A DNA stretch of 64,000 nt from Actinoplanes octamycinicus (GTDB lineage Bacteria > Actinomycetota > Actinomycetes > Mycobacteriales > Micromonosporaceae), in assembly GCF_014205225.1 (NCBI RefSeq), contig NZ_JACHNB010000001.1, positions 9,219,501-9,283,500 on the forward strand, read 5' to 3'. The position numbers and the translations under genes were made by a program. Below are positions 1 to 64,000 of this stretch, in pieces (position 1 is the first letter of the stretch; each line of letters begins with the position of its first letter). Below the pieces are notes generated by a model that was not told the DNA's origin, did no database searches, and saw only the letters and a list, made by a program, of their open reading frames with translations.

Positions 1-439
1 GGGTCGCCGCCCGAGCCGCCGGGTCGTCACGGTGGAGACCGTCCCGGCCGGCCCGCTCGGCGCCGACCTGGGCATCGCCGCCACCGACCAGGTGCTGCAC
101 CTGGAGCGGGTGCTGCTGGCCGACGACGAGCCGCTCGGCCTGGAGAGCACCTACCTCCCGGTGGCCCGTTTCCCCGGCGTGATGGACGGCTACGACGGCA
201 CCGGCTCGCTCTACCAGCACATGATCGACCGGTACGCCCTGACCTACGCCGCCGCCGTGGAACGCATCGAGACGGTCCTGGCCAGCCCCCGTGAGGCCAT
301 GCTGCTGGACACCAACCCGGCCCAGCCGATGCTCCTCATGCAGCGGACCTCCTCGGACGCCGACGGCCACCCGATCGAGCGGGTCCGCTCCCTGTACCGA
401 GGCGACCGCATCGGCTTCGAGACCCACCTGCACCCCTAG
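1..439 (+). CDS. GntR/HutC-family transcriptional regulator, C-terminal (UTRA) part, cut by the window edge
   Basis: The reading frame is open from base 2 to a TAG at 437-439, giving about 145 residues with no beginning in the window. The residues match a UTRA effector-binding domain of HutC-type GntR regulators: a run ending in VLHLERVLLADDEPLGLESTY, the sensor pattern YxxxIDRYxxxY, and a final strand around RTSSDADGHPIE and YRGDRIGFE. The DNA-binding winged helix must lie to the left of the window. The effector cannot be told from this part. It converges on the SRPBCC gene, and the two stop codons overlap within 436-439. Confidence 0.8.
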   Translation, partial: GRRPSRRVVTVETVPAGPLGADLGIAATDQVLHLERVLLADDEPLGLESTYLPVARFPGVMDGYDGTGSLYQHMIDRYALTYAAAVERIETVLASPREAMLLDTNPAQPMLLMQRTSSDADGHPIERVRSLYRGDRIGFETHLHP

Positions 440-933
440 CGCCCGCCCGCCGCGTCGCGGACGTCCGTTCCCCGCTCGGCGAACGCCTTGAAGTCCTGCA
501 TGTGCAGCAGCGACTGCCGCCGGAAGGCACCGGGCATCACCCGCGCCATCAGCCGCATCGGCAGGCTGCCGAACCGGTACTCGTTCTCGCTCTCCCAGAG
601 CGTCGCGCCCGGGCCGGCCTCGGTCAGCCGCTCACGCGCGGCGTTCCACATGCCCTTGGTGACGATCTCCCGCTCGTAGTACACGACGCTGTCGCTCGGG
701 ATGCCGTGCAGGTCGGCCGGTTCCAGGCGAGTGATGGTCTCGGTGGCCTCGATCCGCTGTCGTCCCATCTGGAGCACGACGCGCGACGTGGTACCGACCT
801 GTCCGTGCTTGCCGTCCAGCGGCTCGTGCAGCACCAGGCCGCGCAGCCACATCGGCAGGTGTGCCGGGTCGGCAAGCAGCCGCACCACCCTCTCCCGGGG
901 CACGGCGATCTCGATCGAGACGGTGTACTTCAT
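436..933 (-). CDS. SRPBCC (START/Bet v1-like) family protein
   Basis: A 165-residue protein beginning MKYTVSIEIAVPRERVV, the typical first strand and helix of an SRPBCC polyketide-cyclase/dehydrase-like fold, with PAHLPMWLRGL and a C-terminal helix containing FRRQSLLHMQDFKAFAE. The fold makes a hydrophobic ligand pocket; the ligand is unknown. The ATG at 933-931 is preceded by TGGAGT, a good ribosome binding site. The larger frame open to 1425 has no such site and is rejected. Its promoter region upstream contains the 16-bp palindrome at 1048-1063. Confidence 0.82.
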   Translation of the reverse strand: MKYTVSIEIAVPRERVVRLLADPAHLPMWLRGLVLHEPLDGKHGQVGTTSRVVLQMGRQRIEATETITRLEPADLHGIPSDSVVYYEREIVTKGMWNAARERLTEAGPGATLWESENEYRFGSLPMRLMARVMPGAFRRQSLLHMQDFKAFAERGTDVRDAAGGR

Positions 934-1047
934 GCGGAGCACTCCAGAGTCCGTAGTGGAGGTCAGGCACTCACCAACAGTCTCGGCCTCTCCGCCCGTC
1001 TTCGGTATCCGGTCCGGTGGACCACCAGCCCTTCCGCACCGAAGGTT

Positions 1048-1063
1048 AAAGGTTCGAACCTTT
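1048..1063. promoter_or_regulatory. 16-bp perfect palindrome, probable operator
   Basis: AAAGGTTCGAACCTTT is a perfect inverted repeat centred between 1055 and 1056. It sits 115 bp upstream of the SRPBCC gene in a gene-poor stretch. An outer pair, GAAGGT at 1041-1046 and ACCTTC at 1075-1080, surrounds it. It is far more AT-rich than its surroundings. A dimeric regulator is the likely ligand; which one is not known. Confidence 0.5.
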
Positions 1064-1201
1064 CGGGTTCGTTCACCTTCGGGACACCGGCTGGGCATGT
1101 CCGGGCAAGCGCTGTTCCCCAAGCTCATCGGCGAGTGAGGGAGAAGCCTCGACGAGCTGCGGCGCGGGCAACCGCAGCCGCCGGTCGCCGCCGAGCACGC
1201 C

Positions 1202-1420
1202 ATGCAGCTGCTGATGGTGCAGCGCCTGGACGGCGGGCTGACCGTCGGCGACACCCACGCGTACGCCGAGCCGTTCCCGGTCACCGTGTTCACCCTGACC
1301 GACCGCGGCCAGACCTTCGACGCGGCCGCCGCCACCCTGGTCCTGCTCGCCGCCACCCTGGTGGTGCTGCTGGTCCTGGGCCGGCTGACCCGCGTTCCCA
1401 CCCCTCGATCTCCTAGTTGA
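1202..1420 (+). CDS. Possible small membrane protein or gene remnant
   Basis: An open frame (open from 1139) gives up to 72 residues from the ATG at 1202, with one clear membrane segment near the end (LVLLAATLVVLLVLG) and a short tail RLTRVPTPRSPS. No convincing ribosome binding site precedes the ATG and I recognise no family. It may be a genuine small membrane protein, a decayed 3' end of a larger gene, or chance. It lies just ahead of the flavoprotein gene. Confidence 0.25.
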   Translation: MQLLMVQRLDGGLTVGDTHAYAEPFPVTVFTLTDRGQTFDAAAATLVLLAATLVVLLVLGRLTRVPTPRSPS

Positions 1421-1451
1421 CCCATAGGCTTTGGGGGTTCATGCTGGCCGC

Positions 1452-3041
1452 ATGAGCACCGATCCGAGTCCCCTCGATCTCACCGCCGACGTGGTCGTGG
1501 CCGGCGGCGGGCCGGCCGGCGCCTGGGCCGCGCTGGCCGCCGCCCAGACCGGCGCCGACGTGCTGCTGCTGGACAAGGGCTACTGCGGCACCAGCGGGCC
1601 GACCGCCTCCGGCGGCACCGGCGTCTGGTACGTCCGCCCCGACCCGGACGACCGCGAGCAGGCGATGGCCAGCCGGGAGGCGCTCGGCGGCCACCTCGCC
1701 GACCGGCGCTGGGCCGCCCGGGTGCTGGACCAGACCTACGAGAACATGCACCGGCTGGGCACCGAGGCGCGGTACCCGTTCCCGGTGGTGGACGGCGAGC
1801 CGTACCGGCGCGGCGTGCAGGGCCCGGAGTACATGCGGCGGATGCGCTCCTGGATCCGCCGGGCCGGGGTGCGGATCCTCGACCACAGCCCGGTGCTGGA
1901 GCTGCTCATCGACCCGGCCGGGACGGTCGCCGGGGTGCGCGGGCACCGCCGCCAGCACGACCTGGACTACCGGGTACGGGCCGGCGCCGTGGTGCTCGCC
2001 ACCGGGGGCTGCGCGTTCCTCAGCAAGGCGCTCGGCTGCGACGTGGACACCGGCGACGGCGCGCTCTACGCCGCCGAGGTGGGCGCCGAGCTCTCCGGGA
2101 TGGAGTTCTCCACCGCGTACGGGATCGCGCCCGCCTTCGCGTCGGTGACCAAGACCGCCTACTACAACTTCGCCACCTTCTTCCGGGCCGACGGCAGCAC
2201 TCTGGAGGGCGCGAGCAACCAGGGCGGCCGCTCGGTGATCGCCGCCGAGCTGCTGCGCGCCGGGACCGTGCTGTGCACGCTGGACCAGGCCGACCCGGAC
2301 CAGCAGGCCCGGATGCGCCGCGGCCAGCCGAACTTCTTCCTGCCCTTCGACCGGCTCGGCATCGACCCGTTCACCGACCGGTTCCCGGTGACCCTGCTGC
2401 TGGAGGGCACGGTCCGCGGCACCGGCGGGATCCGGATCGCCGGCGACGACTGCGCCACCACGGTGCCCGGGCTCTACGCGGCCGGTGACGCGGCCACCCG
2501 CGAGCTGATCTGCGGCGGGTTCACCGGCGGGGGCAGCCACAACGCGGCGTGGGCGATGTCCTCCGGCACCTGGGCCGGGCGCGGGGCGGCCCGCTTCGCG
2601 GCCGGTGTCGGGGGCGGGTCCGCGCGGCGGCGGCTGGTAGGGACCGGCGGCGCGGGGTTGCGGTCCGGCGCGGCGGTCACGGCGGAGGCGTTGCTGACGG
2701 TACGTGAGCAGGTTCACCCGTACGACAAGAACTACCTCCGTCACGGCGACCGGCTGCGGCCCGCCCTGGCCGAGCTCGACGGCGTCTGGTCCGCCCTGCG
2801 CGACGGCGCGGCGACGCCCGGCGCGGCGGCGGTGCGCACCCGCCCGGCGGCGGCCATGGTCGCGCACGCCCGCTGGATGTACACCAGCGCGCTGGCCCGC
2901 ACCGAGAGCCGCGGGATGGCCCGTCGCGAGGAGTTCCCCGAGCTGGACCCGGCACAGCAGCACCGGCTCACGGTCGGCGGCCTGGACCGGATCTGGGTGC
3001 GCCCGGAGACCGCCGGCGCCCGGCAGGCGGTGGCGTCATGA
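1452..3041 (+). CDS. FAD-dependent oxidoreductase, fumarate reductase/AprA-like flavoprotein
   Basis: A 529-residue flavoprotein of the FAD_binding_2 family (succinate dehydrogenase, fumarate reductase and adenylylsulfate reductase alpha subunits). The dinucleotide motif GGGPAG is at residues 18-23. Later come VVLATGG, the EGTVRGTGGIRI region, and GLYAAGDAA, the second FAD contact. The start is the ATG at 1452; a TTG at 1431 in the same frame is less likely. The gene overlaps the ferredoxin gene by ATGA (3038-3041), so the two are translationally coupled. A flavoprotein plus two-cluster ferredoxin pair resembles AprA/AprB, but the substrate cannot be read from the sequence. Confidence 0.85.
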   Translation: MSTDPSPLDLTADVVVAGGGPAGAWAALAAAQTGADVLLLDKGYCGTSGPTASGGTGVWYVRPDPDDREQAMASREALGGHLADRRWAARVLDQTYENMHRLGTEARYPFPVVDGEPYRRGVQGPEYMRRMRSWIRRAGVRILDHSPVLELLIDPAGTVAGVRGHRRQHDLDYRVRAGAVVLATGGCAFLSKALGCDVDTGDGALYAAEVGAELSGMEFSTAYGIAPAFASVTKTAYYNFATFFRADGSTLEGASNQGGRSVIAAELLRAGTVLCTLDQADPDQQARMRRGQPNFFLPFDRLGIDPFTDRFPVTLLLEGTVRGTGGIRIAGDDCATTVPGLYAAGDAATRELICGGFTGGGSHNAAWAMSSGTWAGRGAARFAAGVGGGSARRRLVGTGGAGLRSGAAVTAEALLTVREQVHPYDKNYLRHGDRLRPALAELDGVWSALRDGAATPGAAAVRTRPAAAMVAHARWMYTSALARTESRGMARREEFPELDPAQQHRLTVGGLDRIWVRPETAGARQAVAS

Positions 3042-3391
3042 TCGAGGTGGTCTCCACCGACCGGTGCGTGAGCTGCGACGTCTGCGTCGCGGTGTGTCCG
3101 ACCGACGTCTTCGATCGGGGCCCGGACGGGGTTCCGGTGATCGCCCGGCAGGAGGATTGCCAGACCTGCTTCATGTGCGAGGCGCACTGTCCGGCGGACG
3201 CGCTGTTCGTGGCGCCGCTGCGGCATCCGGTCGAGCCCGGGTCACCGCTGCGCGACGAGACGTACCTGGCCGAGCGGGGCCTGCTCGGCAGTTACCGCAA
3301 GGAGATCGGCTGGGGGCGGGGCCGCAAGCCGGGCGCGCGGCTGGCGGTGGGCCCGGAGCTGGGTGTCGCCCGGATCACTCCCCGGACATAG
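3038..3391 (+). CDS. Two-[4Fe-4S] ferredoxin, AprB-like partner
   Basis: A 117-residue ferredoxin with two complete cluster motifs: C10-x2-C13-x2-C16-x3-C20-P and C41-x2-C44-x2-C47-x3-C51-P. The tail of about 60 residues, with GLLGSYRKEIGWGRG, is longer than in a minimal bacterial ferredoxin and is seen in ferredoxins that dock onto flavoprotein subunits. The start codon overlaps the stop of the flavoprotein, so it is almost surely the electron partner of that enzyme. Cytoplasmic; no signal peptide. Confidence 0.9.
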   Translation: MIEVVSTDRCVSCDVCVAVCPTDVFDRGPDGVPVIARQEDCQTCFMCEAHCPADALFVAPLRHPVEPGSPLRDETYLAERGLLGSYRKEIGWGRGRKPGARLAVGPELGVARITPRT

Positions 3392-3443
3392 CCGTTCTTG
3401 CGCGGGTGGTGTTGGATGTCTGCCACAGGCGCGGTGACGAAGA

Positions 3444-3484
3444 GTGTAAACGCTTCGTTCCACCGCGGTTCATTTTCACGGTGG
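3444..3484 (+). promoter_or_regulatory. Possible operator and leader hairpin before the phosphatidyltransferase gene
   Basis: TGTAAACGCTTCG near 3445 resembles half of a LacI-family operator. It is followed by CCACCG (3460-3465) and its complement CGGTGG (3479-3484), which touches the ribosome binding site GGTGGAG of the next gene. Both are only suggestive; no regulator is encoded alongside. Confidence 0.25.
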
Positions 3485-3498
3485 GTGGAGATCGGTAG

Positions 3499-4362
3499 AT
3501 GGCACAGCGTCCAACTCTCGCGGAGATCCGCGAGCGCACTTACAAGGCCCGGGACGCGTGGTGGACCGTCTGGTTGGTGGATCCGCTGGCGTCCCGCCTG
3601 GTGTGGCTGGTGGCGCCGTGGCGGTGGGTGACGCCGAACAGGTTGACGGTGGCCGCGTTCGCGGTCGGTCTGGGCTCGGCGGCCGCCTTCTGGCAGCAGG
3701 GCTACGCCTGGCTGCTGCTCGGCGCGCTGCTGTTCCACGTCAGCTTCGTGCTGGACTGCATGGACGGCAAGATCGCCCGGCTGAACGGGACCGGTTCGCT
3801 CTTCGGCACCTGGCTGGACTACGTGTTCGACCGGCTCCGCGTGCTGGCCTGCGCGATCGGCCTGTTCGGCGGCGAGTTCCACCGCACCGGCGACGCGACC
3901 TACGTGTGGCTCGGCCTGGTGGTCATCTTCCTGGACATGTTCCGCTACCTGAACAACCTGCAGATGGCCAAGGTCAAGGGTGAGATGCGCAAGCGTCTGG
4001 CCGAGGTCACCCCGGCGCCGGTGGCGGTCATCCCGGCCCAGCGGCAGCCGGAGCCGGACGACGCCGACGAGACGCAGGACGGCTTCCAGCAGCACTACGG
4101 CCGGCTCGCCCCGGTGCGCCGCCTGATGGCCTCGAACCGGATCCGGCCGCACCTGTTCAGCGGCATCGAGTTCATGATGTTCGTGTTCATCCTCGGCCCG
4201 GTGACCAACCAGCTCACCGTGGTGATCCTGGGCAGCGCGGCGCTGATGCTCGCCTTCGAGCTGCTGCTGATCCTCAAGCTGTACCGGACCACCAAGAGCT
4301 TCACGGCGCGGTACGCCACGCTGCAGGCCGCCGCCCTGGCCCGGGAGACCGCGCCCGTCTGA
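3499..4362 (+). CDS. CDP-alcohol phosphatidyltransferase family membrane protein
   Basis: A 287-residue integral membrane enzyme that moves a phosphatidyl-type group from a CDP-linked lipid to an alcohol. The family motif D-x2-DG-x2-AR-x8-G-x3-D-x3-D is complete: D86, D89-G90, A93-R94, G103, D107, D111. Membrane segments lie around residues 48-80 and 205-255. A GGTGGAG ribosome binding site precedes the ATG. The stretch near residues 150-185 (charged, proline-rich) is a cytosolic loop. The acceptor alcohol cannot be assigned; no phospholipid genes lie nearby. A clean terminator follows. Confidence 0.88.
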   Translation: MAQRPTLAEIRERTYKARDAWWTVWLVDPLASRLVWLVAPWRWVTPNRLTVAAFAVGLGSAAAFWQQGYAWLLLGALLFHVSFVLDCMDGKIARLNGTGSLFGTWLDYVFDRLRVLACAIGLFGGEFHRTGDATYVWLGLVVIFLDMFRYLNNLQMAKVKGEMRKRLAEVTPAPVAVIPAQRQPEPDDADETQDGFQQHYGRLAPVRRLMASNRIRPHLFSGIEFMMFVFILGPVTNQLTVVILGSAALMLAFELLLILKLYRTTKSFTARYATLQAAALARETAPV

Positions 4363-4380
4363 TCACCCGTCGCAACGCGA

Positions 4381-4413
4381 GGCGCCCCCGATCCCGGGGG
4401 CGCCTTTGTTTTT
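4381..4413 (+). terminator. Intrinsic terminator after the phosphatidyltransferase gene
   Basis: GGCGCCCCCG (4381-4390) pairs with CGGGGGCGCC (4395-4404), with ATCC as the loop, followed by TTTGTTTTT. This is a textbook rho-independent terminator 19 bp past the stop codon. Confidence 0.9.
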
Positions 4414-4473
4414 GATAACGACAGCCGGCGATCCCTTTACGTCGCCGACACGGCTTGGTAACTTCCTGAAACA

Positions 4474-4490
4474 ACTTGCAAGGACTTGCA
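4474..4490 (+). promoter_or_regulatory. Direct-repeat operator upstream of the amylase gene
   Basis: ACTTGCA occurs at 4474-4480 and again at 4484-4490, exactly 10 bp apart, so both copies face the same side of the helix. Similar TTGCA direct repeats in front of Streptomyces amylase and maltose genes are sites for the LacI-family regulator MalR/Reg1. The role here is inferred from that parallel; no MalR homologue is in the window. Confidence 0.5.
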
Positions 4491-4607
4491 GGGCGCCATC
4501 GACCTACCGCTCCGTAGGCGTCCCGCAAAACCGGGCACATCCCCCTAGAAGCCCGGTAAGGCAGGTGAAAGAACTTTCATCCCGTCCTCAGCAGAAAGCT
4601 TCCCGCC

Positions 4608-6494
4608 ATGCGAAAGAGAACTCTGGTTCTGGGCGCGGCGACCAGCGTCGCGCTCGCCGCCGCGAGCCTGGCCGGCGTCAGCCTGGCCACCACCGCCAGC
4701 GCCGCCGTCACCCTGAACAACAGCGACGTCACCGCGAACCTCTGGGAGTGGAACTTCCGGTCGGTCGCCGCCGCCTGCACCAACCAGCTCGGCCCGGCCG
4801 GGTACGGCGCGGTCCAGGTCGCCCCACCGCAGGAGTCGGTCACCCTGCCCTCCAGCAGCGACGGCGCGCACCCGTGGTGGGAGGTGTACCAGCCGGTCTC
4901 CTACAACATCGCCGGGCGCCTGGGCAGCCAGGCCGAGTTCAGCAGCATGGTCACCGCCTGCCACAACGCCGGTGTCCGGGTCTACGTGGACGCGGTGATC
5001 AATCACATGGCCGGCAAGAACAACACGGTGACCAGCGGGTACGGGGGCTCGACGTTCAACCCGAGCGGCTACTCGTACCCCGCGGTGCCGTACTCGTACA
5101 ACGACTTCCACCACCCGAACGACGGCTACTGCAACGACGCGGACGGCGAGATCGACGACTACAACAACGCCGCCGAGGTGCAGAACTGCGAGCTGGTCGC
5201 GCTCTCCGACCTGAAGTCGCAGGACGGCTCGGTACGCACCAAGATCGCCGGGTACCTGAACAAGCTGATCGACCTGGGCGTGGACGGCTTCCGGGTGGAC
5301 GCCGCCAAGCACATGGCGGCCGGCGACCTGTCCGCGATCAAGGCACAGCTGCACAGCACCACGGCCGAGGGCAAGGCCGCGTACTTCGCCCAGGAGGTGA
5401 TCCCGGGCGGCGGCGGTGACATCGCCCCGTCGGCCTACACCGGGATCGGTGACGTGCTCGGCTTCTCCTACGCCTACGGGCTGAAGACGCAGTTCGCCAA
5501 CGGCACGCTGAGCAACCTGTCCGGCATCGGTTCGTGGAGTCTGGACGCGTCCAGCGACCTGACCGCGGCCATGGTCACCAACCACGACCTGGAGCGCAAC
5601 GGCAGCACCCTGCGCTACCAGGACGGCAGCACCTACACGCTGGCCAACTACTTCCTGCTCGCGTTCCCGTACGGGCAGCCGTTCCTCTACGACGGCTTCA
5701 CCTTCTCCACCTCGGCCACCGGCGCCTCCCCGCCGTCGAACGCCAACGGTTACGTCAGCGACACCAGCTGCGGCAACGGCGCGTGGCAGTGCCTCACCCA
5801 GAGCACCGGGATCAAGGGCATGGTCGGCTGGCGCAACACCACCCGGTCGGCGACCACCGTGTCGAACTGGACGAACACCGCGAGCAACGTGATCGGTTTC
5901 AGCCGCGGCTCGCTCGGCTGGTTCGGCGTCAACCGGTCCGGCAGCGCCTCCACCGCGACCTACACCACCGGCCTGGCCGACGGCACCTACTGCGACCGGA
6001 TCACCGGCGGCGCCAGCACCGGCGGCTGCGCCGGCACCTCGGTCACCGTCTCCGGCGGCCGGGCGTCGGTGACCATCCCGGCCAACGGCGCGGTCGCCAT
6101 CGACGTCAACGCCAAGTCCGGCGGCGGCACCAGCTCCCCGACCGTCTCCCCGACGACCAGCCCGACCTCGTCGCCCACGCCCAGCCCCTCGGTCACCAGC
6201 AGCACCACGCAGGTCACCTTCAAGGAGTACGCGACCACCACCTGGGGCACCAACGTCTTCGTGGTCGGCTCGATCCCGGCCCTGGGCAACTGGGACACCT
6301 CGAAGGCGATCGCGCTCAGCTCCAGCGGCTACCCCACCTGGTCGGCAACGGTCACCCTGCCCACCGGCACCGCCTTCGAGTACAAGTACGTCAAGAAGGA
6401 CGCCAACGGCACCGTCACCTGGGAGTCCGGCACCAACCGCAGCTACACCACCGGCACCGCCAAGACCTACACCCTCAACGACACCTGGAAGTAA
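4608..6494 (+). CDS. Secreted alpha-amylase (GH13) with C-terminal starch-binding domain CBM20
   Basis: A 628-residue exported enzyme that cuts alpha-1,4 bonds in starch. A signal peptide with an Arg-Lys start and an ATTASA-type cleavage site ends near residue 33. The GH13 barrel shows the nucleophile region DGFRVDAAKHM, the acid Glu in AQEVIPGG and the third carboxylate in TNHDLERNG. A Ser/Thr/Pro linker (residues about 505-530) joins a CBM20 starch-binding domain of about 95 residues (VTFKEYATTTWGTNVFVVGS, LGNWD). The size and order match actinomycete secreted amylases. Upstream direct repeats suggest maltose-type control. Confidence 0.95.
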   Translation: MRKRTLVLGAATSVALAAASLAGVSLATTASAAVTLNNSDVTANLWEWNFRSVAAACTNQLGPAGYGAVQVAPPQESVTLPSSSDGAHPWWEVYQPVSYNIAGRLGSQAEFSSMVTACHNAGVRVYVDAVINHMAGKNNTVTSGYGGSTFNPSGYSYPAVPYSYNDFHHPNDGYCNDADGEIDDYNNAAEVQNCELVALSDLKSQDGSVRTKIAGYLNKLIDLGVDGFRVDAAKHMAAGDLSAIKAQLHSTTAEGKAAYFAQEVIPGGGGDIAPSAYTGIGDVLGFSYAYGLKTQFANGTLSNLSGIGSWSLDASSDLTAAMVTNHDLERNGSTLRYQDGSTYTLANYFLLAFPYGQPFLYDGFTFSTSATGASPPSNANGYVSDTSCGNGAWQCLTQSTGIKGMVGWRNTTRSATTVSNWTNTASNVIGFSRGSLGWFGVNRSGSASTATYTTGLADGTYCDRITGGASTGGCAGTSVTVSGGRASVTIPANGAVAIDVNAKSGGGTSSPTVSPTTSPTSSPTPSPSVTSSTTQVTFKEYATTTWGTNVFVVGSIPALGNWDTSKAIALSSSGYPTWSATVTLPTGTAFEYKYVKKDANGTVTWESGTNRSYTTGTAKTYTLNDTWK

Positions 6495-6520
6495 CCCCGT
6501 CCACCAGCCCGCAGCAACCG

Positions 6521-6734
6521 CCCAGCGAGCACTGAAACGGCGCCCAGCGAGAGTGCAGCAAGCCCAGCGAGCCCTCACCGGGCACCCAGCGAGGGCGCAA
6601 CAAGCCCAGCGAGCACTCACCGGGCGCCCAGCGAGGGCGCAGCAAGCGTCCAGCGAGCATTGAACGGGCGCCCAGCGAGAGTGCAACGAGTCCGCAGCGA
6701 GAGCCCGGCGAGCACTGGAGCGGGTGCCAGCAAG
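6521..6734. repeat. Tandem repeat with 20-22 bp period, consensus CCCAGCGAG
   Basis: The core CCCAGCGAG or a close variant begins at 6521, 6543, 6563, 6585, 6605, 6627, 6649, 6671 and 6693, with weaker copies at 6704 and 6726. Spacings of 20-22 bp equal two helical turns. The block fills the gap between the amylase stop and the TetR gene, and neither strand has a plausible coding gene across it. Confidence 0.8.
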
Positions 6735-6787
6735 GGCGCGGCGAGGGCCTGAGCCGTGTCGTCGCGGAGCACGCGAAGTACCAGCAC

Positions 6788-6820
6788 GGAGGGCCCGTAG
6801 CGATCGGCTACGGGCCCTCC
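6788..6820. terminator. 14-bp perfect stem-loop between the repeat block and the TetR gene
   Basis: Bases 6788-6801 (GGAGGGCCCGTAGC) pair perfectly with 6807-6820 around the loop GATCG. There is no T-run on either side, so it could be a terminator of the kind common in high-GC actinobacteria or an operator. It ends 4 nt before an ATG at 6824, which argues that translation of the next gene starts further in. Confidence 0.55.
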
Positions 6821-6856
6821 GGCATGAACGGAATCGGTCAGGGCACACTTGCGATC

Positions 6857-7447
6857 GTGACCTCCAGCGCCACCCCGCCGCGCCGCCGGGACGCCACCCG
6901 CACCCGGCAACTCCTGCTCGACGCCGCCCGCCGCCGCTTCGCCACCGCCGGCTACGCGGAGACCACCGTCCGCCACATCGCCGACGACGCAGGCGTCAAC
7001 GTAGCGTTGATCAGCCGCTACTTCGACGGCAAGGTGGGCCTGTTCGAAGCCGCCCTGAAGGCCAGCTTCGAAGAGCTCCGAGCCGCCGCCGGCGAGGTCG
7101 ACCCGAACCGCGTCCCCGAGACCATCGCCGAACAGATCATCGGCCAGTCCGGCGACACCGGCCCCAGCAGCGCCCTCCTGCTGATCCTCCGCTCCTCCGG
7201 CGACCAGCACGCCGACGAGATCCGCCTCCGCTTCCTCCAGATGTTCGCCGAGAAGCTGGCCAAAGCCGCCCTCCTCCAGGGCGCCACCCCCGACATCCTC
7301 CGAGCCCAGATCCTCCTGGCCACCGCCATCGGCGTCACCTTGCTGAGAGCCACCCACCTGGAGCCCTTGGCCTCCACCTCCGCCCAGTCCCTGACCGCCC
7401 CCATAGCCGAAGTCCTCAAAGCCCTCTTCCAACCCCCCACCCCCTAA
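6857..7447 (+). CDS. TetR/AcrR-family transcriptional regulator
   Basis: About 196 residues. The N-terminal TetR helix-turn-helix is clear: RTRQLLLDAARRRFATAGY, then TTVRHIADDAGVNVALISRYF. The C-terminal ligand domain is of the TetR_C type and not informative. I place the start at the GTG at 6857, which gives a normal 15-residue lead-in. The in-frame ATG at 6824 is possible but sits against a strong hairpin and lacks a ribosome binding site. Target genes are unknown; the amylase is on its left, repeats on its right. Confidence 0.85.
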   Translation: MTSSATPPRRRDATRTRQLLLDAARRRFATAGYAETTVRHIADDAGVNVALISRYFDGKVGLFEAALKASFEELRAAAGEVDPNRVPETIAEQIIGQSGDTGPSSALLLILRSSGDQHADEIRLRFLQMFAEKLAKAALLQGATPDILRAQILLATAIGVTLLRATHLEPLASTSAQSLTAPIAEVLKALFQPPTP

Positions 7448-7988
7448 CCCACCCGGCCCCCACCCCACCCGCATCCGCACCCCGCACCCATACGCCCGTG
7501 CACCCATGCACCCATGCGGCACCGTCCGCCCCTGCCGAACCGGCGTCGACGCGGCGCCGACGCAGGGCGGACGCGGCGCGACGCAGGAGATGTGTTGCCG
7601 ACGCGGCGGACGCGGCGCCGGCGCAGGGCCGACGCTGCGCCGACGCAGGGCGCGCGGTGCCGACACTGTGAGCGGACCTCCCCGCCAGCGACCTCCACCC
7701 GCAACCTCGGACAACGCACCGGCCCCACCGTGAACCGGAATCCCGCCGAAGAACCGCGAGCACACCCGCCAAGGACCGCACGGCGCCGCAGCCCCGGCGA
7801 GCAGGCAAGCAAGCAAGGCTCGGACGGGAACGGCCATCCGCGCATGGCCGACGCAAAGCCGACGCCATGAACGGACCTCCGCCAGCAACCTCCGACGCAC
7901 CGGCCCACCGCGAACCCAAATCCCGCCGAAGAACCGCAACCACACCCGCCAAGGACCGCACGGCGCGGCAGCCCCGGCAAGCAGGCAA

Positions 7989-8059
7989 GGTTCGGGCGGG
8001 GAGGGCCATTCGGAGGTATCAAGCCTGACGGCCTTCGAATGGCCCTCCCCGCCCGAACC
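7989..8059. repeat. 24-bp perfect inverted repeat (stem-loop)
   Basis: Bases 7989-8012 are the exact reverse complement of 8036-8059, with a 23-nt loop. The arms are G/C-rich and contain GGGCGGGGAGGGCC. It lies in the gene-free zone downstream of both flanking genes (TetR to the left, glpD ending to the right), so it could act as a bidirectional terminator or be a palindromic repeat element. Confidence 0.75.
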
Positions 8060-8310
8060 GTCCCCCTCGCGAACGACCGCAAGCCCCGATCCCGCGAGAA
8101 GACCCCAGCGAGCCCGATGCCGTGAGAAAGCAGCGACCGCACGAGCCCGATGCCACGAGACAGCAGCGACCGCGCGGGCCCGATGCGCCACCAGACAGCA
8201 GCGACCGCGCGGGCCCCGGGAAGCGACCCCGCACGGCATCGCGCCGAGACCGCAAGGCGAAGCGGACCCGCACGAGCCGCGCCACGGTCGTGCCCCGGAG
8301 CGACCCGGCG

Positions 8311-8350
8311 AGCCGACCGCCACGGGACCCCCAGTCGTACCGGAAAAGGG
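8311..8350. repeat. Dispersed 3'-flanking element, copy 1
   Basis: About 40 bp containing CACGGGAC and GTCGTACCGGAAA (8334-8346), closely similar to 35784-35825. It lies just past the glpD stop. Confidence 0.55.
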
Positions 8351-8369
8351 TTTTGGCGATCGGAAGCGG

Positions 8370-10067
8370 TCAAGAAACCCGGACCGGCACCACATCCGGA
8401 GCGCCGAGCCGAGCCGCGTCGGCGGTCTCGTCGTCCTGCTGTTCCTGCGAGGCGCGCTCCGCCGCGACCCGCAGACGATAGTGTTCCACCTCGCGGTCCC
8501 TCTGCTCCTTGGTCCAGCCGAGCACCCGCCCCATCAGATCAGCCACCTCCGAGGCCGAAGCGGTCCCCCGGTCGAACGTCTCGATCGAGATCCGGGTACG
8601 CCGGGTCAGCACGTCGACCAGATGCCGCGCGCCCTCGGCCGCCGCCGCGTAGACCACCTCGGCCCGCAGGTAGTCCTCGGCCCCGGTCAGCGGACGACCC
8701 AGCGAAGGATCGTCCTCGATCAGCTCCAGCAGATCCTTGATCAGTGATCCGTATCGGCCGAGCAGATGCTCGACCCGGGCCACGTGCAGCCCCGACTCCG
8801 CGGCGATCAGACCGCGCCGGTTCCACAATGCCGGGAAGCCCTCCGCCCCGACCAGCGGGATCCTGTCGGTGCAGCACTTGGCGATCGGCCGGTTCAGGTT
8901 GAACGCGCAGGCGTCCACCGCGTCCTTCGCCATCACCCGGTACGTCGTGTACTTCCCGCCGGCCACCACCACCAGCCCGGGCACCGGACTGCCCACCATG
9001 TGCTCGCGGGACAGTTTCGAGGTGGACTCCGACTCGCCGGAGAGCAGCGGCCGCAGCCCGGCGTAGACGCCCTGCACGTCGGAGCGCTCCAGCGGGGTGG
9101 ACAGCACCTTGTTGACCTCGGTCAGCAGATAGTCGATGTCCTTGGCGGAGGCGGCCGGGTGCGCCTTGTCCAGGTTCCAGTCGGTGTCGGTGGTGCCGAC
9201 GATCCAGTGCCGCCCCCAGGGGATCACGAACAGCACGCTGGTCGCGGTCCGCAGGATCAGCCCGGTGGTGGACTGGATCCGGTCACGCGGGACGACCAGG
9301 TGGATGCCCTTGGAGGCGCGGACGTGGAACTGGCCGCGCTCGCCGACCAGCGACTGGGTGTCGTCGGTCCACACCCCGGTCGCGTTGATCACCTGCTGGG
9401 CGCGGATCTCGAAGGTGCGATCGGTCTCCAGGTCCCGGGCGGTGACGCCGGTGACCCGCTCGCCCTCCCGCAGGAAGCCGGTGACCTCGACCCGGTTGGC
9501 CACGTGCGCGCCGTAGGCGGCCGCGGTCCGGGCCAGGAACATGGTGTGCCGGGCGTCGTCGAGCTGGGCGTCGTAGTAGGTCAATGCCCCTTTCAGCGCG
9601 TCCTTGCGGAGCGCCGGGCAGGCCCGCAGCGCACCGCGCCGGGTCAGGTGCCGGTGGTTCGGCAGCGAGCTGGACCAGGCCATCGTGTCGTAGAGGGTGA
9701 CGCCCGCCCCGGCGTAGGCCCGCTCCCAGACGTGGTGCTTGAGCGGGTAGAGGAACCGGACCGGGCGGGCCAGGTGCGGGGCCAGCCGGGTGAGGATCAG
9801 GCCCCGCTCCCGCAGCGCCTCCCGGACCAGCCCGAAGTCGAGCATCTCCAGGTAGCGCAGGCCGCCGTGGATCAGTTTGCTGGACCGGCTGGAGGTGCCG
9901 GAGGCGAAGTCGCGCGCCTCGATCAGCCCCACGGAGAGACCCCGCGTGACCGCGTCGAGCGCGCAACCCGCCCCCACCACTCCCCCACCGATGACGAGCA
10001 CGTCCACCTCGGCCACCTCGAGGGCGGCCAGCGCGGCGTCCCGTGTCTCAGGTGAGAGCATCGACAT
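8370..10067 (-). CDS. glpD: Aerobic glycerol-3-phosphate dehydrogenase
   Basis: A 565-residue FAD enzyme that oxidises sn-glycerol-3-phosphate to dihydroxyacetone phosphate and passes electrons to the quinone pool at the membrane. The FAD motif VLVIGGGVVGAGCALD is at the N-terminus, followed by ASGTSSRSSKLIHGGLRYLE, a GlpD signature. GTTDTDWN and YAGLRPLL follow, and the C-terminal DAO_C domain carries AEVVYAAAAEGARHLVDVL. The start ATG at 10067 overlaps the glpK stop by one base (TGATG). An ATG at 10061 is also possible. Last gene of glpF-glpK-glpD. Confidence 0.96.
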   Translation of the reverse strand: MSMLSPETRDAALAALEVAEVDVLVIGGGVVGAGCALDAVTRGLSVGLIEARDFASGTSSRSSKLIHGGLRYLEMLDFGLVREALRERGLILTRLAPHLARPVRFLYPLKHHVWERAYAGAGVTLYDTMAWSSSLPNHRHLTRRGALRACPALRKDALKGALTYYDAQLDDARHTMFLARTAAAYGAHVANRVEVTGFLREGERVTGVTARDLETDRTFEIRAQQVINATGVWTDDTQSLVGERGQFHVRASKGIHLVVPRDRIQSTTGLILRTATSVLFVIPWGRHWIVGTTDTDWNLDKAHPAASAKDIDYLLTEVNKVLSTPLERSDVQGVYAGLRPLLSGESESTSKLSREHMVGSPVPGLVVVAGGKYTTYRVMAKDAVDACAFNLNRPIAKCCTDRIPLVGAEGFPALWNRRGLIAAESGLHVARVEHLLGRYGSLIKDLLELIEDDPSLGRPLTGAEDYLRAEVVYAAAAEGARHLVDVLTRRTRISIETFDRGTASASEVADLMGRVLGWTKEQRDREVEHYRLRVAAERASQEQQDDETADAARLGAPDVVPVRVS

Positions 10068-11584
10068 CAGTCCACATCCACCCAGTCGAGGGTCCGCTGC
10101 ACCGCCTTCTTCCAGCGGCCGTACCCCTGCTCGCGCTGCTCGCCCGACCAGTTCGGCTGCCAGCGCTGCGACTCGTTCCAGTTGTCCCGCAGCTCGTCGG
10201 TGGATTTCCAGTAGCCGACCGCGAGCCCGGCCGCGTAGGCCGCGCCGAGCGCCGTGGTCTCGGCCACCACCGGCCGGCTGACCGGCACGCCGAGCACGTC
10301 CGCCTGGATCTGCATGCACAGGTTGTTGGCGGTGATCCCGCCGTCCACCTTGAGCACGTCCAGGGTCACCCCGGAGTCCTGCGCCATCGCGTCGACCACG
10401 TCCCGGGTCTGGTAGCAGATCGACTCGAGGGTGGCCCGGGCGATGTGCGCGTCGGTGTTGAACCGGGACAGCCCGACGATCGCGCCGCGCGCGTCGGACC
10501 GCCAGTACGGCGCGAACAGCCCGGAGAACGCCGGCACGAAGTAGACGCCACCGCTGTCCGCCACCGTCGCCGCCAGGGACTCGCTCTGCTCCGCCGACTT
10601 GATCAGCTTCAGCTGGTCGCGCAGCCACTGCACGGCCGAGCCGGTGACCGCGATCGAGCCCTCCAGGGCGTAGACCGGGGCGGCGTCGCCGAACTTGTAG
10701 CAGACCGTGGTGAGCAGCCCGTTCTCCGAGCGGACCAGGTTGGTGCCGGTGTTCAGCAGCATGAAGTTGCCGGTGCCGTAGGTGTTCTTCGCCTCGCCGG
10801 GCGCGAAGCACACCTGACCGACCGTGGCGGCCTGCTGGTCGCCGAGGTCCCCGGTGAGCGGCACGTCCCCGCCGAGCGGACCGTCCACGTGCGCCGTGCC
10901 GTAGCCGCTCGGGTCGGACGACGGCCGGATCTGCGGGAGCATCTGCCGCGGGATGTTGAAGAACGACAGCAGCTCGTCGTCCCAGTCCAGGGTCTCCAGG
11001 TTCATCAGCATGGTGCGGCTGGCGTTGGTCACGTCGGTGACGTGGTTGCCGCCCTTGGTGCCGCCGGTCATGTTCCAGAGCAGCCAGCTGTCGGTGTTGC
11101 CGAAGAGGGCGTCGCCGCGCTCGGCCGCCTCGCGGACCCCGTCGACATTCTCCAGGATCCACTGGATCTTGCCGCCGGAGAAGTAGGTGGCCGGCGGCAG
11201 CCCGGCCTTGCGCCGGATCACGTCGCCGCGGCCGTCCCGGTCCAGCGCCGAGGCGATCCGGTCAGTGCGGGTGTCCTGCCAGACGATCGCGTTGTAATAG
11301 GGCCGGCCGGTGCGCCGGTCCCAGACCACCGCGGTCTCCCGCTGGTTGGTGACCCCGACCGCGGCCAGGTCGCGGGCGCTCAGGTTCGCCTTCTGCATCG
11401 CGGTGCGCACCACCGCGACGGTCCGCTCCCAGATCTCGATCGGGTTGTGCTCCACCCATCCGGCCTGCGGCAGGATCTGCTCGTGCTCGAGCTGGTGGCG
11501 GGCCACCTCGTTGCCGCCATGGTCGAAGATTATGAAGCGCGTGCTGGTCGTGCCCTGGTCCACGGCTCCGACGAAGTCAGCCAC
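10067..11584 (-). CDS. glpK: Glycerol kinase (first copy)
   Basis: A 505-residue FGGY-family kinase making glycerol-3-phosphate from glycerol and ATP. The N-terminal phosphate loop VDQGTTSTR, the substrate region [32 protein letters not shown], and the C-terminal [10 protein letters not shown] and [18 protein letters not shown] are all present. It overlaps glpF by 8 bp and glpD by 1 bp, so the three are one operon: uptake, phosphorylation, oxidation. A paralogue lies 1.7 kb away on the other strand. Confidence 0.96.
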
Positions 11585-12425
11585 GGTGTGCCTCCACAGT
11601 CTCGTCAGTCTGATCCGGCAGCCTGCCCGGCTCCTCCGGCCCGGCCACCGGGAGGAATCGTCCCACCAGGACTTTGTACAGCCCAGCGCCGAGCAGCCCG
11701 CCGAGGATCGGTGCCACGATCGGCACCCAGAAGTAGAGATATCCGGTCTGGTCCCGGAACGCGCCGCCGTAGCCGGTCAGATAGCTGGCGAGTCGCGGGC
11801 CGAAGTCGCGGGCCGGGTTGATCGCGTAACCGGCGGCGGTGCCCCAGGCCATCCCGATGGCGACCACGATCAGGCCGATGATGAACGGCGCCAGGTTGGC
11901 GCCCGGCGGGGTTTGCGCCGCGTCGGTGACCGCGAGGATGAGGAACAGCAGGATCGCGGTGCCGATGATCTGGTCCCGGAACGCGCCCCACTCGCTCACC
12001 GGCAGTGCGCCGTTGCCGGGCAGCGTGGAGAAGACGCCCTGCGTCTTGATCGTCAGACCGGGGTCCGCGGCGTTCAGCACCTCGGTGTAGTTCCACCGCA
12101 CGATCAGCGCGGCGATGAAGGCGCCGAGCATCTGCGCGCCGATGTACGGCGCCACCTTGCGCCAGGAGAAGCCCTTGAAGGCGGCCAGCGCGATGGTGAC
12201 GGCCGGGTTGAGGTGTGCGCCGCTGATCCGCCCGGCGACGTAGACACCGAAGGTCACGCCGAGCCCCCAGGCCCAGGCGATGCTGTCGTGATCACCGATG
12301 CCGCCGGCGACCACCTGGGCGACCACGCCCACCCCGAACAGGATGAGGATCAGCGTGCCGGCGAACTCGGCCGCGACCTCGGCGAGCAGTGTCGGTACGC
12401 GAGGAATCTTGATACTTGTAGCCAT
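11577..12425 (-). CDS. glpF: Glycerol uptake facilitator (aquaglyceroporin)
   Basis: A 282-residue MIP-family channel with six membrane segments. Both half-helix motifs are present: N73-P74-A75 in [10 protein letters not shown], and N203-P204-A205 followed by R206-D207. The Asp right after the second NPAR motif marks glycerol facilitators rather than water channels. It is the first gene of the glycerol operon and divergent from the IclR regulator, sharing a 131-bp promoter region. The last 40 residues form a charged cytosolic tail. Confidence 0.95.
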
Positions 12426-12556
12426 GCTCCCTCCCTGCTTCCCGCATCGATGCCAAGGACGCTAGGAAGACCGGTGGCCGGGAGCAACGAACGGCGGTCG
12501 GCATTGTCGAACATCAATTACGGCGAGTCGTAGCACGATCGCATAGAGTGCGAAAC
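12426..12556. promoter_or_regulatory. Divergent promoter region of glpFKD and the IclR-glpK2 operon
   Basis: 131 bp between two divergent starts, noticeably AT-richer near 12500-12560 than the surroundings. It contains TTGTCGAACATCAATTACGG (12506-12525), an imperfect TTG...CAA element that could hold an IclR/GylR site. I cannot define the operator more closely by eye. Confidence 0.45.
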
Positions 12557-13312
12557 ATGCCCGGCACCGTGCAGTCGATCGAGCGAGCCGCCGCGATCCT
12601 GCGGATGCTCGCCGGCGGCCCGGGCCGGCTCGGGCTCAGCGAGATCGCCCGCTCCCTCGACCTGGCCAAGGGCACCACCCACGGGATCCTGCGCACGCTG
12701 CAGGGAGTCGGTTTCGTCGAGCAGGACCGGGTCTCCGGGCAGTACCAGCTCGGCGCCGCGCTGCTGCACCTGGGCACCAGCTATTTGGACATCAACGAGC
12801 TGCGGTCCCGCTCGATCAACTGGGCGGATCCGCTGGCCGCGCGCAGCGGGGAGGCGGTCCGGATCGGGACCGTCTACGAGGGTCAGGTGCTGGTGGTGCA
12901 CCACGTGTTCCGGCCGGACGACACGTTCCAGACGCTCGACGTGGGCGCGCTGCTGCCGCTGCACGCGACCGCGCTGGGGAAGGTGCTGCTGGCGTACCGG
13001 GCCGGGATCTTCGACTCCGATCTGGCGTCCTACACACGGAAAACCCTGGTCACCCCGCGCGAGCTGGTCACCGCCCTGGAGCAGGTGCGCGAGTGCGGCT
13101 GGGCGGCCGACGTCGAGGAGTTCACCCTCGGCGAGGCGGCCGTCGCGGCGCCGATCCGCGGTTACGGCGGACTGGTGATCGGCGCCATCGGCATCTCCGG
13201 ACAAGTCGAACGGATCTGCGACAGCCACTACCAACCACGCCCGCACCTGGTCACCAGCGTGCGGGACGCGGCCCGGGCGATCTCCAGGGACTTGGGAGCG
13301 GCCCGGCCATAG
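12557..13312 (+). CDS. IclR-family regulator, probably the glycerol regulator (GylR-like)
   Basis: A 251-residue protein with the IclR winged helix at the N-terminus (VQSIERAAAILRML, LGLSEIARSLDLAKGTTHGIL) and the effector domain after residue 80 (GALLPLHATALGKVLLAY, and the CGWAADVEEF and GIGAIGISG-type regions). Starts at ATG 12557; a GTG at 12548 is an alternative. It lies between the glpFKD operon and a second glpK, 12 bp ahead of the latter. In Streptomyces the glycerol operon is governed by the IclR protein GylR, so the same job is inferred here. Confidence 0.9.
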   Translation: MPGTVQSIERAAAILRMLAGGPGRLGLSEIARSLDLAKGTTHGILRTLQGVGFVEQDRVSGQYQLGAALLHLGTSYLDINELRSRSINWADPLAARSGEAVRIGTVYEGQVLVVHHVFRPDDTFQTLDVGALLPLHATALGKVLLAYRAGIFDSDLASYTRKTLVTPRELVTALEQVRECGWAADVEEFTLGEAAVAAPIRGYGGLVIGAIGISGQVERICDSHYQPRPHLVTSVRDAARAISRDLGAARP

Positions 13313-13324
13313 AAGGGATCAACC

Positions 13325-14827
13325 ATGACCGAGCGCTATGTGGTGGCGATCGACCAGGGCACCACCTCGACCCGGTGCATCGTGTTCGATCGGCGCGGGC
13401 AGTTGGTCTCCCTGGCCCAGCAGGAACACAAACAGCACTTCCCGAAACCGGGCTGGGTGGAGCACGACGCCATGGAGATCTGGCGGAACGTGGAGCGCCT
13501 GGCGCCGCGGGTGTTGCGCCGGGCCGGGATCACCATCGACCAGGTGGCCGCGGTCGGCATCGCCAACCAGCGGGAGACCACGGTGATCTGGGACCGGCGG
13601 ACCGGGATCCCGGTCGGGCGGGCGATCATCTGGCAGGACACCCGCACCGACGCCCTGGTCCACGACCTGTCCTCGCGACCGTCCGCCCAGCACATCTCGG
13701 ACCTCTCCGGGCTGCCGCTCGCCACCTACTTCTCCGGGCCGCGGCTGCGCTGGATGCTGGACCACACGCCGGGCCTGCAGGCGCGCGCGGAGCGCGGCGA
13801 GGTGCTCTGCGGGACCATGGAGACCTGGCTGATCTGGAACATGACCCGGGGCGCGCACGTCACCGACGTCACCAACGCCAGCCGCACCATGCTGCTCGAC
13901 GTGCACACCCTGGAGTGGTCGGCCGAGGCGCTCGACTTCTTCGGGATCCCCCGCGCGATGTTGCCGGAGGTCCGGGCTTCGATCGGCGCCTTCGGCACCG
14001 CCGCGGAGGCATTTCCTTCGGTACGGATCGGCGCCGCCCTCGGTGACCAGCAGGCCGCCCTGTTCGGCCAGACCTGCTTCACCCCCGGCGAGGCGAAATG
14101 CACCTACGGCACCGGGAGCTTCCTGCTGCTCAACACCGGTCAGGAGCTGATCCGGCCGGCGCACGGGCTGCTCAGCACGGTCGCCTACCAGGTGGCCGGG
14201 TCGCCGGCCAGCTACGCGCTGGAGGGCTCGATCGCGATCACCGGCTCGCTGGTCCAGTGGTTCCGCGACCAGCTCGAGCTGATCTCCAGCGCGCCGGAGA
14301 TCGAGACCCTGGCCCGGACCGTCGCGGACAACGGCGGCTGCTACATCGTGCCGGCGTTCTCCGGGCTCTACACGCCGCACTGGCGGTCCGAGGCGCGCGG
14401 GGTGATCGTGGGGCTGACGTCGTACATCACCAAGGGGCACCTGGCCCGCGCGGTCCTGGAGGCGACCGCCTGGCAGACCCGCGAGGTGGTGGACGCGATG
14501 AACGCGAACTCCGGCCTGGCCCTGAAGACCCTCAAGGTGGACGGCGGGATGACCGCCGACAACCTGCTGATGCAGATGATCGCCGACGTGCTGGACGTGC
14601 CGGTGGTCCGGCCGCTCGCGGTGGAGACGGTCTCGCTGGGCGCCGCCTACGCCGCCGGGCTGGCCGTCGGGTACTGGCCGGACCTGGACGGGCTGCGCCG
14701 GAACTGGCACATCGCCGGACAGTGGATGCCGGCGATGGACCCGGGGCTGCGCGACACCGAGTACGCCAACTGGCAGCGCGCCGTGGAACGCACCTTCGAC
14801 TGGATCCAGCCGGCCGCTCAGACGTAG
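13325..14827 (+). CDS. glpK: Glycerol kinase (second copy)
   Basis: A 500-residue FGGY kinase closely related to the first copy: [61 protein letters not shown] and [18 protein letters not shown]. All ATP- and glycerol-contact segments are intact, so it should be active. It begins 12 bp after the IclR gene with an AAGGGA ribosome binding site, so regulator and kinase are co-transcribed. It differs from the first copy most in the central region (VLCGTMETWLIWNMTRG) and has no glpF or glpD of its own. Confidence 0.95.
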   Translation: MTERYVVAIDQGTTSTRCIVFDRRGQLVSLAQQEHKQHFPKPGWVEHDAMEIWRNVERLAPRVLRRAGITIDQVAAVGIANQRETTVIWDRRTGIPVGRAIIWQDTRTDALVHDLSSRPSAQHISDLSGLPLATYFSGPRLRWMLDHTPGLQARAERGEVLCGTMETWLIWNMTRGAHVTDVTNASRTMLLDVHTLEWSAEALDFFGIPRAMLPEVRASIGAFGTAAEAFPSVRIGAALGDQQAALFGQTCFTPGEAKCTYGTGSFLLLNTGQELIRPAHGLLSTVAYQVAGSPASYALEGSIAITGSLVQWFRDQLELISSAPEIETLARTVADNGGCYIVPAFSGLYTPHWRSEARGVIVGLTSYITKGHLARAVLEATAWQTREVVDAMNANSGLALKTLKVDGGMTADNLLMQMIADVLDVPVVRPLAVETVSLGAAYAAGLAVGYWPDLDGLRRNWHIAGQWMPAMDPGLRDTEYANWQRAVERTFDWIQPAAQT

Positions 14828-15039
14828 GCGGCGCGGGCCGGGCGCAGCGCCATGCAGTGCCCGCAGCGCAGGAAGTACCGGGTCGGGGAGACCGGGAACA
14901 GGGGGATGAAGAACAGGGTGAACTTGCTGGTCCGGGCCAGCCGCGCCTGCGGGGCCGCCCAGCCGCAGACCTCACAGGTCTGCACCCGGTTGTCGACCAG
15001 CTGGTCCTTGGTACGCACGCCGAACAACACGAAGAACAT
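14818..15039 (-). CDS. Small zinc-ribbon protein
   Basis: A 73-residue protein with two CxxC knuckles, TCEVCGW and LRCGHCMAL, separated by a hydrophobic stretch KFTLFFIPLFPVSPTRYFL. This is the layout of the small zinc-ribbon domain proteins widespread in actinobacteria. Function unknown. It converges on the second glpK and overlaps its 3' end by 10 bp. Confidence 0.8.
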   Translation of the reverse strand: MFFVLFGVRTKDQLVDNRVQTCEVCGWAAPQARLARTSKFTLFFIPLFPVSPTRYFLRCGHCMALRPARAAYV

Positions 15040-15092
15040 GTCCCCAGCGTGTCATCAGTTCGCCAGATCCGCCGGGCGAATAGCGTGGCGGC

Positions 15093-15788
15093 ATGACAGC
15101 GGTCGATGAGTTCGGCGACCGGCTGAGGGCCACCGGCTGGGTGACCGACCTGCTGGTCGCCGGGTCCCTCGCCACCGGCGACCACATCCCCGGGGTGAGC
15201 GACCTCGACCTGGTGGCGATCGTGCCGGCGGCGCCGGATCCGGCCCGGATCGCCGAGGCGCACGCCGGCGTCGACCCGGCGCTCGCCCTGGGCTGCGTCT
15301 ACGTCGCCGAGGACCGGCTCGGTGACCTCGCCGCCGAGCACCCGACCTGGACGCACGGCGTGCTGGTGCACCGGATCCTGTCCGGCGTGACCCGGGCCGA
15401 GCTGGTCCGGCACGGCTACCCGGTCTTCGGCCGGCGGCCGGCCGAGCTGCTGCCGCCGATGACCGCCGACGACATCCGGGCCGCCGCGCGCGCCGAGCTC
15501 ACCGGCTACTGGGCGTGGGCGGCCCGCCGGCCGTGGCTCTTCGCCGACCCGGCGCTCGCCGACCTGAGCCTCACCTCGATGGCCCGCGGCCGGCACGCCC
15601 TGCGCCACGGCACCCTGCTGACGAAGTCCGCGGCGATCGAGGAGGCGTCCGCCCCACCGTGGCTGATCGCCCAGCTCCGGGACCGCCGCCGAGGCGGGAC
15701 GGCCCGCTCGCCACGGCTGCGCACGGCGTGGCTCGCGTGGCGGGACGCCCGCCGTACCGTCGCCGCCGCCCGCCACCCCACCGCCTGA
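15093..15788 (+). CDS. Nucleotidyltransferase-fold protein
   Basis: A 231-residue protein whose first domain has the polymerase-beta nucleotidyltransferase signature GSLATGDHIPGVSDLDLVAI: the GS and the D-x-D metal-binding pair. The second half is helical. This matches stand-alone nucleotidyltransferases related to aminoglycoside adenylyltransferases and kanamycin nucleotidyltransferase. The substrate is not predictable; a resistance role would be a guess. Monocistronic, divergent from the zinc-ribbon gene by 53 bp. Confidence 0.75.
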   Translation: MTAVDEFGDRLRATGWVTDLLVAGSLATGDHIPGVSDLDLVAIVPAAPDPARIAEAHAGVDPALALGCVYVAEDRLGDLAAEHPTWTHGVLVHRILSGVTRAELVRHGYPVFGRRPAELLPPMTADDIRAAARAELTGYWAWAARRPWLFADPALADLSLTSMARGRHALRHGTLLTKSAAIEEASAPPWLIAQLRDRRRGGTARSPRLRTAWLAWRDARRTVAAARHPTA

Positions 15789-16161
15789 CCCGCCGGCCCC
15801 CTTCCCGCGCGATCGCCAGAGCGCCGTGCGCCTCCGGCCGCCACGAGCCGCCGCGCGCTTCCGCCCACCACGAGCCGCCGTGCGCTTCCAGCTGCCGCGA
15901 GCCGCCGTGGCTGACGGAGGGTGGGCCGGCGGCAGGTTCCGGCTGGGCGTGAGGGGTGCCTCAGGACGGTGGAGGGACCCGTGGGAGCCAGCCGGGAGCT
16001 GTGGGCGCGGGACGGGCCGGGAGCGGGCCGGGCCTCGCGGAGGGGTGGCGACGGGAGCTGGCAGGCGGGCGTAGCGGGGCGGGGTGCAGGGGTCGGTGTG
16101 CCGCCGGTCACGACTGGGGAGTAGGTGGAATCGGGGCGGGGCGGGCCGGGTTCGCGAGGGT
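15789..16161. other. Intergenic region with short tandem repeat and a REP-like palindrome
   Basis: 373 bp without a gene. CGAGCCGCCG recurs at 15844, 15871 and 15898, a 27-bp period over about 2.5 copies. At 15939-15995 is a degenerate member of the palindromic family seen at 35116-35720 and 42604-42660: it starts CCGGCTGGGCGTGAGGGG and ends GCCAGCCGG. The rest, up to the GAGGG ribosome binding site of the next gene, is featureless. Confidence 0.6.
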
Positions 16162-16827
16162 ATGACGACGATCGGACTCATCGGCAGTGGGAACATCGGG
16201 GGCACCGTGGCGCGGCTCGCCGTGGCAGCCGGGTATGACGTGGTGCTGAGCAACTCGCGCGGGCCGGAGACCCTGCGGGGGCTGGTCGAGGAGCTGGGTC
16301 CGAGGGCGCGGGCCGCCACCGCGGCGGAGGCGGCCGCGGCCGGGGACATCGTGGTGGTGACCGTGCCGCTGAAGGCCTACCCGGAGGTGCCGGTGGAGCC
16401 GCTGGCCGGCAAGGTCGTGATCGACACGAACAACTACTACCCGGAGCGGGACGGGCAGATCGCGGCCCTGGACAGCGACGAGAGCACCACCGGTGAGCTG
16501 CTGCAGCGGCACCTCGCGGAGAGCAAGGTGGTGAAGGGGTTCAACAACATCTGGTTCCAGCACCTGGCCGAGCTGGCCCGGCCGGCCGGGGCCGCGGACC
16601 GGACCGCGCTGCCGGTGGCCGGCGACGACCCGGCGGCGAAGCTGGTGGTCACCGAGTTCCTCGACCGGATCGGGTACGACACGGTGGACGTCGGACCGCT
16701 CGCCGAGAACTGGCGGACCCAGCGGGACACGCCGGTCTACGTGACGCCGTACGGGCCGTACGACGGGGCGGCCACGCCGGCCGGCGCGGCGACCGTCCGC
16801 GAGCGGGTGGCCGAGGCCAAGCGCTGA
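16162..16827 (+). CDS. NADP/F420-type oxidoreductase (NAD(P)-binding protein)
   Basis: A 221-residue protein with the Rossmann motif IGLIGSGNIGGTVARLA at the very start, then VVLSNSRGPETL, IVVVTVPLKAY and VVIDTNNYYPERDG, the pattern of the F420-dependent NADP reductase (NpdG) family. The start is ATG 16162, preceded by CGAGGG; an upstream in-frame GTG/ATG lacks this. Many actinobacterial members with this N-terminus act on NADP without F420, so the cofactor is uncertain. Single gene followed by a hairpin. Confidence 0.8.
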   Translation: MTTIGLIGSGNIGGTVARLAVAAGYDVVLSNSRGPETLRGLVEELGPRARAATAAEAAAAGDIVVVTVPLKAYPEVPVEPLAGKVVIDTNNYYPERDGQIAALDSDESTTGELLQRHLAESKVVKGFNNIWFQHLAELARPAGAADRTALPVAGDDPAAKLVVTEFLDRIGYDTVDVGPLAENWRTQRDTPVYVTPYGPYDGAATPAGAATVRERVAEAKR

Positions 16828-16834
16828 GCACGCC

Positions 16835-16863
16835 GGGCCGGTCGCCGCTGCGGCGACCGGCCC
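16835..16863 (+). terminator. Hairpin terminator after the oxidoreductase gene
   Basis: GGGCCGGTCGCC (16835-16846) pairs perfectly with GGCGACCGGCCC (16852-16863) around the loop GCTGC, 8 bp after the stop codon. It lacks a T-run, as is usual in very GC-rich actinobacteria. Confidence 0.75.
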
Positions 16864-16983
16864 CGCACCGCACCGGGCCGCCGGGACCGGCGGGAAGCGG
16901 AACGGTTCGACCGATCCGGGAATCGCCGGAGTGCGCCCGCCGTGCGACACTGGGCCGCCGGATCGCCGCTCGGAGGCCCGAAA

Positions 16984-17511
16984 ATGCGAAAGCAGCTGGT
17001 CATCGCCGCTCTCGCCGCGCTGTTCCTGGCCGGGATCGGCACGGCGTTCGCGGCCTCGCGGGGCGGCGGCGCCGCGGACCGGCCGCCGGTGACCACCCCG
17101 GCCGTGCCCACCCCGGCCGTGCCCACCCCGGCCGCGCCCACCCCGGTCGCTGACCTGAGTGGCGTCGCCACCACCCGGGCGGTCACGCCGGCCCCCGCGG
17201 AGCCGGCCACCGTGGGCTCCGGCTCGCGTCCGGCCACCAGCGCTCCGGCCAGCCGGCGCCCGGGCAGCGTCGCGCCGACCACCGGCCCGGTGGTGGCGCC
17301 GCCCACCGATCTGCCACCGGCACGGCCGCCGACCACCGGCAGGCCGTTGCGGCCGACCGGCTCGATCAGCCCGCCGCCGCCGCTGGGCGACCCGGACGAC
17401 CCGGAGCTGGAGCACCGAAGCGTCCCGGGCGCCGGGGACGGTGACGGGCGGTCCGGGACGACAGACGCCCGCGACCACCAGCGTGGTCACGGGCGTCCGA
17501 GTACGTCGTAG
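16984..17511 (+). CDS. Secreted Pro/Thr-rich protein of unknown function
   Basis: A 175-residue protein starting MRKQLVIAALAALFLAGIGTAFAA, a signal peptide or anchor, followed by almost nothing but Pro, Thr, Ala, Val and Arg, including a run of PAVPTPAVPTPAAPTP. No folded domain is visible. Such proteins are extracytoplasmic and probably wall-associated. The start is ATG 16984. The last 16 codons run through a 15-bp hairpin (17464-17497), so the 3' end doubles as a terminator. I do not recognise a family. Confidence 0.55.
   Translation: MRKQLVIAALAALFLAGIGTAFAASRGGGAADRPPVTTPAVPTPAVPTPAAPTPVADLSGVATTRAVTPAPAEPATVGSGSRPATSAPASRRPGSVAPTTGPVVAPPTDLPPARPPTTGRPLRPTGSISPPPPLGDPDDPELEHRSVPGAGDGDGRSGTTDARDHQRGHGRPSTS
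17464..17497. terminator. Bidirectional hairpin between convergent genes
   Basis: Bases 17464-17478 pair with 17483-17497 with a single mismatch (GACGCCCG...CGGGCGTC). It lies between the ends of the Pro-rich protein gene and the lipoprotein gene on the other strand, partly inside the former. Confidence 0.65.
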
Positions 17512-17512
17512 G

Positions 17513-18043
17513 TCAGAAGTTGACCGAGACGCCCGCGGTCTTGCAGGCGGCGGTGAACTCGGTGCCCGCCTTCTCGAAGGAGGGCGCCGCCGCGGCCTCG
17601 ACCGGGTCGGCGGCCGAGGCGGCCTTGGCCGCCTCGTCGGCGATCTTCTGCGCTGCGGTCGACACCGGGCTCTCCGGCGCCTGGTCCACGGCCTGGTTCA
17701 GCGACTTGGTGAAGTCGTCCAGGATCGCCTTGGCGTCGGCCGGCTTGATGTCGCCGTTGTTCGCCTTCATGATCGTCAGCATCGCGTTCTTCATCGCCTC
17801 GCCGGCCTTGTTACCGGCCTCGCAGACGACCTTGTCGGCGGCGCCGTTGGCGGCCGAGCCGGGGATCGAACCGGCCTCGGACACCGAGGTGTCCGGCTGG
17901 GAGGCCGCGGTGGCCGGCGCCGAGGCGGCGCTGGCGGCGGTGGTGGGGGTGCCAGCCGCCTCGGTCTTGTCATCGTCGGAGCAGGCCGCGAGGCTGAGCA
18001 CAGCGGCGGTGAACAGAACGGCGGAGGTAACCCGGGTACGCAT
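17513..18043 (-). CDS. Lipoprotein of unknown function
   Basis: A 176-residue protein with a lipoprotein signal peptide: MRTRVTSAVLFTAAVLSLAAC, with the lipobox LAAC giving the lipidated Cys at residue 21. A low-complexity Ala/Thr/Ser linker follows to about residue 60. The mature helical part contains two Cys residues (VVCEAGNKAGE and AACKTAGV) that could form a disulfide. It is anchored to the outer face of the membrane. No family recognised. It is divergent from another lipoprotein gene 102 bp away. Confidence 0.75.
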   Translation of the reverse strand: MRTRVTSAVLFTAAVLSLAACSDDDKTEAAGTPTTAASAASAPATAASQPDTSVSEAGSIPGSAANGAADKVVCEAGNKAGEAMKNAMLTIMKANNGDIKPADAKAILDDFTKSLNQAVDQAPESPVSTAAQKIADEAAKAASAADPVEAAAAPSFEKAGTEFTAACKTAGVSVNF

Positions 18044-18145
18044 CACGGCCGGTACGGTATCCGATGCGAAAAGTGAGATCAACTCACCTTTCCCCCTGTT
18101 GCCCCTGTTCACCCGCCTGATCAGCGACCCTATACTCCCGTCTCT

Positions 18146-18748
18146 GTGAAGATCCTGTGCAGTACCACCCTGCTGAGCGCCCTCGCCGTCCTGGCACTGA
18201 CCGGCTGCGACAGCAGCAGCGACGAGGTGATGACGACGCCGGCCACCGCGGCGCCGGACGCCGCCGCGGCGACCGCCAAGGTCGGCGCCGCCGGCAGCGG
18301 CTGTGAACTGCCGGTCAGCTTCGGCGTCGCGGACGGCTGGAAGCCGAAGCAGGTCACCGTCGAGGCCGGCGACCCGCTCGCCGCGCTGGCCAAGAAGGGC
18401 CCGTTCACGATGGCCTGCGAGATCGACGCGAAGCCGGCCGGCAACATCGGCTTCCTCCGGGTCTGGACCGGCGAGCAGGCCGAGCTGAAGGCCGGCCTGA
18501 CCGCGTTCATCGGCGACAAGGCGCAGGACCCGACGTTCACCGAGGCGCAGATCGGCGGCAAGCCCGGCCTGTCCGTCGACTACCAGCAGAAGAGCCAGCT
18601 CGACGACAGCGTGGAGAAGGAGTCGGCGTTCGCCGTCGACACCGGCAAGGGCCTGGTCGTGGTGTCGCTGGACAGCTTCGACAGCGGCGAGCACGCCGAG
18701 ATGCTGCCGGCCTACCAGCTGGCGCGGAACTCGCTGGCGGTGAACTAA
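18146..18748 (+). CDS. Lipoprotein, LpqN/LpqT-like size and layout
   Basis: A 200-residue protein with GTG start, signal peptide and lipobox LTGC (lipidated Cys near residue 21), then a short Ala/Thr linker and a beta-rich domain (FGVADGWKPKQVTV, MACEIDAKPAGNIGFLRVW, GLVVVSLDSFDSGEH). The layout resembles the LpqN/LpqT lipoproteins of actinobacteria, which take part in envelope lipid or glycan handling, but I cannot confirm this. It ends against the GNAT gene on the other strand with a 4-bp overlap. Confidence 0.75.
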   Translation: MKILCSTTLLSALAVLALTGCDSSSDEVMTTPATAAPDAAAATAKVGAAGSGCELPVSFGVADGWKPKQVTVEAGDPLAALAKKGPFTMACEIDAKPAGNIGFLRVWTGEQAELKAGLTAFIGDKAQDPTFTEAQIGGKPGLSVDYQQKSQLDDSVEKESAFAVDTGKGLVVVSLDSFDSGEHAEMLPAYQLARNSLAVN

Positions 18749-19761
18749 CCGGAGGCGGAGGAGCGGGTCAGCCGGGCGGCTGTCCGCTGCTTGAGGGCGA
18801 AGGCCTGCTTGGCGGCGTCCCGGAGCCGGCCGATCAGCGGCGACCGGGACTGCCGCGCCCACGGCACCGGGACCTCGACGGTGCCGTACTTCTCCTTGTA
18901 CGAGTTCGAGCCGACGAAGTCGAACTCGGTGACGCCCCGCTCCTTGGCCCAGCGCAGCGCGTACCAGATCAGCGCCTCGTTGGGCCGCAGGTGCTGGTGC
19001 TCGCGGTGACTGGCGCCGCCCCAGAAGTACATGGTCCGGTGGTACCAGGGCAGCACCGCGGTGGCGATGCACCGGCCGTCGCCGTCGCGGGCCCGGAGCA
19101 GGCTGATCCGGCCCGCCGGAGCGAGATGTCGGATCAACGACTTGACCCGTTCCACCGAATAGGTGGGCACCAGATTCTGCTTGGCGAAAACGTCGCGCAA
19201 TTGATCGTAGAATTCGTCGGCGAATGCCGGATCCGGATCCGCCTCCTCGATGATCACGCCGGACTTGGCGGCCTTCCGGATATTGCGGCGGCAGGCGCTG
19301 GCCATCGCGCCGAACAGCGCGTCCTCGTCCGGGCTCAGATCGATCACCGCGGTCGGCGCGGAGTCCCAGCGCAGGCTCAGCCCGGCGTAGTCGGCCTCGG
19401 TCGCGGCCCGGTCCCGCACCTCCAGGTGGGCGCAGCCCAACTCGTCGAAGGCGAACCCGGTGAGCGCCCGCAGAGCGGCGCGGCGGGAGACCCCGGGCCG
19501 CAGGTTGAACCCCTGGTAGGAGGTGGTCCAGCCGGCCATCGGGCTGCCCAGGATGCGGAGCCCGTAGCGGCGGGTGAGCAGGCCGGTGAAATGGCCCACG
19601 GTGCCGCCGTCGTCGCTGACCGTGGCCAGCACCGGCTCGGCGCGCTGGCACTCGGCCACGAACGAGAGCCACTCCGGAGTGTGGAAGATGAGGCGGTCCT
19701 GGTAGGTGGCGCGGTCGGCGGTGAGGGCGGCACTCGGCTCCACCCGTTGCAGTCGAAGCAT
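18745..19761 (-). CDS. GNAT/FemAB-like acyltransferase (Acetyltransf_6 type)
   Basis: A 338-residue protein of the double-GNAT FemAB-like group. Signature regions are FHTPEWLSFVAEC near the start, SACRRNIRKAAKSGVIIEEA in the middle, and the C-terminal MYFWGGASHREHQHLRPNEALIWYALRWAKERG followed by FDFVGSNSYKEKYG. Members transfer acyl or aminoacyl groups to sugars or peptidoglycan. It is divergent from the EPS operon (192 bp between starts) and is probably the third acyltransferase of that pathway. The shared intergenic region carries the EPS promoter element. Confidence 0.82.
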   Translation of the reverse strand: MLRLQRVEPSAALTADRATYQDRLIFHTPEWLSFVAECQRAEPVLATVSDDGGTVGHFTGLLTRRYGLRILGSPMAGWTTSYQGFNLRPGVSRRAALRALTGFAFDELGCAHLEVRDRAATEADYAGLSLRWDSAPTAVIDLSPDEDALFGAMASACRRNIRKAAKSGVIIEEADPDPAFADEFYDQLRDVFAKQNLVPTYSVERVKSLIRHLAPAGRISLLRARDGDGRCIATAVLPWYHRTMYFWGGASHREHQHLRPNEALIWYALRWAKERGVTEFDFVGSNSYKEKYGTVEVPVPWARQSRSPLIGRLRDAAKQAFALKQRTAARLTRSSASG

Positions 19762-19853
19762 CCGTTCGCCTCACTCGAATAGGCGTCGAAGCCGGATGAT
19801 GCCCCGCCGTACGGCCATTCCGCAAGGCCCGAAAGGACCATTAGCGAATTGAC

Positions 19854-19891
19854 GTGAATGATCCTCGCGTTCGGGGTGACAATTGCTACTG
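19854..19891 (+). promoter_or_regulatory. EPS promoter-region element, site A
   Basis: GTGAATGATCCTC (19854-19866), ten bases, then TGACAATTGCTACTG (19877-19891). The first half recurs with the same spacing at 48333; the second half recurs exactly, on the other strand, at 48197-48211. All three copies lie upstream of EPS genes. It is 63 bp ahead of the deacetylase start. It may be a regulator box, or TGACAA may be part of the promoter itself. Confidence 0.7.
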
Positions 19892-19953
19892 CCGCTCACC
19901 GGTATCCATTTGTCAGGGTGATGGGAACCGACGAGCGGGAGGGTGCCGGTCGC

Positions 19954-20724
19954 ATGGAGGCGCCGACGGCGATCAAACGACGTCTGAACGAACTGGGCCT
20001 GCGGACCCGCCTCCGGGCCAGGCCACGAGCGCAGGGCCGGGTGCTGGCGCCGGCCGGGCTGTTCCGCCGCCTGCCGAGCGCGCCCGGCCTGTTCTTCCCC
20101 TTCTACCACGACGTGCTCCCGGAGTACGCCGGCGACCTGCGCCGGCACCTGCTCCGGATGCGCCGGATCGGCACCATGGTGACCTGGGACGAGGCCCTCG
20201 CGGTGCTGGCCGGCGACCGGCCGCTGACCGGCCCGACGTTCTGCCTCAACTTCGACGACGGCCACCTGAGCTGGCGCGACGTGGTGGTGCCGATGCTGCT
20301 GGAACTGGAGCTGCCGGCCACCTTCTTCCTCACCTCCGGGCTGGTCGGCCGGCCCGGCAACCTGAGCTGGGACGACGTCCGGGACATCCAGCGGGCCGGG
20401 TTCCGGTTCGGCTCGCACACGGTGACCCACCACCGGCTGGCCGATCAGGACGACACGGAGATCTGGCACGAGATCGTCGACTCGAAGAAGGAGATCGAGG
20501 ACCAGCTCGGGTGCGCGGTGCGGGACTTCGCCGCGCCGTACGGCTACCCCCGGGTCGACTTCACCGAGCGCGAGGTGCGGGTGGCCGAGCAGGCCGGGTA
20601 CCGCAGCTTCGCGTCCACCCGGCGCCCGGCCATGCACGCCGGCGACTCACCGATGCGGATCCACCGGCAGGGGCTGCACCCGGCCTGGCCGCTGATGGCC
20701 GTGCGGACCCGGGTCCATGACTGA
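19954..20724 (+). CDS. Polysaccharide deacetylase (NodB homology domain)
   Basis: A 256-residue enzyme with the NodB fold. The metal- and base-providing motif is LNFDDGHLSW, with a second motif GSHTVTHHRL supplying the metal histidines, and FAAPYGYPRVDF as motif 3. It would remove N-acetyl groups from an amino-sugar polymer or lipid-linked precursor. I choose ATG 19954 because GGGAGGG lies 10 nt upstream; in-frame ATGs at 19858 and 19921 lack a site, and 19858 would lie inside the promoter element. First gene of the EPS operon; overlaps the next by 8 bp. Confidence 0.88.
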   Translation: MEAPTAIKRRLNELGLRTRLRARPRAQGRVLAPAGLFRRLPSAPGLFFPFYHDVLPEYAGDLRRHLLRMRRIGTMVTWDEALAVLAGDRPLTGPTFCLNFDDGHLSWRDVVVPMLLELELPATFFLTSGLVGRPGNLSWDDVRDIQRAGFRFGSHTVTHHRLADQDDTEIWHEIVDSKKEIEDQLGCAVRDFAAPYGYPRVDFTEREVRVAEQAGYRSFASTRRPAMHAGDSPMRIHRQGLHPAWPLMAVRTRVHD

Positions 20725-21850
20725 GCCGCGGATCTACCTGAGTCCGCCGGACGTCACCGACGTCGAGCGGAAACTGCTGCTGGAGGCGTTCGACTCGAAC
20801 TGGGTCGCCCCGGTCGGCCCGGACCTGGACGCCTTCGAGGCCCGGTGCGCCGAGCTGGTCGGCGTCCGGCACGCGGTGGCGCTGAGCAGCGGCACCGCGG
20901 CCCTGCACCTGGCCCTGATCGCGGCCGGGGTGCGGCGCGGCGACACCGTGCTGGTCCCGTCGTTCACCTTCGCCGCCACCGCGAACGCGGTGATGTACCT
21001 GGGCGCCCGCCCGGTCTTCCTGGACAGCACCCCGGAGAGCTGGAACGTCGACCCGCAGATCCTCGCCGACGAGCTGCGCGGCCGGGCGGTCCGCGGCCAG
21101 CTGCCGCGCGCCGTGATCACCGTCGACATGTACGGCCAGTGCGCCGACTACCGCCCGATCCTGGAGGCCTGCGACCGGTACGGCGTCCCGCTGATCGAGG
21201 ACGCCGCCGAGGCCCTCGGCGCCACCTACCGGGACCGCCCGGCCGGCTCGTTCGGGCTGGCCGGGGTGCTCTCCTTCAACGGCAACAAGATCGTCACCAC
21301 CGGCGGGGGCGGGGTGCTGGTCACCGACGACGGCTCGGTCGCGAGCCAGGTCCGGCACCTGTCCACCCAGGCCCGCGAGCCGGTGGCGCACTACGAGCAC
21401 CGCACGGTCGGCTACAACTACCGGCTGAGCAACCTGCTCGCCGCGGTCGGCCGGGGCCAGCTGCAGCGGCTGCCGTCGATGATCGAGGCGCGCCGGGTCA
21501 CCTTCGAGCACTACCGCGCGGCGCTCGGCGACCTGCCCGGGGTCAGCTTCCTGCCGGTGGCCGGGTACGGCGTACCGAACTGGTGGCTGACCTGCCTGCT
21601 GGTCGGCTCGCCGGCGACCCGGGACCGGATCCTGGCCGGGCTGGCCCGGGAGGACATCGAGGCCCGGCCGACCTGGAAGCCGATGCACCTGCAGCCGGCG
21701 TACCGGGACTGCGTGATGCGCGGCGGCGCGGTCAGCGCCGACCTGTTCCACCGCGGGCTCTGCCTGCCCAGCGGTTCCGCCCTCACCGGGCACGACCGGG
21801 ATCGCGTCGTGGCCGCCGTTCGCTCGGTCGCCGCCGAGCAGGAAGGGTGA
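20717..21850 (+). CDS. DegT/DnrJ/EryC1/StrS-family sugar aminotransferase
   Basis: A 377-residue PLP enzyme. The PLP lysine sits in LSFNGNKIVTTGGGG. Other signatures are SSGTAALHLAL (phosphate contact), SFTFAATANAV, DAAEALGATY and the C-terminal RPTWKPMHLQPAY. Such enzymes put an amino group on a keto-sugar nucleotide; the closest pattern is the UDP-4-amino-4,6-dideoxy-HexNAc type (PglE, EpsN). The partner dehydratase is probably the CapD-like protein at 46-48 kb. Overlaps the deacetylase by 8 bp. Confidence 0.92.
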   Translation: MTEPRIYLSPPDVTDVERKLLLEAFDSNWVAPVGPDLDAFEARCAELVGVRHAVALSSGTAALHLALIAAGVRRGDTVLVPSFTFAATANAVMYLGARPVFLDSTPESWNVDPQILADELRGRAVRGQLPRAVITVDMYGQCADYRPILEACDRYGVPLIEDAAEALGATYRDRPAGSFGLAGVLSFNGNKIVTTGGGGVLVTDDGSVASQVRHLSTQAREPVAHYEHRTVGYNYRLSNLLAAVGRGQLQRLPSMIEARRVTFEHYRAALGDLPGVSFLPVAGYGVPNWWLTCLLVGSPATRDRILAGLAREDIEARPTWKPMHLQPAYRDCVMRGGAVSADLFHRGLCLPSGSALTGHDRDRVVAAVRSVAAEQEG

Positions 21851-21856
21851 AGGCGG

Positions 21857-23116
21857 ATGCGCGTCGTCTACATCCACCAGTACTACTGCAACCCGGGGAT
21901 GGCCGGGGGCATCCGCTCCTACGAGCAGGCCAAGCGGCTGGTCGCCCGCGGGCACACGGTCGACGTGATCACCACCGACATCACGCCGGGTGACCGGGAG
22001 CTGGGCTGGAAGGTCACCCACGAGGACGGGATCACCGTCCACTGGTTCCGGATCCCCTACGACAACCACATGTCGTACGCCCGCCGGCTGCGCGCGTTCG
22101 CCGAGTTCATGGTGCTCGCCACCACACGCGCCGCCCGTCTGAGCGCGGATCTGGTCTTCGCCACCAGCACCCCGCTCACCGTCGCGGTACCCGGTGTACT
22201 CGCCGCTCGGCTGCGCCGGGTGCCGTTCGTCTTCGAGGTCCGCGACCTGTGGCCGGAGGTACCGATCGAGATGGGCGCGCTGCGCAACCCGGTCACCCGG
22301 GGGCTGGCCGGCGCGCTGGCGAGCTTCGCCTACCGCAACGCCTCCGAGGTGGTGGCGCTCTCCCCCGGGATGGCCGACGGGGTCGTCCGGCGCCGGCCCG
22401 GCACCCCGGTCACCGTGGTGCCGAACGCCGCCGACCTGGACCTCTTCCACGTCGACCCGGCTCAGGTCAAGCGTTTCCGCGGCGAGCACCGCTGGCTCGG
22501 CGACCGGCCGCTGATCGTCTACACCGGCGCGCTGGGCGCGGTGAACGGGGTGGAATACCTGATCCGGGCGGCCCGGCGGATGCGCGAGCAGGACCCGGAG
22601 ATCCAGGTGCTGATCGTCGGGCACGGCAAGGAGTGGGAGAGCACCGGCCGGCTCGCCGCCGAGCACGGCCTGCTCGACCGGACCGTGCGGATGTGGGAGA
22701 AGGTGCCGAAAGCCGAGCTGCCGGTGATCCTCGGCGCGGCGACCATGTCGACCAGCATGGTCCGCCCGATCCGCGGGCTCTGGGACAACTCGGCCAACAA
22801 GTTCTTCGACGCGCTCGCCGCCTCCCGGCCGATCGCCATCAACTACGGCGGCTGGCAGGCCGACCTGCTCGCCGAGACCGGCGCCGGGCTGGTCCTCGAC
22901 CCGTACGACGCGGACGCCGCCGGGGAGCTGATGGCGGCCCGGGTCCGGGACGAGGACTGGCTGGTCAAGGCCCGGGCCGCGGCCCACCGGCTGGCCGTCG
23001 ACGAGTTCTCCCGGGACCTGCTCTTCGACCGCTTCGAGGCGGTGCTGACGCGAGCGGCGACGAGCGGCCGGGGCCGGGCCGCCGACCGCCGAGACGTGCT
23101 GTCCCAGCAGTCCTGA
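21857..23116 (+). CDS. Glycosyltransferase family 4 (WbuB-like)
   Basis: A 419-residue GT-B glycosyltransferase. The N-terminal half starts MRVVYIHQYYCNPGMAGGIR and continues RSYEQAKRLVARGHTVDVIT; the C-terminal half has IVYTGALGAVNGVEYLI, VLIVGHGKEW and NKFFDALAASRPIAINYGGW, which form the NDP-sugar pocket. It matches WbuB-type enzymes adding sugars to lipid-linked repeat units on the cytosolic face. It starts 6 bp after the aminotransferase gene, in the same operon. Confidence 0.9.
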   Translation: MRVVYIHQYYCNPGMAGGIRSYEQAKRLVARGHTVDVITTDITPGDRELGWKVTHEDGITVHWFRIPYDNHMSYARRLRAFAEFMVLATTRAARLSADLVFATSTPLTVAVPGVLAARLRRVPFVFEVRDLWPEVPIEMGALRNPVTRGLAGALASFAYRNASEVVALSPGMADGVVRRRPGTPVTVVPNAADLDLFHVDPAQVKRFRGEHRWLGDRPLIVYTGALGAVNGVEYLIRAARRMREQDPEIQVLIVGHGKEWESTGRLAAEHGLLDRTVRMWEKVPKAELPVILGAATMSTSMVRPIRGLWDNSANKFFDALAASRPIAINYGGWQADLLAETGAGLVLDPYDADAAGELMAARVRDEDWLVKARAAAHRLAVDEFSRDLLFDRFEAVLTRAATSGRGRAADRRDVLSQQS

Positions 23117-23135
23117 TACCGGGGGGATCTGACAA

Positions 23136-24671
23136 GTGGAACTGCGTGCGTACCTGAGGGCCTGCCGCCGCCGATGGCTCTGGCTGCTGATCCCGGTGCT
23201 GGTGGCGACCGCGATCAGCGCCGGCCTGACGCTCACCGCGAAACCCGCCTACAAGTCGTCGATGCTGCTGTTCGTCTCGGCCGGCACCGGGGATCCGGAC
23301 GCCAACTCGCGCCGGCTCAACTCCTACATCGCCCTGCTCACCGGCCCCCGGGTGGCCGAGGGCGTGGTCGCCGAGCTCGGCCCGCAGATCACCGCCGCGC
23401 AGGTCCGCAAGAGCCTGTCCGCCCAGGTCAGTGAGGGCACCGACCTGCTCCAGATCGCCGCCACCGACCCGAGCGCGGCGCGCAGCCGGGAGATCGTCAC
23501 CACCGCCGCCGACGTGCTGGTCGTGGTGGCCAAGGGGATCGCCGCGCCGAACCCGGACGGCGGCCCGCCGCCGACCCTGTCGATCCTGCAGGACGCCGAG
23601 ACCACCCGGCAGCCGAACGGGCTGGCCCGCAACGCCGGCTTCGCCGCGGTGCTCGGCCTGCTGATCGGCGCGATCGCGGTGGCGGTCCGGGAGATCGTCG
23701 GCAAGACCGTGGCCGAGGAGGAGGACCTGCGCCGGCTCGGCCTGGACACGGTCGGCGTGATCGCGCTGGACGGCCGGGGCCGGGACGACCACCCGGACCA
23801 GTCGCTGGCCGAGGCGTTCCGGCGGCTGCGCAGCCTGCTGCCCGGCGTCACCGACGGCCGGCGGGGCAACCCGCGCGGCCGGTCGCTGCTGCTGGCCGGC
23901 CCCAGCCGCAAGGAGGGGACCACCGCGGTGACCTGCGGGCTGGCCATCGCGATGGCCGAGACCGGCGCCCGGGTGGTGCTGGTCGACGCCAACCTGCGCA
24001 CCCCGGGGGTGGGCCGGTACCTCTCGCTGGACCCGGCGCCCGGGCTGGCCGAGGTGCTCTCCGGCGCGGCCCGGGTCCCGGACGTGCTCCGCGAGTCGCT
24101 GAACGGGCGGCTCACCGTGCTGCCGGCCGGTGAGCAGGTCCCGGACCCGGGCGGGCTGCTCGCCTCGCCCCGGCTGCCGGCCACCGTCCGCACCCTCACC
24201 GAGCGGTTCGACGTGGTGCTGGTCGACGCGCCGCCGCTGAACGGGCCGGCCGACGCCGCGGTGCTCGGCAAGGTGACCGACAGCGCGCTGCTGGTGGTGC
24301 GGGCCAACCGGACCCGGACGGCGGACGTCGAGAAGTCGATCGAGCTGCTCGAACGGATCGGCGCCAAGCTGGCCGGCGCGGTCCTCAACGCCCTGCCCCG
24401 CAAGCTGCCCACCGGCCAGGCCTGGGCCGGCGCCGCCCAGGTGCCGGCGTCCGACCTGCTCATCCCGCTGGACGAGCCGGCCGAGGAGAGCGCGCCGGCC
24501 AGCGGCATCCCGGCGCCGCGGCCACCGGCCGGCGTGGTCCGCGGCCGGGCCCGGGTGGTGAAGGCGGCGCTGGACGGCGCCCCGGAGGAGGTGGCCCGGG
24601 GCAAGGCGCAGGTGATAGAGCCCGCCGAGGAGCCGGATCCGGAGCCAGCGAAGCGGCCTGACGGTGAGTGA
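23136..24671 (+). CDS. Wzz-type polysaccharide co-polymerase fused to a BY-kinase-like ATPase, with altered Walker A
   Basis: A 511-residue protein. Membrane segments at residues about 15-32 and 168-186 bracket an outside Wzz-like domain; after them comes a cytosolic P-loop domain. Walker A reads GPSRKEGTT (residues 255-263), where BY-kinases have GEGK(S/T): the catalytic Lys position is Thr. Walker A' (VLVDANLRTP, 281-290) and Walker B (VVLVDAPPL) are kept. The C-terminal tail, rich in Glu and Pro, has no Tyr cluster, so autophosphorylation of the usual kind is unlikely. It should control chain length with the polymerase and flippase encoded next. Confidence 0.88.
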   Translation: MELRAYLRACRRRWLWLLIPVLVATAISAGLTLTAKPAYKSSMLLFVSAGTGDPDANSRRLNSYIALLTGPRVAEGVVAELGPQITAAQVRKSLSAQVSEGTDLLQIAATDPSAARSREIVTTAADVLVVVAKGIAAPNPDGGPPPTLSILQDAETTRQPNGLARNAGFAAVLGLLIGAIAVAVREIVGKTVAEEEDLRRLGLDTVGVIALDGRGRDDHPDQSLAEAFRRLRSLLPGVTDGRRGNPRGRSLLLAGPSRKEGTTAVTCGLAIAMAETGARVVLVDANLRTPGVGRYLSLDPAPGLAEVLSGAARVPDVLRESLNGRLTVLPAGEQVPDPGGLLASPRLPATVRTLTERFDVVLVDAPPLNGPADAAVLGKVTDSALLVVRANRTRTADVEKSIELLERIGAKLAGAVLNALPRKLPTGQAWAGAAQVPASDLLIPLDEPAEESAPASGIPAPRPPAGVVRGRARVVKAALDGAPEEVARGKAQVIEPAEEPDPEPAKRPDGE

Positions 24672-25962
24672 GCTGCGGGTCGGCCAGCAGGCCACGGCGG
24701 GGCCGGCGCCCCGCCGGGCGCACCGGCTCGGGTGGCTGCTCGGCCAGCTCCGGGAGCCGTACGTCCAACTGATCGCCTCGCAGATGCTCACCGGCGCGGT
24801 GGCGTTCGCGGCGAACATCCTGATGGTCCGCTCGCTCACCCCCACCCACCGCGGTGAGGTCGCGCTGCTGCTGCAGGTCACCTACCTGGCCACCCAGGTG
24901 CTGCTGCTCGGCACCGAACGCAGTTTCGTGGCCACCTACCACAACGTGGCGCCGGCGCCCGCGGTCAAGGCGTACGCGAAACTGCTCTTGATCCCCTGCG
25001 CGGTCGGCCTGGCCGGAGCCGTGCTCTACACCGCGGTCGCGCCGCACTCGCACAACCCCGGCCCGGTGCTGGTGGCGATGCTCGCCTGGTACACCGTGGT
25101 GGAGGCGTCCTCGCTGGCCACCCGCTCGATCGCGATCGCGGTGGGCCGGGTGCGCGATTTCATGATGTGCCGGGTGATCGAGTCGGCGCTGCTGCTGGTG
25201 ATGCTGGCCGGCCTGTACGCCACGCACGCCTCGCATCCGGAGGTCTGGTTCCTCGCCTACCTGGTGGCCGGCGCCGTGCCGACCATCGTCTACCTGGTCG
25301 TCTGGCTGCGGCTGCCGCCGGACCCGGCCGCCGTCCCGGTCCGCCACGAGCAGGCCCGGATGGTCCGCCGGGAGGGCCTGTCGCTGTTCCCGGCGGCCAT
25401 CTCGAACATGGCGATGCTGCGGGTGGACCGGCTGGTCATCCCGGCGCTGGCGTCCACCGCCGCGCTCGGCCTCTACACCAGCGTGGCCACCATGACCGAG
25501 CTGCTGGCCTGGCCGCTGCGCGCCTACGCCGACTCCCGGCTGGGCCGGTGGCGGGCCGCGCACCAGGACGGCACCCTGCGGGCCGCCCCGATCGTGCTGG
25601 CCGCCGCGGTCTACACGCTGGTCGCGGTCCCGCTGGTGGCCGGCACGCTGTACCTGCTGATCGTCCCGGTCTTCGGCCACCAGTACGCCCCGGCCAAGGT
25701 GGTGGTGCTGCCGCTGGTGATCGCCGCCGGCCTGTACGCGCTCTCCCGGATCAGCCTCGGCCTGCTGATCGCCCGCGGGCACGGCACGCTGGTGTCGGCC
25801 GCCGAGATCACCGGGTTCGCCGTCAGTTTCGCGGTCTACCTGCTGCTCATCCCCCGGCTGGGCATCCTCGGCGCGGCCTACGGCTCGCTCGCCGGGTACG
25901 GTGCCTGCCTGCTCTTCGCGCTGGTGGCGAGCCGCCTGGTGAAGGACCGGAGCCATGTCTGA
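24664..25962 (+). CDS. Wzx-type polysaccharide flippase
   Basis: A 432-residue protein with 12 or so membrane segments and the MATE/Wzx layout: an N-terminal segment LIASQMLTGAVAFAANILMVRSL, followed by LLLQVTYLATQVLLLGTERSF and paired helices, and a central loop with AISNMAMLRVDRLVIPAL typical of polysaccharide transporters. It would move lipid-linked repeat units across the membrane. Start GTG 24664 overlaps the previous gene by 8 bp; its end overlaps the polymerase gene by 8 bp. Confidence 0.87.
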   Translation: MSELRVGQQATAGPAPRRAHRLGWLLGQLREPYVQLIASQMLTGAVAFAANILMVRSLTPTHRGEVALLLQVTYLATQVLLLGTERSFVATYHNVAPAPAVKAYAKLLLIPCAVGLAGAVLYTAVAPHSHNPGPVLVAMLAWYTVVEASSLATRSIAIAVGRVRDFMMCRVIESALLLVMLAGLYATHASHPEVWFLAYLVAGAVPTIVYLVVWLRLPPDPAAVPVRHEQARMVRREGLSLFPAAISNMAMLRVDRLVIPALASTAALGLYTSVATMTELLAWPLRAYADSRLGRWRAAHQDGTLRAAPIVLAAAVYTLVAVPLVAGTLYLLIVPVFGHQYAPAKVVVLPLVIAAGLYALSRISLGLLIARGHGTLVSAAEITGFAVSFAVYLLLIPRLGILGAAYGSLAGYGACLLFALVASRLVKDRSHV

Positions 25963-27172
25963 CCCGCGGGTGTTCCTGGCGCCCGGCCTGCTGCTCGTGC
26001 TGATCGCGGTCGGCGGCCGGTTCACCCTGGACCGGGCCGGGTTCACCGGGCTGGGCTGGGTCGACCTGCGGGTGGTCGGCCTGATCGTCGCGCTGGTCCT
26101 GCTGGTCGTGGACCTGAGCCGCCGGGCGCGAGCGACCACGAGCCGGGACGAGACCTGGCTGGTGGTCACCCTGCTCTTCTTCCTCTTCCAGATCGCCTCG
26201 GCGCTCTGGGCGCCGCCGGCCGCGCGGATCGGCGCGCAGGTGCTGGACCTGGTCCTGCTCGCCGCGCTGACGCTGGCCTTCTACTACTGGACGCTGGGCG
26301 ACCCGGACCGGGCCGTCCGGTTCACCTTCCAGCTGTTCTACCTCACCGCGATCGTCTTCGCGCTGGCCGCCATCTTCATCAACGGGCCCGGCGAGCAGGG
26401 CCGCTACTCCGCGTTCGGCGGCGGGCCGAACGTCTTCGTCCGGATCCAGCTGCTCGGCGTGATCAGTGCGATCGCCCTGGCCCTGCTGCACCGCCGGCTG
26501 CTGCCGCTGCTGGCCACGCCGCTGCTGGTGCTGGCCGCGCTGCTGTCCGGGTCGCGGGGCGCGCTGATGGCCGGCGGCGTGGTGGGCGGTTACGCGCTGT
26601 GGAAGATCCGCGGCCGGCTCAAGCCCGGCCCGGTGATCGCGGCCGGCGGGTTCCTGGTGGTGGCCGCGGTGGTCATCTGGTTCACCGCGCCGCCCGCGTT
26701 CACCTCGCTGTTCCAGGAGCGGTTCGTCGAGCAGACGGTCCAGGAGCAGTACCTGTCCAACCGCACCGACATCTGGGCGGCCGCGCTGAACCTGGGCTGG
26801 GAGCACCCGGTCGGCGGCGCCGGGCTGGACGGCTTCTACGGGCTGATCGGCATCAACCAGATGATCGAGTACCCGCACAACTACGTGCTCGCCGTGGTGG
26901 CGGAGGGCGGCGTGATCGGCATCAGCCTGCTCACCGGCGCGGTCATACTGTGGGCCAGGACCGTACGCGGTGGCGGCGCCCGTCCGCAGGTGACCGGGCT
27001 CGCCGTGTCGGCGGCCGTGTTCGTGGCGCTGAGCAGCCTGTTCTCCGGTGACTACTACGACGCCCGGCTCGCTTGGATCTTCGCCGCGATGGCCGCCGCG
27101 GCCGCGGTCGCGCAGGCCCGGACGGCGCCCGCCGCCGCGTCTGCCGGTGAGCGAGAGGCAGTACCACGATGA
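25955..27172 (+). CDS. Wzy-type polymerase / O-antigen ligase-like protein
   Basis: A 405-residue protein with about 11 membrane helices. The Wzy_C region is visible: LLSGSRGALMAGGVVGGY, then a large outside loop with NRTDIWAAALNLGWEHPVGGAG and MIEYPHNYVLAVVAEGGVIG, the conserved H-N-x2-L pattern of O-antigen ligases and polymerases. With the Wzz-like and Wzx-like neighbours it completes a Wzx/Wzy-dependent pathway. The ATG overlaps the flippase gene end, and its own stop overlaps the next start (ATGA, 27169-27172). Confidence 0.87.
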   Translation: MSDPRVFLAPGLLLVLIAVGGRFTLDRAGFTGLGWVDLRVVGLIVALVLLVVDLSRRARATTSRDETWLVVTLLFFLFQIASALWAPPAARIGAQVLDLVLLAALTLAFYYWTLGDPDRAVRFTFQLFYLTAIVFALAAIFINGPGEQGRYSAFGGGPNVFVRIQLLGVISAIALALLHRRLLPLLATPLLVLAALLSGSRGALMAGGVVGGYALWKIRGRLKPGPVIAAGGFLVVAAVVIWFTAPPAFTSLFQERFVEQTVQEQYLSNRTDIWAAALNLGWEHPVGGAGLDGFYGLIGINQMIEYPHNYVLAVVAEGGVIGISLLTGAVILWARTVRGGGARPQVTGLAVSAAVFVALSSLFSGDYYDARLAWIFAAMAAAAAVAQARTAPAAASAGEREAVPR

Positions 27173-28323
27173 CTTCTGCGAAGAGATACGGACGGCGGGC
27201 GGTGCTGCTGCTCGGCGTCGGCTCGGTGGTGGCGGTGACCGCGGCGAACAGCGCGGCCCGGCCCTGCAACGCGGAGCCCCTGCCGCCCCCGGAGCAGCCG
27301 GTGGCCGTACCCGAGGCGACGGTGAAGGTGAACCTGAAGCCGGTCAGTTACTGGCAGGGCGTGTTCGAACGCAGCTGGGACTACCAGGCCCGGACCGCGC
27401 AGCCGATGAGCCGGTCCCGGGACAGCCAGGACCACTACGACCTGTCGTACACGCTGGACGCGAACGTGGCGATGTTCCGGGCCACCGGCGCGCTGCGCTA
27501 CCTGGACCGGTCGCTGGCCTACGTCGACAACGTGGCCGCCTCGGCGGCGCCGTCCACCTCGCTGCCCGGCAGCAGCTTCCGGGACCGGTACCGCGGCTGG
27601 CCGTCGAGCAAGTCCGGTGAGGGCGGTGACGAGGTGCCGCTCTACGAGAGCTACTTCTGGCGGTACGCCACCCAGCTGCTGGTCGCCATGCGACAGAGCG
27701 CCGCGGTGTACGGCAACGCCGGCTACCGCGCCGTCTACGAGCGACTGCACACCTTCGCCGAGGTGGACGTCTTCGAGAAGTGGTACTCACGGGGCGCCGG
27801 CGAGACCATCTTCCGGGACCGCACCCACATGGCCGCGCACTGGGCGCTGATCGCGCTGAACCTCGGGCGGCTGGCCACCGACCCGGACCGCCGGGCCCGG
27901 TACAAGCAGGTGCACGACACGATCAGCGCGCAGCTGCGCAACCAGATGACCCGCAACCCGGCGGAGCCGACCGCGTACTTCTGGAGCGACGTGTGGGGCT
28001 CCACCCGCCGGCCCGGGCAGGACGTCGGGCACGGCAACGGGGTGATGGCCTACGTCGTCGAGGCGCACGACCACAGGCAGGGCTGGTCGACCGCCGACAT
28101 GGCGGCCTTCGGCGCCCTGCTCGGCAAGGTGATCTGGCCGCGCGGCACCACCTATCGGGAGTTCGTCGACGGGTCCGGCTCGGACAACGGCTGGATCGCC
28201 GACGGCTTCGTCAAGCTCGGCCGCTACGACGCGAACCTGCAGCACCGCCTGGACTCCTACCAGGTGGTGAACGACCAGTTCGCCGGGAACATGGCGCTCA
28301 ACGCAAAGATCCTGCGCGGGTGA
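27169..28323 (+). CDS. Exported helical-barrel protein, possible polysaccharide lyase or hydrolase
   Basis: A 384-residue protein with an N-terminal signal (RRAVLLLGVGSVVAVTAANSAA). The mature part contains paired helices with YTLDANVAMFRATGALRYLDR, YESYFWRYATQLLVAMR and THMAAHWALIALNLGRLA, the rhythm of an (alpha/alpha)6 toroid found in polysaccharide lyases, GH88-type hydrolases and glucuronyl epimerases. I cannot assign a family. Its place after the polymerase suggests it trims or remodels the exported polymer. Confidence 0.7.
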   Translation: MTSAKRYGRRAVLLLGVGSVVAVTAANSAARPCNAEPLPPPEQPVAVPEATVKVNLKPVSYWQGVFERSWDYQARTAQPMSRSRDSQDHYDLSYTLDANVAMFRATGALRYLDRSLAYVDNVAASAAPSTSLPGSSFRDRYRGWPSSKSGEGGDEVPLYESYFWRYATQLLVAMRQSAAVYGNAGYRAVYERLHTFAEVDVFEKWYSRGAGETIFRDRTHMAAHWALIALNLGRLATDPDRRARYKQVHDTISAQLRNQMTRNPAEPTAYFWSDVWGSTRRPGQDVGHGNGVMAYVVEAHDHRQGWSTADMAAFGALLGKVIWPRGTTYREFVDGSGSDNGWIADGFVKLGRYDANLQHRLDSYQVVNDQFAGNMALNAKILRG

Positions 28324-28333
28324 GGAGACATCT

Positions 28334-29356
28334 ATGACGGCATCGCTGCTGGACCCCGCGGCCCGGGAGTGGAAGGAGACGCTGCAGCACGTCGCCCACG
28401 ACATGTACCACGTGCCGGCCTACGTCGTCCTGGACGCCCGGCTGTACGGCGGCGCGCCGGCCGCGTTCCACTTCGAGCAGGGCGCGCGGCGGCTGCTGAT
28501 TCCGCTGATCGTCCGGGAGATACCCGGCTCGGAGCTGCGGGACGCGCTGTCGCCGTACGGATATCCGGGTCCGGTCAGCGATGCCGCGCCGCACGAGGCG
28601 GCCTTCTGGCGGGCGGCCTGCGCCGCCCTGGTCGAGACGCTGCGGGCGGCCCGGATCATCTCGATGTTCGTCCGGATGCACCCGTTGCTGAACCCGCCGT
28701 CGCCGGTGCTCGGCGAGGCCGGCGCGCTGGTCCGGCACGGCGAGACGGTGTCGATGGACCTGACCGTCAGCGCCGAGGAGATGTGGAGCCAGACCCGCGG
28801 CGACCACCGCAACCACATCAACCGGGCGCGGCGCGCCGGCACCCGGGTCGTCTTCGACGACTGGGGCCGGCTCGCCGAGTGGGTCGAGGTCTATCACGAC
28901 AACATGCGGCGGGTGGGCGCGGCCGACTACTACTTCTTCACGTACGACCACCTGGCCGCCCTGCACGACGCGGTCGGTGACCACATGCACCTCGCGGTCG
29001 CGCTGGAGGGCGACGAGGTGGTGGGCGGCAACACCTTCTTCGAGTACGACGGGATCGCCACCGGCTACGTCTCGTCCACCCGGCGGGCCCGCGGCCGGTA
29101 CGCCGACGAGTTGCTCTACGACTCGGTCCGGCGGTGGTGCAAGGAGCGCGGCGCCCGGGTCTTCCACCTGGGCGGCGGCAAGGGCGGCGCGAACGACTCG
29201 CTCTTCTCCTACAAGGCCGGGTTCTCGCCGAGCCGGCACCCGTTCCACACCTGGCGCGTGGTGACCGACCCGGGGGCGTACCGGGATCTGGTCCTGCAAC
29301 GGCGGCCCGGAGCCGATCCGGCGGACCTGTCCTCCACCTTCCCGTCCTACCGCTAG
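28334..29356 (+). CDS. FemAB-like acyltransferase, EPS copy 1
   Basis: A 340-residue double-GNAT protein of the peptidoglycan-bridge / lipid II:glycine transferase type (COG2348-like). Signatures: YHVPAYVVLDARLYGG, SPYGYPGPVSD, RGDHRNHINRARRAGTRVVF, GNTFFEYDG and FHLGGGKGGANDSLFSYKAGF. FemA/B/X enzymes move an amino acid from aminoacyl-tRNA; others use acyl-CoA, so the donor is open. It is about half identical to the gene at 30582, the two flanking a flavin hydroxylase. Starts 10 bp after the previous gene. Confidence 0.85.
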   Translation: MTASLLDPAAREWKETLQHVAHDMYHVPAYVVLDARLYGGAPAAFHFEQGARRLLIPLIVREIPGSELRDALSPYGYPGPVSDAAPHEAAFWRAACAALVETLRAARIISMFVRMHPLLNPPSPVLGEAGALVRHGETVSMDLTVSAEEMWSQTRGDHRNHINRARRAGTRVVFDDWGRLAEWVEVYHDNMRRVGAADYYFFTYDHLAALHDAVGDHMHLAVALEGDEVVGGNTFFEYDGIATGYVSSTRRARGRYADELLYDSVRRWCKERGARVFHLGGGKGGANDSLFSYKAGFSPSRHPFHTWRVVTDPGAYRDLVLQRRPGADPADLSSTFPSYR

Positions 29357-29365
29357 GAGCGCGCC

Positions 29366-30559
29366 ATGCGGATCACCTGCGTCGGCGGCGGACCCGCCGG
29401 ACTGTACTTCGCGGTGCTGGCGAAACTGGCCGACCCGAGCCGCGAGATCACCGTGCTGGAGCGCAACCCGGCCGGGGTCACCTACGGCTGGGGCGTGGTC
29501 TTCTGGGACGACCTGCTCGACGACCTGTTCCGGTACGACCCGGTCAGCGCCCGCCGGATCTGGGACGCCGCCTGCAAGTGGGACGAGTACGAGGTCCGGG
29601 TCACCGGCAAACCCGACTCCCACCTGGGCGGATACGGCTACAGCATGGGCCGGCACAAGCTCCTGGAGATCCTCGGCGAGCGCGCCCGCGAGCTGGGCGT
29701 CGAGGTGCGCTACTCCGACGAGCTGACCGACCCGGCCGCGCTGCCGCCGGCCGACCTGGTGGTGGCCTGCGACGGCGCCGGCAGCCGGATCCGCGACGAG
29801 CACGCGGGCCACTTCGGGGCGACCGTGGAGACCGGCCGCAACAAGTACATCTGGCTGGGCACCCCGCACGTGTTCCGCACCTTCCGGTTCGGATTCGAGC
29901 GGACCGAGGCCGGCTGGATCTGGTTCCACGCCTACCCGTTCAGCGACACGGCCAGCACGTTCATCGTGGAGTGCACCCCGGAGACGTGGACCGGGCTGGG
30001 CCTGGACGAGCTGGACTCGAAGGCCGGCAACGCCCGGCTGGAGGAGATCTTCGCGAAGCACCTGGACGGTCACCCGCTCGACGACGCCGGGCGCGGCTGG
30101 CTGAACTTCCGGCGGGTCACCGCGGAGCGCTGGGACCACGGGAACCTGGTGCTGATGGGCGACGCCGCGCACACCACGCACTTCGCCATCGGCTCCGGCA
30201 CCAAGCTGGCGATGCAGGACGCGATGGCGCTGGCGGACGCCATCGTCGGTCTGGCCGAAGAACCGTTGCCCGCCGCGCTGGAACAGTACGAGCACCGGCG
30301 CAAGGCCGCGCTCGCCCCGCTGCAACGGGCCGCGCTGGCCAGCAGCGAGTGGTTCGAGCGGATGCCGGAGTACGCCGAGCTGCCGGCCACCCGGTTCTCG
30401 TACGCCCTGTCGAACCGCCGGGAGGACTTCCCGGCATGGCGGTACCTGCTGCACGTATCGACCCAGAGCACTGTTCCGCGGACCATGCTGCGCTGGACAC
30501 TGAGTGCACGACGGTGGAACCGGGCCCGCCGCAGGCCGGTCACCGCGGCAGTCCCCTGA
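29366..30559 (+). CDS. FAD-dependent aromatic hydroxylase, salicylyl/anthraniloyl-CoA hydroxylase-like
   Basis: A 397-residue class A flavin monooxygenase. The FAD motif is MRITCVGGGPAGLYFAVLAK at the N-terminus; GYGYSMGRHKLLEIL, LVVACDGAGS (the DG motif) and LVLMGDAAHTTHFAIGSGTK (the GD motif) follow. This pattern, especially GRHKLLEIL and HTTHFAIGSGTKLAMQDA, belongs to the N-terminal half of salicylyl-CoA 5-hydroxylase and anthraniloyl-CoA monooxygenase. The substrate here is unknown; an aromatic CoA ester is the family precedent. Such an enzyme is out of place in an EPS operon. Confidence 0.85.
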   Translation: MRITCVGGGPAGLYFAVLAKLADPSREITVLERNPAGVTYGWGVVFWDDLLDDLFRYDPVSARRIWDAACKWDEYEVRVTGKPDSHLGGYGYSMGRHKLLEILGERARELGVEVRYSDELTDPAALPPADLVVACDGAGSRIRDEHAGHFGATVETGRNKYIWLGTPHVFRTFRFGFERTEAGWIWFHAYPFSDTASTFIVECTPETWTGLGLDELDSKAGNARLEEIFAKHLDGHPLDDAGRGWLNFRRVTAERWDHGNLVLMGDAAHTTHFAIGSGTKLAMQDAMALADAIVGLAEEPLPAALEQYEHRRKAALAPLQRAALASSEWFERMPEYAELPATRFSYALSNRREDFPAWRYLLHVSTQSTVPRTMLRWTLSARRWNRARRRPVTAAVP

Positions 30560-30581
30560 CGGACGAGGACGAGGAGTACCG

Positions 30582-31595
30582 ATGGCCGAAGGCGCGCTCC
30601 TGGAACCGGACGACACCGCGTGGGCCGAGGCGCTGGGCCGCACCCGGCACGACGTCTACCACCTGCCCGCCTACGCGCGGCTGGACGCTCAGCTGGCCGG
30701 CGGCACCGCGACCGCGTTCCGCTACGACGAGGCCGACCACGTCCTGCTGCTGCCGCTGATCCTGCGCCCGATCCCGGAGACCGGGCTGCACGACGCCGTG
30801 TCGCCGTACGGCTACCCCGGCCCGGTCAGCGACGTCTCGCCGGTCAACAGCGGGTTCTGGGCGCGGGCCGCCCGGGCCCTGGTCGCGCTGCTGAACACGC
30901 ACGGGGTGGTGACCGCCTTCGTCCGGCTGCATCCGCTGCTGCCGGCCCCGGAGGTGTCGCTGCGGCAGGCGGGCACCCTGGTCAACCACGGCCAGACCGT
31001 CTCCATCGACCTCACCGGCAGCGCCGACCAACTCTGGCAGGACACCCACCGCACGCATCGCAAGCAGATCAACCGGGCGAAGCGCGCCGAGGTGGAGATC
31101 GTCTTCGACGAGTGGGACACCTTCGACACCTGGATCGACACGTACCACGCGACCATGCAGCGGGTCGGCGCCCGGGACTTCTACTTCTTCGGTCACGAGC
31201 ACCTGCACCGGCTGCGCCGCGCGCTCGGCGGCCACCTGCACCTGGCCACCGCGGTCCGGCGGGGCGAGGTGCTCGGCGGGAACCTGTTCTTCGAGTACGA
31301 CCGGATGATGCACACCCACCTGCAGGCCACCCGGGACGGGGAGATCTTCTACGCCGACAAGCTGCTCTACCACGAGGTGCGGCTGTGGGGGCGGGAGCGC
31401 GGGAACCGGGTGGTGCACCTGGGCGGCGGGGTGGGCGGGGCGGGCGACTCGCTGTTCCGGTACAAGGCGGCGTTCGGCACCGGGCGGCAGGACTTCCACA
31501 CCTGGCGGCTGATCACCGACCCGGCCGCCTACGCCCGGCTGGCCGGCGAGCCGACCGCGGAGTCACTGGAGGGGCGTTTCCCGCCGTACCGGTAA
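30582..31595 (+). CDS. FemAB-like acyltransferase, EPS copy 2
   Basis: A 337-residue paralogue of the gene at 28334: YHLPAYARLDAQLAGG, SPYGYPGPVSDVSP, THRKQINRAKRAEVEIVF, GNLFFEYDR and VHLGGGVGGAGDSLFRYKAAF. ATG 30582 has GAGGAG 5 nt upstream; the open frame extends back to 30504 but without a site. Copies 1 and 2 agree best in the loop around SPYGYPGPVSD and in the C-terminal glycine-rich turn. It is the last recognisable EPS gene of the operon. Confidence 0.85.
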   Translation: MAEGALLEPDDTAWAEALGRTRHDVYHLPAYARLDAQLAGGTATAFRYDEADHVLLLPLILRPIPETGLHDAVSPYGYPGPVSDVSPVNSGFWARAARALVALLNTHGVVTAFVRLHPLLPAPEVSLRQAGTLVNHGQTVSIDLTGSADQLWQDTHRTHRKQINRAKRAEVEIVFDEWDTFDTWIDTYHATMQRVGARDFYFFGHEHLHRLRRALGGHLHLATAVRRGEVLGGNLFFEYDRMMHTHLQATRDGEIFYADKLLYHEVRLWGRERGNRVVHLGGGVGGAGDSLFRYKAAFGTGRQDFHTWRLITDPAAYARLAGEPTAESLEGRFPPYR

Positions 31596-31627
31596 ATGGA
31601 TCGGCTGGGAGCGCCCGGACGACCAGA

Positions 31628-34600
31628 ATGATCGGCATGCTGGCCGCCACCCGGGAACTGCTCGACACGCTCGATCCACTGCCGTACCACGTGCGGATGC
31701 GCCGCCTCGCCGCCTGGGCCCGCACCGCCGCGGACCGGGCCGAGGTCTGCGCCGACCTGCGCGCCGGCGACGGATACCAGCGGCATCTGGCCCTGGTCGC
31801 CGCGCTGGTCGCGCGGGACGCCGCGGCCATCGACGCGGCCCGCCAGGATCCGCTGCCCGGCCTGCGGTCGGTCGCCATCCAGGCCGCGTTGCGCGCCGGC
31901 CGCCTCGGGCCGCGGGTCGCCGAGCTGTCCGCTGCCGATCGCCGCCGCGTCTACCGTACGCTGCGCGCCCGCCCCCATCCGTCGACAGCGGACGCCCTGA
32001 TCCACGACATCCGCGCCTGCTTCGGCGACGCCGAGGCAGCTGCCCTCCTCCCCGGCTGCAGCGCTGCCACGGTCCGCGAGCTGCTCCCCGACCTGGCCCA
32101 CGCGACCCGGCTGGCCGCCGTGGTCCGCCGGCACCCCGCGGTGCTCGCCGAGTACGCCGCCGCGACCCTGGCCGCCGCCCCGCCGGAGGATCTGAGCCGG
32201 GAGTGGGCCCGGCTGGCCGGGGCGATCCTCACCCTGCCGCCCGGGACCGCCCTCGACCTGCTCGACCGGTACGCGCCGGACAACGCGCTGCCCGGCGACC
32301 TGCAGCGGTACGGGCCGCTCGCCGGGCACGACCCGCGCCGGCTGCTGCGGCTGCTGACCGCGCCCGGCCGGGCCGGCTGGCTGCGCCGGACCCGGCTGCC
32401 CCCGGTGGTGCTGCGCCGGCTCGCCACCCTGCCGGACGACGAGCTGGCGCCGCTGGCCCGGGGCGTGACCGGGCTGGCCCCGCTGCTCCGGGCGCTACCG
32501 CCGGCCCGGCGCGGCACGATCTACGACGCCGGGCTGGCCGAGCAGGACACCAGCCGGTTCGTGCCGGACTGGGCGGTGCTCGACCTGCTGCCGGCCGCGA
32601 TCCGGGTCCGGGAGGTGCGGCGGCTGCTCGCCCTCGACGAGGTCGCCCGGCAGGAGCAGCGGGTCCTCGACCTGAGCGGGTACCTGGACTGGCCGGAGGC
32701 GGCCGCGGCGCAGCAGACCGCGGTCCGGTCCGGGGACGCGGGTGAGCGGGCGCAGGCGTACGCCCGGCTGGTCGCGGCGGCCGGCCGGTCCCGGGACACC
32801 GCGGTGGTGGCCGAGGTGGTCACCCGGCTGACCCGGCTGCGCAACGAGCAGGACCCGGTCCGCTCGGTGGCGCTCACCGCCCTGGCCGGGGTGGCCCGGC
32901 TGCTCACCGCCGGCTGCGCCGCCGCGCTGACCACGATCACCACCGACGCGGTGGAGGCCCGGGACGCGTCCGCGGCGACCAGTTCCGCGCTGAGCCGGCT
33001 GGCCACCGAGACCCTGCAGCGCCACGTCGACGTGCCCGAGCTGCGCGAGTGGGCGCTGCTCACCATCGACCTGGTCAGCACCGCGTCGAAGGTGCCCACG
33101 CTGCGCCGCTTCGACCAGGTGCTGCGCCGCGGCCAGGAGACCATGGTGGTCGACCGGCTCCGCCCCTGGGTGCGCGCCAACCTGGACCGCGCCCGGTACG
33201 CCCCGCTCTTCGCGCTCACCGAGGCGCTCGGCAAGCGCGCCTGGCGGGTGCCGGAGCTGCAGGACATGCTGCGCGAGGCGGCCGGGCCGGGGACCAAGGC
33301 GTGGGTCGCGCGGGAGGCGATCGACCGGTGGCTGGAGGACCCGCGCGAGCGTGACCGGCGGGTGGCCGAGGTGCTCGCCGCCGACCCGTCCGCGGTGCTG
33401 CTCGACCCGGTGTGGCGGATCGTCGCCACCCGCCGGACCGACCTGGTCGACGAGGTGCTGGCCGGCCGGCCGGTCGGCCGGTTCGCCGACGCCCGGACCC
33501 GGGCGGTGCCCGGCTGGGTGCCGGACCCGCGGCGGTGGCTGCCCCGCCAGCTGGCCGCGCTGGTCGCGCTGCACGCCCCGATCATCGCCGACCCGCAGGC
33601 CCAGCTGTGGGAGCGGACCGGGTCGCTGCGGGCCGTCGCGCCGCTCGGCGAGACCGGGCGGGAGCTGGTGCTCCGCTACGTGGCCGCGCCGGAGGTGCAC
33701 CTGGCCGAGACGGCCCTGGCCGCTCTGGTCTGGACCGAGCGGCCGGATCTGGCGCTCCCGGTGCTGCTCCCGCACGCCGGCGACGACCGGGCCCGGGTGG
33801 CGATGTACGCCGCCGCCCGCGCCGCCAAGCACCTCCCGCCGGCCGCCCTCACCGGCCCGTTCGCCGCTCTGCTCGACACCCCCGCCGCTCCGGCCGTTCC
33901 CGGCGGCGACCCCACGGGCGGTCCCGCCACCACGGCCGTTCCCAGCAGCGACGCCACGGCCGGTCCCGCCACCACGGCCGTTCCCAGCAGCGACGCCACG
34001 GCCGGTCCCGCCACCACGGCCGTTCCCAGCAGCGACGCCACGGCCGTTTCCGGCGGCGGGGCGGCGGTCGTTTCCGGCGGCGGCTCGGCGGCGGTCAAGG
34101 TGACCAGCCGGAAGGAGGCCGTGCGGATCCTGGCCCGCTACGGGCCACCGGCCTCGATGGACCGGCTGCTCGCCGCCTACACCGCGCCGGACCAGCACCG
34201 CGACGTACGTGCGGCGATCGTCGGCGCGGCCCGGCAGCGGCTCGACGCCGAGGCGAGCTGGGCCGTCCTGGAGCGGGCGATCCACGCGAGCCGGGAGGAA
34301 CGCCGGGCCGTCCTGGACACGTATCCCCACTCGATCCCGGCCCGGCACCGCCCGCGCTACGCCGCGCTGATCGCCGCCGCGTGCCGGGCCGACGACCGGC
34401 AGATCCGCCAGGCCGCCTTCACCAAACTGCCGGACTGGGCGCGCTGGGCCGGCGACCTCACCGCACTCGTCGTCGACCGCCTCACCGACCTGGCCGAGCC
34501 GGTGACCAACATCCAGGTCGCCGCCCTGCTGCGGGCCACCGGTGGCGCCGCGCTGGACCCGGTGCTGCACCGCCTGGCGGCGCGGACCGAACCGCAACCC

Positions 34601-35089
34601 GAGCCGGGCGCCGACCTCCCGGCCCGCCGCCGGGTCGAGGTGCTGGCCCAGGGCGTGGCGACGCTCGGGCGGTCGCTGCCGCCGGCCGCCGATCGGAGTG
34701 CCCTGATCGCCGGGATGCACGCGCTGGCCGCCCGGCCCGGCTACCTCACGGTGGCCCTGTCCGCGCTGGTCAGTCTCGGTCACCTGGACAACCTGCTGGA
34801 GATCGCCGACCGGTGCGCGGGCCGACCGGTGATCGCCGCCCGGATCGCCGAACGGGTCGGCGCCCGGCTGCGCGAGGACCGCGACCCGCCGTCGCCCGCG
34901 GTCCTGCACGACCTGATCGAACGGCTGGCGTGGCGCGGCGACCTGGCCGCCGGGCTGTTCGCGGTCCAGCTGGTCCGGTTCGGCGCGGGCTACCGGTGGG
35001 CCGGCCGCTGGCGCGAGCTGCTGATGGCGCTGCGGTCACACCCCGACCCGGACGTCCGCGACGACGCCGTCACCGTCACGATGACCTGA
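31628..35089 (+). CDS. Very large alpha-helical repeat (HEAT-like) protein
   Basis: 1153 residues, almost wholly short amphipathic helices rich in Ala, Arg and Leu, with the spacing of HEAT-type repeats (for example RRLAAWARTAADRAEVCADL, VLLPHAGDDRARVAMYAAAR). No enzyme motif, signal peptide or membrane segment. Residues about 760-815 are a disordered insert containing three copies of a 14-residue unit (GPATTAVPSSDATA), encoded by a 42-bp tandem repeat. Such solenoids bind proteins; the partner is unknown. Start is ATG 31628 (31637 possible). The frame is open further left only as a shadow of the acyltransferase gene. Confidence 0.75.
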   Translation: MIGMLAATRELLDTLDPLPYHVRMRRLAAWARTAADRAEVCADLRAGDGYQRHLALVAALVARDAAAIDAARQDPLPGLRSVAIQAALRAGRLGPRVAELSAADRRRVYRTLRARPHPSTADALIHDIRACFGDAEAAALLPGCSAATVRELLPDLAHATRLAAVVRRHPAVLAEYAAATLAAAPPEDLSREWARLAGAILTLPPGTALDLLDRYAPDNALPGDLQRYGPLAGHDPRRLLRLLTAPGRAGWLRRTRLPPVVLRRLATLPDDELAPLARGVTGLAPLLRALPPARRGTIYDAGLAEQDTSRFVPDWAVLDLLPAAIRVREVRRLLALDEVARQEQRVLDLSGYLDWPEAAAAQQTAVRSGDAGERAQAYARLVAAAGRSRDTAVVAEVVTRLTRLRNEQDPVRSVALTALAGVARLLTAGCAAALTTITTDAVEARDASAATSSALSRLATETLQRHVDVPELREWALLTIDLVSTASKVPTLRRFDQVLRRGQETMVVDRLRPWVRANLDRARYAPLFALTEALGKRAWRVPELQDMLREAAGPGTKAWVAREAIDRWLEDPRERDRRVAEVLAADPSAVLLDPVWRIVATRRTDLVDEVLAGRPVGRFADARTRAVPGWVPDPRRWLPRQLAALVALHAPIIADPQAQLWERTGSLRAVAPLGETGRELVLRYVAAPEVHLAETALAALVWTERPDLALPVLLPHAGDDRARVAMYAAARAAKHLPPAALTGPFAALLDTPAAPAVPGGDPTGGPATTAVPSSDATAGPATTAVPSSDATAGPATTAVPSSDATAVSGGGAAVVSGGGSAAVKVTSRKEAVRILARYGPPASMDRLLAAYTAPDQHRDVRAAIVGAARQRLDAEASWAVLERAIHASREERRAVLDTYPHSIPARHRPRYAALIAAACRADDRQIRQAAFTKLPDWARWAGDLTALVVDRLTDLAEPVTNIQVAALLRATGGAALDPVLHRLAARTEPQPEPGADLPARRRVEVLAQGVATLGRSLPPAADRSALIAGMHALAARPGYLTVALSALVSLGHLDNLLEIADRCAGRPVIAARIAERVGARLREDRDPPSPAVLHDLIERLAWRGDLAAGLFAVQLVRFGAGYRWAGRWRELLMALRSHPDPDVRDDAVTVTMT
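33920..34045 (+). repeat. 42-bp tandem repeat inside the HEAT-like gene
   Basis: Three units start at 33920, 33962 and 34004 and are nearly identical, encoding the 14-residue unit GPATTAVPSSDATA. Being a multiple of 3, copy-number changes keep the frame. Confidence 0.85.
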
Positions 35090-35115
35090 CCACTCACGCT
35101 CTCCGGCCGCCCCTC

Positions 35116-35720
35116 ACGGGTGCCTCACGCCCCTCGAGACACCCGTGAGCGCCAGCCCACCCCCGCAACCAAACCGCCGACCGCAACCGCGTCATCGGCT
35201 GGCTCCCACGGGTGCCTCACGCCCCTCGAGACACCCGTGAGTGCCAGCCCACCCCCGCAACCAGACCGCCGACCGCAACCAGGCCATCGGCTGGCCCCCA
35301 CAGGTGCCTCACCCACCCCGAAACACCCGTCAGCGCCAGCCCACCCCCGCAACCAGACCGCCGACCGCAACCAGGCCATCGGCTGGCCCCCACAGGTGCC
35401 TCACCCACCCCGAAACACCCGTCAGCGCCAGCCCACCCCCGCAACCAGACCGCCAACCGCAACCAGGCCATCGGCTGGCCCCCACAGGTGCCTCACCCAC
35501 CCCGAAACACCCGTGAGCGCCAGCCCACCACCGCAACCAGACCGCCAACCGCGACCGGGCCATCGGCTGGCTCCCACGGGTGCCTCACGCACCCCGAGAC
35601 ACCCGTGGGGGCCAGCCCGCCGCCGGAACCGGACCGCGGACCGCGACCGGGTCACTCGGCTGGCTCCCACGGGTGTCTCACGCGGCTTGAGACACCCGTG
35701 GGGGCCAGCCGCGGCGGGAC
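35116..35720. repeat. 92-bp tandem array of REP-like hairpins, about 6.6 copies
   Basis: Units start at 35116, 35208, 35300, 35392, 35484, 35576 (93 bp) and 35669 (partial). Each opens with CACGGGTG or CACAGGTG and carries the complementary GACACCCGT about 20 bp later, with GGCTGGC on the left and GCCAGCC on the right, so each boundary can fold into a stem of about 20 bp. Units 3 and 4 differ by one base, which points to recent duplication. No CRISPR-like unique spacers. Confidence 0.9.
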
Positions 35721-35783
35721 GGGCCGTGGGCGGCGGCGGGCCCGCATGACACGCGTGGCGGTCCGGGGTGGGCCGGGCCTCGC

Positions 35784-35825
35784 GGGCCGATCGGCACGGG
35801 ACTCCGGTCGTACCGGAAAGCGGTT
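35784..35825. repeat. Dispersed 3'-flanking element, copy 2
   Basis: Contains CACGGGAC and GTCGTACCGGAAA (35807-35819), matching copy 1 at about 85% over 40 bp. It lies just past the stop of the TetR gene in the same orientation as copy 1 relative to its gene. Confidence 0.55.
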
Positions 35826-35859
35826 GATCTGAACCGGGAGCGGACCGCGGAGATCAACC
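35822..35859 (-). terminator. Inverted repeat just past the TetR stop codon
   Basis: GGTTGATCT (35822-35830) is complementary to AGATCAACC (35851-35859), directly at the 3' end of the TetR gene. The loop is long (20 nt), so this is a weak terminator candidate. Confidence 0.35.
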
Positions 35860-36468
35860 TCAGGAGATCTGACCGTCTCCGTCAGTCTGGAGGAACTCGG
35901 TGTCCCGGGCGGGCGGGACACCGAGGATCAGCGCGGCCACGGCCTTGGCCGCGCGGGCCGGATGCGCGCGCGGCCGGGTCACGCCGTGCGCCAGCACCCC
36001 GTCGATGAGCACCAGCAACTGGGTGGCGCCGAGGTCCGGATCCGGGTGACCCAGATCGGTCAACTCGGCCGAGAAGAGGGCGTGCAGCCGCTCCTTGTAG
36101 CCGCGCACCTCGGCGTGCGCCGGATGCGCCGGGTCGGCGAGGGCCAGCTCGGCCGCGGTGAACCGGCAGCCGCGGAAGGTCTCCCGGCTGACCACCACGT
36201 CCAGCTCGTCGAAGACGGCCAGGATCCGCGCCCGCGGATCGGTGCCGGCCGCGTCCATCACCGCCCGGTAGCGCGCCTCGTTCGAATTCGCCCGCAGCAT
36301 CTCGGTGACCAGCCCGTCCTTGCCGCCGAAGTGCTGGTAGAGCGAGCGCCGGGCCACCTCGGCGCGCTGCAGGATGGCGTCCACCCCGACGTGCACGCCC
36401 TGGTCATAGGTGAGATCACGGGCCGCCTCGAGGAGACGCTCGCGGGGACCGGGACGGGTGGTCGGCAT
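35860..36468 (-). CDS. TetR-family regulator of the adjacent exporter
   Basis: A 202-residue TetR protein: RERLLEAARDLTYDQGVHVG, then VDAILQRAEVARRSLYQHFGGKDGLV, the helix-turn-helix. The C-terminal domain contains CRFTAAELALADPAHPAH, typical of regulators of the AcrR/TetR_C type. It is divergent from a DHA2 exporter, and the 56-bp gap contains a TAGAC...TTCTA operator that recurs just inside the exporter gene. Self-control and control of the exporter are inferred. Confidence 0.88.
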   Translation of the reverse strand: MPTTRPGPRERLLEAARDLTYDQGVHVGVDAILQRAEVARRSLYQHFGGKDGLVTEMLRANSNEARYRAVMDAAGTDPRARILAVFDELDVVVSRETFRGCRFTAAELALADPAHPAHAEVRGYKERLHALFSAELTDLGHPDPDLGATQLLVLIDGVLAHGVTRPRAHPARAAKAVAALILGVPPARDTEFLQTDGDGQIS

Positions 36469-36494
36469 GCCGTCATCCTGCCACGGGCTTGACC

Positions 36495-36550
36495 GTAGAC
36501 CAACCGTTCTATCTAATCGTCGGCATGAGTAGACCGACTGTTCTATCTAC
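36495..36550. promoter_or_regulatory. Two direct copies of a 22-bp TetR operator
   Basis: 36495-36516 and 36529-36550 are the same 22-bp sequence with three differences, 34 bp apart. Each contains TAGACC-A/G-AC-C/T-GTTCTA, an imperfect TAGA...TCTA dyad as expected for a TetR dimer. The second copy lies over codons 2-9 of the exporter if it starts at 36525. Confidence 0.7.
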
Positions 36551-37883
36551 GCGACCGCACCCGCTGCTGCTGCCCACCGTGCTGACCGGGGTCTTCATCA
36601 CGATCCTGGACTTCTTCATCGTCAACGTGGCGATCCCGACCATCCGCGCGGACCTCGACGCCGGTCCGGCCGCCATCGAGTGGGTGGTCGCCGGGTACGG
36701 CCTGGCCTACGGCTCCGGCCTGGTCCTCGGCGGCCGGCTCGGCGACCTGCTCGGCCGGCGCCGGGTCTTCGCCCTCGGCCTGGCCCTGTTCACCGTCGCC
36801 TCGCTGGCCTGCGGCCTGGCCGGCACCGCGGGCCAACTGGTCGCCGCCCGGGTCGCCCAGGGCCTGGCCGCCGCGCTGCTCACCCCGCAGGTGCTCGCCG
36901 TCATCCGGACCGCCTACGACGGCCCGGAGCAGGCCAGAGCCATCAACCGGTACGCCCTGACGATGGGCCTGGCCGCCGTCTTCGGCCAGCTCGCCGGCGG
37001 CCTGCTGATCACCGCCGGGCTGGGTCTGGGCTGGCGCGCCTGCTTCCTGATCAACGTGCCGGTCGGGATCGCCGCGCTGCTGCTCACGCTCCGGGTGGTG
37101 CCGGAGAGCCGGGCGACCGGCAGCCGTCTCGACCCGGCCGGCGCCGCGCTGATCACGCTCGCCCTGGTCGCCGTGCTGCTCCCGCTGATCGAGGGCCGGG
37201 AGCAGGGCTGGCCGGCCTGGACCTGGCTGAGCTTCGCGGCCGCGGCGGCGCTCCTCGGGTGGTACGCCCGCCGCCCGCACCCGGCCCCGCTGATCGACCC
37301 GGCGCTGTTCCGCGACCGGGCGGTCACCATCGGCCTCTTCGCCCAGCTGGCCTTCACCATGACGATGGCCGGCTACTTCCTGGTCTTCGCGCTCTGGGCG
37401 CAGCAGGACCGCGGCCTCGGCCCGCTCGGCGCCGGCCTGCTGTTCGCCCCGATCGGGCTGGGCTATCTGGCCGCCTCCCAGCTGGCGCCGCGGTTCACCG
37501 CCCGGTACGGCCGGCAGACGATCGCGCTCGGCGGCCTGCTCCGGGCGGCCGGACTGACCGTGCTGCTGGCGCTGGTCGCGGCGGACGCGCCGGTCGCGGT
37601 GCTGGTCCCGGTGCTGGCCGCGGACGGGTTCGGGATGGGCCTGGCGCTCGCCCCGATCATGGGAACGGTGCTGGCCCGGGTGGCGGCCCGGCACGCCGGG
37701 GCGGCGGCCGGCGTGCTGACCACCACCCAGCAGGTCGGCGGCGCGCTCGGGGTCGGGATCATCGGGGTGATCTTCTTCGGAGAGGAAACCCGGGGCTTCG
37801 GCGCCGGACTGGTCTATCTCATCGTGGTGAGCCTGGCGCTGGCCGCGATCGTGCAGGCACTGCCCGCGGCCAGCGCGAGGTGA
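36525..37883 (+). CDS. DHA2-family MFS exporter
   Basis: A 452-residue transporter with 14 membrane segments and the DHA2 motif ILDFFIVNVAIPTIRADL, GGRLGDLLGRRRVF (motif A) and a motif C region. Proton-driven efflux of toxic compounds is the family role; the substrate is not predictable. I use ATG 36525 (MSRPTVLSTRP); a TTG at 36489 is open but would include the first operator. TetR-controlled by position. Ends one base from the stop of the formaldehyde dehydrogenase gene on the other strand. Confidence 0.9.
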   Translation: MSRPTVLSTRPHPLLLPTVLTGVFITILDFFIVNVAIPTIRADLDAGPAAIEWVVAGYGLAYGSGLVLGGRLGDLLGRRRVFALGLALFTVASLACGLAGTAGQLVAARVAQGLAAALLTPQVLAVIRTAYDGPEQARAINRYALTMGLAAVFGQLAGGLLITAGLGLGWRACFLINVPVGIAALLLTLRVVPESRATGSRLDPAGAALITLALVAVLLPLIEGREQGWPAWTWLSFAAAAALLGWYARRPHPAPLIDPALFRDRAVTIGLFAQLAFTMTMAGYFLVFALWAQQDRGLGPLGAGLLFAPIGLGYLAASQLAPRFTARYGRQTIALGGLLRAAGLTVLLALVAADAPVAVLVPVLAADGFGMGLALAPIMGTVLARVAARHAGAAAGVLTTTQQVGGALGVGIIGVIFFGEETRGFGAGLVYLIVVSLALAAIVQALPAASAR

Positions 37884-37884
37884 A

Positions 37885-39120
37885 TCACCGGCGGACCATG
37901 CCGTGCGGGTCGATCACGTACTTGCGGGCCGCGCCCTGATCGAACTCCAGGTAACCCTGCGGGGCCTGGTCGAGCGGGATCGGGGTGGCGTTGACGTTCT
38001 TCGCGATCTGCACCCGGTCGTGCAGGATCGCCATCATCAGCCCGTGGTGGTACTTCATCACCGGGCACTGACCGGTGACGAACGAGTGCGATTTCGCCCA
38101 GCCCAGGCCGAGCCGCAGGGACAGGGACCCGACCTTGGCGGCGTCGTCGACCCCGCCCGGGTCGCCGGTCACGTAGAGGCCCGGCACGCCGATCGCGCCG
38201 CCGGCCCGGGTCAGGTCCATCAGCGAGTTCAGCACCGTGGCGGGCTTCTCCACCTGGGCGTCCTGGCCGTGGCCGCGGGCCTCGAACCCGACCGCGTCGA
38301 CCGCGCAGTCGACCAGCGGCTGCCCGATCGCCGCCGCGGTCGGGCCGAGGATCTGCTGTACCTGGTCGGCCGGTTCGCCGCGGGACACGTTCACCGTCTC
38401 GCAGCCGAAGCTGCGGGCCTGGGCGAGCCGCTCCTCGTTCAGGTCGCCGACGATCACCACCGCCGCGCCGAGCAGGAACGCCGAGGTGGCCGCGGCCAGC
38501 CCGACCGGTCCGGCGCCGGCGATGTAGACGGTCGAGCCGGTGGTCACGCCGGCGCTCACGCAGCCGTGGTAGCCGGTCGGGAAGATGTCGGAGAGCATGG
38601 TGAGGTCGAGGATCTTCTCCAGCGCCTGGTCCCGGTCCGGGAAGCGGAGCAGGTTCCAGTCGGCGTAGGGGACCATCACGTACTCCGCCTGGCCGCCGAC
38701 CCAGCCACCCATGTCGACGTATCCGTACGCCGAGCCGGGCCGGTCCGGGTTCACGTTCAGGCAGACGCCGGTCTTGCCCTCCTTGCAGTTGCGGCACCGG
38801 CCGCAGGCGATGTTGAACGGCACCGACACGATGTCGCCGACCTTGACGAACTCCACGTCCGAGCCGGTCTCGACCACCTCTCCGGTGATCTCGTGGCCGA
38901 GCACCAGGCCCTCCGGGGCGGTGGTGCGCCCGCGGACCATGTGCTGGTCGCTGCCGCAGATGTTGGTGGTGACCGTCTTCAGGATGACGCCGTGCGGGGT
39001 CCGCCGCCCGACGTTCATCTTGTTGACGCCGGGGCCGTCCTTCATCTCGTACCCCGGGTAGTCGATGTCCTGGACCGCAACGCGCCCGGGACCCTGGTAG
39101 ACAACGGCTCTGTTGCCCAT
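37885..39120 (-). CDS. fdhA: Glutathione-independent formaldehyde dehydrogenase (zinc, NAD)
   Basis: A 411-residue zinc alcohol dehydrogenase-family enzyme. The catalytic zinc ligands begin with NICGSDQHMVRGR and GHEITGEV; the structural zinc cysteines are in CGRCRNCKEGKTGVC. The NAD fold is GAGPVGLAAATSA. FdhA marks include SDIFPTGYHG and GHGQDAQVEKPATVLNSLM, as in the Pseudomonas putida enzyme that oxidises formaldehyde without added thiol. ATG 39120 has GGAGG six bases upstream; upstream in-frame starts do not. Confidence 0.92.
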   Translation of the reverse strand: MGNRAVVYQGPGRVAVQDIDYPGYEMKDGPGVNKMNVGRRTPHGVILKTVTTNICGSDQHMVRGRTTAPEGLVLGHEITGEVVETGSDVEFVKVGDIVSVPFNIACGRCRNCKEGKTGVCLNVNPDRPGSAYGYVDMGGWVGGQAEYVMVPYADWNLLRFPDRDQALEKILDLTMLSDIFPTGYHGCVSAGVTTGSTVYIAGAGPVGLAAATSAFLLGAAVVIVGDLNEERLAQARSFGCETVNVSRGEPADQVQQILGPTAAAIGQPLVDCAVDAVGFEARGHGQDAQVEKPATVLNSLMDLTRAGGAIGVPGLYVTGDPGGVDDAAKVGSLSLRLGLGWAKSHSFVTGQCPVMKYHHGLMMAILHDRVQIAKNVNATPIPLDQAPQGYLEFDQGAARKYVIDPHGMVRR

Positions 39121-39246
39121 GATGGCCTCCATCGTCGGGTGGACTCGGTCCCGATGTTTCTCGCGCGGTAGCCGAAAATGAACCGTCGGTAATATCAACG
39201 CGCGCCGAAAATCGCATTGCAGTCATTCGATGGCATGATGCGGCTC

Positions 39247-40134
39247 ATGATCACCGAGCTGCGCACGCTTCCGCTCGACGGCGTCGACATGCTGGTCTCC
39301 CGCAACGGCGATCAGGTCCAGGTGCGCGACCCGCGGACCAACCGGTTGATCAGCTCGTCCGTGCCGTTGCCCGGGATCACCGGGCTGGCCGTGTGCCCGG
39401 TCGGCTGGCGCGACCCGCTGATCGCGGTGACCAGCGACGACGGCCTCCACTGGCTGGAGCCACGCTCCGGCGCCCGGCCGTTCACCGCCGACCGGTCGCC
39501 GTACCTCGAGTCGATGGCCGTCTGGGCCGGGACGCTGCTCGCCGCCTCGCTGCTCGAGCCGTTCCCGCTGGTGCGCTGGGACGCCGGGACCGGCGCCCGG
39601 CTGGAGCCGCTCGGCGTGCACGGCGACCAGGTCAGCGCGCTCGCCGTCCTGGACCTGCCCGGCGGCCCGGTGGTCTGTGCCGGCGACCGGAGCGGGACGG
39701 TGCACCGGTGGAACCCGCGCACCGGCGCCCGCGCCGGGGATCCGCTGACCGTCGGCGACGAGCAGATCAACGCGATCGCCGGGGTGCGGCTGCCGGACGG
39801 CCGGCGGCTGATCACCGCGGCCACCGCCGACCTGCACCGCTGGGACGCCGCGACCGGCGAGCCGATCGGGGTGCCGGTGGTGATCGACAGCTACGCGGTG
39901 CACCGGATGGACACGGTCCTGGTGAACGGCCGGGCCGAGCTGATCACTTGCGGCCACGACGCGGTGGTGCAGCGCTGGGACGCGACCACCGGCGAGCGGA
40001 TCGGCGACCCGCTTCCGGGCCGCTGCGCCACGGTCTTCCACCGGTACGGCGAACTCACCCTGGCGATCGGCACCCTGGACGGCACCGTGGACCTGCGGCC
40101 GCTCGGCCAGCCGCACCCGGACCGTCGCACCTAG
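39247..40134 (+). CDS. WD40-like beta-propeller protein
   Basis: A 295-residue protein made of about six repeated beta blades. Recurrent pieces are VHRWNPRTGARAGDPLTV, LHRWDAATGEPIGVPVVI and VQRWDATTGERIGDPLPG, each ending in the (W)D-x-x-TG turn common in actinobacterial WD40 proteins. No signal peptide; probably a cytosolic scaffold. It lacks any kinase or protease domain, unlike many actinobacterial WD40 proteins. ATG 39247 is used; ATG 39238 is possible. Its stop codon is inside a terminator hairpin. Confidence 0.8.
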   Translation: MITELRTLPLDGVDMLVSRNGDQVQVRDPRTNRLISSSVPLPGITGLAVCPVGWRDPLIAVTSDDGLHWLEPRSGARPFTADRSPYLESMAVWAGTLLAASLLEPFPLVRWDAGTGARLEPLGVHGDQVSALAVLDLPGGPVVCAGDRSGTVHRWNPRTGARAGDPLTVGDEQINAIAGVRLPDGRRLITAATADLHRWDAATGEPIGVPVVIDSYAVHRMDTVLVNGRAELITCGHDAVVQRWDATTGERIGDPLPGRCATVFHRYGELTLAIGTLDGTVDLRPLGQPHPDRRT

Positions 40135-40165
40135 CGCCTGTGCCGGCCTCCGAAACAGGCGCTAG
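40131..40165. terminator. Bidirectional hairpin that contains both convergent stop codons
   Basis: CTAGCGCCTGT (40131-40141) pairs perfectly with ACAGGCGCTAG (40155-40165). The plus-strand stop TAG (40132-40134) is in the left arm and the minus-strand stop (40162-40164) in the right arm. Confidence 0.8.
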
Positions 40166-40518
40166 CGCCGCGACGCCAGAAGAGCCAGCGCCACATTGAT
40201 CGACGAAAGGGTGATCGCGGTTGTCGCGGCCCGCGGCGGCAGCGCCCCGGACCGCCCGGCCAGCACCGCGGCGAGCACGTCGCTGCCGTGGATCAGCACC
40301 CCGCGCTGCGCCACCCGGCGTCTCTCCTCACCGCTGTTGACCAGCAACTCGGTCCCGAGCAGCACGGTGCGCACGCCGAACATCCGCAACGGATAGATCG
40401 CCGCGGCGTCCTTTCCCGGATCACCACCGAATCGCTTCACCATCATTTCCGGTACGACGAGCGCGGCGGACCCGACAGCCACCCGGATCACACCCAGCGC
40501 GGTAGCGGCGATTGACAT
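40162..40518 (-). CDS. Small membrane protein (DUF4267-like)
   Basis: A 118-residue protein with four likely membrane helices. The N-terminal half, ALGVIRVAVGSAALVVPE, and the central YPLRMFGVRTVLLGTELLV resemble the small DUF4267-type membrane proteins of actinobacteria. Function unknown. It starts 84 bp from the heme-peroxidase gene, in divergent orientation, and ends inside a shared terminator. Confidence 0.7.
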   Translation of the reverse strand: MSIAATALGVIRVAVGSAALVVPEMMVKRFGGDPGKDAAAIYPLRMFGVRTVLLGTELLVNSGEERRRVAQRGVLIHGSDVLAAVLAGRSGALPPRAATTAITLSSINVALALLASRR

Positions 40519-40602
40519 TCCGCGACGATTTCAGCCGTTCCCGGGGACGTCAGTCGGGCGGGCGACAGAGGCCCGTACCGAAAGGGTGTAGACGTTGCGG
40601 AC

Positions 40603-42393
40603 ATGGCTTTCTGGCGCACCTATGACCGCATCGCCGAGTTGGTGGACCGGCGCTGGCGCTGGCACCGGCTGCCCCGGGTGCTGGGCCTGGCCACCCTGGT
40701 CGGGGTCCGGAACACGTTGCGCCGGGAGAATCTCTACGACACCGGCCCGGCGTCCGGCGCCCCGGACCCGCCGCCCGGCCCGCCGACGCCCGAGCAGCTC
40801 GCCGCGCGTACCGTCGACGGCACCTACAACGACCTGACCAAGCCGCTGATGGGGATGGCCGGCAGCCGGTTCGGCCGCAACGTGCCGCTGAGCAAGGCCT
40901 TCCCGGAGCCGGCCGGCCGGATCCTGTCGCCCAGCCCGCGCGAGGTCAGCCGCACCCTGCTCACCCGCTCCGCGCTGATCCCGGCCACCTCGGTCAACGC
41001 GCTGGTGGCGGCGTGGCTGCAGTTCATGATCTGGGACTGGTTCAGCCACGGCCGGCACGTCTCCGAGGACCCGTGGGTGATCCCGCTCGCCGACGACGAC
41101 CCGTGGCCGGACCGGCCGATGCGGATCATGCGGACCCCGCCGGACCCGCAGCCGGTCGGCTCGGCCGCTCCCCCGGCCTACGTCAACACGCTGACCCACT
41201 GGTGGGACGCGTCGCAGATCTACGGGACGACCCGGGAGTACCAGCAGTTCGTCCGCAGCGGCGAGCACGGCAAGCTGCGGATCGACGCGGACGGGACGCC
41301 GCCGATCCCGGCCGGCGACCTGGACCCGACCCGCGAGCCGGGTTTCTGGCTCGGGCTGCTGATGCTCCAGTCGCTGTTCACCCGGGAGCACAACGCGATC
41401 TGCGACATGCTGGTGGCGTCCTACCCGGACTGGTCCGACGAGGAGCTGTTCCAGCGGGCCCGGCTGGTCCTGGCGGCGCTGATCGCGAAGATCCACACGG
41501 TGGAGTGGACGCCCGCGGTGATCAACAATCCGACCACGGTCACCGCGATGCACGCCAACTGGTGGGGGCTGGCCGGCGAGAGGATCAGCCGGGTGGCCGG
41601 GCGGATCAGCGACAGCGAGGTGATCAGCGGGATCCCCGGCTCGCACACCGACCACTTCGGCGTGCCGTACTCGCTGACCGAGGAGTTCACCGCGGTCTAC
41701 CGGATGCACCCGATGATGCCGGACGACTTCGACCTGCGGTCGCTCACCGACGACCGCGGGCACGGGCAGTACACGCTGCGCGAGCTGTCCGGCCCGGCCT
41801 CGATCGACCTGATCGGCAAGATCGGCCACACCGACCTGCTCTACTCGCTCGGCACCATGCACCCCGGCCTGGTCACCCTGCACAACTTCCCGCGCTGGCT
41901 GCAGGAGTTCCAGCGGCCGGACGGCAAGCTCGCCGACCTGGCGGCCACCGACATCATGCGGGACCGGGAGCTGGGCGTGCCGCGCTACAACGAGTTCCGC
42001 CGGCTGCTGCACCTGCCCGCCCCGGCCACCTTCGCCGAGCTCACCGACGACCCGGCCTGGGCCCGCGAGATCGAGCAGGTCTACCACGGCGACATCGAGC
42101 GGGTGGACCTGCAGGTCGGGCTCTACGCCGAGCCGCGCCCGGCCGGCTTCGCCTTCTCCGACACCGCGTTCCGGATCTTCATCGTGATGGCGTCCCGCCG
42201 GCTGAACAGCGACCGCTTCCTCACCAAGGACTTCACCCCGGCGGTCTACACGCCGGAGGGGCTGCGCTGGATCGCCGACAACACGATGACCACCGTCCTG
42301 CTCCGGCACCACCCGGAGCTGCGCGCCGCGATGCGCACCCTGGAGAACGCCTTCCAGCCCTGGTCGAAGGTCCGGACCGCGCCGATGGGCTGA
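40603..42393 (+). CDS. Animal heme peroxidase-family protein (cyclooxygenase / alpha-dioxygenase-like), distal His replaced
   Basis: A 596-residue protein of the heme peroxidase superfamily shared by cyclooxygenases and fatty-acid alpha-dioxygenases. SLFTREHNAICDML (residues 257-270) matches the FxREHNxICDxL core; VYRMHPMMPDDF holds Tyr366 and His369, equivalent to the catalytic Tyr and proximal heme His of cyclooxygenase. However, the segment WLQFMIWDWFSHG (138-150) has Trp145 where this family usually has the distal His in the form HDW. No signal peptide. Substrate probably a fatty acid, if active. Monocistronic. Confidence 0.85.
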   Translation: MAFWRTYDRIAELVDRRWRWHRLPRVLGLATLVGVRNTLRRENLYDTGPASGAPDPPPGPPTPEQLAARTVDGTYNDLTKPLMGMAGSRFGRNVPLSKAFPEPAGRILSPSPREVSRTLLTRSALIPATSVNALVAAWLQFMIWDWFSHGRHVSEDPWVIPLADDDPWPDRPMRIMRTPPDPQPVGSAAPPAYVNTLTHWWDASQIYGTTREYQQFVRSGEHGKLRIDADGTPPIPAGDLDPTREPGFWLGLLMLQSLFTREHNAICDMLVASYPDWSDEELFQRARLVLAALIAKIHTVEWTPAVINNPTTVTAMHANWWGLAGERISRVAGRISDSEVISGIPGSHTDHFGVPYSLTEEFTAVYRMHPMMPDDFDLRSLTDDRGHGQYTLRELSGPASIDLIGKIGHTDLLYSLGTMHPGLVTLHNFPRWLQEFQRPDGKLADLAATDIMRDRELGVPRYNEFRRLLHLPAPATFAELTDDPAWAREIEQVYHGDIERVDLQVGLYAEPRPAGFAFSDTAFRIFIVMASRRLNSDRFLTKDFTPAVYTPEGLRWIADNTMTTVLLRHHPELRAAMRTLENAFQPWSKVRTAPMG

Positions 42394-42406
42394 ACCCGGC
42401 GGCGCG

Positions 42407-42649
42407 GTGACGCCGGTGCTGCTGTGCGCGCTGTCGTTCGTCGCCGGCACCGGCGCCACCCAGCTGGTCGAGGGGGCGCTGACCCGGCTCGGCGCCGCCG
42501 TCCGCCGCCACCCACGCCCCGCCGCGAGCCGCACCCCGATCCTGCCGCGACTGGGAGAGAAGACGGCGGTCACGGTCAGCACGCCGAAGCCGGGCGCCAG
42601 GCTCCGGCTGGGCGTCAGGGGTGTCTCCAGCCCGTCGAGACACCCCTGA
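42407..42649 (+). CDS. Possible small protein after the heme-peroxidase gene
   Basis: A GTG-started frame of 80 codons begins 13 bp past the peroxidase stop. The first 17 residues (MTPVLLCALSFVAGTGA) are hydrophobic; the rest is basic and Pro-rich, and the last 15 codons run through the left arm and most of the right arm of a REP-like hairpin. It could be a small membrane-anchored protein, but the lack of a family and the hairpin make chance as likely. Confidence 0.25.
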   Translation: MTPVLLCALSFVAGTGATQLVEGALTRLGAAVRRHPRPAASRTPILPRLGEKTAVTVSTPKPGARLRLGVRGVSSPSRHP

Positions 42650-42660
42650 CGCCCAGCCGG
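42604..42660. repeat. REP-like palindrome, 24-bp perfect arms
   Basis: Bases 42604-42627 are the exact reverse complement of 42637-42660, with a 9-nt loop. The arms start CCGGCTGGGCG and end GGGGTGTCTC, related to the hairpin units at 35116-35720 and to the degenerate copy at 15939-15995. It sits between the ends of two convergent genes and can serve as terminator for both. Confidence 0.85.
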
Positions 42661-42706
42661 GGCCGCGCCCGCACCGCGCACCGCACACCCGCCCGGAGGC
42701 GGCTGG

Positions 42707-43951
42707 TCAGGCGGCGTCGCGCTCGTCGCGCTGCTGCCCGGGAATGATGATCTCGCGGTGCCGGGCCGGCCGCCGCGCCGCCGGCAGTTGCGGCCCGACC
42801 CGCGCGGGCCAGATCCGCTGCGGGCGGTCGGCGAGTTTGGGCCGGTCACGCGGGATGAGCGTGCGGTCCGGCGGCACCCAGATCGGCAGCGGCGCGCTCG
42901 GCGGCCCCCACCAGACGATCGTGCCGTAGCCGCGGACCAGCGGCGGCTGCAGCGCCGGCCAGCGCGCTTCGAGCGGGATGGCCAGCCGCCACGCCTCCAT
43001 CGGCACCAGCGCGGTGACCGGGTGCCCGGCCGCTCCGGGCAGCACCGGCAGCGGCGGGGACGGCAGCGCGTGCGGCTCGGCGCCGGGCGGCAGCGCGAAC
43101 TCGCCGGCCGGCTCGGCCGCGGCCGCGGTCGTCGCCGGGGCGCTGGCCAGCACGATCGCGCAGGCCACGGTGATCAGCGCGGCGGCGAGGGCGACCGGCT
43201 CCCAGCCGGGCCGGACGGTGTCGCCGAGGATGGTCAGCGCGATCACCGACGGGGCGATCACCTCGCCGGTCCAGTGCACCGCGGTCACCCGGCCGACCTC
43301 GCCGCGCTGCAGGGCGTTCGCGTACATCACCATGCCGTTGGCGGCGAAGACCAGCAGCACGTAGGTCAGCGGCTCGCTGAAGATGGTGAGCAGCGCCGAG
43401 CCGACCGTGGTCATCTGGTCGTCGGGCAGGTGCAGGGCGCGCCCGCCGAGGGCCGCGGCGCCGACCGACAGACCGCCGATCGAGGCGATCAGCCCGGGTG
43501 AGCCGACCTTGGTGGCCGCCCAGCCGAGGATCAGCACGACCACCAGCGCCACGCAGAAGCCGAGCCGCAGCTCCAGCGAGGCCGCCACCACGGTCTGCTG
43601 GCCGGCCGAGAGGGCCAGCCCGGCCAGCGCGCAGATGGTGATCACGATCGCCACCACGTCGCGGGTGCGCAGCTTGGAGCCGAGGAACAGCCAGGCGGCG
43701 AACGCGGTGATCGCCAGCGAACCGGCCAGCACCGACTCGACCAGGTAGACCGCCAGCTCGCGGAGCGCGATCATCGAGCCGAACCAGGCGGTCATGTCCA
43801 GCGCGATGCCGACCAGGTAGAGCGGGTGGCCGAGGGTGGAGACCGCGCTGGTGCTGCGCCGGGCGCCGATCGCCTGGAGGATCGAGCCGGCCGCATAGCA
43901 GAGCGAGCCGAAGATGGCGATGCCCAGCGCGATCCAGCCACCGGCGGTCAT
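42707..43951 (-). CDS. DMT/EamA-like permease with long proline-rich tail
   Basis: A 414-residue protein. Residues 1-270 form about ten membrane helices with the drug/metabolite transporter rhythm (IALGIAIFGSLCYAAGSILQ, ESVLAGSLAITAFAAWLFLG, VHWTGEVIAPSVIALTILGD). Residues 275-414 are a soluble tail rich in Pro, Ala and Arg with WWGPPSAPLPIWVPPDRTLI. The tail is unusual for this family. Substrate unknown. It lies at the left edge of the second EPS locus and may belong to it, although 139 bp separate it from the sugar transferase gene. Confidence 0.78.
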   Translation of the reverse strand: MTAGGWIALGIAIFGSLCYAAGSILQAIGARRSTSAVSTLGHPLYLVGIALDMTAWFGSMIALRELAVYLVESVLAGSLAITAFAAWLFLGSKLRTRDVVAIVITICALAGLALSAGQQTVVAASLELRLGFCVALVVVLILGWAATKVGSPGLIASIGGLSVGAAALGGRALHLPDDQMTTVGSALLTIFSEPLTYVLLVFAANGMVMYANALQRGEVGRVTAVHWTGEVIAPSVIALTILGDTVRPGWEPVALAAALITVACAIVLASAPATTAAAAEPAGEFALPPGAEPHALPSPPLPVLPGAAGHPVTALVPMEAWRLAIPLEARWPALQPPLVRGYGTIVWWGPPSAPLPIWVPPDRTLIPRDRPKLADRPQRIWPARVGPQLPAARRPARHREIIIPGQQRDERDAA

Positions 43952-44090
43952 CGCGATCGACCGCCGTCACCGAGGGTGCAGGCCGCTCTCACGCTCCGAT
44001 CATATGGCCGGCCCTCGATTCGCGCGAGCCCCGGAAAAGGCCAACTGAGCTGCGCCGATGATCAAAACCAAGCCCGCTTGACGGTACGCC

Positions 44091-44750
44091 CTAAGCGGCG
44101 CGACGGAGATCCTGCGTGCTCTCCCCGGACGTCCGCTGCGCGGGAAGCGTCTCCACCAGCGCCGGCCGCTCCCCCCGGTGCGATCCCTGGAACGTCCGCC
44201 AGATGATTCTCAGGTCCAGCAGCGGCGACCAGTTGTCGATGTACCAGCGGTCCAGCACGAACCGTTCCGACCAGGGGATCGCGTCCCGCCCGTTGATCTG
44301 CGCCCAGCCGGTGATCCCGGGCCGCACCTCGAGCCGCCGGGCGTCCTGAGCCGAGTACTCGGCGACCTGCGGCAGCACGTCCGGGCGCGGCCCGACCAGG
44401 TTCATCTGCCCGCGCACCACGTTGATCAGCTGGGGCAGCTCGTCCAGGCTGGTGGCCCGCAGGATCCGGCCGCACCGGGTGATCCTCGGGTCGTCCGCCA
44501 GCAGGTCGTTCGGGTTGGCCATGCCGAGCCGGGCGCCGACCGCCAGGTTGTCGTGGATCATCGAGCGGAACTTCAGGATCCGGAACGTCCGGCCGCCCCG
44601 GCCGGCCCGGTCCTGGACGAAGAACACCCCTTTGCCGTCGGCGATCCGGATCCACAGGGCCACGCCCAGGAAGACCGGGGACAGCAGGATCAGCGCCACG
44701 GCGGCGACCAGTTGGTTGAGAACGTTCCAGATCGGGCGCAGGCGGTCCAC
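44091..44750 (-). CDS. Initiating sugar-phosphate transferase (undecaprenyl-phosphate, Bac_transf family)
   Basis: A 219-residue monotopic phosphoglycosyl transferase. One N-terminal membrane helix (LVAAVALILLSPVFLGVALW) is followed by the catalytic domain: LKFRSM, ATSLDELPQLINVVRGQM, NLVGPRP and ITGWAQINGRD. It loads the first sugar-1-phosphate onto undecaprenyl phosphate and so starts EPS repeat-unit assembly. It is the short (EpsL/PglC-like) form without the extra WcaJ helices. Twelve bases separate it from the dehydrogenase gene upstream. Confidence 0.92.
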   Translation of the reverse strand: MDRLRPIWNVLNQLVAAVALILLSPVFLGVALWIRIADGKGVFFVQDRAGRGGRTFRILKFRSMIHDNLAVGARLGMANPNDLLADDPRITRCGRILRATSLDELPQLINVVRGQMNLVGPRPDVLPQVAEYSAQDARRLEVRPGITGWAQINGRDAIPWSERFVLDRWYIDNWSPLLDLRIIWRTFQGSHRGERPALVETLPAQRTSGESTQDLRRAA

Positions 44751-44762
44751 GATTCCCCCAGC

Positions 44763-46019
44763 TCAGATCGATTCCACGGTGTCGCCGGTGAGGCGGTGAC
44801 GGGTGTCCAGGACGTAGCGGGCGTGCTCGACCACCAGGTCCAGGTCGAAGGCGTCGTGGTCGGCGAGCAGCACCACGGCGTCGGCGGCGGCGAGCAGTTC
44901 CGGGCTGAGCTGGACCCGGGTGATCCGCTGGTCGACCCGGGCGTCCTCGACCACGTGCGGGTCGGCGGCGAGCACCTCGGCACCCATCTCCAGCAGCAGC
45001 GTGGCGACCCGCCGGGCGGGCGACTCGCGGGCGTCGCCGCTGTTCTTCTTGTAGGCCAGGCCGAGCAGCAGCACGGTGGACCCGTTGACCGCCTTGCGGT
45101 GCTGGTTCAGGGCGGCGACCAGCCGGCGCACCACGTAGTCCGGCATGTGGTTGTTGATGTCGTTGGCCAGCTCGACGAAGCGGAAGCTCTGCCCGAGGGT
45201 CCGCTGCACCCGCCAGGACAGGTAGGACGGGTCGATCGGCAGGCAGTGCCCGCCGACCCCGGGACCGGGCACGAACCGCATGTAGCCGAACGGTTTCGTG
45301 GACGCCGCGTCGATCGCCTCCCAGACGTCGATGCCCAGGTCGTGCGCGTACACCGCGAGCTCGTTGACCAGCGCGATGTTGACGTGCCGGAAGGTGTTCT
45401 CGAGCAGCTTGGCCAGCTCGGCCACCTTCGGGTCGGAGACTTCGACGGTGGTCTCCACCACCGAGGCGTAGAAGGCGCGCACCCGTTCCAGGGAGGCCGG
45501 GTTGATCCCGGAGACCACCTTCGGCGTGGTGACCAGGTTCCACCGCGGGTTGCCCGGGTCGATCCGTTCCGGGCTGAAGCCGAGGAAGAAGTCCTCGCCG
45601 GCGATCAGCCCGGAGCCCTCCTCCAGCAGCGGCCCGACCAGCTCGGTGGTGGTGCCCGGATAGGTGGTCGACTCCAGGGCGACGGTCGCGCCCGGGCGCA
45701 GGTAGCGGGCCAGGGTGCGGGCCGAGTCCTCGATGTAGCGCAGGTCCGGGGTGCCGTCCCGGAGCGGGGTGGGCACCGCGATCACCGCGATGTCGAAGCC
45801 GGCGCAGGCCCGCGGGTCGGACGACGGCAGGAAGTGGCCGCCGGCCAGCACCGCCTGCAGCTGCGCCGAGCCGATGTCGTCGACGTAGGACTCGCCGGCG
45901 GCGAGCCGCTTGATCCGCTCGTCGTCGACGTCGAAGCCGACCACGGTGTGCCCGACCTCGGCGGCCCGGACGGCGAGGGGCAGGCCCACATAGCCCTGCC
46001 CGGCGACGACTACTCGCAT
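44763..46019 (-). CDS. Nucleotide-sugar dehydrogenase (UDP-HexNAc / UDP-glucose 6-dehydrogenase family)
   Basis: A 418-residue NAD enzyme that makes a uronic acid from a UDP-sugar by two oxidations. The Rossmann motif is VVAGQGYVGLPLAVRAA; the catalytic Cys is in PGVGGHCLPIDPSYLSW; FLGFSPERIDPGN and KLLENTFRHVNIALVNELA are typical of the WecC/WbpA group (UDP-ManNAc or UDP-GlcNAc dehydrogenases) rather than UDP-glucose enzymes. ATG 46019 has AGGAG upstream. The longer open frame to 48137 is a shadow of the next gene. Confidence 0.92.
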   Translation of the reverse strand: MRVVVAGQGYVGLPLAVRAAEVGHTVVGFDVDDERIKRLAAGESYVDDIGSAQLQAVLAGGHFLPSSDPRACAGFDIAVIAVPTPLRDGTPDLRYIEDSARTLARYLRPGATVALESTTYPGTTTELVGPLLEEGSGLIAGEDFFLGFSPERIDPGNPRWNLVTTPKVVSGINPASLERVRAFYASVVETTVEVSDPKVAELAKLLENTFRHVNIALVNELAVYAHDLGIDVWEAIDAASTKPFGYMRFVPGPGVGGHCLPIDPSYLSWRVQRTLGQSFRFVELANDINNHMPDYVVRRLVAALNQHRKAVNGSTVLLLGLAYKKNSGDARESPARRVATLLLEMGAEVLAADPHVVEDARVDQRITRVQLSPELLAAADAVVLLADHDAFDLDLVVEHARYVLDTRHRLTGDTVESI

Positions 46020-46069
46020 CGGTGCGCTCCTGTCCGTACGCGAAACCGGTCTTGATCGGGGTTTTCTGC

Positions 46070-48040
46070 TCATGGATGCCGGCCCAGGCGCATGGTGAAC
46101 TCGGCCTGGCGCTTGCCGTTGCGCCCGCCGGTGCGCGGAGCCGGGGCCGGCGCCGGGGTCTCGATCCGGCCGGGCAGCGCCGGGCTCTCGGCGAGCCAGC
46201 GCAGCACCGCGATCAGGTCGGCGCGCGGCGCGGCCGGGTCCATCAGCGAGAGCACCGCGCCGTCCAGCGGCGGCACCGGGGCCTGCGAGATCAACGGGTG
46301 GTTCGGCCGGTGGTCCGGTTCGGCCGGGCCGAGCAGCACCTCGGCCAGCTTCTCGCCGGGACGCAGTCCGGTGTAGACGATCGGCACGTGCCCGCCGGCG
46401 CTGTCCGCGATCCGCTTGGCCACGTCGGCGATCCGGACCGGCTCGCCCATGTCGAGGATCAGCACCTCGCCGTGGCTGTCCACCGCACCGGCCTGGATGA
46501 CCAGCCGGACGGCCTCCTGCACGGTCATGAAGTACCTGGTCACGTCGGGGTGGGTGACGGTGATCGGGCCGCCCGACTCGACCTGCGCGGCGAACGCGGT
46601 GAGCACCGAGCCGCGGCTGCCGAGCACGTTGCCGAACCGGACGCTGGTGTAGGTGCCGGGCGCCGCCGCGTCGGCGGCGGCGGTGAGCCGTTCGGTGATC
46701 CGCTTGGAGTAACCCAGCACGCTGCACGGGTCGGCGGCCTTGTCGGTGGAGATGTTCACCAGCCGGTCCACGTGGTGCCGGATCGCGGTCTGCAGGATCT
46801 GGTACGTGCCCAGGATGTTGGTCTTGAGCGCCTCGGACGGGTGCATCTCCAGCAGCGGCAGGTGCTTGAGCGCCGCGGCGTGGAAGACCACCTGCGGCTG
46901 GTGCTCGGCGAACACCTCGTCCAGGCGCTGCTGGTCGCGGATGTCGGCGACCACCAGGTTGCGGTCGTCGAGCATGCCCCGGCCGTCCAGGGACAACTGC
47001 ACCGCGTGCAGGCCGGACTCGTCGCGGTCCAGCATCACCAGGGTGGCCGGGTTGAACTGGGCGACCTGCCGGCACAGTTCCGAGCCGATCGAGCCGCCGG
47101 CCCCGGTGACCAGCACCCGGCGCCCGGCCAGGTAACCGGCGACCGCGGCCAGGTCGATGCTGATCTCCCGGCGGCCGAGCAGGTCGGCGTGACTGACCGG
47201 GCGGATGTCCTCGACCCGCACGGTCCGGCCGAACAGCTCGACCACCGGCGGGACCACCTTGACGTCCACGTTCAGCGGGGCGGCCAGGTCGGTGAGGCTG
47301 CGGACCAGGCCGGCGCCGGCGCTCGGGATGGCGATCAGCACGGCGTCGGCCCGGAACCGGCGGACCACCTCGGCCATCGCGTGCCGGTTGCCGGCCACCC
47401 GGACGCCCATGATCTGCAAGGTGCGCTTGGTCGGGTCGTCGTCGAGCAGGGCGACCGGCACGTACGGGCTGGCCGGGTCGCGCAGCATGGCCCGGATGAC
47501 CTGGGTGGCGCCCTCCCCGGCGCCCATCACCACGACCCGGGTGCCGGTCTCCGGGCTGGGTCGCAGCCGCTGGTCCTGCAGCAGGCGGACGGCGTACCGG
47601 ACGCCGGCCGCGAGGACCAGGCCGATCAGGCCGGCCGCGATGATCGCCGAGCGCGGCGCGAGCCGGCCCAGCGCGGTGTCCAGCGCGAAGACCACCGGGA
47701 TGGTGACCGCGGTGGTCTTGGCCAGGGCCAGGATCTCCTCGAAGCAGCCGTAGGACCAGCGGCCGGTGTAGAGACCGAACTGCACCCCGGCGACGGTCTG
47801 CACCAGCACGGCCACCGCGGTCAGCTCGATCAGGCCGGTGCCGTTGAGGTATGCCAGGTGCCCGTCGTAGCGGAGCAGGGTGGCGACGAGCAGGGCGGTC
47901 GCCAGGGCCAGCGCGTCGGCGCCGGCACGTGCCGCCCGGCCGGGCAGTGCCGCGCGGAACCACGGCGCTGCCCGGCCGGGCCAGTCTCCAAGGGATGCGT
48001 CCGTTGCTGGGTCGCCAGCAGCGGCTCGCCGTGTCTGCAT
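46070..48040 (-). CDS. CapD/WbpM-like membrane nucleotide-sugar 4,6-dehydratase or epimerase
   Basis: A 656-residue protein: four N-terminal membrane helices, a CoA-binding-like domain (VVVMGAGEGATQVIRAML) and a C-terminal extended SDR domain with VLVTGAGGSIGSELCRQ, FHAAALKHLPLLE and NISTDKAADPCSVLGYSKR. In WbpM-type dehydratases the SDR Tyr of YxxxK is Met; here it is Leu (LGYSK). The expected product is a 4-keto-6-deoxy-HexNAc nucleotide, the substrate for the DegT aminotransferase at 20.7 kb. Start ATG 48040 has GGGGG upstream; the frame is open to 48130. Confidence 0.88.
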   Translation of the reverse strand: MQTRRAAAGDPATDASLGDWPGRAAPWFRAALPGRAARAGADALALATALLVATLLRYDGHLAYLNGTGLIELTAVAVLVQTVAGVQFGLYTGRWSYGCFEEILALAKTTAVTIPVVFALDTALGRLAPRSAIIAAGLIGLVLAAGVRYAVRLLQDQRLRPSPETGTRVVVMGAGEGATQVIRAMLRDPASPYVPVALLDDDPTKRTLQIMGVRVAGNRHAMAEVVRRFRADAVLIAIPSAGAGLVRSLTDLAAPLNVDVKVVPPVVELFGRTVRVEDIRPVSHADLLGRREISIDLAAVAGYLAGRRVLVTGAGGSIGSELCRQVAQFNPATLVMLDRDESGLHAVQLSLDGRGMLDDRNLVVADIRDQQRLDEVFAEHQPQVVFHAAALKHLPLLEMHPSEALKTNILGTYQILQTAIRHHVDRLVNISTDKAADPCSVLGYSKRITERLTAAADAAAPGTYTSVRFGNVLGSRGSVLTAFAAQVESGGPITVTHPDVTRYFMTVQEAVRLVIQAGAVDSHGEVLILDMGEPVRIADVAKRIADSAGGHVPIVYTGLRPGEKLAEVLLGPAEPDHRPNHPLISQAPVPPLDGAVLSLMDPAAPRADLIAVLRWLAESPALPGRIETPAPAPAPRTGGRNGKRQAEFTMRLGRHP

Positions 48041-48196
48041 GGGATTCCCCCTCGTACGATGCCGGCGGCAAACCGGCCGCGGATCCTTGCTTCGGCGTAT
48101 TTTTTGAGGAGCCGGAAAATGGCGTTCCAAGATTCATTCAGGCCGCGCTCGGAACCATTCGTGGCATTCAGCGTTCCAGTCGCCGAGGAGCCATTA

Positions 48197-48234
48197 CAGT
48201 AGCAATTGTCATGGCCTACGCGAGAACTTCTCAT
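48197..48234 (-). promoter_or_regulatory. EPS promoter-region element, site B
   Basis: On the minus strand: TGA....T.CTCGCGT region (48233-48218) followed by TGACAATTGCTACTG (48211-48197). The 15-mer and the CTCGCGT stretch are identical to site A in the same spacing. It points towards the CapD-like gene, 157 bp ahead of its start. Confidence 0.65.
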
Positions 48235-48332
48235 GTTCCTCTATTTGTCCAGCACAGGCCCTCGATCGCCATTCCGGGGACACCATTCGGAGCCGTCGGC
48301 CCGGCCATTCGGTGGAGGATGTCATATCGACG

Positions 48333-48371
48333 GTGAATGATCCTCACCTTAGACATGACATCTGCGACTTC
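48333..48371 (+). promoter_or_regulatory. EPS promoter-region element, site C
   Basis: GTGAATGATCCTC (48333-48345) is identical to site A; after the same ten-base gap comes TGACATCTGCGACT, which matches site A in TGACA, TGC and ACT. It points towards the glycosyltransferase at 48451, about 80 bp ahead of the start. Confidence 0.62.
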
Positions 48372-48450
48372 CCCTTCCCCCGCTATTCCGGCACCGTTCT
48401 GGCAGGAGCCGTCGCAAGCGTTCTGTCGTCTATGCGACTGGGGGAACGAC

Positions 48451-49587
48451 ATGAGGGTGCTGCATGTGATCAGCACTGCGGCGGAGGGCAGCGCCGAGCA
48501 TCAGCTCCGGCTGCTGCTGCGCCGGTTGCCGCACGACAGCGAGGTGGTCACGCTCTCCCCGCCGGGCACCGAGGCCCGCGCCATCCGGGCCGGCGGGATC
48601 CCGGTGCACGAGCTGAGCACGGCCTGCGACCGGGACCTGGCGGCGATCCTCCGGTTGCGCCGGCTGATCCGCCGCGGCCGCTTCGACCTGGTGCACACGC
48701 ACCTCTACCGGGCCTGCGTGCAGGGCCGGATCGCGGCCCGGCTGGCCGGCGTGCCGCACATCGTCGCCACCGAGCACCACCTGGGCCGGGCCGGCGCCAC
48801 CCGGCTCGGGCCGCTCTACCTGGTCAGCGAGCGGCTCGGGCAGATGACCATCGCGGCCACCGCGGCGATCGCCGACCGGCTGCGCGGCTGGGGCGTGCCG
48901 GACCACCGGATCGCCACCATCCCGCGGGCGATCGATCCGGCCGAGTTCCGGTTCGACCCGGCGCTGCGGGCCGCGGCCCGGGCCCGGCTCGGCGTGGCCG
49001 ACCACGTCCCGGTGATCGGGGTGACCGGCCGGCTCACCCCGGCCAAACGCTTCGACCTGCTGATCCGGGCGGTCGCCGAGGTGCCCGGCGCGGTCCTGCT
49101 GCTGGTCGGCGACGGCCCGGCCCGGCCCGCCCTGGCCCAGCTCGCGATCATCGAGGGGGTGGCCGACCGGGTGCTGTTCGCCGGTGCCGTCCGGCACCCG
49201 CGGGAGATGCTCTGCGCGATGGACATCTTCGCCTGCCCGGACCGCAACACCTGGGGGCTGGCCGTGCTGGAGGCGATCGCCGCCGGGCTGCCCGCGGTTT
49301 ACGCCGCCTGCCCGCCGCTGGAGGAGCGCGCCGCCGGCCGGGCGCCGGTCCGGGCCACCCACCGGCTCTCCCCGCACGACCGGGAGTCGCTGCCCCGGAC
49401 GCTGCGCGCCGAGGTGCTCTGCCATCGGGAGCGGCGCGGCGTGCGGTTGCCGGCCCGCACGGCCGGATTACGGTACGACGCGGACCACCTGGCCGCCGCG
49501 GTCGGTCAGGTCTACGACCGGCTCACCCCGACCGCACCACTTCGCGGGTGTCCGTCACTGCGCGGCGGAGGCGTGCGGAACGCATGA
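48451..49587 (+). CDS. Glycosyltransferase family 4
   Basis: A 378-residue GT-B glycosyltransferase: MRVLHVISTAAEGSAEHQLR at the start, FDLVHTHLYRACVQGRIAARL, then IGVTGRLTPAKRFDLLIRAV and CPDRNTWGLAVLEAIAAGLP, containing the E-x7-E donor motif (here with Trp in place of the first Glu region). ATG 48451 has GGGGGA upstream; the frame is open to 48337 but that stretch carries promoter element C. It is divergent from the CapD-like operon and overlaps VanZ at its 3' end by 65 bp. Confidence 0.87.
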   Translation: MRVLHVISTAAEGSAEHQLRLLLRRLPHDSEVVTLSPPGTEARAIRAGGIPVHELSTACDRDLAAILRLRRLIRRGRFDLVHTHLYRACVQGRIAARLAGVPHIVATEHHLGRAGATRLGPLYLVSERLGQMTIAATAAIADRLRGWGVPDHRIATIPRAIDPAEFRFDPALRAAARARLGVADHVPVIGVTGRLTPAKRFDLLIRAVAEVPGAVLLLVGDGPARPALAQLAIIEGVADRVLFAGAVRHPREMLCAMDIFACPDRNTWGLAVLEAIAAGLPAVYAACPPLEERAAGRAPVRATHRLSPHDRESLPRTLRAEVLCHRERRGVRLPARTAGLRYDADHLAAAVGQVYDRLTPTAPLRGCPSLRGGGVRNA

Positions 49588-50083
49588 GCCGGTGCCAGGC
49601 GACGTAGCCGAAGATCGTGCCGATCGTGTTGGACAGCAGGTCGTTCACGTCGGTCCAGCGGTTGCCGTGCACGGTCAGGATCATCACCAGCTGGGTGACC
49701 TCGATGCACAGGCTGAGCAGGAAGCCGATCCGGACCACCCGCAGCCGGTTCACGATGCCGAAGTTGAGGTGTAGCAGCGCGGCCAGCGGCAGCGTCATCA
49801 TGGTGTTCAGCACGAAATCCCGGCGGCGCATGCTGAGCGTCGGGATCAGCAGGATGCGGTAGGTGTCCGGCGGGCCGGAGTCCGGGCCCCAGGCCAGATG
49901 CGCGGGGAGCATGGTGGCGCCGAGGACCGCGACCGCGTACCACGACAGGGCCCAGGCGGCGAGCAGACGCCGGGTGGTCAGCTGGCCCCGCCGGCGCAAC
50001 CACCACCAGGACAGAAGCATGAGAATGCCGCCCAGCGGCAGCAGCACCGGCAACGCCGGAATGTCGAACTGTTCAGCACGCAT
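49523..50083 (-). CDS. VanZ-family membrane protein
   Basis: A 186-residue protein with four or five membrane helices and the VanZ pattern: LGATMLPAHLAWG, DFVLNTMMTLPLAALLH, IGFLLSLCIEVTQLVMIL and NRWTDVNDLLSNTIGTIFGY. VanZ proteins are linked to teicoplanin tolerance and envelope glycan loci, but the mechanism is unknown. Its last 22 codons overlap the end of the glycosyltransferase gene on the other strand. Confidence 0.85.
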   Translation of the reverse strand: MRAEQFDIPALPVLLPLGGILMLLSWWWLRRRGQLTTRRLLAAWALSWYAVAVLGATMLPAHLAWGPDSGPPDTYRILLIPTLSMRRRDFVLNTMMTLPLAALLHLNFGIVNRLRVVRIGFLLSLCIEVTQLVMILTVHGNRWTDVNDLLSNTIGTIFGYVAWHRLMRSARLRRAVTDTREVVRSG

Positions 50084-50174
50084 CGCAACTCACGCTACGC
50101 GACCCGGCGCAGCCCCTCCGCATGATCCTCGTCGTATCGGCCCCGGCGCCGCGCCGCCGTCGCGCCATTTCCGC

Positions 50175-50780
50175 TCAGCGCAGCCAGCCCTCTTTGCGGG
50201 CGATCCGGATGGCGTCCAGCCGATTGCGCGCCCCGGTCTTGGCGATCACCGCGGAAAGGTAATTACGGACGGTGCCGCCGGACAGGTAAAGGCGGCCGGC
50301 GATCTCTTTCACCGACTCGCCCTCGGCGGCCAGCCCGAGCACCTCGAGCTCCCGGGTGCTCAGCCCGCGGTCGGTGTTCAGCGAGGCGGCCTGCAGCATC
50401 GGCGAGACCACCCGCTCGCCGGCCGCCAGCCGGCGCACGGTGTCCGCCAGCGAGGACGAGGCGGCGCTCTTGACCAGGAAGTTCAGCCCGCCGTTCCACC
50501 GGCGGGGCGGGAGCATGCCGCGCTTGGACGGGTCGCAGAGCAGCAGCATGGCGCAGGACGGGATGGCGGTGTGCAGCTCGTCGGCGATCGGCAGCACCTG
50601 GCTCACCATGTACTCCGTGTCGATCACGATGACCGCCGGCCACAACTGCGCGGCGCGCGGGGCGAGATCGGCGTTGATCGGCAGGGTGGTCACGTAGTGC
50701 ATGTCCGGTTCCGTCTCCAGGAACGTGCGCACCGGGACGCCGAAGTATCCCTCGTCTCTGACCACCACGATCCGGATCAT
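50175..50780 (-). CDS. LuxR/NarL-family response regulator
   Basis: A 201-residue regulator. The N-terminal receiver has RDEGYF (acidic pocket) and VIVIDTEYM with the likely phosphorylated Asp, but the usual conserved Lys region is changed (LNFLVKSAA). The C-terminal helix-turn-helix is LSTRELEVLGLAAEGESVKE, then IAGRLYLSGGTVRNYLSAVI. No histidine kinase is next to it, so it is an orphan. ATG 50780 is used; the frame is open to 50852. Lying next to the EPS genes, it could be the regulator that reads the shared promoter elements, but nothing proves this. Confidence 0.85.
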   Translation of the reverse strand: MIRIVVVRDEGYFGVPVRTFLETEPDMHYVTTLPINADLAPRAAQLWPAVIVIDTEYMVSQVLPIADELHTAIPSCAMLLLCDPSKRGMLPPRRWNGGLNFLVKSAASSSLADTVRRLAAGERVVSPMLQAASLNTDRGLSTRELEVLGLAAEGESVKEIAGRLYLSGGTVRNYLSAVIAKTGARNRLDAIRIARKEGWLR

Positions 50781-51416
50781 CACACCACCCTCGTCGACGG
50801 GCGCCGGGTCGCGACCCGGCGCCGAACCGTATGGAACGCTCGACGCACCCATTCTTAGACGACTCGCGGTCCATTCTGCGAGTGCGGCACAAGTCGATCC
50901 GATAAAGATCTCCAGGGGTACACCGTGGGGAGGTCAAAAGGGATTCGTGCCACCGCCGATGGGCGCGGCGCACCTACATAACGTAACCGTCCGGAACACC
51001 CAGCGCACGTTCTGTCGGCCGTTCGACGGAGTCAGGTCCACCGGATCAACGAATCCGGCAGCCGGAACAGGCGATTCACCCCGGAGTGCCCTACCCAGAC
51101 TGCCCATCAACGCTTACAAGTCGTGCTATTCCGGGCATCGATCGTCCGTTCCGGCCCGCCGAAATGTCACCGTGACTCAAGTCCGACAGAAAAATCACTC
51201 GAAAGATCGCGTCATCATGACCGTTTTCGATAACCGCATTGATCAATTCTCGCCCGCGTTTCCGGCTTCCCCCGCGACAGCGGCGATCCCGGCTTGGGGG
51301 TCGTGCAACCGGCCGCCCTCGACGCCCCGGCACGCCCCCATCCCCCCGCGGAGGAGATCCGGAGACGGCGAAGGCGCCCCCGGCCGGAGCCGGGAGCGCC
51401 TTCGCGGGTGGTGCGG
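50781..51416. other. Long intergenic region between two minus-strand genes
   Basis: 636 bp without a gene I can support. Base composition drops to near 50% GC around 51100-51250, unlike the rest of the window, and near 50980 (TACATAACGTAAC). These could hold promoters for the LuxR gene. A plus-strand ATG at 51217 opens a frame (MTVFDNRIDQFSPAFPA) but it has no ribosome binding site and runs into low complexity. Confidence 0.5.
51368..51405 (-). terminator. Hairpin terminator of the DHA2 exporter gene
   Basis: GCGAAGGCGC (51368-51377) pairs with GCGCCTTCGC (51396-51405), extended by CCGGC/GCCGG inside, 12 bp past the stop codon of the minus-strand exporter gene. Confidence 0.75.
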
Positions 51417-53012
51417 TCAGTGCAGGACGATCGGGGCGGGCGCGGCCCCCTGGTCGTCGAGCAGGTGCGACTCCTGCTTCCTGCGGGGCAGGAAGAACGC
51501 CGGGATCAGCGTGGACAGGGTGAGCACGAAACCGACCCAGAACGTCGTGGCGAACGAGTCGGCCACGAAGTTCAGCCCGCGCTCCAGCAGGTCGGGCGGG
51601 AGCTGGGCGGCGAGCTGCGGGTCCTGCTGGGCGCCGATCGCGGCCCCGGCCTCGGTGACCGGCGCGCCGGTCTGCGGGTTGGTCACGCCCGGGATGACCG
51701 GGGACTCGTTGAGCTGGTTGGTCAGGATGACCGACATCATCGCGGTGCCGACCGAACCGGCGATCTGCTGCAGGATGTTCAGCAGCGTGGAGCCGCGGGC
51801 CACCTCGTGGTGGGTGAGCGTCTTCAGCGCCGACGTCATGATCGGCATCATGGTGCCGCCCATGCCCAGGCCCATCACGAACAGCGAGCCGCACAGCAGC
51901 AGGTAGGACGTGTCCGTGCCGACCTGGGTGAAGGTGAAGAAGCCGGCCGCGATCAGCAGCAGCGCGAACGGGACGGTCCGGCCCACCGGGATCTTGTCGG
52001 CCAGCATGCCGGCGATCGGCATGGTGACCATCGCGCCGATGCCCTGCGGGGCCATCAGCAGGCCGGCGCTCAGCGTCGACTCGCCACGGACCTGCAGGAA
52101 GTAGCTCGGGAAGAGCAGACCCGCGCCCATGAACGCGATGGTGAACACGGCCAGGGTGATGGTCGAGACGCTGAGGTTCCGGTTGCGCAGCAGACGCAGG
52201 TCGAGCAGCGGATGCTTCGGCTTGAACGAGTAGAACACGAAGCCGATCACCAGCAGCGCGCCGATCAGCATCGGCACCCACACCTTGGTCGCGGTGAACT
52301 TGCCCTCCTCGGGCAGCGACGACACGCCGTAGAGGAACGCGGCCAGACCGGGCGAGAGCATCAGCATGCCGAGGAAGTCGAACGACTCGGACGGCTCCGG
52401 GCTGTCCTTCTCCAGCGCGAACCACGCGTAGACCAGCGCGACCGCGCCGATCGGCAGGTTGATCAGGAAGATCCAGTGCCAGCTGGCCGCCTCGATCAGC
52501 CAGCCACCGAGGATCGGGCCACCGATCGGGCCGAGCAGCATCGGGATGCCGAGCACGGCCATCAGCCGGCCGATCCGCTCCGGGCCGGCGGCCCGGGTCA
52601 TGATCGTCATGCCGAGCGGCATCAGCATGCCGCCACCCAGGCCCTGCAGCACCCGGTAGCCGACGAGCTGGCCGATGTTGTCGGCGGTGGAGCACAGGAC
52701 GGAGCCGAGGGTGAACAGCACCAGCGCGGTCATGTAGAGCCGCTTGGTGCCGAACCGGTCGGCCGCCCAGCCGGTCAGCGGGATGACGGTGGCCAGAGCC
52801 AGCGTGTAACCGGTCATGGTCCACGCGACCTCGGCATAGGTCGCGTCGAACTCGGTCTGGAAGGTGGGCAGCGCGACGCTCACCACGGTGATGTCGAGAA
52901 TCGACATGATCGCGCCGAGGACCACGACCCCGGCGATCTTGAGAACGGCGGCGTCGAGCTTGGCTGGCGCAGCCTGGGCTTGACTACTCAAAGGAAACTC
53001 CCATGGCCGCAT
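51417..53012 (-). CDS. DHA2-family (EmrB/QacA-like) multidrug exporter
   Basis: A 531-residue transporter with 14 membrane helices. Marks are AIMSILDITVVSVALPTFQ, GWAADRFGTKRLYM (motif A), RVLQGLGGGMLMPLGMTIM and GIPMLLGPIGGPILGGWLIE (motif C). The C-terminal periplasmic loop holds the NPQTGAPVTEAGAAIGAQQD stretch. ATG 53012 is taken, but a TTG at 52991 has a better ribosome binding site (GGGAG at a 6-base distance) and may be the true start. No regulator adjoins it. Confidence 0.9.
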   Translation of the reverse strand: MRPWEFPLSSQAQAAPAKLDAAVLKIAGVVVLGAIMSILDITVVSVALPTFQTEFDATYAEVAWTMTGYTLALATVIPLTGWAADRFGTKRLYMTALVLFTLGSVLCSTADNIGQLVGYRVLQGLGGGMLMPLGMTIMTRAAGPERIGRLMAVLGIPMLLGPIGGPILGGWLIEAASWHWIFLINLPIGAVALVYAWFALEKDSPEPSESFDFLGMLMLSPGLAAFLYGVSSLPEEGKFTATKVWVPMLIGALLVIGFVFYSFKPKHPLLDLRLLRNRNLSVSTITLAVFTIAFMGAGLLFPSYFLQVRGESTLSAGLLMAPQGIGAMVTMPIAGMLADKIPVGRTVPFALLLIAAGFFTFTQVGTDTSYLLLCGSLFVMGLGMGGTMMPIMTSALKTLTHHEVARGSTLLNILQQIAGSVGTAMMSVILTNQLNESPVIPGVTNPQTGAPVTEAGAAIGAQQDPQLAAQLPPDLLERGLNFVADSFATTFWVGFVLTLSTLIPAFFLPRRKQESHLLDDQGAAPAPIVLH

Positions 53013-53118
53013 GGGCCCATGCGGCGGATTGTCCGGACAGATCCGGCGGGCTCAGCCCCCTGTTCCCGCCATGACACGGCGTGAGCGTAGTCCTCGCGCT
53101 CCCCGGCTCACCTCCCCT

Positions 53119-53826
53119 TTATCCCGCTCCGGACTGTGTCGCTCCCCACTGGTTCGCCGTTCTGGACACGCGCACCGCGGCCGGCACCCCCAGCCCGTCG
53201 GCGGCCCAGTGCGCCAGGACCGGCGCCAGCACCCCGCCGCCGAGGAACCGCAGCGTCCCGAGCGCCACACCGGCCACCCCGGTCACCACCGCGTCGGTCC
53301 ACGGCCGGCCCGGCCCCAGGTGCCAGAGCCCGAACAGCGCCGCGGACACCACGGTGGCCCAGACCGGTCCGTGCTCGCGGTCGATCAGCCCCCACAAAAC
53401 CCCGCGGAACGCCACCTCCTCGAAGATCACGGTGGCCAGCGGGATCGCCACCAGCGAGGTGTACCACGGGCGCTGGTAGGACGTCCGGAAAAGCCGGCGG
53501 GCCGCCGGGACGCGGACCGCCACCGCGTACCCGATCGCGATCAGCACGGCGGCGCCCAGCCCGTACCGGAAACCGGCGGTCGTGAGTCCCGCCTGCCCGG
53601 CGGTGAGGCCGGAGACCGCGACCAGCAGGGCCGCGGCCAGCGGCCCGGTGACCGGCTGGGCCCAGCCCGGCCCGGCGGCGGTCCAGACCCGGACCACCAC
53701 GATGATCAGCAGCACCACTGCCAGCGCGGACGACACCTCCCACGGTAAATCGCTCGACCCGGTCCGGCAGCTCCGGCTACCTTGCGACGACGCATGTGGC
53801 GACTGACGAGAGGGGGCCCCGATCAT
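53119..53826 (-). CDS. CPBP-family intramembrane metalloprotease
   Basis: A 235-residue membrane protein of the CAAX protease/bacteriocin-processing (CPBP, Abi) family. The active-site motifs are IFEEVAFRGVLWG (EExxxR), ALFGLWHLGPG and PVLAHWAADGLG. Such enzymes cleave in or near the membrane; substrate unknown. I choose ATG 53826 with GGGGG upstream; the frame is open to 53967. Start regions of this gene and of the EF-G paralogue are 158 bp apart and divergent. Confidence 0.85.
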   Translation of the reverse strand: MIGAPSRQSPHASSQGSRSCRTGSSDLPWEVSSALAVVLLIIVVVRVWTAAGPGWAQPVTGPLAAALLVAVSGLTAGQAGLTTAGFRYGLGAAVLIAIGYAVAVRVPAARRLFRTSYQRPWYTSLVAIPLATVIFEEVAFRGVLWGLIDREHGPVWATVVSAALFGLWHLGPGRPWTDAVVTGVAGVALGTLRFLGGGVLAPVLAHWAADGLGVPAAVRVSRTANQWGATQSGAG

Positions 53827-53984
53827 GTGGACCCCCGTGTCGCGATTCGACCTGATCCTCGTGTCTGGTGTGCCCGGTCCCGGCCGCGCCACCGGGGCTG
53901 GACGTCCCTGACCGCCTGAGCGTTTCTCGGCGGCCGGGCCGGCGCACGTCCCCCGACCGATCCGCATCGAAAGAACGAACCATC

Positions 53985-55895
<1,911 letters not shown>

Positions 55896-55901
55896 ACGGA
55901 C

Positions 55902-55933
55902 GACGGGCCCCGGCTCTCCAGCCGGGGCCCGTC
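55902..55933. terminator. Hairpin terminator after the EF-G paralogue
   Basis: GACGGGCCCCGGCT (55902-55915) pairs perfectly with AGCCGGGGCCCGTC (55920-55933), loop CTCC, 6 bp past the stop. Confidence 0.8.
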
Positions 55934-55950
55934 GGCACCCGCTCTCTGCG

Positions 55951-56064
55951 GCCGGGACTTGTCGGCGGTCGCCTTCCCCGGCCGTGCCTTGTCAGCCGTC
56001 GCCCTCTCCGGGCGTGGCTTGTCAGCCGTCGCCCTCTCCGGCCGTGGCTTGTCAGGCGGCTGCC
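55951..56064. repeat. 30-bp tandem repeat, 3.8 copies
   Basis: Units start at 55951, 55981, 56011 and 56041; each contains CTTGTC.GCCGTCGCC or a near variant. On the minus strand, in a frame different from the neighbouring gene, the repeat encodes the 10-residue unit ATADKPRPER. It overlaps the last codons of the 141-residue protein gene. Confidence 0.85.
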
Positions 56065-56477
56065 GCGACGCCGGCGGTGGTGACCGGTGGCAGGGTGGGG
56101 CCGAGGTGCACGTCGGTGCGGGCCGGCTCGACCGGGATCGGCGCGGCGCCGGCACCGGCTTTCGGCAGCGGCCGCCGCGGCTGGACCCGGCCCGAGCTGC
56201 CGCCCCGCCCCGGATAGACCAGCAGCCCGTTGACCGGGTCGGGGACCGCGTCCAGCGCGGCACGGACCGCCGGCAGCGCCCGGAACTCGGCGAACCGCTC
56301 ATCGGTCCGGAAGGCGATCTCGAAGAGCACTCCCCACGAGTGCCGGTGCCAGACCCAGTCATAGGCGCCGTGCGTGACGGCGGCCTCGACCAGCGCGTTG
56401 CCATGCGAATCCTGCCAGCGGGCGGCGGAGAGCCGCGGCCCGTCGAAGACCTCGATCGACCACCAGTGCAGCTCCAT
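56052..56477 (-). CDS. Conserved-looking hypothetical protein beside the tRNA array
   Basis: A 141-residue protein starting MELHWWSIEVFDGPRLSAAR. The first 90 residues look folded (aromatic-rich: AYDWVWHRHSWGVLFEIAF, then DERFAEFRALPAVRAALDAV); the rest is low complexity and ends in GVAAAA within the 30-bp repeat. No family recognised. It lies directly downstream of the tRNA array on the same strand, 50 bp past the last tRNA, so read-through transcription could reach it. Confidence 0.6.
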   Translation of the reverse strand: MELHWWSIEVFDGPRLSAARWQDSHGNALVEAAVTHGAYDWVWHRHSWGVLFEIAFRTDERFAEFRALPAVRAALDAVPDPVNGLLVYPGRGGSSGRVQPRRPLPKAGAGAAPIPVEPARTDVHLGPTLPPVTTAGVAAAA

Positions 56478-56526
56478 ACGATCCAATGTACGACCGCCGG
56501 GCACCGCCGAACGGGCCAAAATATGC

Positions 56527-56599
56527 TGGTCGCAGACCCCGGTGTCGATCCGGGCGAACCACCCTTATGAGGGGCGGGCGGGCAGCCGGCCCGTCTGCG
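56527..56599 (-). tRNA. tRNA-Met-like (CAT), atypical, CCA encoded
   Basis: Acceptor arms CGCAGAC and GTCTGCG pair perfectly, A73 and an encoded CCA follow. The anticodon loop is CTCATAA. The D-region is only about 16 nt with a 5-nt loop and lacks the G18-G19 pair; T-loop position 54 is A, not T. Either a non-canonical tRNA or a decayed one with an intact acceptor. Confidence 0.55.
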
Positions 56600-56605
56600 G
56601 CGACC

Positions 56606-56621
56606 CCACAGTGGATGACAC
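56606..56621 (+). repeat. 16-bp inverted repeat, left copy (tRNA array)
   Basis: CCACAGTGGATGACAC in the 29-nt gap between the CAT tRNA and tRNA-Arg(CCG). The identical sequence occurs on the minus strand at 58213-58228. Confidence 0.75.
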
Positions 56622-56628
56622 CCGCACG

Positions 56629-56701
56629 CGCCCCCGGCTGGACTCGAACCAGCGACCCCGGCGCTCGGAACGCCGTGCTCTCTCCGCTGAGCTACGAAGG
56701 C
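56629..56701 (-). tRNA. tRNA-Arg (CCG)
   Basis: Loop TTCCGAG, anticodon CCG. Acceptor GCCTTCG/CGGGGGC with two G-T pairs, G73, T-arm GCTGG-TTCGAGT-CCAGC. No CCA encoded. Confidence 0.88.
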
Positions 56702-56711
56702 ATGGTTCCCG

Positions 56712-56796
56712 CGGAGGAGGTGGGATTCGAACCCACGGGACCCTTCCGGGCCCACGCCGATTCCAGCGGCGTTTCCGAAGCCAGGCCGGCTCCTCC
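56712..56796 (-). tRNA. tRNA-Ser (GGA)
   Basis: Class II tRNA with a long variable arm. Acceptor GGAGGAG/CTCCTCC, anticodon loop CTGGAAT (stem CGCCG/CGGCG), T-arm GTGGG-TTCGAAT-CCCAC, G73. No CCA. Confidence 0.9.
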
Positions 56797-56809
56797 CGAC
56801 GTACACAAG

Positions 56810-56884
56810 CAGCGCGGACGGGATTCGAACCCGCACATGCCCTGGGTGAAAACCAGGTGACTCTCCCTCTTCGTCCACCGCGCC
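56810..56884 (-). tRNA. tRNA-Glu (TTC)
   Basis: Anticodon loop TTTTCAC in stem CCTGG/CCAGG. Acceptor GGCGCGG/CCGCGCT with G1-T72, G73. D-arm stem is short (GAC/GTC). Confidence 0.87.
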
Positions 56885-56889
56885 ATGCG

Positions 56890-56961
56890 TGCCCCGAGCT
56901 GGTGTCGAACCAGCGACTTCCGCCCTGTGACGGCGGCGCTCTCCCGCTGAGCTACCGGGGC
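56890..56961 (-). tRNA. tRNA-Val (CAC)
   Basis: Anticodon loop GTCACAG in stem CCGCC/GGCGG. Acceptor GCCCCGG/TCGGGGC, A73. Its first base directly abuts the CCA of the upstream tRNA-Met: zero spacer. Confidence 0.9.
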
Positions 56962-57040
56962 TGGGAGCAGGGGTGGGATGCGAACCCACGACTTCCGGCT
57001 CATGAGGCCGGCGAGGACGACCGAACTCGTCCACCCTGCG
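56962..57040 (-). tRNA. tRNA-Met (CAT), initiator-like 1-72 mismatch, CCA encoded
   Basis: Anticodon loop CTCATGA in stem CCGGC/GCCGG. C1 faces T72 without pairing, as initiator tRNAs have an unpaired 1-72 end, but the anticodon stem lacks the three G-C pairs of a true initiator. Position 73 is C, followed by CCA. Confidence 0.8.
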
Positions 57041-57042
57041 AG

Positions 57043-57115
57043 TACGCCGCCGGGGACTCGAACCCCGAACCCGCTGATCAAGAGTCAGCTGCTCTACCCG
57101 TTGAGCCAGCGGCGC
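57043..57115 (-). tRNA. tRNA-Lys (CTT)
   Basis: Anticodon loop CTCTTGA in stem GCTGA/TCAGC. Acceptor GCGCCGC/GCGGCGT, A73, T-arm CGGGG-TTCGAGT-CCCCG. Two bases separate it from tRNA-Met. Confidence 0.92.
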
Positions 57116-57118
57116 ATG

Positions 57119-57207
57119 AGGAGACGGCGGGAGTCGAACCCGCACGAGACATCACTGCCTCCACCCGCTTTCGAGGCGGCGGCCGGCGCCGATCGGCTGG
57201 CGTCTCC
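57119..57207 (-). tRNA. tRNA-Ser (CGA)
   Basis: Class II with a long variable arm. Acceptor GGAGACG/CGTCTCC, anticodon loop CTCGAAA, T-arm GCGGG-TTCGACT-CCCGC. Discriminator is T instead of the usual serine G73; pair 27-43 is G-G. Confidence 0.85.
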
Positions 57208-57213
57208 ACAGTG

Positions 57214-57287
57214 TCGGGTCGACCGGATTCGAACCGGCGGCCTCTCGCTCCCGAAGCGAGCGCGCTACCAAGCTGCGCCACGACCCG
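57214..57287 (-). tRNA. tRNA-Pro (CGG)
   Basis: Anticodon loop TTCGGGA in stem CTCGC/GCGAG. Acceptor CGGGTCG/CGACCCG, A73. D-arm TGGCGCAGCTTGGTAGCGC is typical of actinobacterial tRNA-Pro. Confidence 0.92.
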
Positions 57288-57300
57288 TTCTTTCGCTACG

Positions 57301-57375
57301 TCGGGATGGCGGGATTCGAACCCACGACCCCCGGCACCCAAGGCCGGTGCGCTGACCAAGCTGCGCCACATCCCG
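57301..57375 (-). tRNA. tRNA-Pro (TGG)
   Basis: Anticodon loop CTTGGGT in stem CCGGC/GCCGG. Acceptor CGGGATG/CATCCCG, A73. D-arm almost the same as the other tRNA-Pro. Confidence 0.92.
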
Positions 57376-57376
57376 C

Positions 57377-57470
57377 TGGCGGAGAGTGAGAGATTCGAAC
57401 TCTCGGTGAAGGATCATTCCCCCACTACGGATTAGCAATCCGCCGCCTTAGGCCACTCGGCCAACTCTCC
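57377..57470 (-). tRNA. tRNA-Ser (GCT), CCA encoded
   Basis: Class II with a long variable arm. Acceptor GGAGAGT/ACTCTCC, anticodon loop TTGCTAA, T-arm GAGAG-TTCGAAT-CTCTC, G73 and CCA (57379-57377). One base from tRNA-Pro(TGG). Confidence 0.92.
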
Positions 57471-57474
57471 TCCG

Positions 57475-57546
57475 CGCCCTGTACCGGGATCGAACCGGCG
57501 ACCTCGCGCTCGACAGGCGCTTGCTCTACCACTGAGCTAACAAGGC
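57475..57546 (-). tRNA. tRNA-Asp (GTC)
   Basis: Anticodon loop CTGTCGA, acceptor GCCTTGT/ACAGGGC with one G-T pair, G73, T-arm GCCGG-TTCGATC-CCGGT. Confidence 0.9.
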
Positions 57547-57550
57547 AGGG

Positions 57551-57625
57551 TGGACCCGGCCGGATTCGAACCGGCCACCTCCGCTGTGCGAGAGCGGCGC
57601 TCTACCAGAAATGAGCTACGAGCCC
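57551..57625 (-). tRNA. tRNA-Ala (CGC)
   Basis: Anticodon loop CTCGCAC in stem CCGCT/AGCGG. Acceptor GGGCTCG/CGGGTCC has the G3-T70 pair that marks alanine, A73. The D-loop is unusually long (TCATTTCTGGTA). Confidence 0.88.
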
Positions 57626-57641
57626 GTGACAAGAACTGTCG

Positions 57642-57715
57642 TACCCGGAGCGCGATTCGAACGCGCACTGCCACCGTTCTGAGCGGTGTGCCTCCTGCCG
57701 TTGGGCTACCCGGGC
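57642..57715 (-). tRNA. tRNA with CAG (Leu) anticodon but class I short variable loop
   Basis: Anticodon loop CTCAGAA in stem CACCG/CGGTG, variable region only GCAGT (5 nt), T-arm GCGCG-TTCGAAT-CGCGC, acceptor GCCCGGG/TCCGGGT, A73. CAG reads the Leu codon CTG, but bacterial tRNA-Leu has a long variable arm. Which amino acid it carries is open. Confidence 0.75.
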
Positions 57716-57731
57716 ATGGTGCGGTGTTTCG

Positions 57732-57805
57732 CTGCGAGCGGAGGATTCGAACCTCCAACCTTCCGGTTCAGAGCCGGACGTGCTGCCAGATTGCACCAGC
57801 TCGCA
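57732..57805 (-). tRNA. tRNA-Gln (CTG)
   Basis: Anticodon loop CTCTGAA in stem TCCGG/CCGGA. Acceptor TGCGAGC/GCTCGCA, G73, T-arm GGAGG-TTCGAAT-CCTCC. The T1-A72 pair fits glutamine tRNAs. Confidence 0.92.
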
Positions 57806-57820
57806 TCGTTTCTCACGAAG

Positions 57821-57893
57821 AGTGGTCACCGGGATTCGAACCCGGGGCCTCCGCCATGGCGAGGCGGCGCTCTGCCAACTGAGCTACGACCAC
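57821..57893 (-). tRNA. tRNA-Gly (GCC) with C33
   Basis: Anticodon loop TCGCCAT in stem CCGCC/GGCGG, so position 33 is C instead of the near-universal T. Acceptor GTGGTCG/TGACCAC, T73, T-arm CCGGG-TTCGAAT-CCCGG. Confidence 0.8.
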
Positions 57894-57898
57894 GTGCG

Positions 57899-57973
57899 TC
57901 GCCCGTCCGGGGGTCGAACCCGGTCTTCCGGAGTGAGAGTCCGGTGGTCTGACCTTCCGCAACCTCACGGGCG
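57899..57973 (-). tRNA. tRNA-Glu (CTC)
   Basis: Anticodon loop CTCTCAC in stem CCGGA/TCCGG. Acceptor CGCCCGT/ACGGGCG, A73, T-arm CCGGG-TTCGACC-CCCGG. Confidence 0.87.
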
Positions 57974-57987
57974 ATGACCTCACTGCG

Positions 57988-58060
57988 CGTCCCCGGAGAG
58001 ATTCGAACTCCCGACACCCGGATCCGTAATCCGGTGCTCTATCCGCTGAGCTACGGAGAC
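57988..58060 (-). tRNA. tRNA-Arg (ACG)
   Basis: Anticodon loop TTACGGA in stem CCGGA/TCCGG. Acceptor GTCTCCG/CGGGGAC with one T-G pair, G73. A34 would need editing to inosine. Confidence 0.92.
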
Positions 58061-58077
58061 CTGACCTGCATGGAGCG

Positions 58078-58151
58078 TGGACCTGGGCGGATTCGAACCG
58101 CCGACCCCCGGTCTGCCGAACCGGTGCGCTACCGGACTGCGCTACAAGCCC
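58078..58151 (-). tRNA. tRNA-Ala (GGC) with C33
   Basis: Stem CCGGT/ACCGG holds loop TCGGCAG, giving anticodon GGC with C33. Acceptor GGGCTTG/CAGGTCC has the alanine G3-T70 pair and A73. D-arm TAGCGCAGTCCGGTAGCGC looks like a tRNA-Pro D-arm. A 9-nt loop reading Pro CGG is a less likely alternative. Confidence 0.75.
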
Positions 58152-58153
58152 AT

Positions 58154-58200
58154 TGTTCCGCCCGGCCGCCGGCGGCGATGCTGCCGGCGGCCGGGACAAG
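58154..58200. terminator. Hairpin between tRNA-Trp and the other 19 tRNAs
   Basis: CCCGGCCGCCGGC (58161-58173) and GCCGGCGGCCGGG (58182-58194) pair over 13 bp, flanked by TTGT and ACAA. No T-run follows; it may separate the tRNA-Trp transcript or serve as a processing signal. Confidence 0.55.
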
Positions 58201-58212
58201 TGATGATGATGT

Positions 58213-58228
58213 GTGTCATCCACTGTGG
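58213..58228 (-). repeat. 16-bp inverted repeat, right copy (tRNA array)
   Basis: On the minus strand this is CCACAGTGGATGACAC, identical to 56606-56621. It lies in the 122-nt gap next to tRNA-Trp. A perfect -35 hexamer TTGACA is just upstream on the same strand (58237-58232), without a clear -10, so an internal promoter is possible. Confidence 0.7.
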
Positions 58229-58273
58229 AGTTGTCAAGGAGCACGATCGCCGGTGGAAAGCCGGGATCAGACG

Positions 58274-58345
58274 CACGGGCAGCAGGATTCGAACCCGCAT
58301 CTAACAGATTTGGAATCTGTCGCTCTGCCGTTGAGCTACACCCGC
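58274..58345 (-). tRNA. tRNA-Trp (CCA)
   Basis: Anticodon loop TTCCAAA in stem ACAGA/TCTGT. Acceptor GCGGGTG/TGCCCGT, G73, T-arm GCGGG-TTCGAAT-CCTGC. First gene of the array, 20 nt behind an intrinsic terminator. Confidence 0.92.
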
Positions 58346-58365
58346 ATGCTTTGTTCGCTGACGGC

Positions 58366-58401
58366 AAAGAAAAACCGCCCGGTCCCGGATCGGGAGGGCG
58401 G
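58366..58401 (-). terminator. Strong intrinsic terminator between the leader ORF and the tRNA array
   Basis: Read on the minus strand: CCGCCC (58401-58396) pairs with GGGCGG (58380-58375), extended by TCCCG/CGGGA, then TTTTTCTTT (58374-58366). It is 23 nt past the leader stop and 20 nt before tRNA-Trp. Confidence 0.88.
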
Positions 58402-58423
58402 CTGATCGACGCTAGCTGGATTG

Positions 58424-58573
58424 CTAGCCTCGCCACCACTCCGGATCACGCTTCGACTCACTGGGAAGCGGAAGATCCATGATCAGGGCTGCCTGGGGAC
58501 GACCGGAGCGCGCCGGAGCGCTCGCACCGCGCAGCATTTCTCGCTGCGACATGCTGGCAATCGGCCACCGCAT
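58424..58573 (-). CDS. 49-codon leader ORF ending in Trp-Trp-Arg-Gly
   Basis: ATG 58573 has GGGGTG upstream and follows a good promoter by about 65 nt. The product begins MRWPIASMSQREMLRGASAP and ends EWWRG, with consecutive Trp codons at 58438-58433. The ORF stops 23 nt before an intrinsic terminator, and tRNA-Trp follows. That arrangement recalls attenuation leaders, though 49 codons is long for one. It may instead be an ordinary small protein of unknown function with its own terminator. Confidence 0.5.
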   Translation of the reverse strand: MRWPIASMSQREMLRGASAPARSGRPQAALIMDLPLPSESKRDPEWWRG

Positions 58574-58643
58574 GATCGTTTCACCCCTTCCCTGATCGGT
58601 CCGGCTCCGGCCTCTCGGCCCGTCCGGCTCGCTGTTGAAGCAC

Positions 58644-58672
58644 ACAGTATTCGCGGCCCCGGGGACCGGCAA
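58644..58672 (-). promoter_or_regulatory. Sigma-70-type promoter of the leader ORF (and possibly the tRNA array)
   Basis: -35 TTGCCG (58672-58667), 17-bp spacer, -10 TACTGT (58649-58644), matching TAnnnT. No comparable promoter fits in the 20 nt between the terminator and tRNA-Trp. Confidence 0.55.
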
Positions 58673-58749
58673 CGCATTTAAACGACGGAATTCCGCACGG
58701 CATTTCCGATCGAGGCGTCGTCCGGGCCTCACCTGGGTATATCGGGGGC

Positions 58750-58926
58750 ATGAGTGATCTTGAGCCAGAGAGCTTCGCCGAGTTCGTGACGACGGACGGG
58801 CCTGGTTCGGCGGACGTCAGCCAGCTGCCGCCGGTGGATGGTGCGGACGACACCGAGCCGCGGCCGGCCAGCGAGGACGTCGAGCGCGTTCCGGCCGAGG
58901 CCGACGACCAGGAGTTGTACCGATAG
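58750..58926 (+). CDS. Small acidic protein (58 residues)
   Basis: MSDLEPESFAEFVTTDGPGS and on to ADDQELYR: 58 residues, about a quarter Asp or Glu, no Cys and no membrane segment. GGGGG stands just before the ATG and a clean 14-bp hairpin follows the stop, so it looks like a real gene. It is probably disordered or a small binding partner. No family recognised. Confidence 0.6.
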   Translation: MSDLEPESFAEFVTTDGPGSADVSQLPPVDGADDTEPRPASEDVERVPAEADDQELYR

Positions 58927-58929
58927 GCC

Positions 58930-58961
58930 GATGCCGGGCCCCGAGGACGGGGCCCGGCATC
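58930..58961. terminator. Bidirectional hairpin terminator
   Basis: GATGCCGGGCCCCG (58930-58943) pairs perfectly with CGGGGCCCGGCATC (58948-58961) between the small acidic protein gene and the end of the exporter gene on the other strand. Confidence 0.85.
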
Positions 58962-58979
58962 ACGCGGGCGCGGGGTGGG

Positions 58980-60431
58980 TCAGGCCTCGACCGGGGTGAG
59001 CTCCGGCAGGGCCGCGGGGGCCGGGGCCGGGGTGGTCGCGCGCTTGGCCGGGACCAGCAGGGCGACCAGGAAGGCGGCGGCGCTGGCGACGGCGAGCAGC
59101 AGGAACGCCTCGGTGTAGCCGGACTCGGCGGGCAGACCCTGCGGGCCGGGGTGGCCGGTCACCACGGAACTGACGATCGCCGTGCCGATCGAGGCGCCGA
59201 TCGTACGGATATTGGTGTTCATGCCGCTCGCCGTGCCGGTCTGATGCCTCGGGACGCTCTGCACGATCAGGTTGATCATCGAGGAGTAGAGCAGGCCGAG
59301 GCCGATGCCGAAGACCGCGCCGGTGACGGCGACGACGGCCCGGCTGTCGTGGGCGAGGGCGAGGCTGAGCGCGCCGGCCGTGCCGAGGCCGGCGCCGATC
59401 AGCAGCTGGGCCTTGTTGCCGACCCAGCGGGTGAGCGGTCCGCTGATCGAGCCGGACACCGCCATGGTCACCATCATCGGCAGCATCAGCAGCCCGGCCG
59501 TGGTCACGCTGGCGCCGAAGCCGTAGCCGGTGCTCGACGGGACCTGCATGAGCTGCGGCAGGAAGGCGAAGACGCCGAACATCGCGGCGCCGAACAGCAG
59601 CGAGACCAGGTTGGTGGTCCAGACCGCGGGCAGGCGCATCATCCGCATGTCGATCAGCGGCTCGGCGGAGCGCAGCTCGCTCACCATCCAGCCGGCGAAG
59701 AAGACCACGGCCAGAGCGAACAACCCGACGGTACGGCCGGTGGTCCAGCCCCAGGTCGCGCCCTTGCTCAGCGGCAGAAGCAGGGCGACCAGCCAGCCGG
59801 CCAGCAGCACCGCGGAGAGCCAGTTGATCCGGCCGCGCGGGCCGGGCGGGGACGCCGGGATCACCCGCCAGGCGACCACGGCGACCAGGGTGACGGCGAC
59901 CATCGGGATCCAGAACAGCCAGCGCCAGTCGAGCCAGCCGACGATCGGGCCGGCCAGCACGATGCCGAGGCCGCTGCCGCTGGCGATGACCGCGGCGAGG
60001 ACGCCGATCGCGGAGGACACCCGGTGCGGCGGGTAGACGTCGCGGATGATGCCGAAGGAGACCGGGAAGACGGCGGCGCCGAGGCCCTGCACGACACGGG
60101 CGACGATGAGCACGGTCACGGTCGGGGCGATCGCGGCGAGCAGGCAGCCCAGCGCGATGGCGCCGAGCGCGACCAGCAGGGTGCGGTCCTTGCCGATGGT
60201 GTCGGCGATCCGGCCCATCAGTGGGGTGGCCACCGATGCGGCGAGCAGCCAGGCGGTCAGCACCCAGGTGACCGTGCCGGCGGTGGTGTGCAGGTCCTGC
60301 TGGATGGTCGGCAGGACCGGGGTGACCAGGGACTGCATGAGGGCGAACGCGGCGGCGGCCGCGGCCAGCACCGCGAAGGTCACGCGCGGCGCCGGCTGAC
60401 GGTCCGAGGTCGCCTGATAAAGTCGAGGCAT
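58980..60431 (-). CDS. DHA2-like MFS exporter
   Basis: A 483-residue transporter with 14 membrane helices: LMQSLVTPVLPTIQQDLHTT, GRIADTIGKDRTLL (motif A), VARVVQGLGAAVFPVSFGII and SGSGLGIVLAGPIVGWLDWR (motif C). Drug efflux is the family role. It is divergent from a TetR gene; dyads at 60433-60459 sit between them. Confidence 0.9.
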   Translation of the reverse strand: MPRLYQATSDRQPAPRVTFAVLAAAAAAFALMQSLVTPVLPTIQQDLHTTAGTVTWVLTAWLLAASVATPLMGRIADTIGKDRTLLVALGAIALGCLLAAIAPTVTVLIVARVVQGLGAAVFPVSFGIIRDVYPPHRVSSAIGVLAAVIASGSGLGIVLAGPIVGWLDWRWLFWIPMVAVTLVAVVAWRVIPASPPGPRGRINWLSAVLLAGWLVALLLPLSKGATWGWTTGRTVGLFALAVVFFAGWMVSELRSAEPLIDMRMMRLPAVWTTNLVSLLFGAAMFGVFAFLPQLMQVPSSTGYGFGASVTTAGLLMLPMMVTMAVSGSISGPLTRWVGNKAQLLIGAGLGTAGALSLALAHDSRAVVAVTGAVFGIGLGLLYSSMINLIVQSVPRHQTGTASGMNTNIRTIGASIGTAIVSSVVTGHPGPQGLPAESGYTEAFLLLAVASAAAFLVALLVPAKRATTPAPAPAALPELTPVEA

Positions 60432-60432
60432 G

Positions 60433-60459
60433 CCTCCAGATTAGTGGAGGGTGCCCTCC
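60433..60459. promoter_or_regulatory. Overlapping dyads between the exporter and its TetR gene
   Basis: CCTCCA (60433-60438) pairs with TGGAGG (60445-60450), and GGAGGG (60446-60451) pairs with CCCTCC (60454-60459). The shared middle segment suggests two overlapping TetR sites close to the exporter start. Confidence 0.5.
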
Positions 60460-60504
60460 GGTTCGCAAGCGGTTTTCTCCGGGGGCCGTGTGAGGAGGGT
60501 CTCC

Positions 60505-61089
60505 ATGCCTGATGTGCCAGTCGCGGTGCGTCGTCCGCAGCGGGCGGACGCGCGGCGCAACTTCGACGCGCTGCTCGCCGCCGCCCGGGACACCTTCGCG
60601 GAGCAGAGCACCGACGCGTCGCTGGAGGAGATCGCCCGGCGGGCCGGCGTCGGCATCGGCACGCTGTACCGGAACTTCCCGACCCGGCGGGACCTGTTCG
60701 AGGCGGTCTACGTCGAGGAGATCGCCCAGCTCAGCGCGGCCGCCGAGGCGGTGGCGGCGCAGCCACCGTGGGAGGCGCTGCGCGCCTGGCTGGAGCGGTT
60801 CGTGGGCTACGTGGTGACCAAGCGCGCGGTGATCGACGCGCTGAACCGGGAGTCCGAGCTGTTCCAGGCGTGCCGGGTGACCATGTACGCGGCCGGCGAG
60901 CCGCTGATGGAGCGCGCCCGCGCGGCCGGCGAGGTCCGGCCGGACGCCAGCTTCGACGACGTGCTGCGGATGATCTCCGGGCTGGTGTCCGGCGCGTTCG
61001 TCGACGAGGCGCAGCGGGACCGGGTGCTGACCTTCGCGCTCGACGGCATCCGCGCGGGCCACCGAAAAAGCGCTGACCTGGACAGTTGA
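60505..61089 (+). CDS. TetR-family regulator
   Basis: A 194-residue protein: RRNFDALLAAARDTFAEQST, DASLEEIARRAGVGIGTLYRNF, then PTRRDLFEAVYVEE. The C-terminal half (ALRAWLERFVGYVVTKRAVI, MISGLVSGAFVDEAQRDRVL) is of the SbtR-like TetR_C type. ATG 60505 has GAGGAGG 6 nt upstream; the frame open to 60451 has none. Divergent from the DHA2 exporter, which it presumably represses. Confidence 0.9.
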   Translation: MPDVPVAVRRPQRADARRNFDALLAAARDTFAEQSTDASLEEIARRAGVGIGTLYRNFPTRRDLFEAVYVEEIAQLSAAAEAVAAQPPWEALRAWLERFVGYVVTKRAVIDALNRESELFQACRVTMYAAGEPLMERARAAGEVRPDASFDDVLRMISGLVSGAFVDEAQRDRVLTFALDGIRAGHRKSADLDS

Positions 61090-61465
61090 GGAAGCCCCGG
61101 CAACCCGGGCGCGAGGAGGCCGGGGCCGGCAACGAGCCGCGCGACGCCGCCGCCCTGGCGATCTGACCAGCCAGCCTGTCGATGCCGCTCGCTGCCGCAT
61201 CGGTTTTCCACACCAGCATCTTGTCCACAGGACAGCCGCGTGTGGCCGCGATGCTGCGCCACACTGTCTTCGGGCGGCTCCCCCTGGGAGGGCGGGAAAC
61301 GGGCGGGCGGGAAACGGGCGGGCGGGAAACGGGCGGGCGGGAAGCGGGCGGAAACGGGCGGTCAGGGGCCGGGACCGGGCAGCCGGAGAACGAGCGAGCG
61401 AGGAGTGCGCCTCACCAAGGCGACGAGGCCGCCCCAGATGGGACGGCCTCGTGAGTCTGCGCTGG
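61090..61465. other. Intergenic region with 15-bp tandem repeat and a terminator
   Basis: GGCGGGAAAC starts at 61291, 61306 and 61321, with a variant at 61336: a 15-bp period over four copies. At 61423-61452 ACGAGGCCG pairs with CGGCCTCGT, the likely terminator of the minus-strand lysoplasmalogenase gene. A short low-GC patch at 61195-61225 (TCGGTTTTCCACACCAGC) is the only other point of note. Confidence 0.65.
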
Positions 61466-62077
61466 TCAGGCGCTTTGGGCGTACGCCAAATCGGGTTTTC
61501 TGGTGGTGGTCTGGAAGCCGGTGGTGATCAGGTAGAGGGCCGCGGCGTAGGTGGTCATGATCAGGACGCCGGAGGCGGGGACGTGGAGGCCGGCGGCGCC
61601 GGCGCCGATCATCAGGTCGGAGATCAGGAAGAGGGCGCCGCCGAGCGCGGTGCGGCGGGAGACGCCGACGGCGGCGGCGGCCATCGCGGCGAGGGCCAGG
61701 CTGTAGATCAGGATCGGGACGCGGAGCGTGCCGAGCCGGGACCAGAGCAGGGCGTTCACCGCGGCCCAGAGGACCGCGTAGGCGGCGAAGGCGGCGACCC
61801 GCGGGCGGGCGCGGCGCAGGAACGCGGTGAGGAAGCAGAGCTGGGCGCCGAGGAAGCAGGCCATCCCGGCCAGGAACGCCGGGGTGCCGTCGAGCAGCAG
61901 GGCGACGTCGCCGAGGAAGGCGAAGGCCAGGCCGGCGCTCAGCCGGTTGCGCTCCGCGACGTACCCGATCAGCAGCGGCGCGAGCAGCGGTTTCGTCACC
62001 CACTGCAGGGCGGTCCAGTCGGCCGCCACCGCGATCACCTCGAGGATCGCGACGGCGATGAAGATCTTCAGTTTCAT
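61466..62077 (-). CDS. Lysoplasmalogenase (YhhN/TMEM86 family)
   Basis: A 203-residue membrane protein with eight helices and the YhhN pattern: TKPLLAPLLIGYVAERNR, AFLGDVALLLDGTPAFLAGM (the conserved GD), and ALFLISDLMIGAG (the second conserved Asp). The family hydrolyses the vinyl-ether bond of lysoplasmalogens. It shares ATGA (62074-62077) with the hydroxylase gene upstream, so it is the third gene of a FadR-hydroxylase-YhhN operon. Confidence 0.87.
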   Translation of the reverse strand: MKLKIFIAVAILEVIAVAADWTALQWVTKPLLAPLLIGYVAERNRLSAGLAFAFLGDVALLLDGTPAFLAGMACFLGAQLCFLTAFLRRARPRVAAFAAYAVLWAAVNALLWSRLGTLRVPILIYSLALAAMAAAAVGVSRRTALGGALFLISDLMIGAGAAGLHVPASGVLIMTTYAAALYLITTGFQTTTRKPDLAYAQSA

Positions 62078-62901
62078 CCGGCCGGCTGCCAGCCGGGACG
62101 GCCGAAGACGTAGCCGAGGCGGGCCCGCCAGGAGGTGGCGGTGCGCAGGTCACGCCAGATCGCGGCGTACTCGTGGGTGGCCACCTTGAGCGGGTTGTAG
62201 GTGGTGATGTTCGTGGTCAGGCCGTACTTCACCGGCTCGCCCTCCGGCTCGAAGCTGCGGAACATCCGGTCCCAGACGATCAGGATGCCGCCGTAGTTGC
62301 GGTCCAGGTAGGGGTCGTTGGAGCCGTGGTGCACCCGGTGGTGCGACGGGGTGTTGAAGAACCACTCGATCGGCCGGGGCAGCCGGTCGATCCGCTCGGT
62401 GTGCAGGAAGAACTGGTAGGCCAGGCTGATCGACTGCTGCAGGAAGATCATCCACGGCGGGAGGCCGAGCAGGGCCAGGGGCAGCCAGAACGGCAGCGAC
62501 GTCATCGGGGTCCAGCTCTGCCGCAGCGCGGTGGACAGGTTGTAGAACTGGCTGGAGTGGTGCACCACGTGGCTGGCCCAGAGCACCCGCACCTCGTGGT
62601 GCAGCCGGTGGAACCAGTAGTACGCGAGGTCGTCGGCGAAGAACAGCAGCACCCAGACCCACCAGTGGTGCGGGTCCAGCTTGAACGGGCTGAGCACGTA
62701 GAGCCCGGCGTAGACGACGGCGGTGAACAGCTTCCACGGGAAACCGATCACCTGGCTGCCGGCGCCCATGGTGAGGCTGGTCGCGGTGTCGCGGGCCTCG
62801 TAGCCACGCTCCTCGTCGTCGGGCAGGAAGCGGTAGGACAGCACCTCCATGACGATCAGCAGCAGGAAGGCCGGGACGGCGTAGAGGACGGCGGGGATCA
62901 T
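62074..62901 (-). CDS. Fatty acid hydroxylase/sterol desaturase family, alkylglycerol monooxygenase-like
   Basis: A 275-residue di-iron membrane enzyme. The histidine clusters are H98-R-L-H101-H102, H111-V-V-H114-H115, H167 and H187-H188-R-V-H191-H192. Cluster spacing and the phrases YWFHRLHHEV and HHRVHHGSNDPYLDRNYGG match alkylglycerol monooxygenases and related hydroxylases. Start ATG 62901 overlaps the regulator gene by ATGA (62898-62901). With YhhN next to it, cleavage or oxidation of ether lipids is the likely joint task; the exact substrate is inferred. Confidence 0.87.
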   Translation of the reverse strand: MIPAVLYAVPAFLLLIVMEVLSYRFLPDDEERGYEARDTATSLTMGAGSQVIGFPWKLFTAVVYAGLYVLSPFKLDPHHWWVWVLLFFADDLAYYWFHRLHHEVRVLWASHVVHHSSQFYNLSTALRQSWTPMTSLPFWLPLALLGLPPWMIFLQQSISLAYQFFLHTERIDRLPRPIEWFFNTPSHHRVHHGSNDPYLDRNYGGILIVWDRMFRSFEPEGEPVKYGLTTNITTYNPLKVATHEYAAIWRDLRTATSWRARLGYVFGRPGWQPAG

Positions 62902-63593
62902 CGGACGGTCTCCTTCGCTTGCAGGAGGCCGCGCGCGGCCGCTTCGGCCTCGGCGGCGGCGCCGGCCTCGATCAGGGCGGCGAGCTTGCGGTGGGCGGCC
63001 ACATTCAAGATCTCTTCGGTACGCAGGTGGGGCGGCACCTGCCCGACCGCCAGCGTCCCGGCGGTGAGGCTGTTGAAGGCCAGCAGGTACGCGATGTTCC
63101 CGGAGCCCTCGATGATCCGCCGCCACAGGGCGAGGTCGGCGAGCCGCATCGCGGCCAGGTCGGGAACCGCCGCGGCGTAGGCCTCGACGGCGTCGCTCAC
63201 CCGCCGTTTCGCCTCCGGGGTGGCCCGCTCGGCGCAGAGCCGGGCGGCGTCGGCGCCGACGCAGGCGCGCATCTCCATCACGTCGCGGGCCAGGGTCTCG
63301 ACCGGCAGCACGTCCTCGGCCGCGGTGAGCGCCATGGCCAGGTCGAGCCCGGCGGTGGCCCGCCAGTCGAGCACCCGGGTGGCGCCGCCCTGGCTGACCT
63401 TGACCAGCCCGAGCTGCTGCAACCGGCGCAGCGCCTCACGAATCGCGTGCCGGTTGACCTCGAAGGTCGCGGCCAGCTCGCGCTCGCTGGGCAGCGCGTC
63501 GCCGGCTGGGTAGCGGCCGGCCAGGATGGCGTCGCGCAGCTGCCCGAACACGTGGTCGGAGACGGACTGGCGTGGTGCGGGATCGAAATCCAT
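62898..63593 (-). CDS. FadR-subfamily GntR regulator
   Basis: A 231-residue protein: winged helix VFGQLRDAILAGRYPAGDAL, PSERELAATFEVNRHAIREALRR, then an FCD effector domain of helices with MEMRACVGADAARLCAERAT and LADLALWRRIIEGSGN (metal-site region D-x3-H is changed to D-x3-W). First gene of the ether-lipid operon and probably its own regulator. ATG 63593 is used; a GTG at 63617 is open. Confidence 0.87.
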   Translation of the reverse strand: MDFDPAPRQSVSDHVFGQLRDAILAGRYPAGDALPSERELAATFEVNRHAIREALRRLQQLGLVKVSQGGATRVLDWRATAGLDLAMALTAAEDVLPVETLARDVMEMRACVGADAARLCAERATPEAKRRVSDAVEAYAAAVPDLAAMRLADLALWRRIIEGSGNIAYLLAFNSLTAGTLAVGQVPPHLRTEEILNVAAHRKLAALIEAGAAAEAEAAARGLLQAKETVR

Positions 63594-63690
63594 GAGCGGC
63601 AGTGTGCCCCGCAACACATCAACCCGTCAACTGGTTGGACCAGTAGCGGCACAAGAAAGCCGGGACGTCGCCGCCCCAGCTTGCGCTACG

Positions 63691-64000
63691 TCAGCGGCGC
63701 CCGAAGAACCGGCGCCACCCGCTGGGCCTCGGCTCCGGCTGAACCGGCTCCGGCGCCGCGTCCTCGTCGTCGCCCTCGTCCTCGCTCTGCCGCAGCACGG
63801 CCTGGGCCAGCGCCTTCTCCCCCTCGACCGCGCCCGGCGTGACCAGCATCAGGTGCGCCAGCGAGGTCCAGATCATCACCGGCCGGGGCGCCTCGGTCGC
63901 CGCGACCAGCCGGTCGCGGACCAGGACGCGGACCTCGTCGCGCAGCGCCGGCTCCCGGTACGCCGCGGTGACCAGGGCGAACAGCGCCGCGTCGGAGACC
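63691..64000 (-). CDS. C-terminal part of a hypothetical protein, cut by the window edge
   Basis: An open frame from the right edge gives 102 residues: a helical part (VSDAALFALVTAAYREPALR, RVLVRDRLVAATEAPRPVMM, SLAHLMLVTPGAVEGEKALA) followed by an acidic-proline stretch and the basic end GWRRFFGRR. No family can be named from this fragment. Confidence 0.6.
   Translation of the reverse strand, partial: VSDAALFALVTAAYREPALRDEVRVLVRDRLVAATEAPRPVMIWTSLAHLMLVTPGAVEGEKALAQAVLRQSEDEGDDEDAAPEPVQPEPRPSGWRRFFGRR

Follow-up and report, generated by a model that had tools for sequence, protein, structure and literature searches.

The window, a stretch of 64,000 nucleotides from the genome of the soil bacterium Actinoplanes octamycinicus, contains a dense tRNA array. 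ARAGORN identifies exactly 20 tRNA genes between positions 56527 and 58345, all on the minus strand and separated by spacers of 0-28 nt, plus a single spacer of 121 nt. These genes serve 13 amino acids, with Phe, Tyr, Ile, Thr, His, Asn and Cys absent. There are 19 distinct anticodons, and C34 occurs in 12 of the 20. On all these points the array agrees with the original prediction, which had described 20 tRNA genes on one strand, spacers of 0-30 nt with one of 122 nt, the same 13 amino acids with the same seven missing and a dominance of C34. At 20 genes in 1.82 kb, the locus shows the high number and density of a tRNA array unit, as judged without published cut-offs. Sixteen of the 20 genes reach the gathering score of the Rfam tRNA model; the Met gene at 56527, Ser-GGA, Ser-CGA and Glu-CTC fall below it.

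The first gene of the array is tRNA-Trp(CCA) (58273-58345). It is followed, after the long spacer, by 18 genes (56628-58151) in the order Ala-GGC, Arg-ACG, Glu-CTC, Gly-GCC, Gln-CTG, Leu-CAG, Ala-CGC, Asp-GTC, Ser-GCT, Pro-TGG, Pro-CGG, Ser-CGA, Lys-CTT, Met-CAT, Val-CAC, Glu-TTC, Ser-GGA and Arg-CCG. The Leu-CAG tRNA is 75 nt long with a short variable arm. The array closes with a tRNA-Met(CAT)-like gene (56527-56599) that has an odd T loop, and a similar gene closes the array in several relatives. Compared with the standard isoacceptors of the genome, the array tRNAs are only 62-87% identical. Some of their anticodon loops also deviate from the standard, for example by G in place of A at position 37 of the Lys, Met and Asp tRNAs.

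Because tRNAs for all 20 amino acids are encoded outside the array in this 10.28-Mb genome, the array is a redundant second tRNA set. Each of its 19 distinct anticodons occurs at least once more outside the array, so the absence of other copies that would have spoken against a specialised module is not what the genome contains.

The gene to the left of the array (53868-55895) lies on the plus strand, convergent with the tRNA genes, and scores above the NCBIfam cut-off as elongation factor G. The original prediction had called it an EF-G paralogue and had considered a specialised translation module conceivable on that account. We reject it as part of the operon, given its opposite strand and its assignment to elongation factor G. 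It is present in 16 of 40 stretches from relatives and was not seen in the other 24, which indicates that the arrays are not all at one place. On the right, MFS and TetR genes recur in 7 of 40 relatives' loci with at least 84% identity. A small gene (56052-56478) also lies in the array flank. No mobility gene was found among the selected ORFs with a Pfam match over about 40.6-63.1 kb; some of the selected ORFs gave no match, and several had been taken in a wrong frame. In comparisons at the DNA level, none of the phage or plasmid records listed had a single place with 80% coverage of the array, and the matches listed span no more than 11% of the query. By this measure a phage or plasmid origin found no support.

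Upstream of tRNA-Trp we observed a series of elements on the minus strand that the original prediction had overlooked. A putative promoter, TTGCCG (58672-58667) and TACTGT (58649-58644) separated by 17 nt, lies in a region conserved in an alignment of eight type-A loci. It is followed by a Shine-Dalgarno-like AAGGGG (58584-58589), also conserved in eight aligned loci, and by a predicted leader ORF of 49 codons plus stop (58424-58573), MRWPIASMSQREMLRGASAPARSGRPQAALIMDLPLPSESKRDPEWWRG, called by rule and backed by its codon match and a frame control. Its stop codon, TAG at 58426-58424, sits within a hairpin, GCTAGC-AATCCA-GCTAGC (58411-58428), identified by alignment and pair counts. The last leader codons contain GGTGGCG (58431-58437), the putative 5' arm of an antiterminator, which pairs with GCCGCC at 58402-58397 according to RNAfold and pair counts over 35 sequences. 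The same GCCGCC begins a sequence resembling an intrinsic terminator, GCCGCCCTCCCGATCCGGGACCGGGCGG (58366-58402), followed by a T run and then directly by tRNA-Trp. Judged by its sequence, this region is laid out like a ribosome-mediated attenuator.

The arrangement is not peculiar to this locus. By a fixed rule, a short ORF with a ribosome-binding site followed by an intrinsic terminator precedes the array in 40 of 41 loci (the window and 40 fetched). In the exception (L110/G032) our script called no terminator, and a leader is discernible by eye. Leaders range from 13 to 65 residues, and those before some large arrays use all 20 amino acids, in one case within 43 residues. Their C-terminus is nearly fixed, mostly (R/W)WR(S/G), and at the RNA level this fixed end coincides with the putative antiterminator arm. 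A second small array in the same genome, with Leu, Tyr and Cys tRNAs (genome position 8951798-8952090), has its own leader, MLCTCLYLAPDRWRG. This mini-array had likewise escaped the original prediction.

The two predicted structures would compete for the same RNA. For the window, pairing probabilities make terminator and antiterminator mutually exclusive: the probability of the terminator is 0.06 when the tail is free and rises to 1.00 when a ribosome occupies the stop codon. Among 35 attenuators, it exceeds 0.5 in 16 with the whole tail free and in all 35 once the stop codon is occupied by a ribosome, and the antiterminator in the tested register exceeds 0.5 in only 14. The antiterminator pairs are conserved over the 35 sequences and their arms are nearly invariant, so covariation says little about them. 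In the terminator, seven pairs are changed on both sides, a number reached in 58 of 500 shuffles, and 30 cells show a change on both sides, a number reached in none of 500.

Between tRNA-Trp and tRNA-Ala(GGC) lies an element resembling the leader of an rRNA operon, TGCTCCTTGACAACTCCACAGTGGATGACACA (58212-58243), which begins with a boxA-like sequence. Sequence and alignment relate it to the genome's own rRNA leaders, TTGTTCTTTGAGAACTCAACAGGGTGCTT, in five of five cases, and these have the same boxA and stem layout. Within it, 58228-58213 forms the 5' half of a leader/trailer stem whose 3' half, GTGTCATCCACTGTGG (56606-56621), is a perfect 16-nt complement. The stem encloses 18 of the 20 tRNAs; the terminal tRNA-Met-like gene lies outside it. 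In 14 of 41 loci, a pattern search recovered a complementary stretch of 9 nt or more, with compensatory changes, at the array end or close to it; it recovered none in the other 27. The boxA-like pattern, based on resemblance to host rRNA leaders, matches in 29 of 41. The inverted repeat was also considered as a pair of transposon ends, a reading we rejected since, in relatives, a change in one half goes with a change in the other, and since the arrangement is that of the host rRNA leaders. A GC-rich hairpin (58161-58195) directly precedes tRNA-Ala(GGC).

In ribosome-mediated attenuators, the regulatory codons correspond to what the operon supplies. The leader in the window contains codons for 18 of the 19 array anticodons; the chance of its coverage and decoded fraction jointly is about 0.001, and about 5e-5 for the mini-array. 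Across 40 loci, the amino-acid sets of each leader and its own array agree in 649 of 800 cells, compared with 493±14 when pairings are permuted, and none of 20,000 permutations equalled this agreement. Restricting the comparison to 22 leaders less than 40% alike left 357 of 440 cells in agreement versus 267±11. The match extends to codons. Arrays decode 68.7% of the codons in their own leaders versus 51% in permuted pairings (0 of 20,000), and, given the amino acid, a matching leader codon exists for 429 of 463 array anticodons (0.927 versus 0.862; 0 of 20,000). It is also specific to the reading frame, with z = 11.2 in the true frame and z = 1.1-3.5 in the other five. Control frames and upstream DNA lie slightly above zero (z up to 3.5), which probably reflects shared ancestry among the loci.

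The correspondence recurs in held-out loci, found using a model of the attenuator tail that contains no tRNA sequence and was trained on 35 sequences. We picked 80 regions among the matches listed, 40 from the same genus and 40 from other genera. A tRNA gene follows on the same strand in 77 of 80, and at least three tRNA genes are present in 69. Dropping 26 regions, 11 with fewer than three tRNAs and 15 more without a rule-based ATG leader, left 54 loci, in which 780 of 1080 cells agree versus 545±21 permuted (0 of 20,000). For the 31 held-out leaders unlike each other and unlike the first set, the figures are 450 of 620 versus 313±16 (0 of 20,000). Regions without an ATG leader number 17 in all: L164 has an ATG ORF whose Shine-Dalgarno sequence is outside the accepted list, and the other 16 apparently start with GTG, as seen by eye. 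Within the genome that contains the window, the tail model gives two confident matches, this array and the mini-array; as both are among the 35 training sequences, this indicates that there is no third such unit and is not an independent discovery.

The match is one of coverage rather than identity, since leaders hold residues for which the array has no tRNA: in the combined set of 54 (1080 cells), 240 cells are leader-only versus 21 array-only. Some of the leader-only cells may be tRNAs that were lost or went undetected. Of the 15 arrays with Val-CAC, only 4 have it represented in the leader, and the array in the window is not one of them; 11 of 32 lack Met. In 22 independent pairs of close leaders, five changes are concordant and two discordant (p 0.45). 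The parts of the unit, their conservation, the frame-specific match and the competing folds predicted in the window are what the sequence shows.

These features suggest that the spare tRNAs are turned on when ribosomes stall because precisely those tRNAs are lacking. We consider it very probable that the array is a backup tRNA operon under ribosome-mediated transcription attenuation, with the leader peptide serving as an inventory of the cargo. The direction of the switch, its expression and its trigger are what we infer from this design. RNA polymerase would start upstream, with a ribosome trailing it along the 49-codon leader. As long as the cargo tRNAs are in supply, this ribosome would get as far as the stop codon and mask the GGTGGCG arm, leaving the terminator to fold and the array silent. 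Should it stall at a codon for which tRNA is short, GGTGGCG would instead pair with the 5' arm of the terminator, allowing read-through and production of the spare tRNAs. The transcript would then resemble an rRNA precursor, with a boxA-like site, by its resemblance a candidate for NusB/S10 binding, that may support processive antitermination, and with a leader/trailer stem that encloses 18 of the 20 tRNAs and may be processed in the manner of RNase III substrates. The original prediction of a specialised or stress-time module survives in part, in the redundancy of the set and in a design that predicts conditional expression, without the EF-G gene as a member, and it now has a concrete candidate switch.

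Ribosome-mediated attenuators are familiar from the trp and his operons of E. coli. Like them, the array has a predicted leader ORF, a terminator-like sequence opposed by a putative antiterminator, and codons that correspond to the operon's supply. What those attenuators sense is a single amino acid or a small number of them, and their targets are enzymes or a tRNA synthetase, whereas the array leaders name as many as 20 amino acids and would control tRNA genes themselves. It would be, to our knowledge, the first attenuator to control tRNA genes and to monitor many amino acids at once. Among the matches listed, open-licence papers in PubMed Central contained no report of such leaders, and the term "tRNA gene" was not found in the main text of a 2005 survey that predicts actinobacterial attenuators before trp, trpS, leuS and ilvB (PMC1262725).

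The best functional analogue may be the trn operon of Anabaena, another redundant long tRNA operon, described in the text of PMC10272220 as 26 tRNAs on a megaplasmid that stay silent during normal growth and are switched on by translational stress. Its control differs: the ribbon-helix-helix repressor TrcR acts at the promoter, in contrast to the candidate cis-acting translated leader here, and no words beginning with "leader" or "attenuat" were found in that paper's main text. Similarly dense units with many tRNA genes are described for the chromosomes, plasmids and phages of Mycobacterium in PMC5966550 and PMC12803027, whose main texts contain no words that begin with "promoter", "leader" or "attenuat". 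One M. avium plasmid array has an rRNA-like element as here, and no RWRS-type leader was noticed by eye in the 700 nt before its first tRNA. A boxA-like sequence beside a long stem enclosing mature RNAs is the layout of the rRNA operon leader, as presented in PMC10250234, although the array stem encloses tRNAs and no rRNA gene. Finally, phage tRNAs that evade anticodon nucleases, according to the text of PMC10264068, are also spare tRNAs with changed anticodon loops, whereas the array is chromosomal and lies behind a leader and terminator.

Of the other explanations, a sensor of amino-acid starvation survives best, though we regard it as unlikely. The leader would detect uncharged tRNA, and the extra tRNAs would act as a signal or sink, for instance in the stringent response. 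Attenuators of biosynthesis operons do sense charged tRNA, and the trp operons, trpS and leuS are among the predicted actinobacterial targets (PMC1262725). However, leaders that use as many as 20 amino acids would indicate no single pathway, and a match that extends to the anticodon points to feedback on tRNA supply. Still less probable is a domesticated phage or plasmid array against host defence, with conditional control secondary. Mycobacterium arrays, including those on plasmids, are termed a putative antidefense system in the text of PMC12803027; the M. avium plasmid array has its similar element before the first tRNA, and the EF-G neighbour is often unseen in relatives. Against this, the flanks are partly shared within the genus, by both the EF-G and the MFS and TetR genes, and no phage or plasmid record covered the array as specified above. 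Since where the array came from and what it does now are distinct matters, such an ancestry would be compatible with attenuation.

An ordinary growth-related cluster, providing extra tRNA dose for common codons behind an unrelated terminator, is very improbable. C34 anticodons for G-ending codons do suit a GC-rich genome, as do the promoter-like sequence and rRNA-like elements such a cluster, but every array anticodon is already covered elsewhere, the array tRNAs diverge from the standard isoacceptors, and a leader and terminator that match the cargo in the true frame precede 40 of 41 arrays. That the leader peptide is itself the product, a bioactive small protein with the tRNAs as read-through cargo, is hardly credible: the small ORF is conserved with a nearly fixed end, yet that end coincides with the antiterminator arm in the RNA, and the rest of the leader changes with the array and varies widely in length.

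For a backup operon under attenuation, the most useful trigger would be loss of tRNA, for example to tRNA-cleaving toxins or defence nucleases; whether this is the actual trigger is finely balanced. Amino-acid starvation would be less useful because more uncharged tRNA is no help to a starved cell. We are equally divided on whether the leader acts as a cis-acting inventory sensor in which loss of any listed tRNA turns on the whole set. If it does, the arrays would make the cell generally immune to tRNA-cleaving toxins and defence nucleases, one genome would hold several such circuits that differ in scope, and the leader would be a natural sensor for tRNA damage. The role of large redundant tRNA arrays has been termed unknown, not clearly understood or putatively antidefense in the texts of PMC5966550 and PMC12803027. 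Leaders that state in codons the purpose of each array would make it testable why bacteria keep them.

The tRNA genes form a single-strand array, as the original prediction held: 20 genes, all on the minus strand at 56527-58345 (ARAGORN). The short spacers measure 0-28 nt, close to the 0-30 nt claimed, and the single long one is 121 nt rather than 122. The genome is one contig of 10.28 Mb, of which the window covers positions 9219501-9283500. Counting its other tRNA genes (ARAGORN), as had been suggested, showed that each of the array's 19 distinct anticodons has at least one further copy, and between them the stretches around other tRNA matches provide a tRNA for every one of the 20 amino acids. 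Identity of the array tRNAs to the standard isoacceptors is 62-87%, and some of their loops deviate, for example by G in place of A at position 37 of the tRNAs for Lys, Met and Asp. Such divergence would fit resistance to tRNA cleavage.

The array tRNA-Leu CAG (57641-57715) and the Leu GAG of a three-gene mini-array elsewhere in the genome are 75 nt long and have no long variable arm; at 77 nt, a solitary Leu-CAA gene (genome position 3751365) is likewise short. The standard tRNA-Leu genes are 84-85 nt with a long variable arm. A GC-rich hairpin at 58161-58195 lies 5' of tRNA-Ala(GGC) and shows paired changes among relatives by eye.

BLAST with the array region gave matches in 67/67 genomes of the genus, the weaker of which may be single tRNAs. 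For the better matches, we read the surrounding DNA in 40 stretches, none longer than 19.5 kb. Each carries 5-24 tRNA genes (ARAGORN), with variable gene content and, by eye, a mostly common order within types. The EF-G gene of the window (53868-55895), which lies near the array yet on the opposite strand, recurs in 16 of these stretches, without sign of it in the rest; the right-hand MFS and TetR genes are present in seven at 84% identity or more and were not seen in the others. Because these flanking genes are common to only part of the sample, many of the arrays, not all, appear to occupy one old chromosomal place. Long gaps recur within some arrays, of about 520-570 nt in four loci (L080, L092, L099, L100) and about 900 nt in three (L084, L089, L091); they possibly hold internal genes or broken tRNAs.

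When eight similar loci were aligned, the DNA 5' of the first tRNA proved to hold a conserved unit: promoter-like boxes, then a Shine-Dalgarno sequence, an ORF, a hairpin and a terminator. The ORF, at 58424-58573 in the window, has 49 codons (53 in one relative, L083) and ends in WRG, WRS or WRR. A GCTAGC hairpin encloses its stop codon, and the terminator is GC-rich and followed by a T run. A fixed rule (an ATG ORF with a Shine-Dalgarno sequence, ending 5-32 nt 5' of the terminator) identified this leader in 40/41 loci, and in the remaining one, L110, it is discernible by eye. Another relative, L092, appears by eye to have tandem attenuators, two successive leader-plus-terminator units before the first tRNA. 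In a named genome collection that may omit very near relatives of the window, the leader-end pattern matched 11 stretches, all Actinoplanes or Paractinoplanes, a result that points to this genus for the window as well.

The leader and the array have amino acids in common. In the 43-codon core of the window's leader, 41 residues are amino acids of the array, the other two being Ile; 18 of the 19 array anticodons have a matching codon, Val-CAC being the exception, and the array reads 36 of the 43 codons. Drawing random codons from the window's genes, we estimated chances of about 0.02 for anticodon coverage, 0.01 for codons read and 0.003 for residues, with a joint chance of about 0.001 for the first two (about 5e-5 for the mini-array). 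Taken alone, the window's locus is therefore no more than moderately surprising, and the strength of the match comes from the family of loci. Omitting the first and last five residues of each leader and scoring each locus for each amino acid, leader and array agreed in 649/800 cells, compared to 493±14 with leaders permuted among loci (0/20,000 permutations). In relative L096, the array has 15 tRNAs for 11 amino acids, and the leader MSAKRMWQAVPSSPARGLSRLPARWRS, minus its start and last five residues, contains these 11 and no others; in L102, Ala and Pro are absent from both.

Shared ancestry probably accounts for a slight excess in the controls: z was 1.1-3.5 in the five other frames and -0.4 to 2.6 in 120 nt of upstream DNA from 22 loci. 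The true frame gave 11.2, and the match extends to the codon level. Among 22 leaders less than 40% alike, 357/440 cells agreed (267±11 permuted). 

The unit is a putative ribosome-mediated attenuator. GGTGGCG, a conserved stretch within the last leader codons, can pair with GCCGCC of the terminator 5' arm, around the GCTAGC hairpin. In the window, the predicted terminator probability is 0.06 if nothing covers the tail and 1.00 if a ribosome occupies the stop codon. It exceeds 0.5 in 35/35 attenuators with the ribosome so placed and in 16/35 with the tail free; the antiterminator exceeds 0.5 in 14/35 with the whole tail free and in 27/35 immediately after polymerase has transcribed the 5' arm. 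In the terminator and hairpin, 30 cells are changed on both sides, compared to 10±3 when shuffled (0/500), as are seven pairs, a number that shuffles attain in 58/500. The antiterminator pairing is conserved and nearly invariant. From these modeled probabilities and pair counts, a fold switch is well supported in the window; across the family it is plausible but unproven.

From 35 attenuator-tail sequences, those of the window and the mini-array among them, we built a covariance model that contains no tRNA sequence. In the genome itself it found two confident places, the array (E 2.9e-13) and the mini-array (L037, G000:C1:8951798-8952090), which had already turned up through its tRNA matches; the next match had an E of 0.37. 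The mini-array encodes Leu-GAG, Tyr-GTA and Cys-GCA behind its own terminator and the leader MLCTCLYLAPDRWRG. Within the host's family, the model matched 182/300 genomes in 24/44 genera, including 65/67 of the genus (E ≤1e-3). It matched 40/397 genomes of the order, four from another family (E ≤1e-4), and 3/394 in a class sample, all within the host's family. In three loci of the other family, 6-14 tRNAs within the available stretch follow a leader ORF whose start was picked by eye.

Among 80 matches held out from the first set, a same-strand tRNA gene lies within 1.5 kb in 77, at least three tRNA genes in 69, and seven are of the mini-array kind. For the 54 with a leader by the rule, agreement was 780/1080 versus 545±21 permuted (0/20,000); for 31 leaders dissimilar to each other and to the first set, it was 450/620 versus 313±16 (0/20,000). 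In one striking case, L215, the leader MITTRRVTVVPTPRPHTIPVIRPTGRWRG precedes Pro, Thr, Ile, Arg, Pro, Val and His. In the 31-gene array of L217, all 20 amino acids occur in both array and leader (VLQYASTETTRFMPRGGVVLPSIGRAHDLCASEQNWKPGWRRE, GTG start picked by eye).

The array also contains rRNA-like elements. TGCTCCTTGACAACTCCACAGTGGATGACACA sits between tRNA-Trp and tRNA-Ala and is perfectly complementary, over 16 nt, to sequence 3' of tRNA-Arg(CCG). The genome's five rRNA leaders carry TTGTTCTTTGAGAACTCAACAGGGTGCTT, with a matching complement 3' of 16S. Of the 41 array loci, 29 match the 5'-element pattern and 14 have a complementary run of 9 nt or more at the array end or close to it; paired changes there include GTGG/CCAC to GCGG/CCGC. 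These elements suggest that the array transcript may undergo rRNA-like antitermination and RNase III-type processing. A terminal tRNA-Met-like gene (56527-56599), with the T loop ATCGACA and a score under the Rfam cut-off, lies beyond this leader/trailer stem; the arrays of several relatives end in a similar gene. On an M. avium plasmid (L267, NZ_CP076860.1), the rRNA-like element TTTGAGAACTACACAGTGG precedes the first tRNA found in the stretch, and no RWRS-type leader was seen by eye in the 700 nt 5' of it.

Among the open-licence PubMed Central papers listed on leader peptides or attenuation in connection with arrays, clusters or operons of tRNA genes, no title or abstract start reported such a system. 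The nearest functional parallel is the Anabaena trn operon, which translational stress induces by lifting TrcR repression (PMC10272220). Judged from its sequence, the Actinoplanes array is likely to be off while its cargo tRNAs suffice and on when any one of them is missing.
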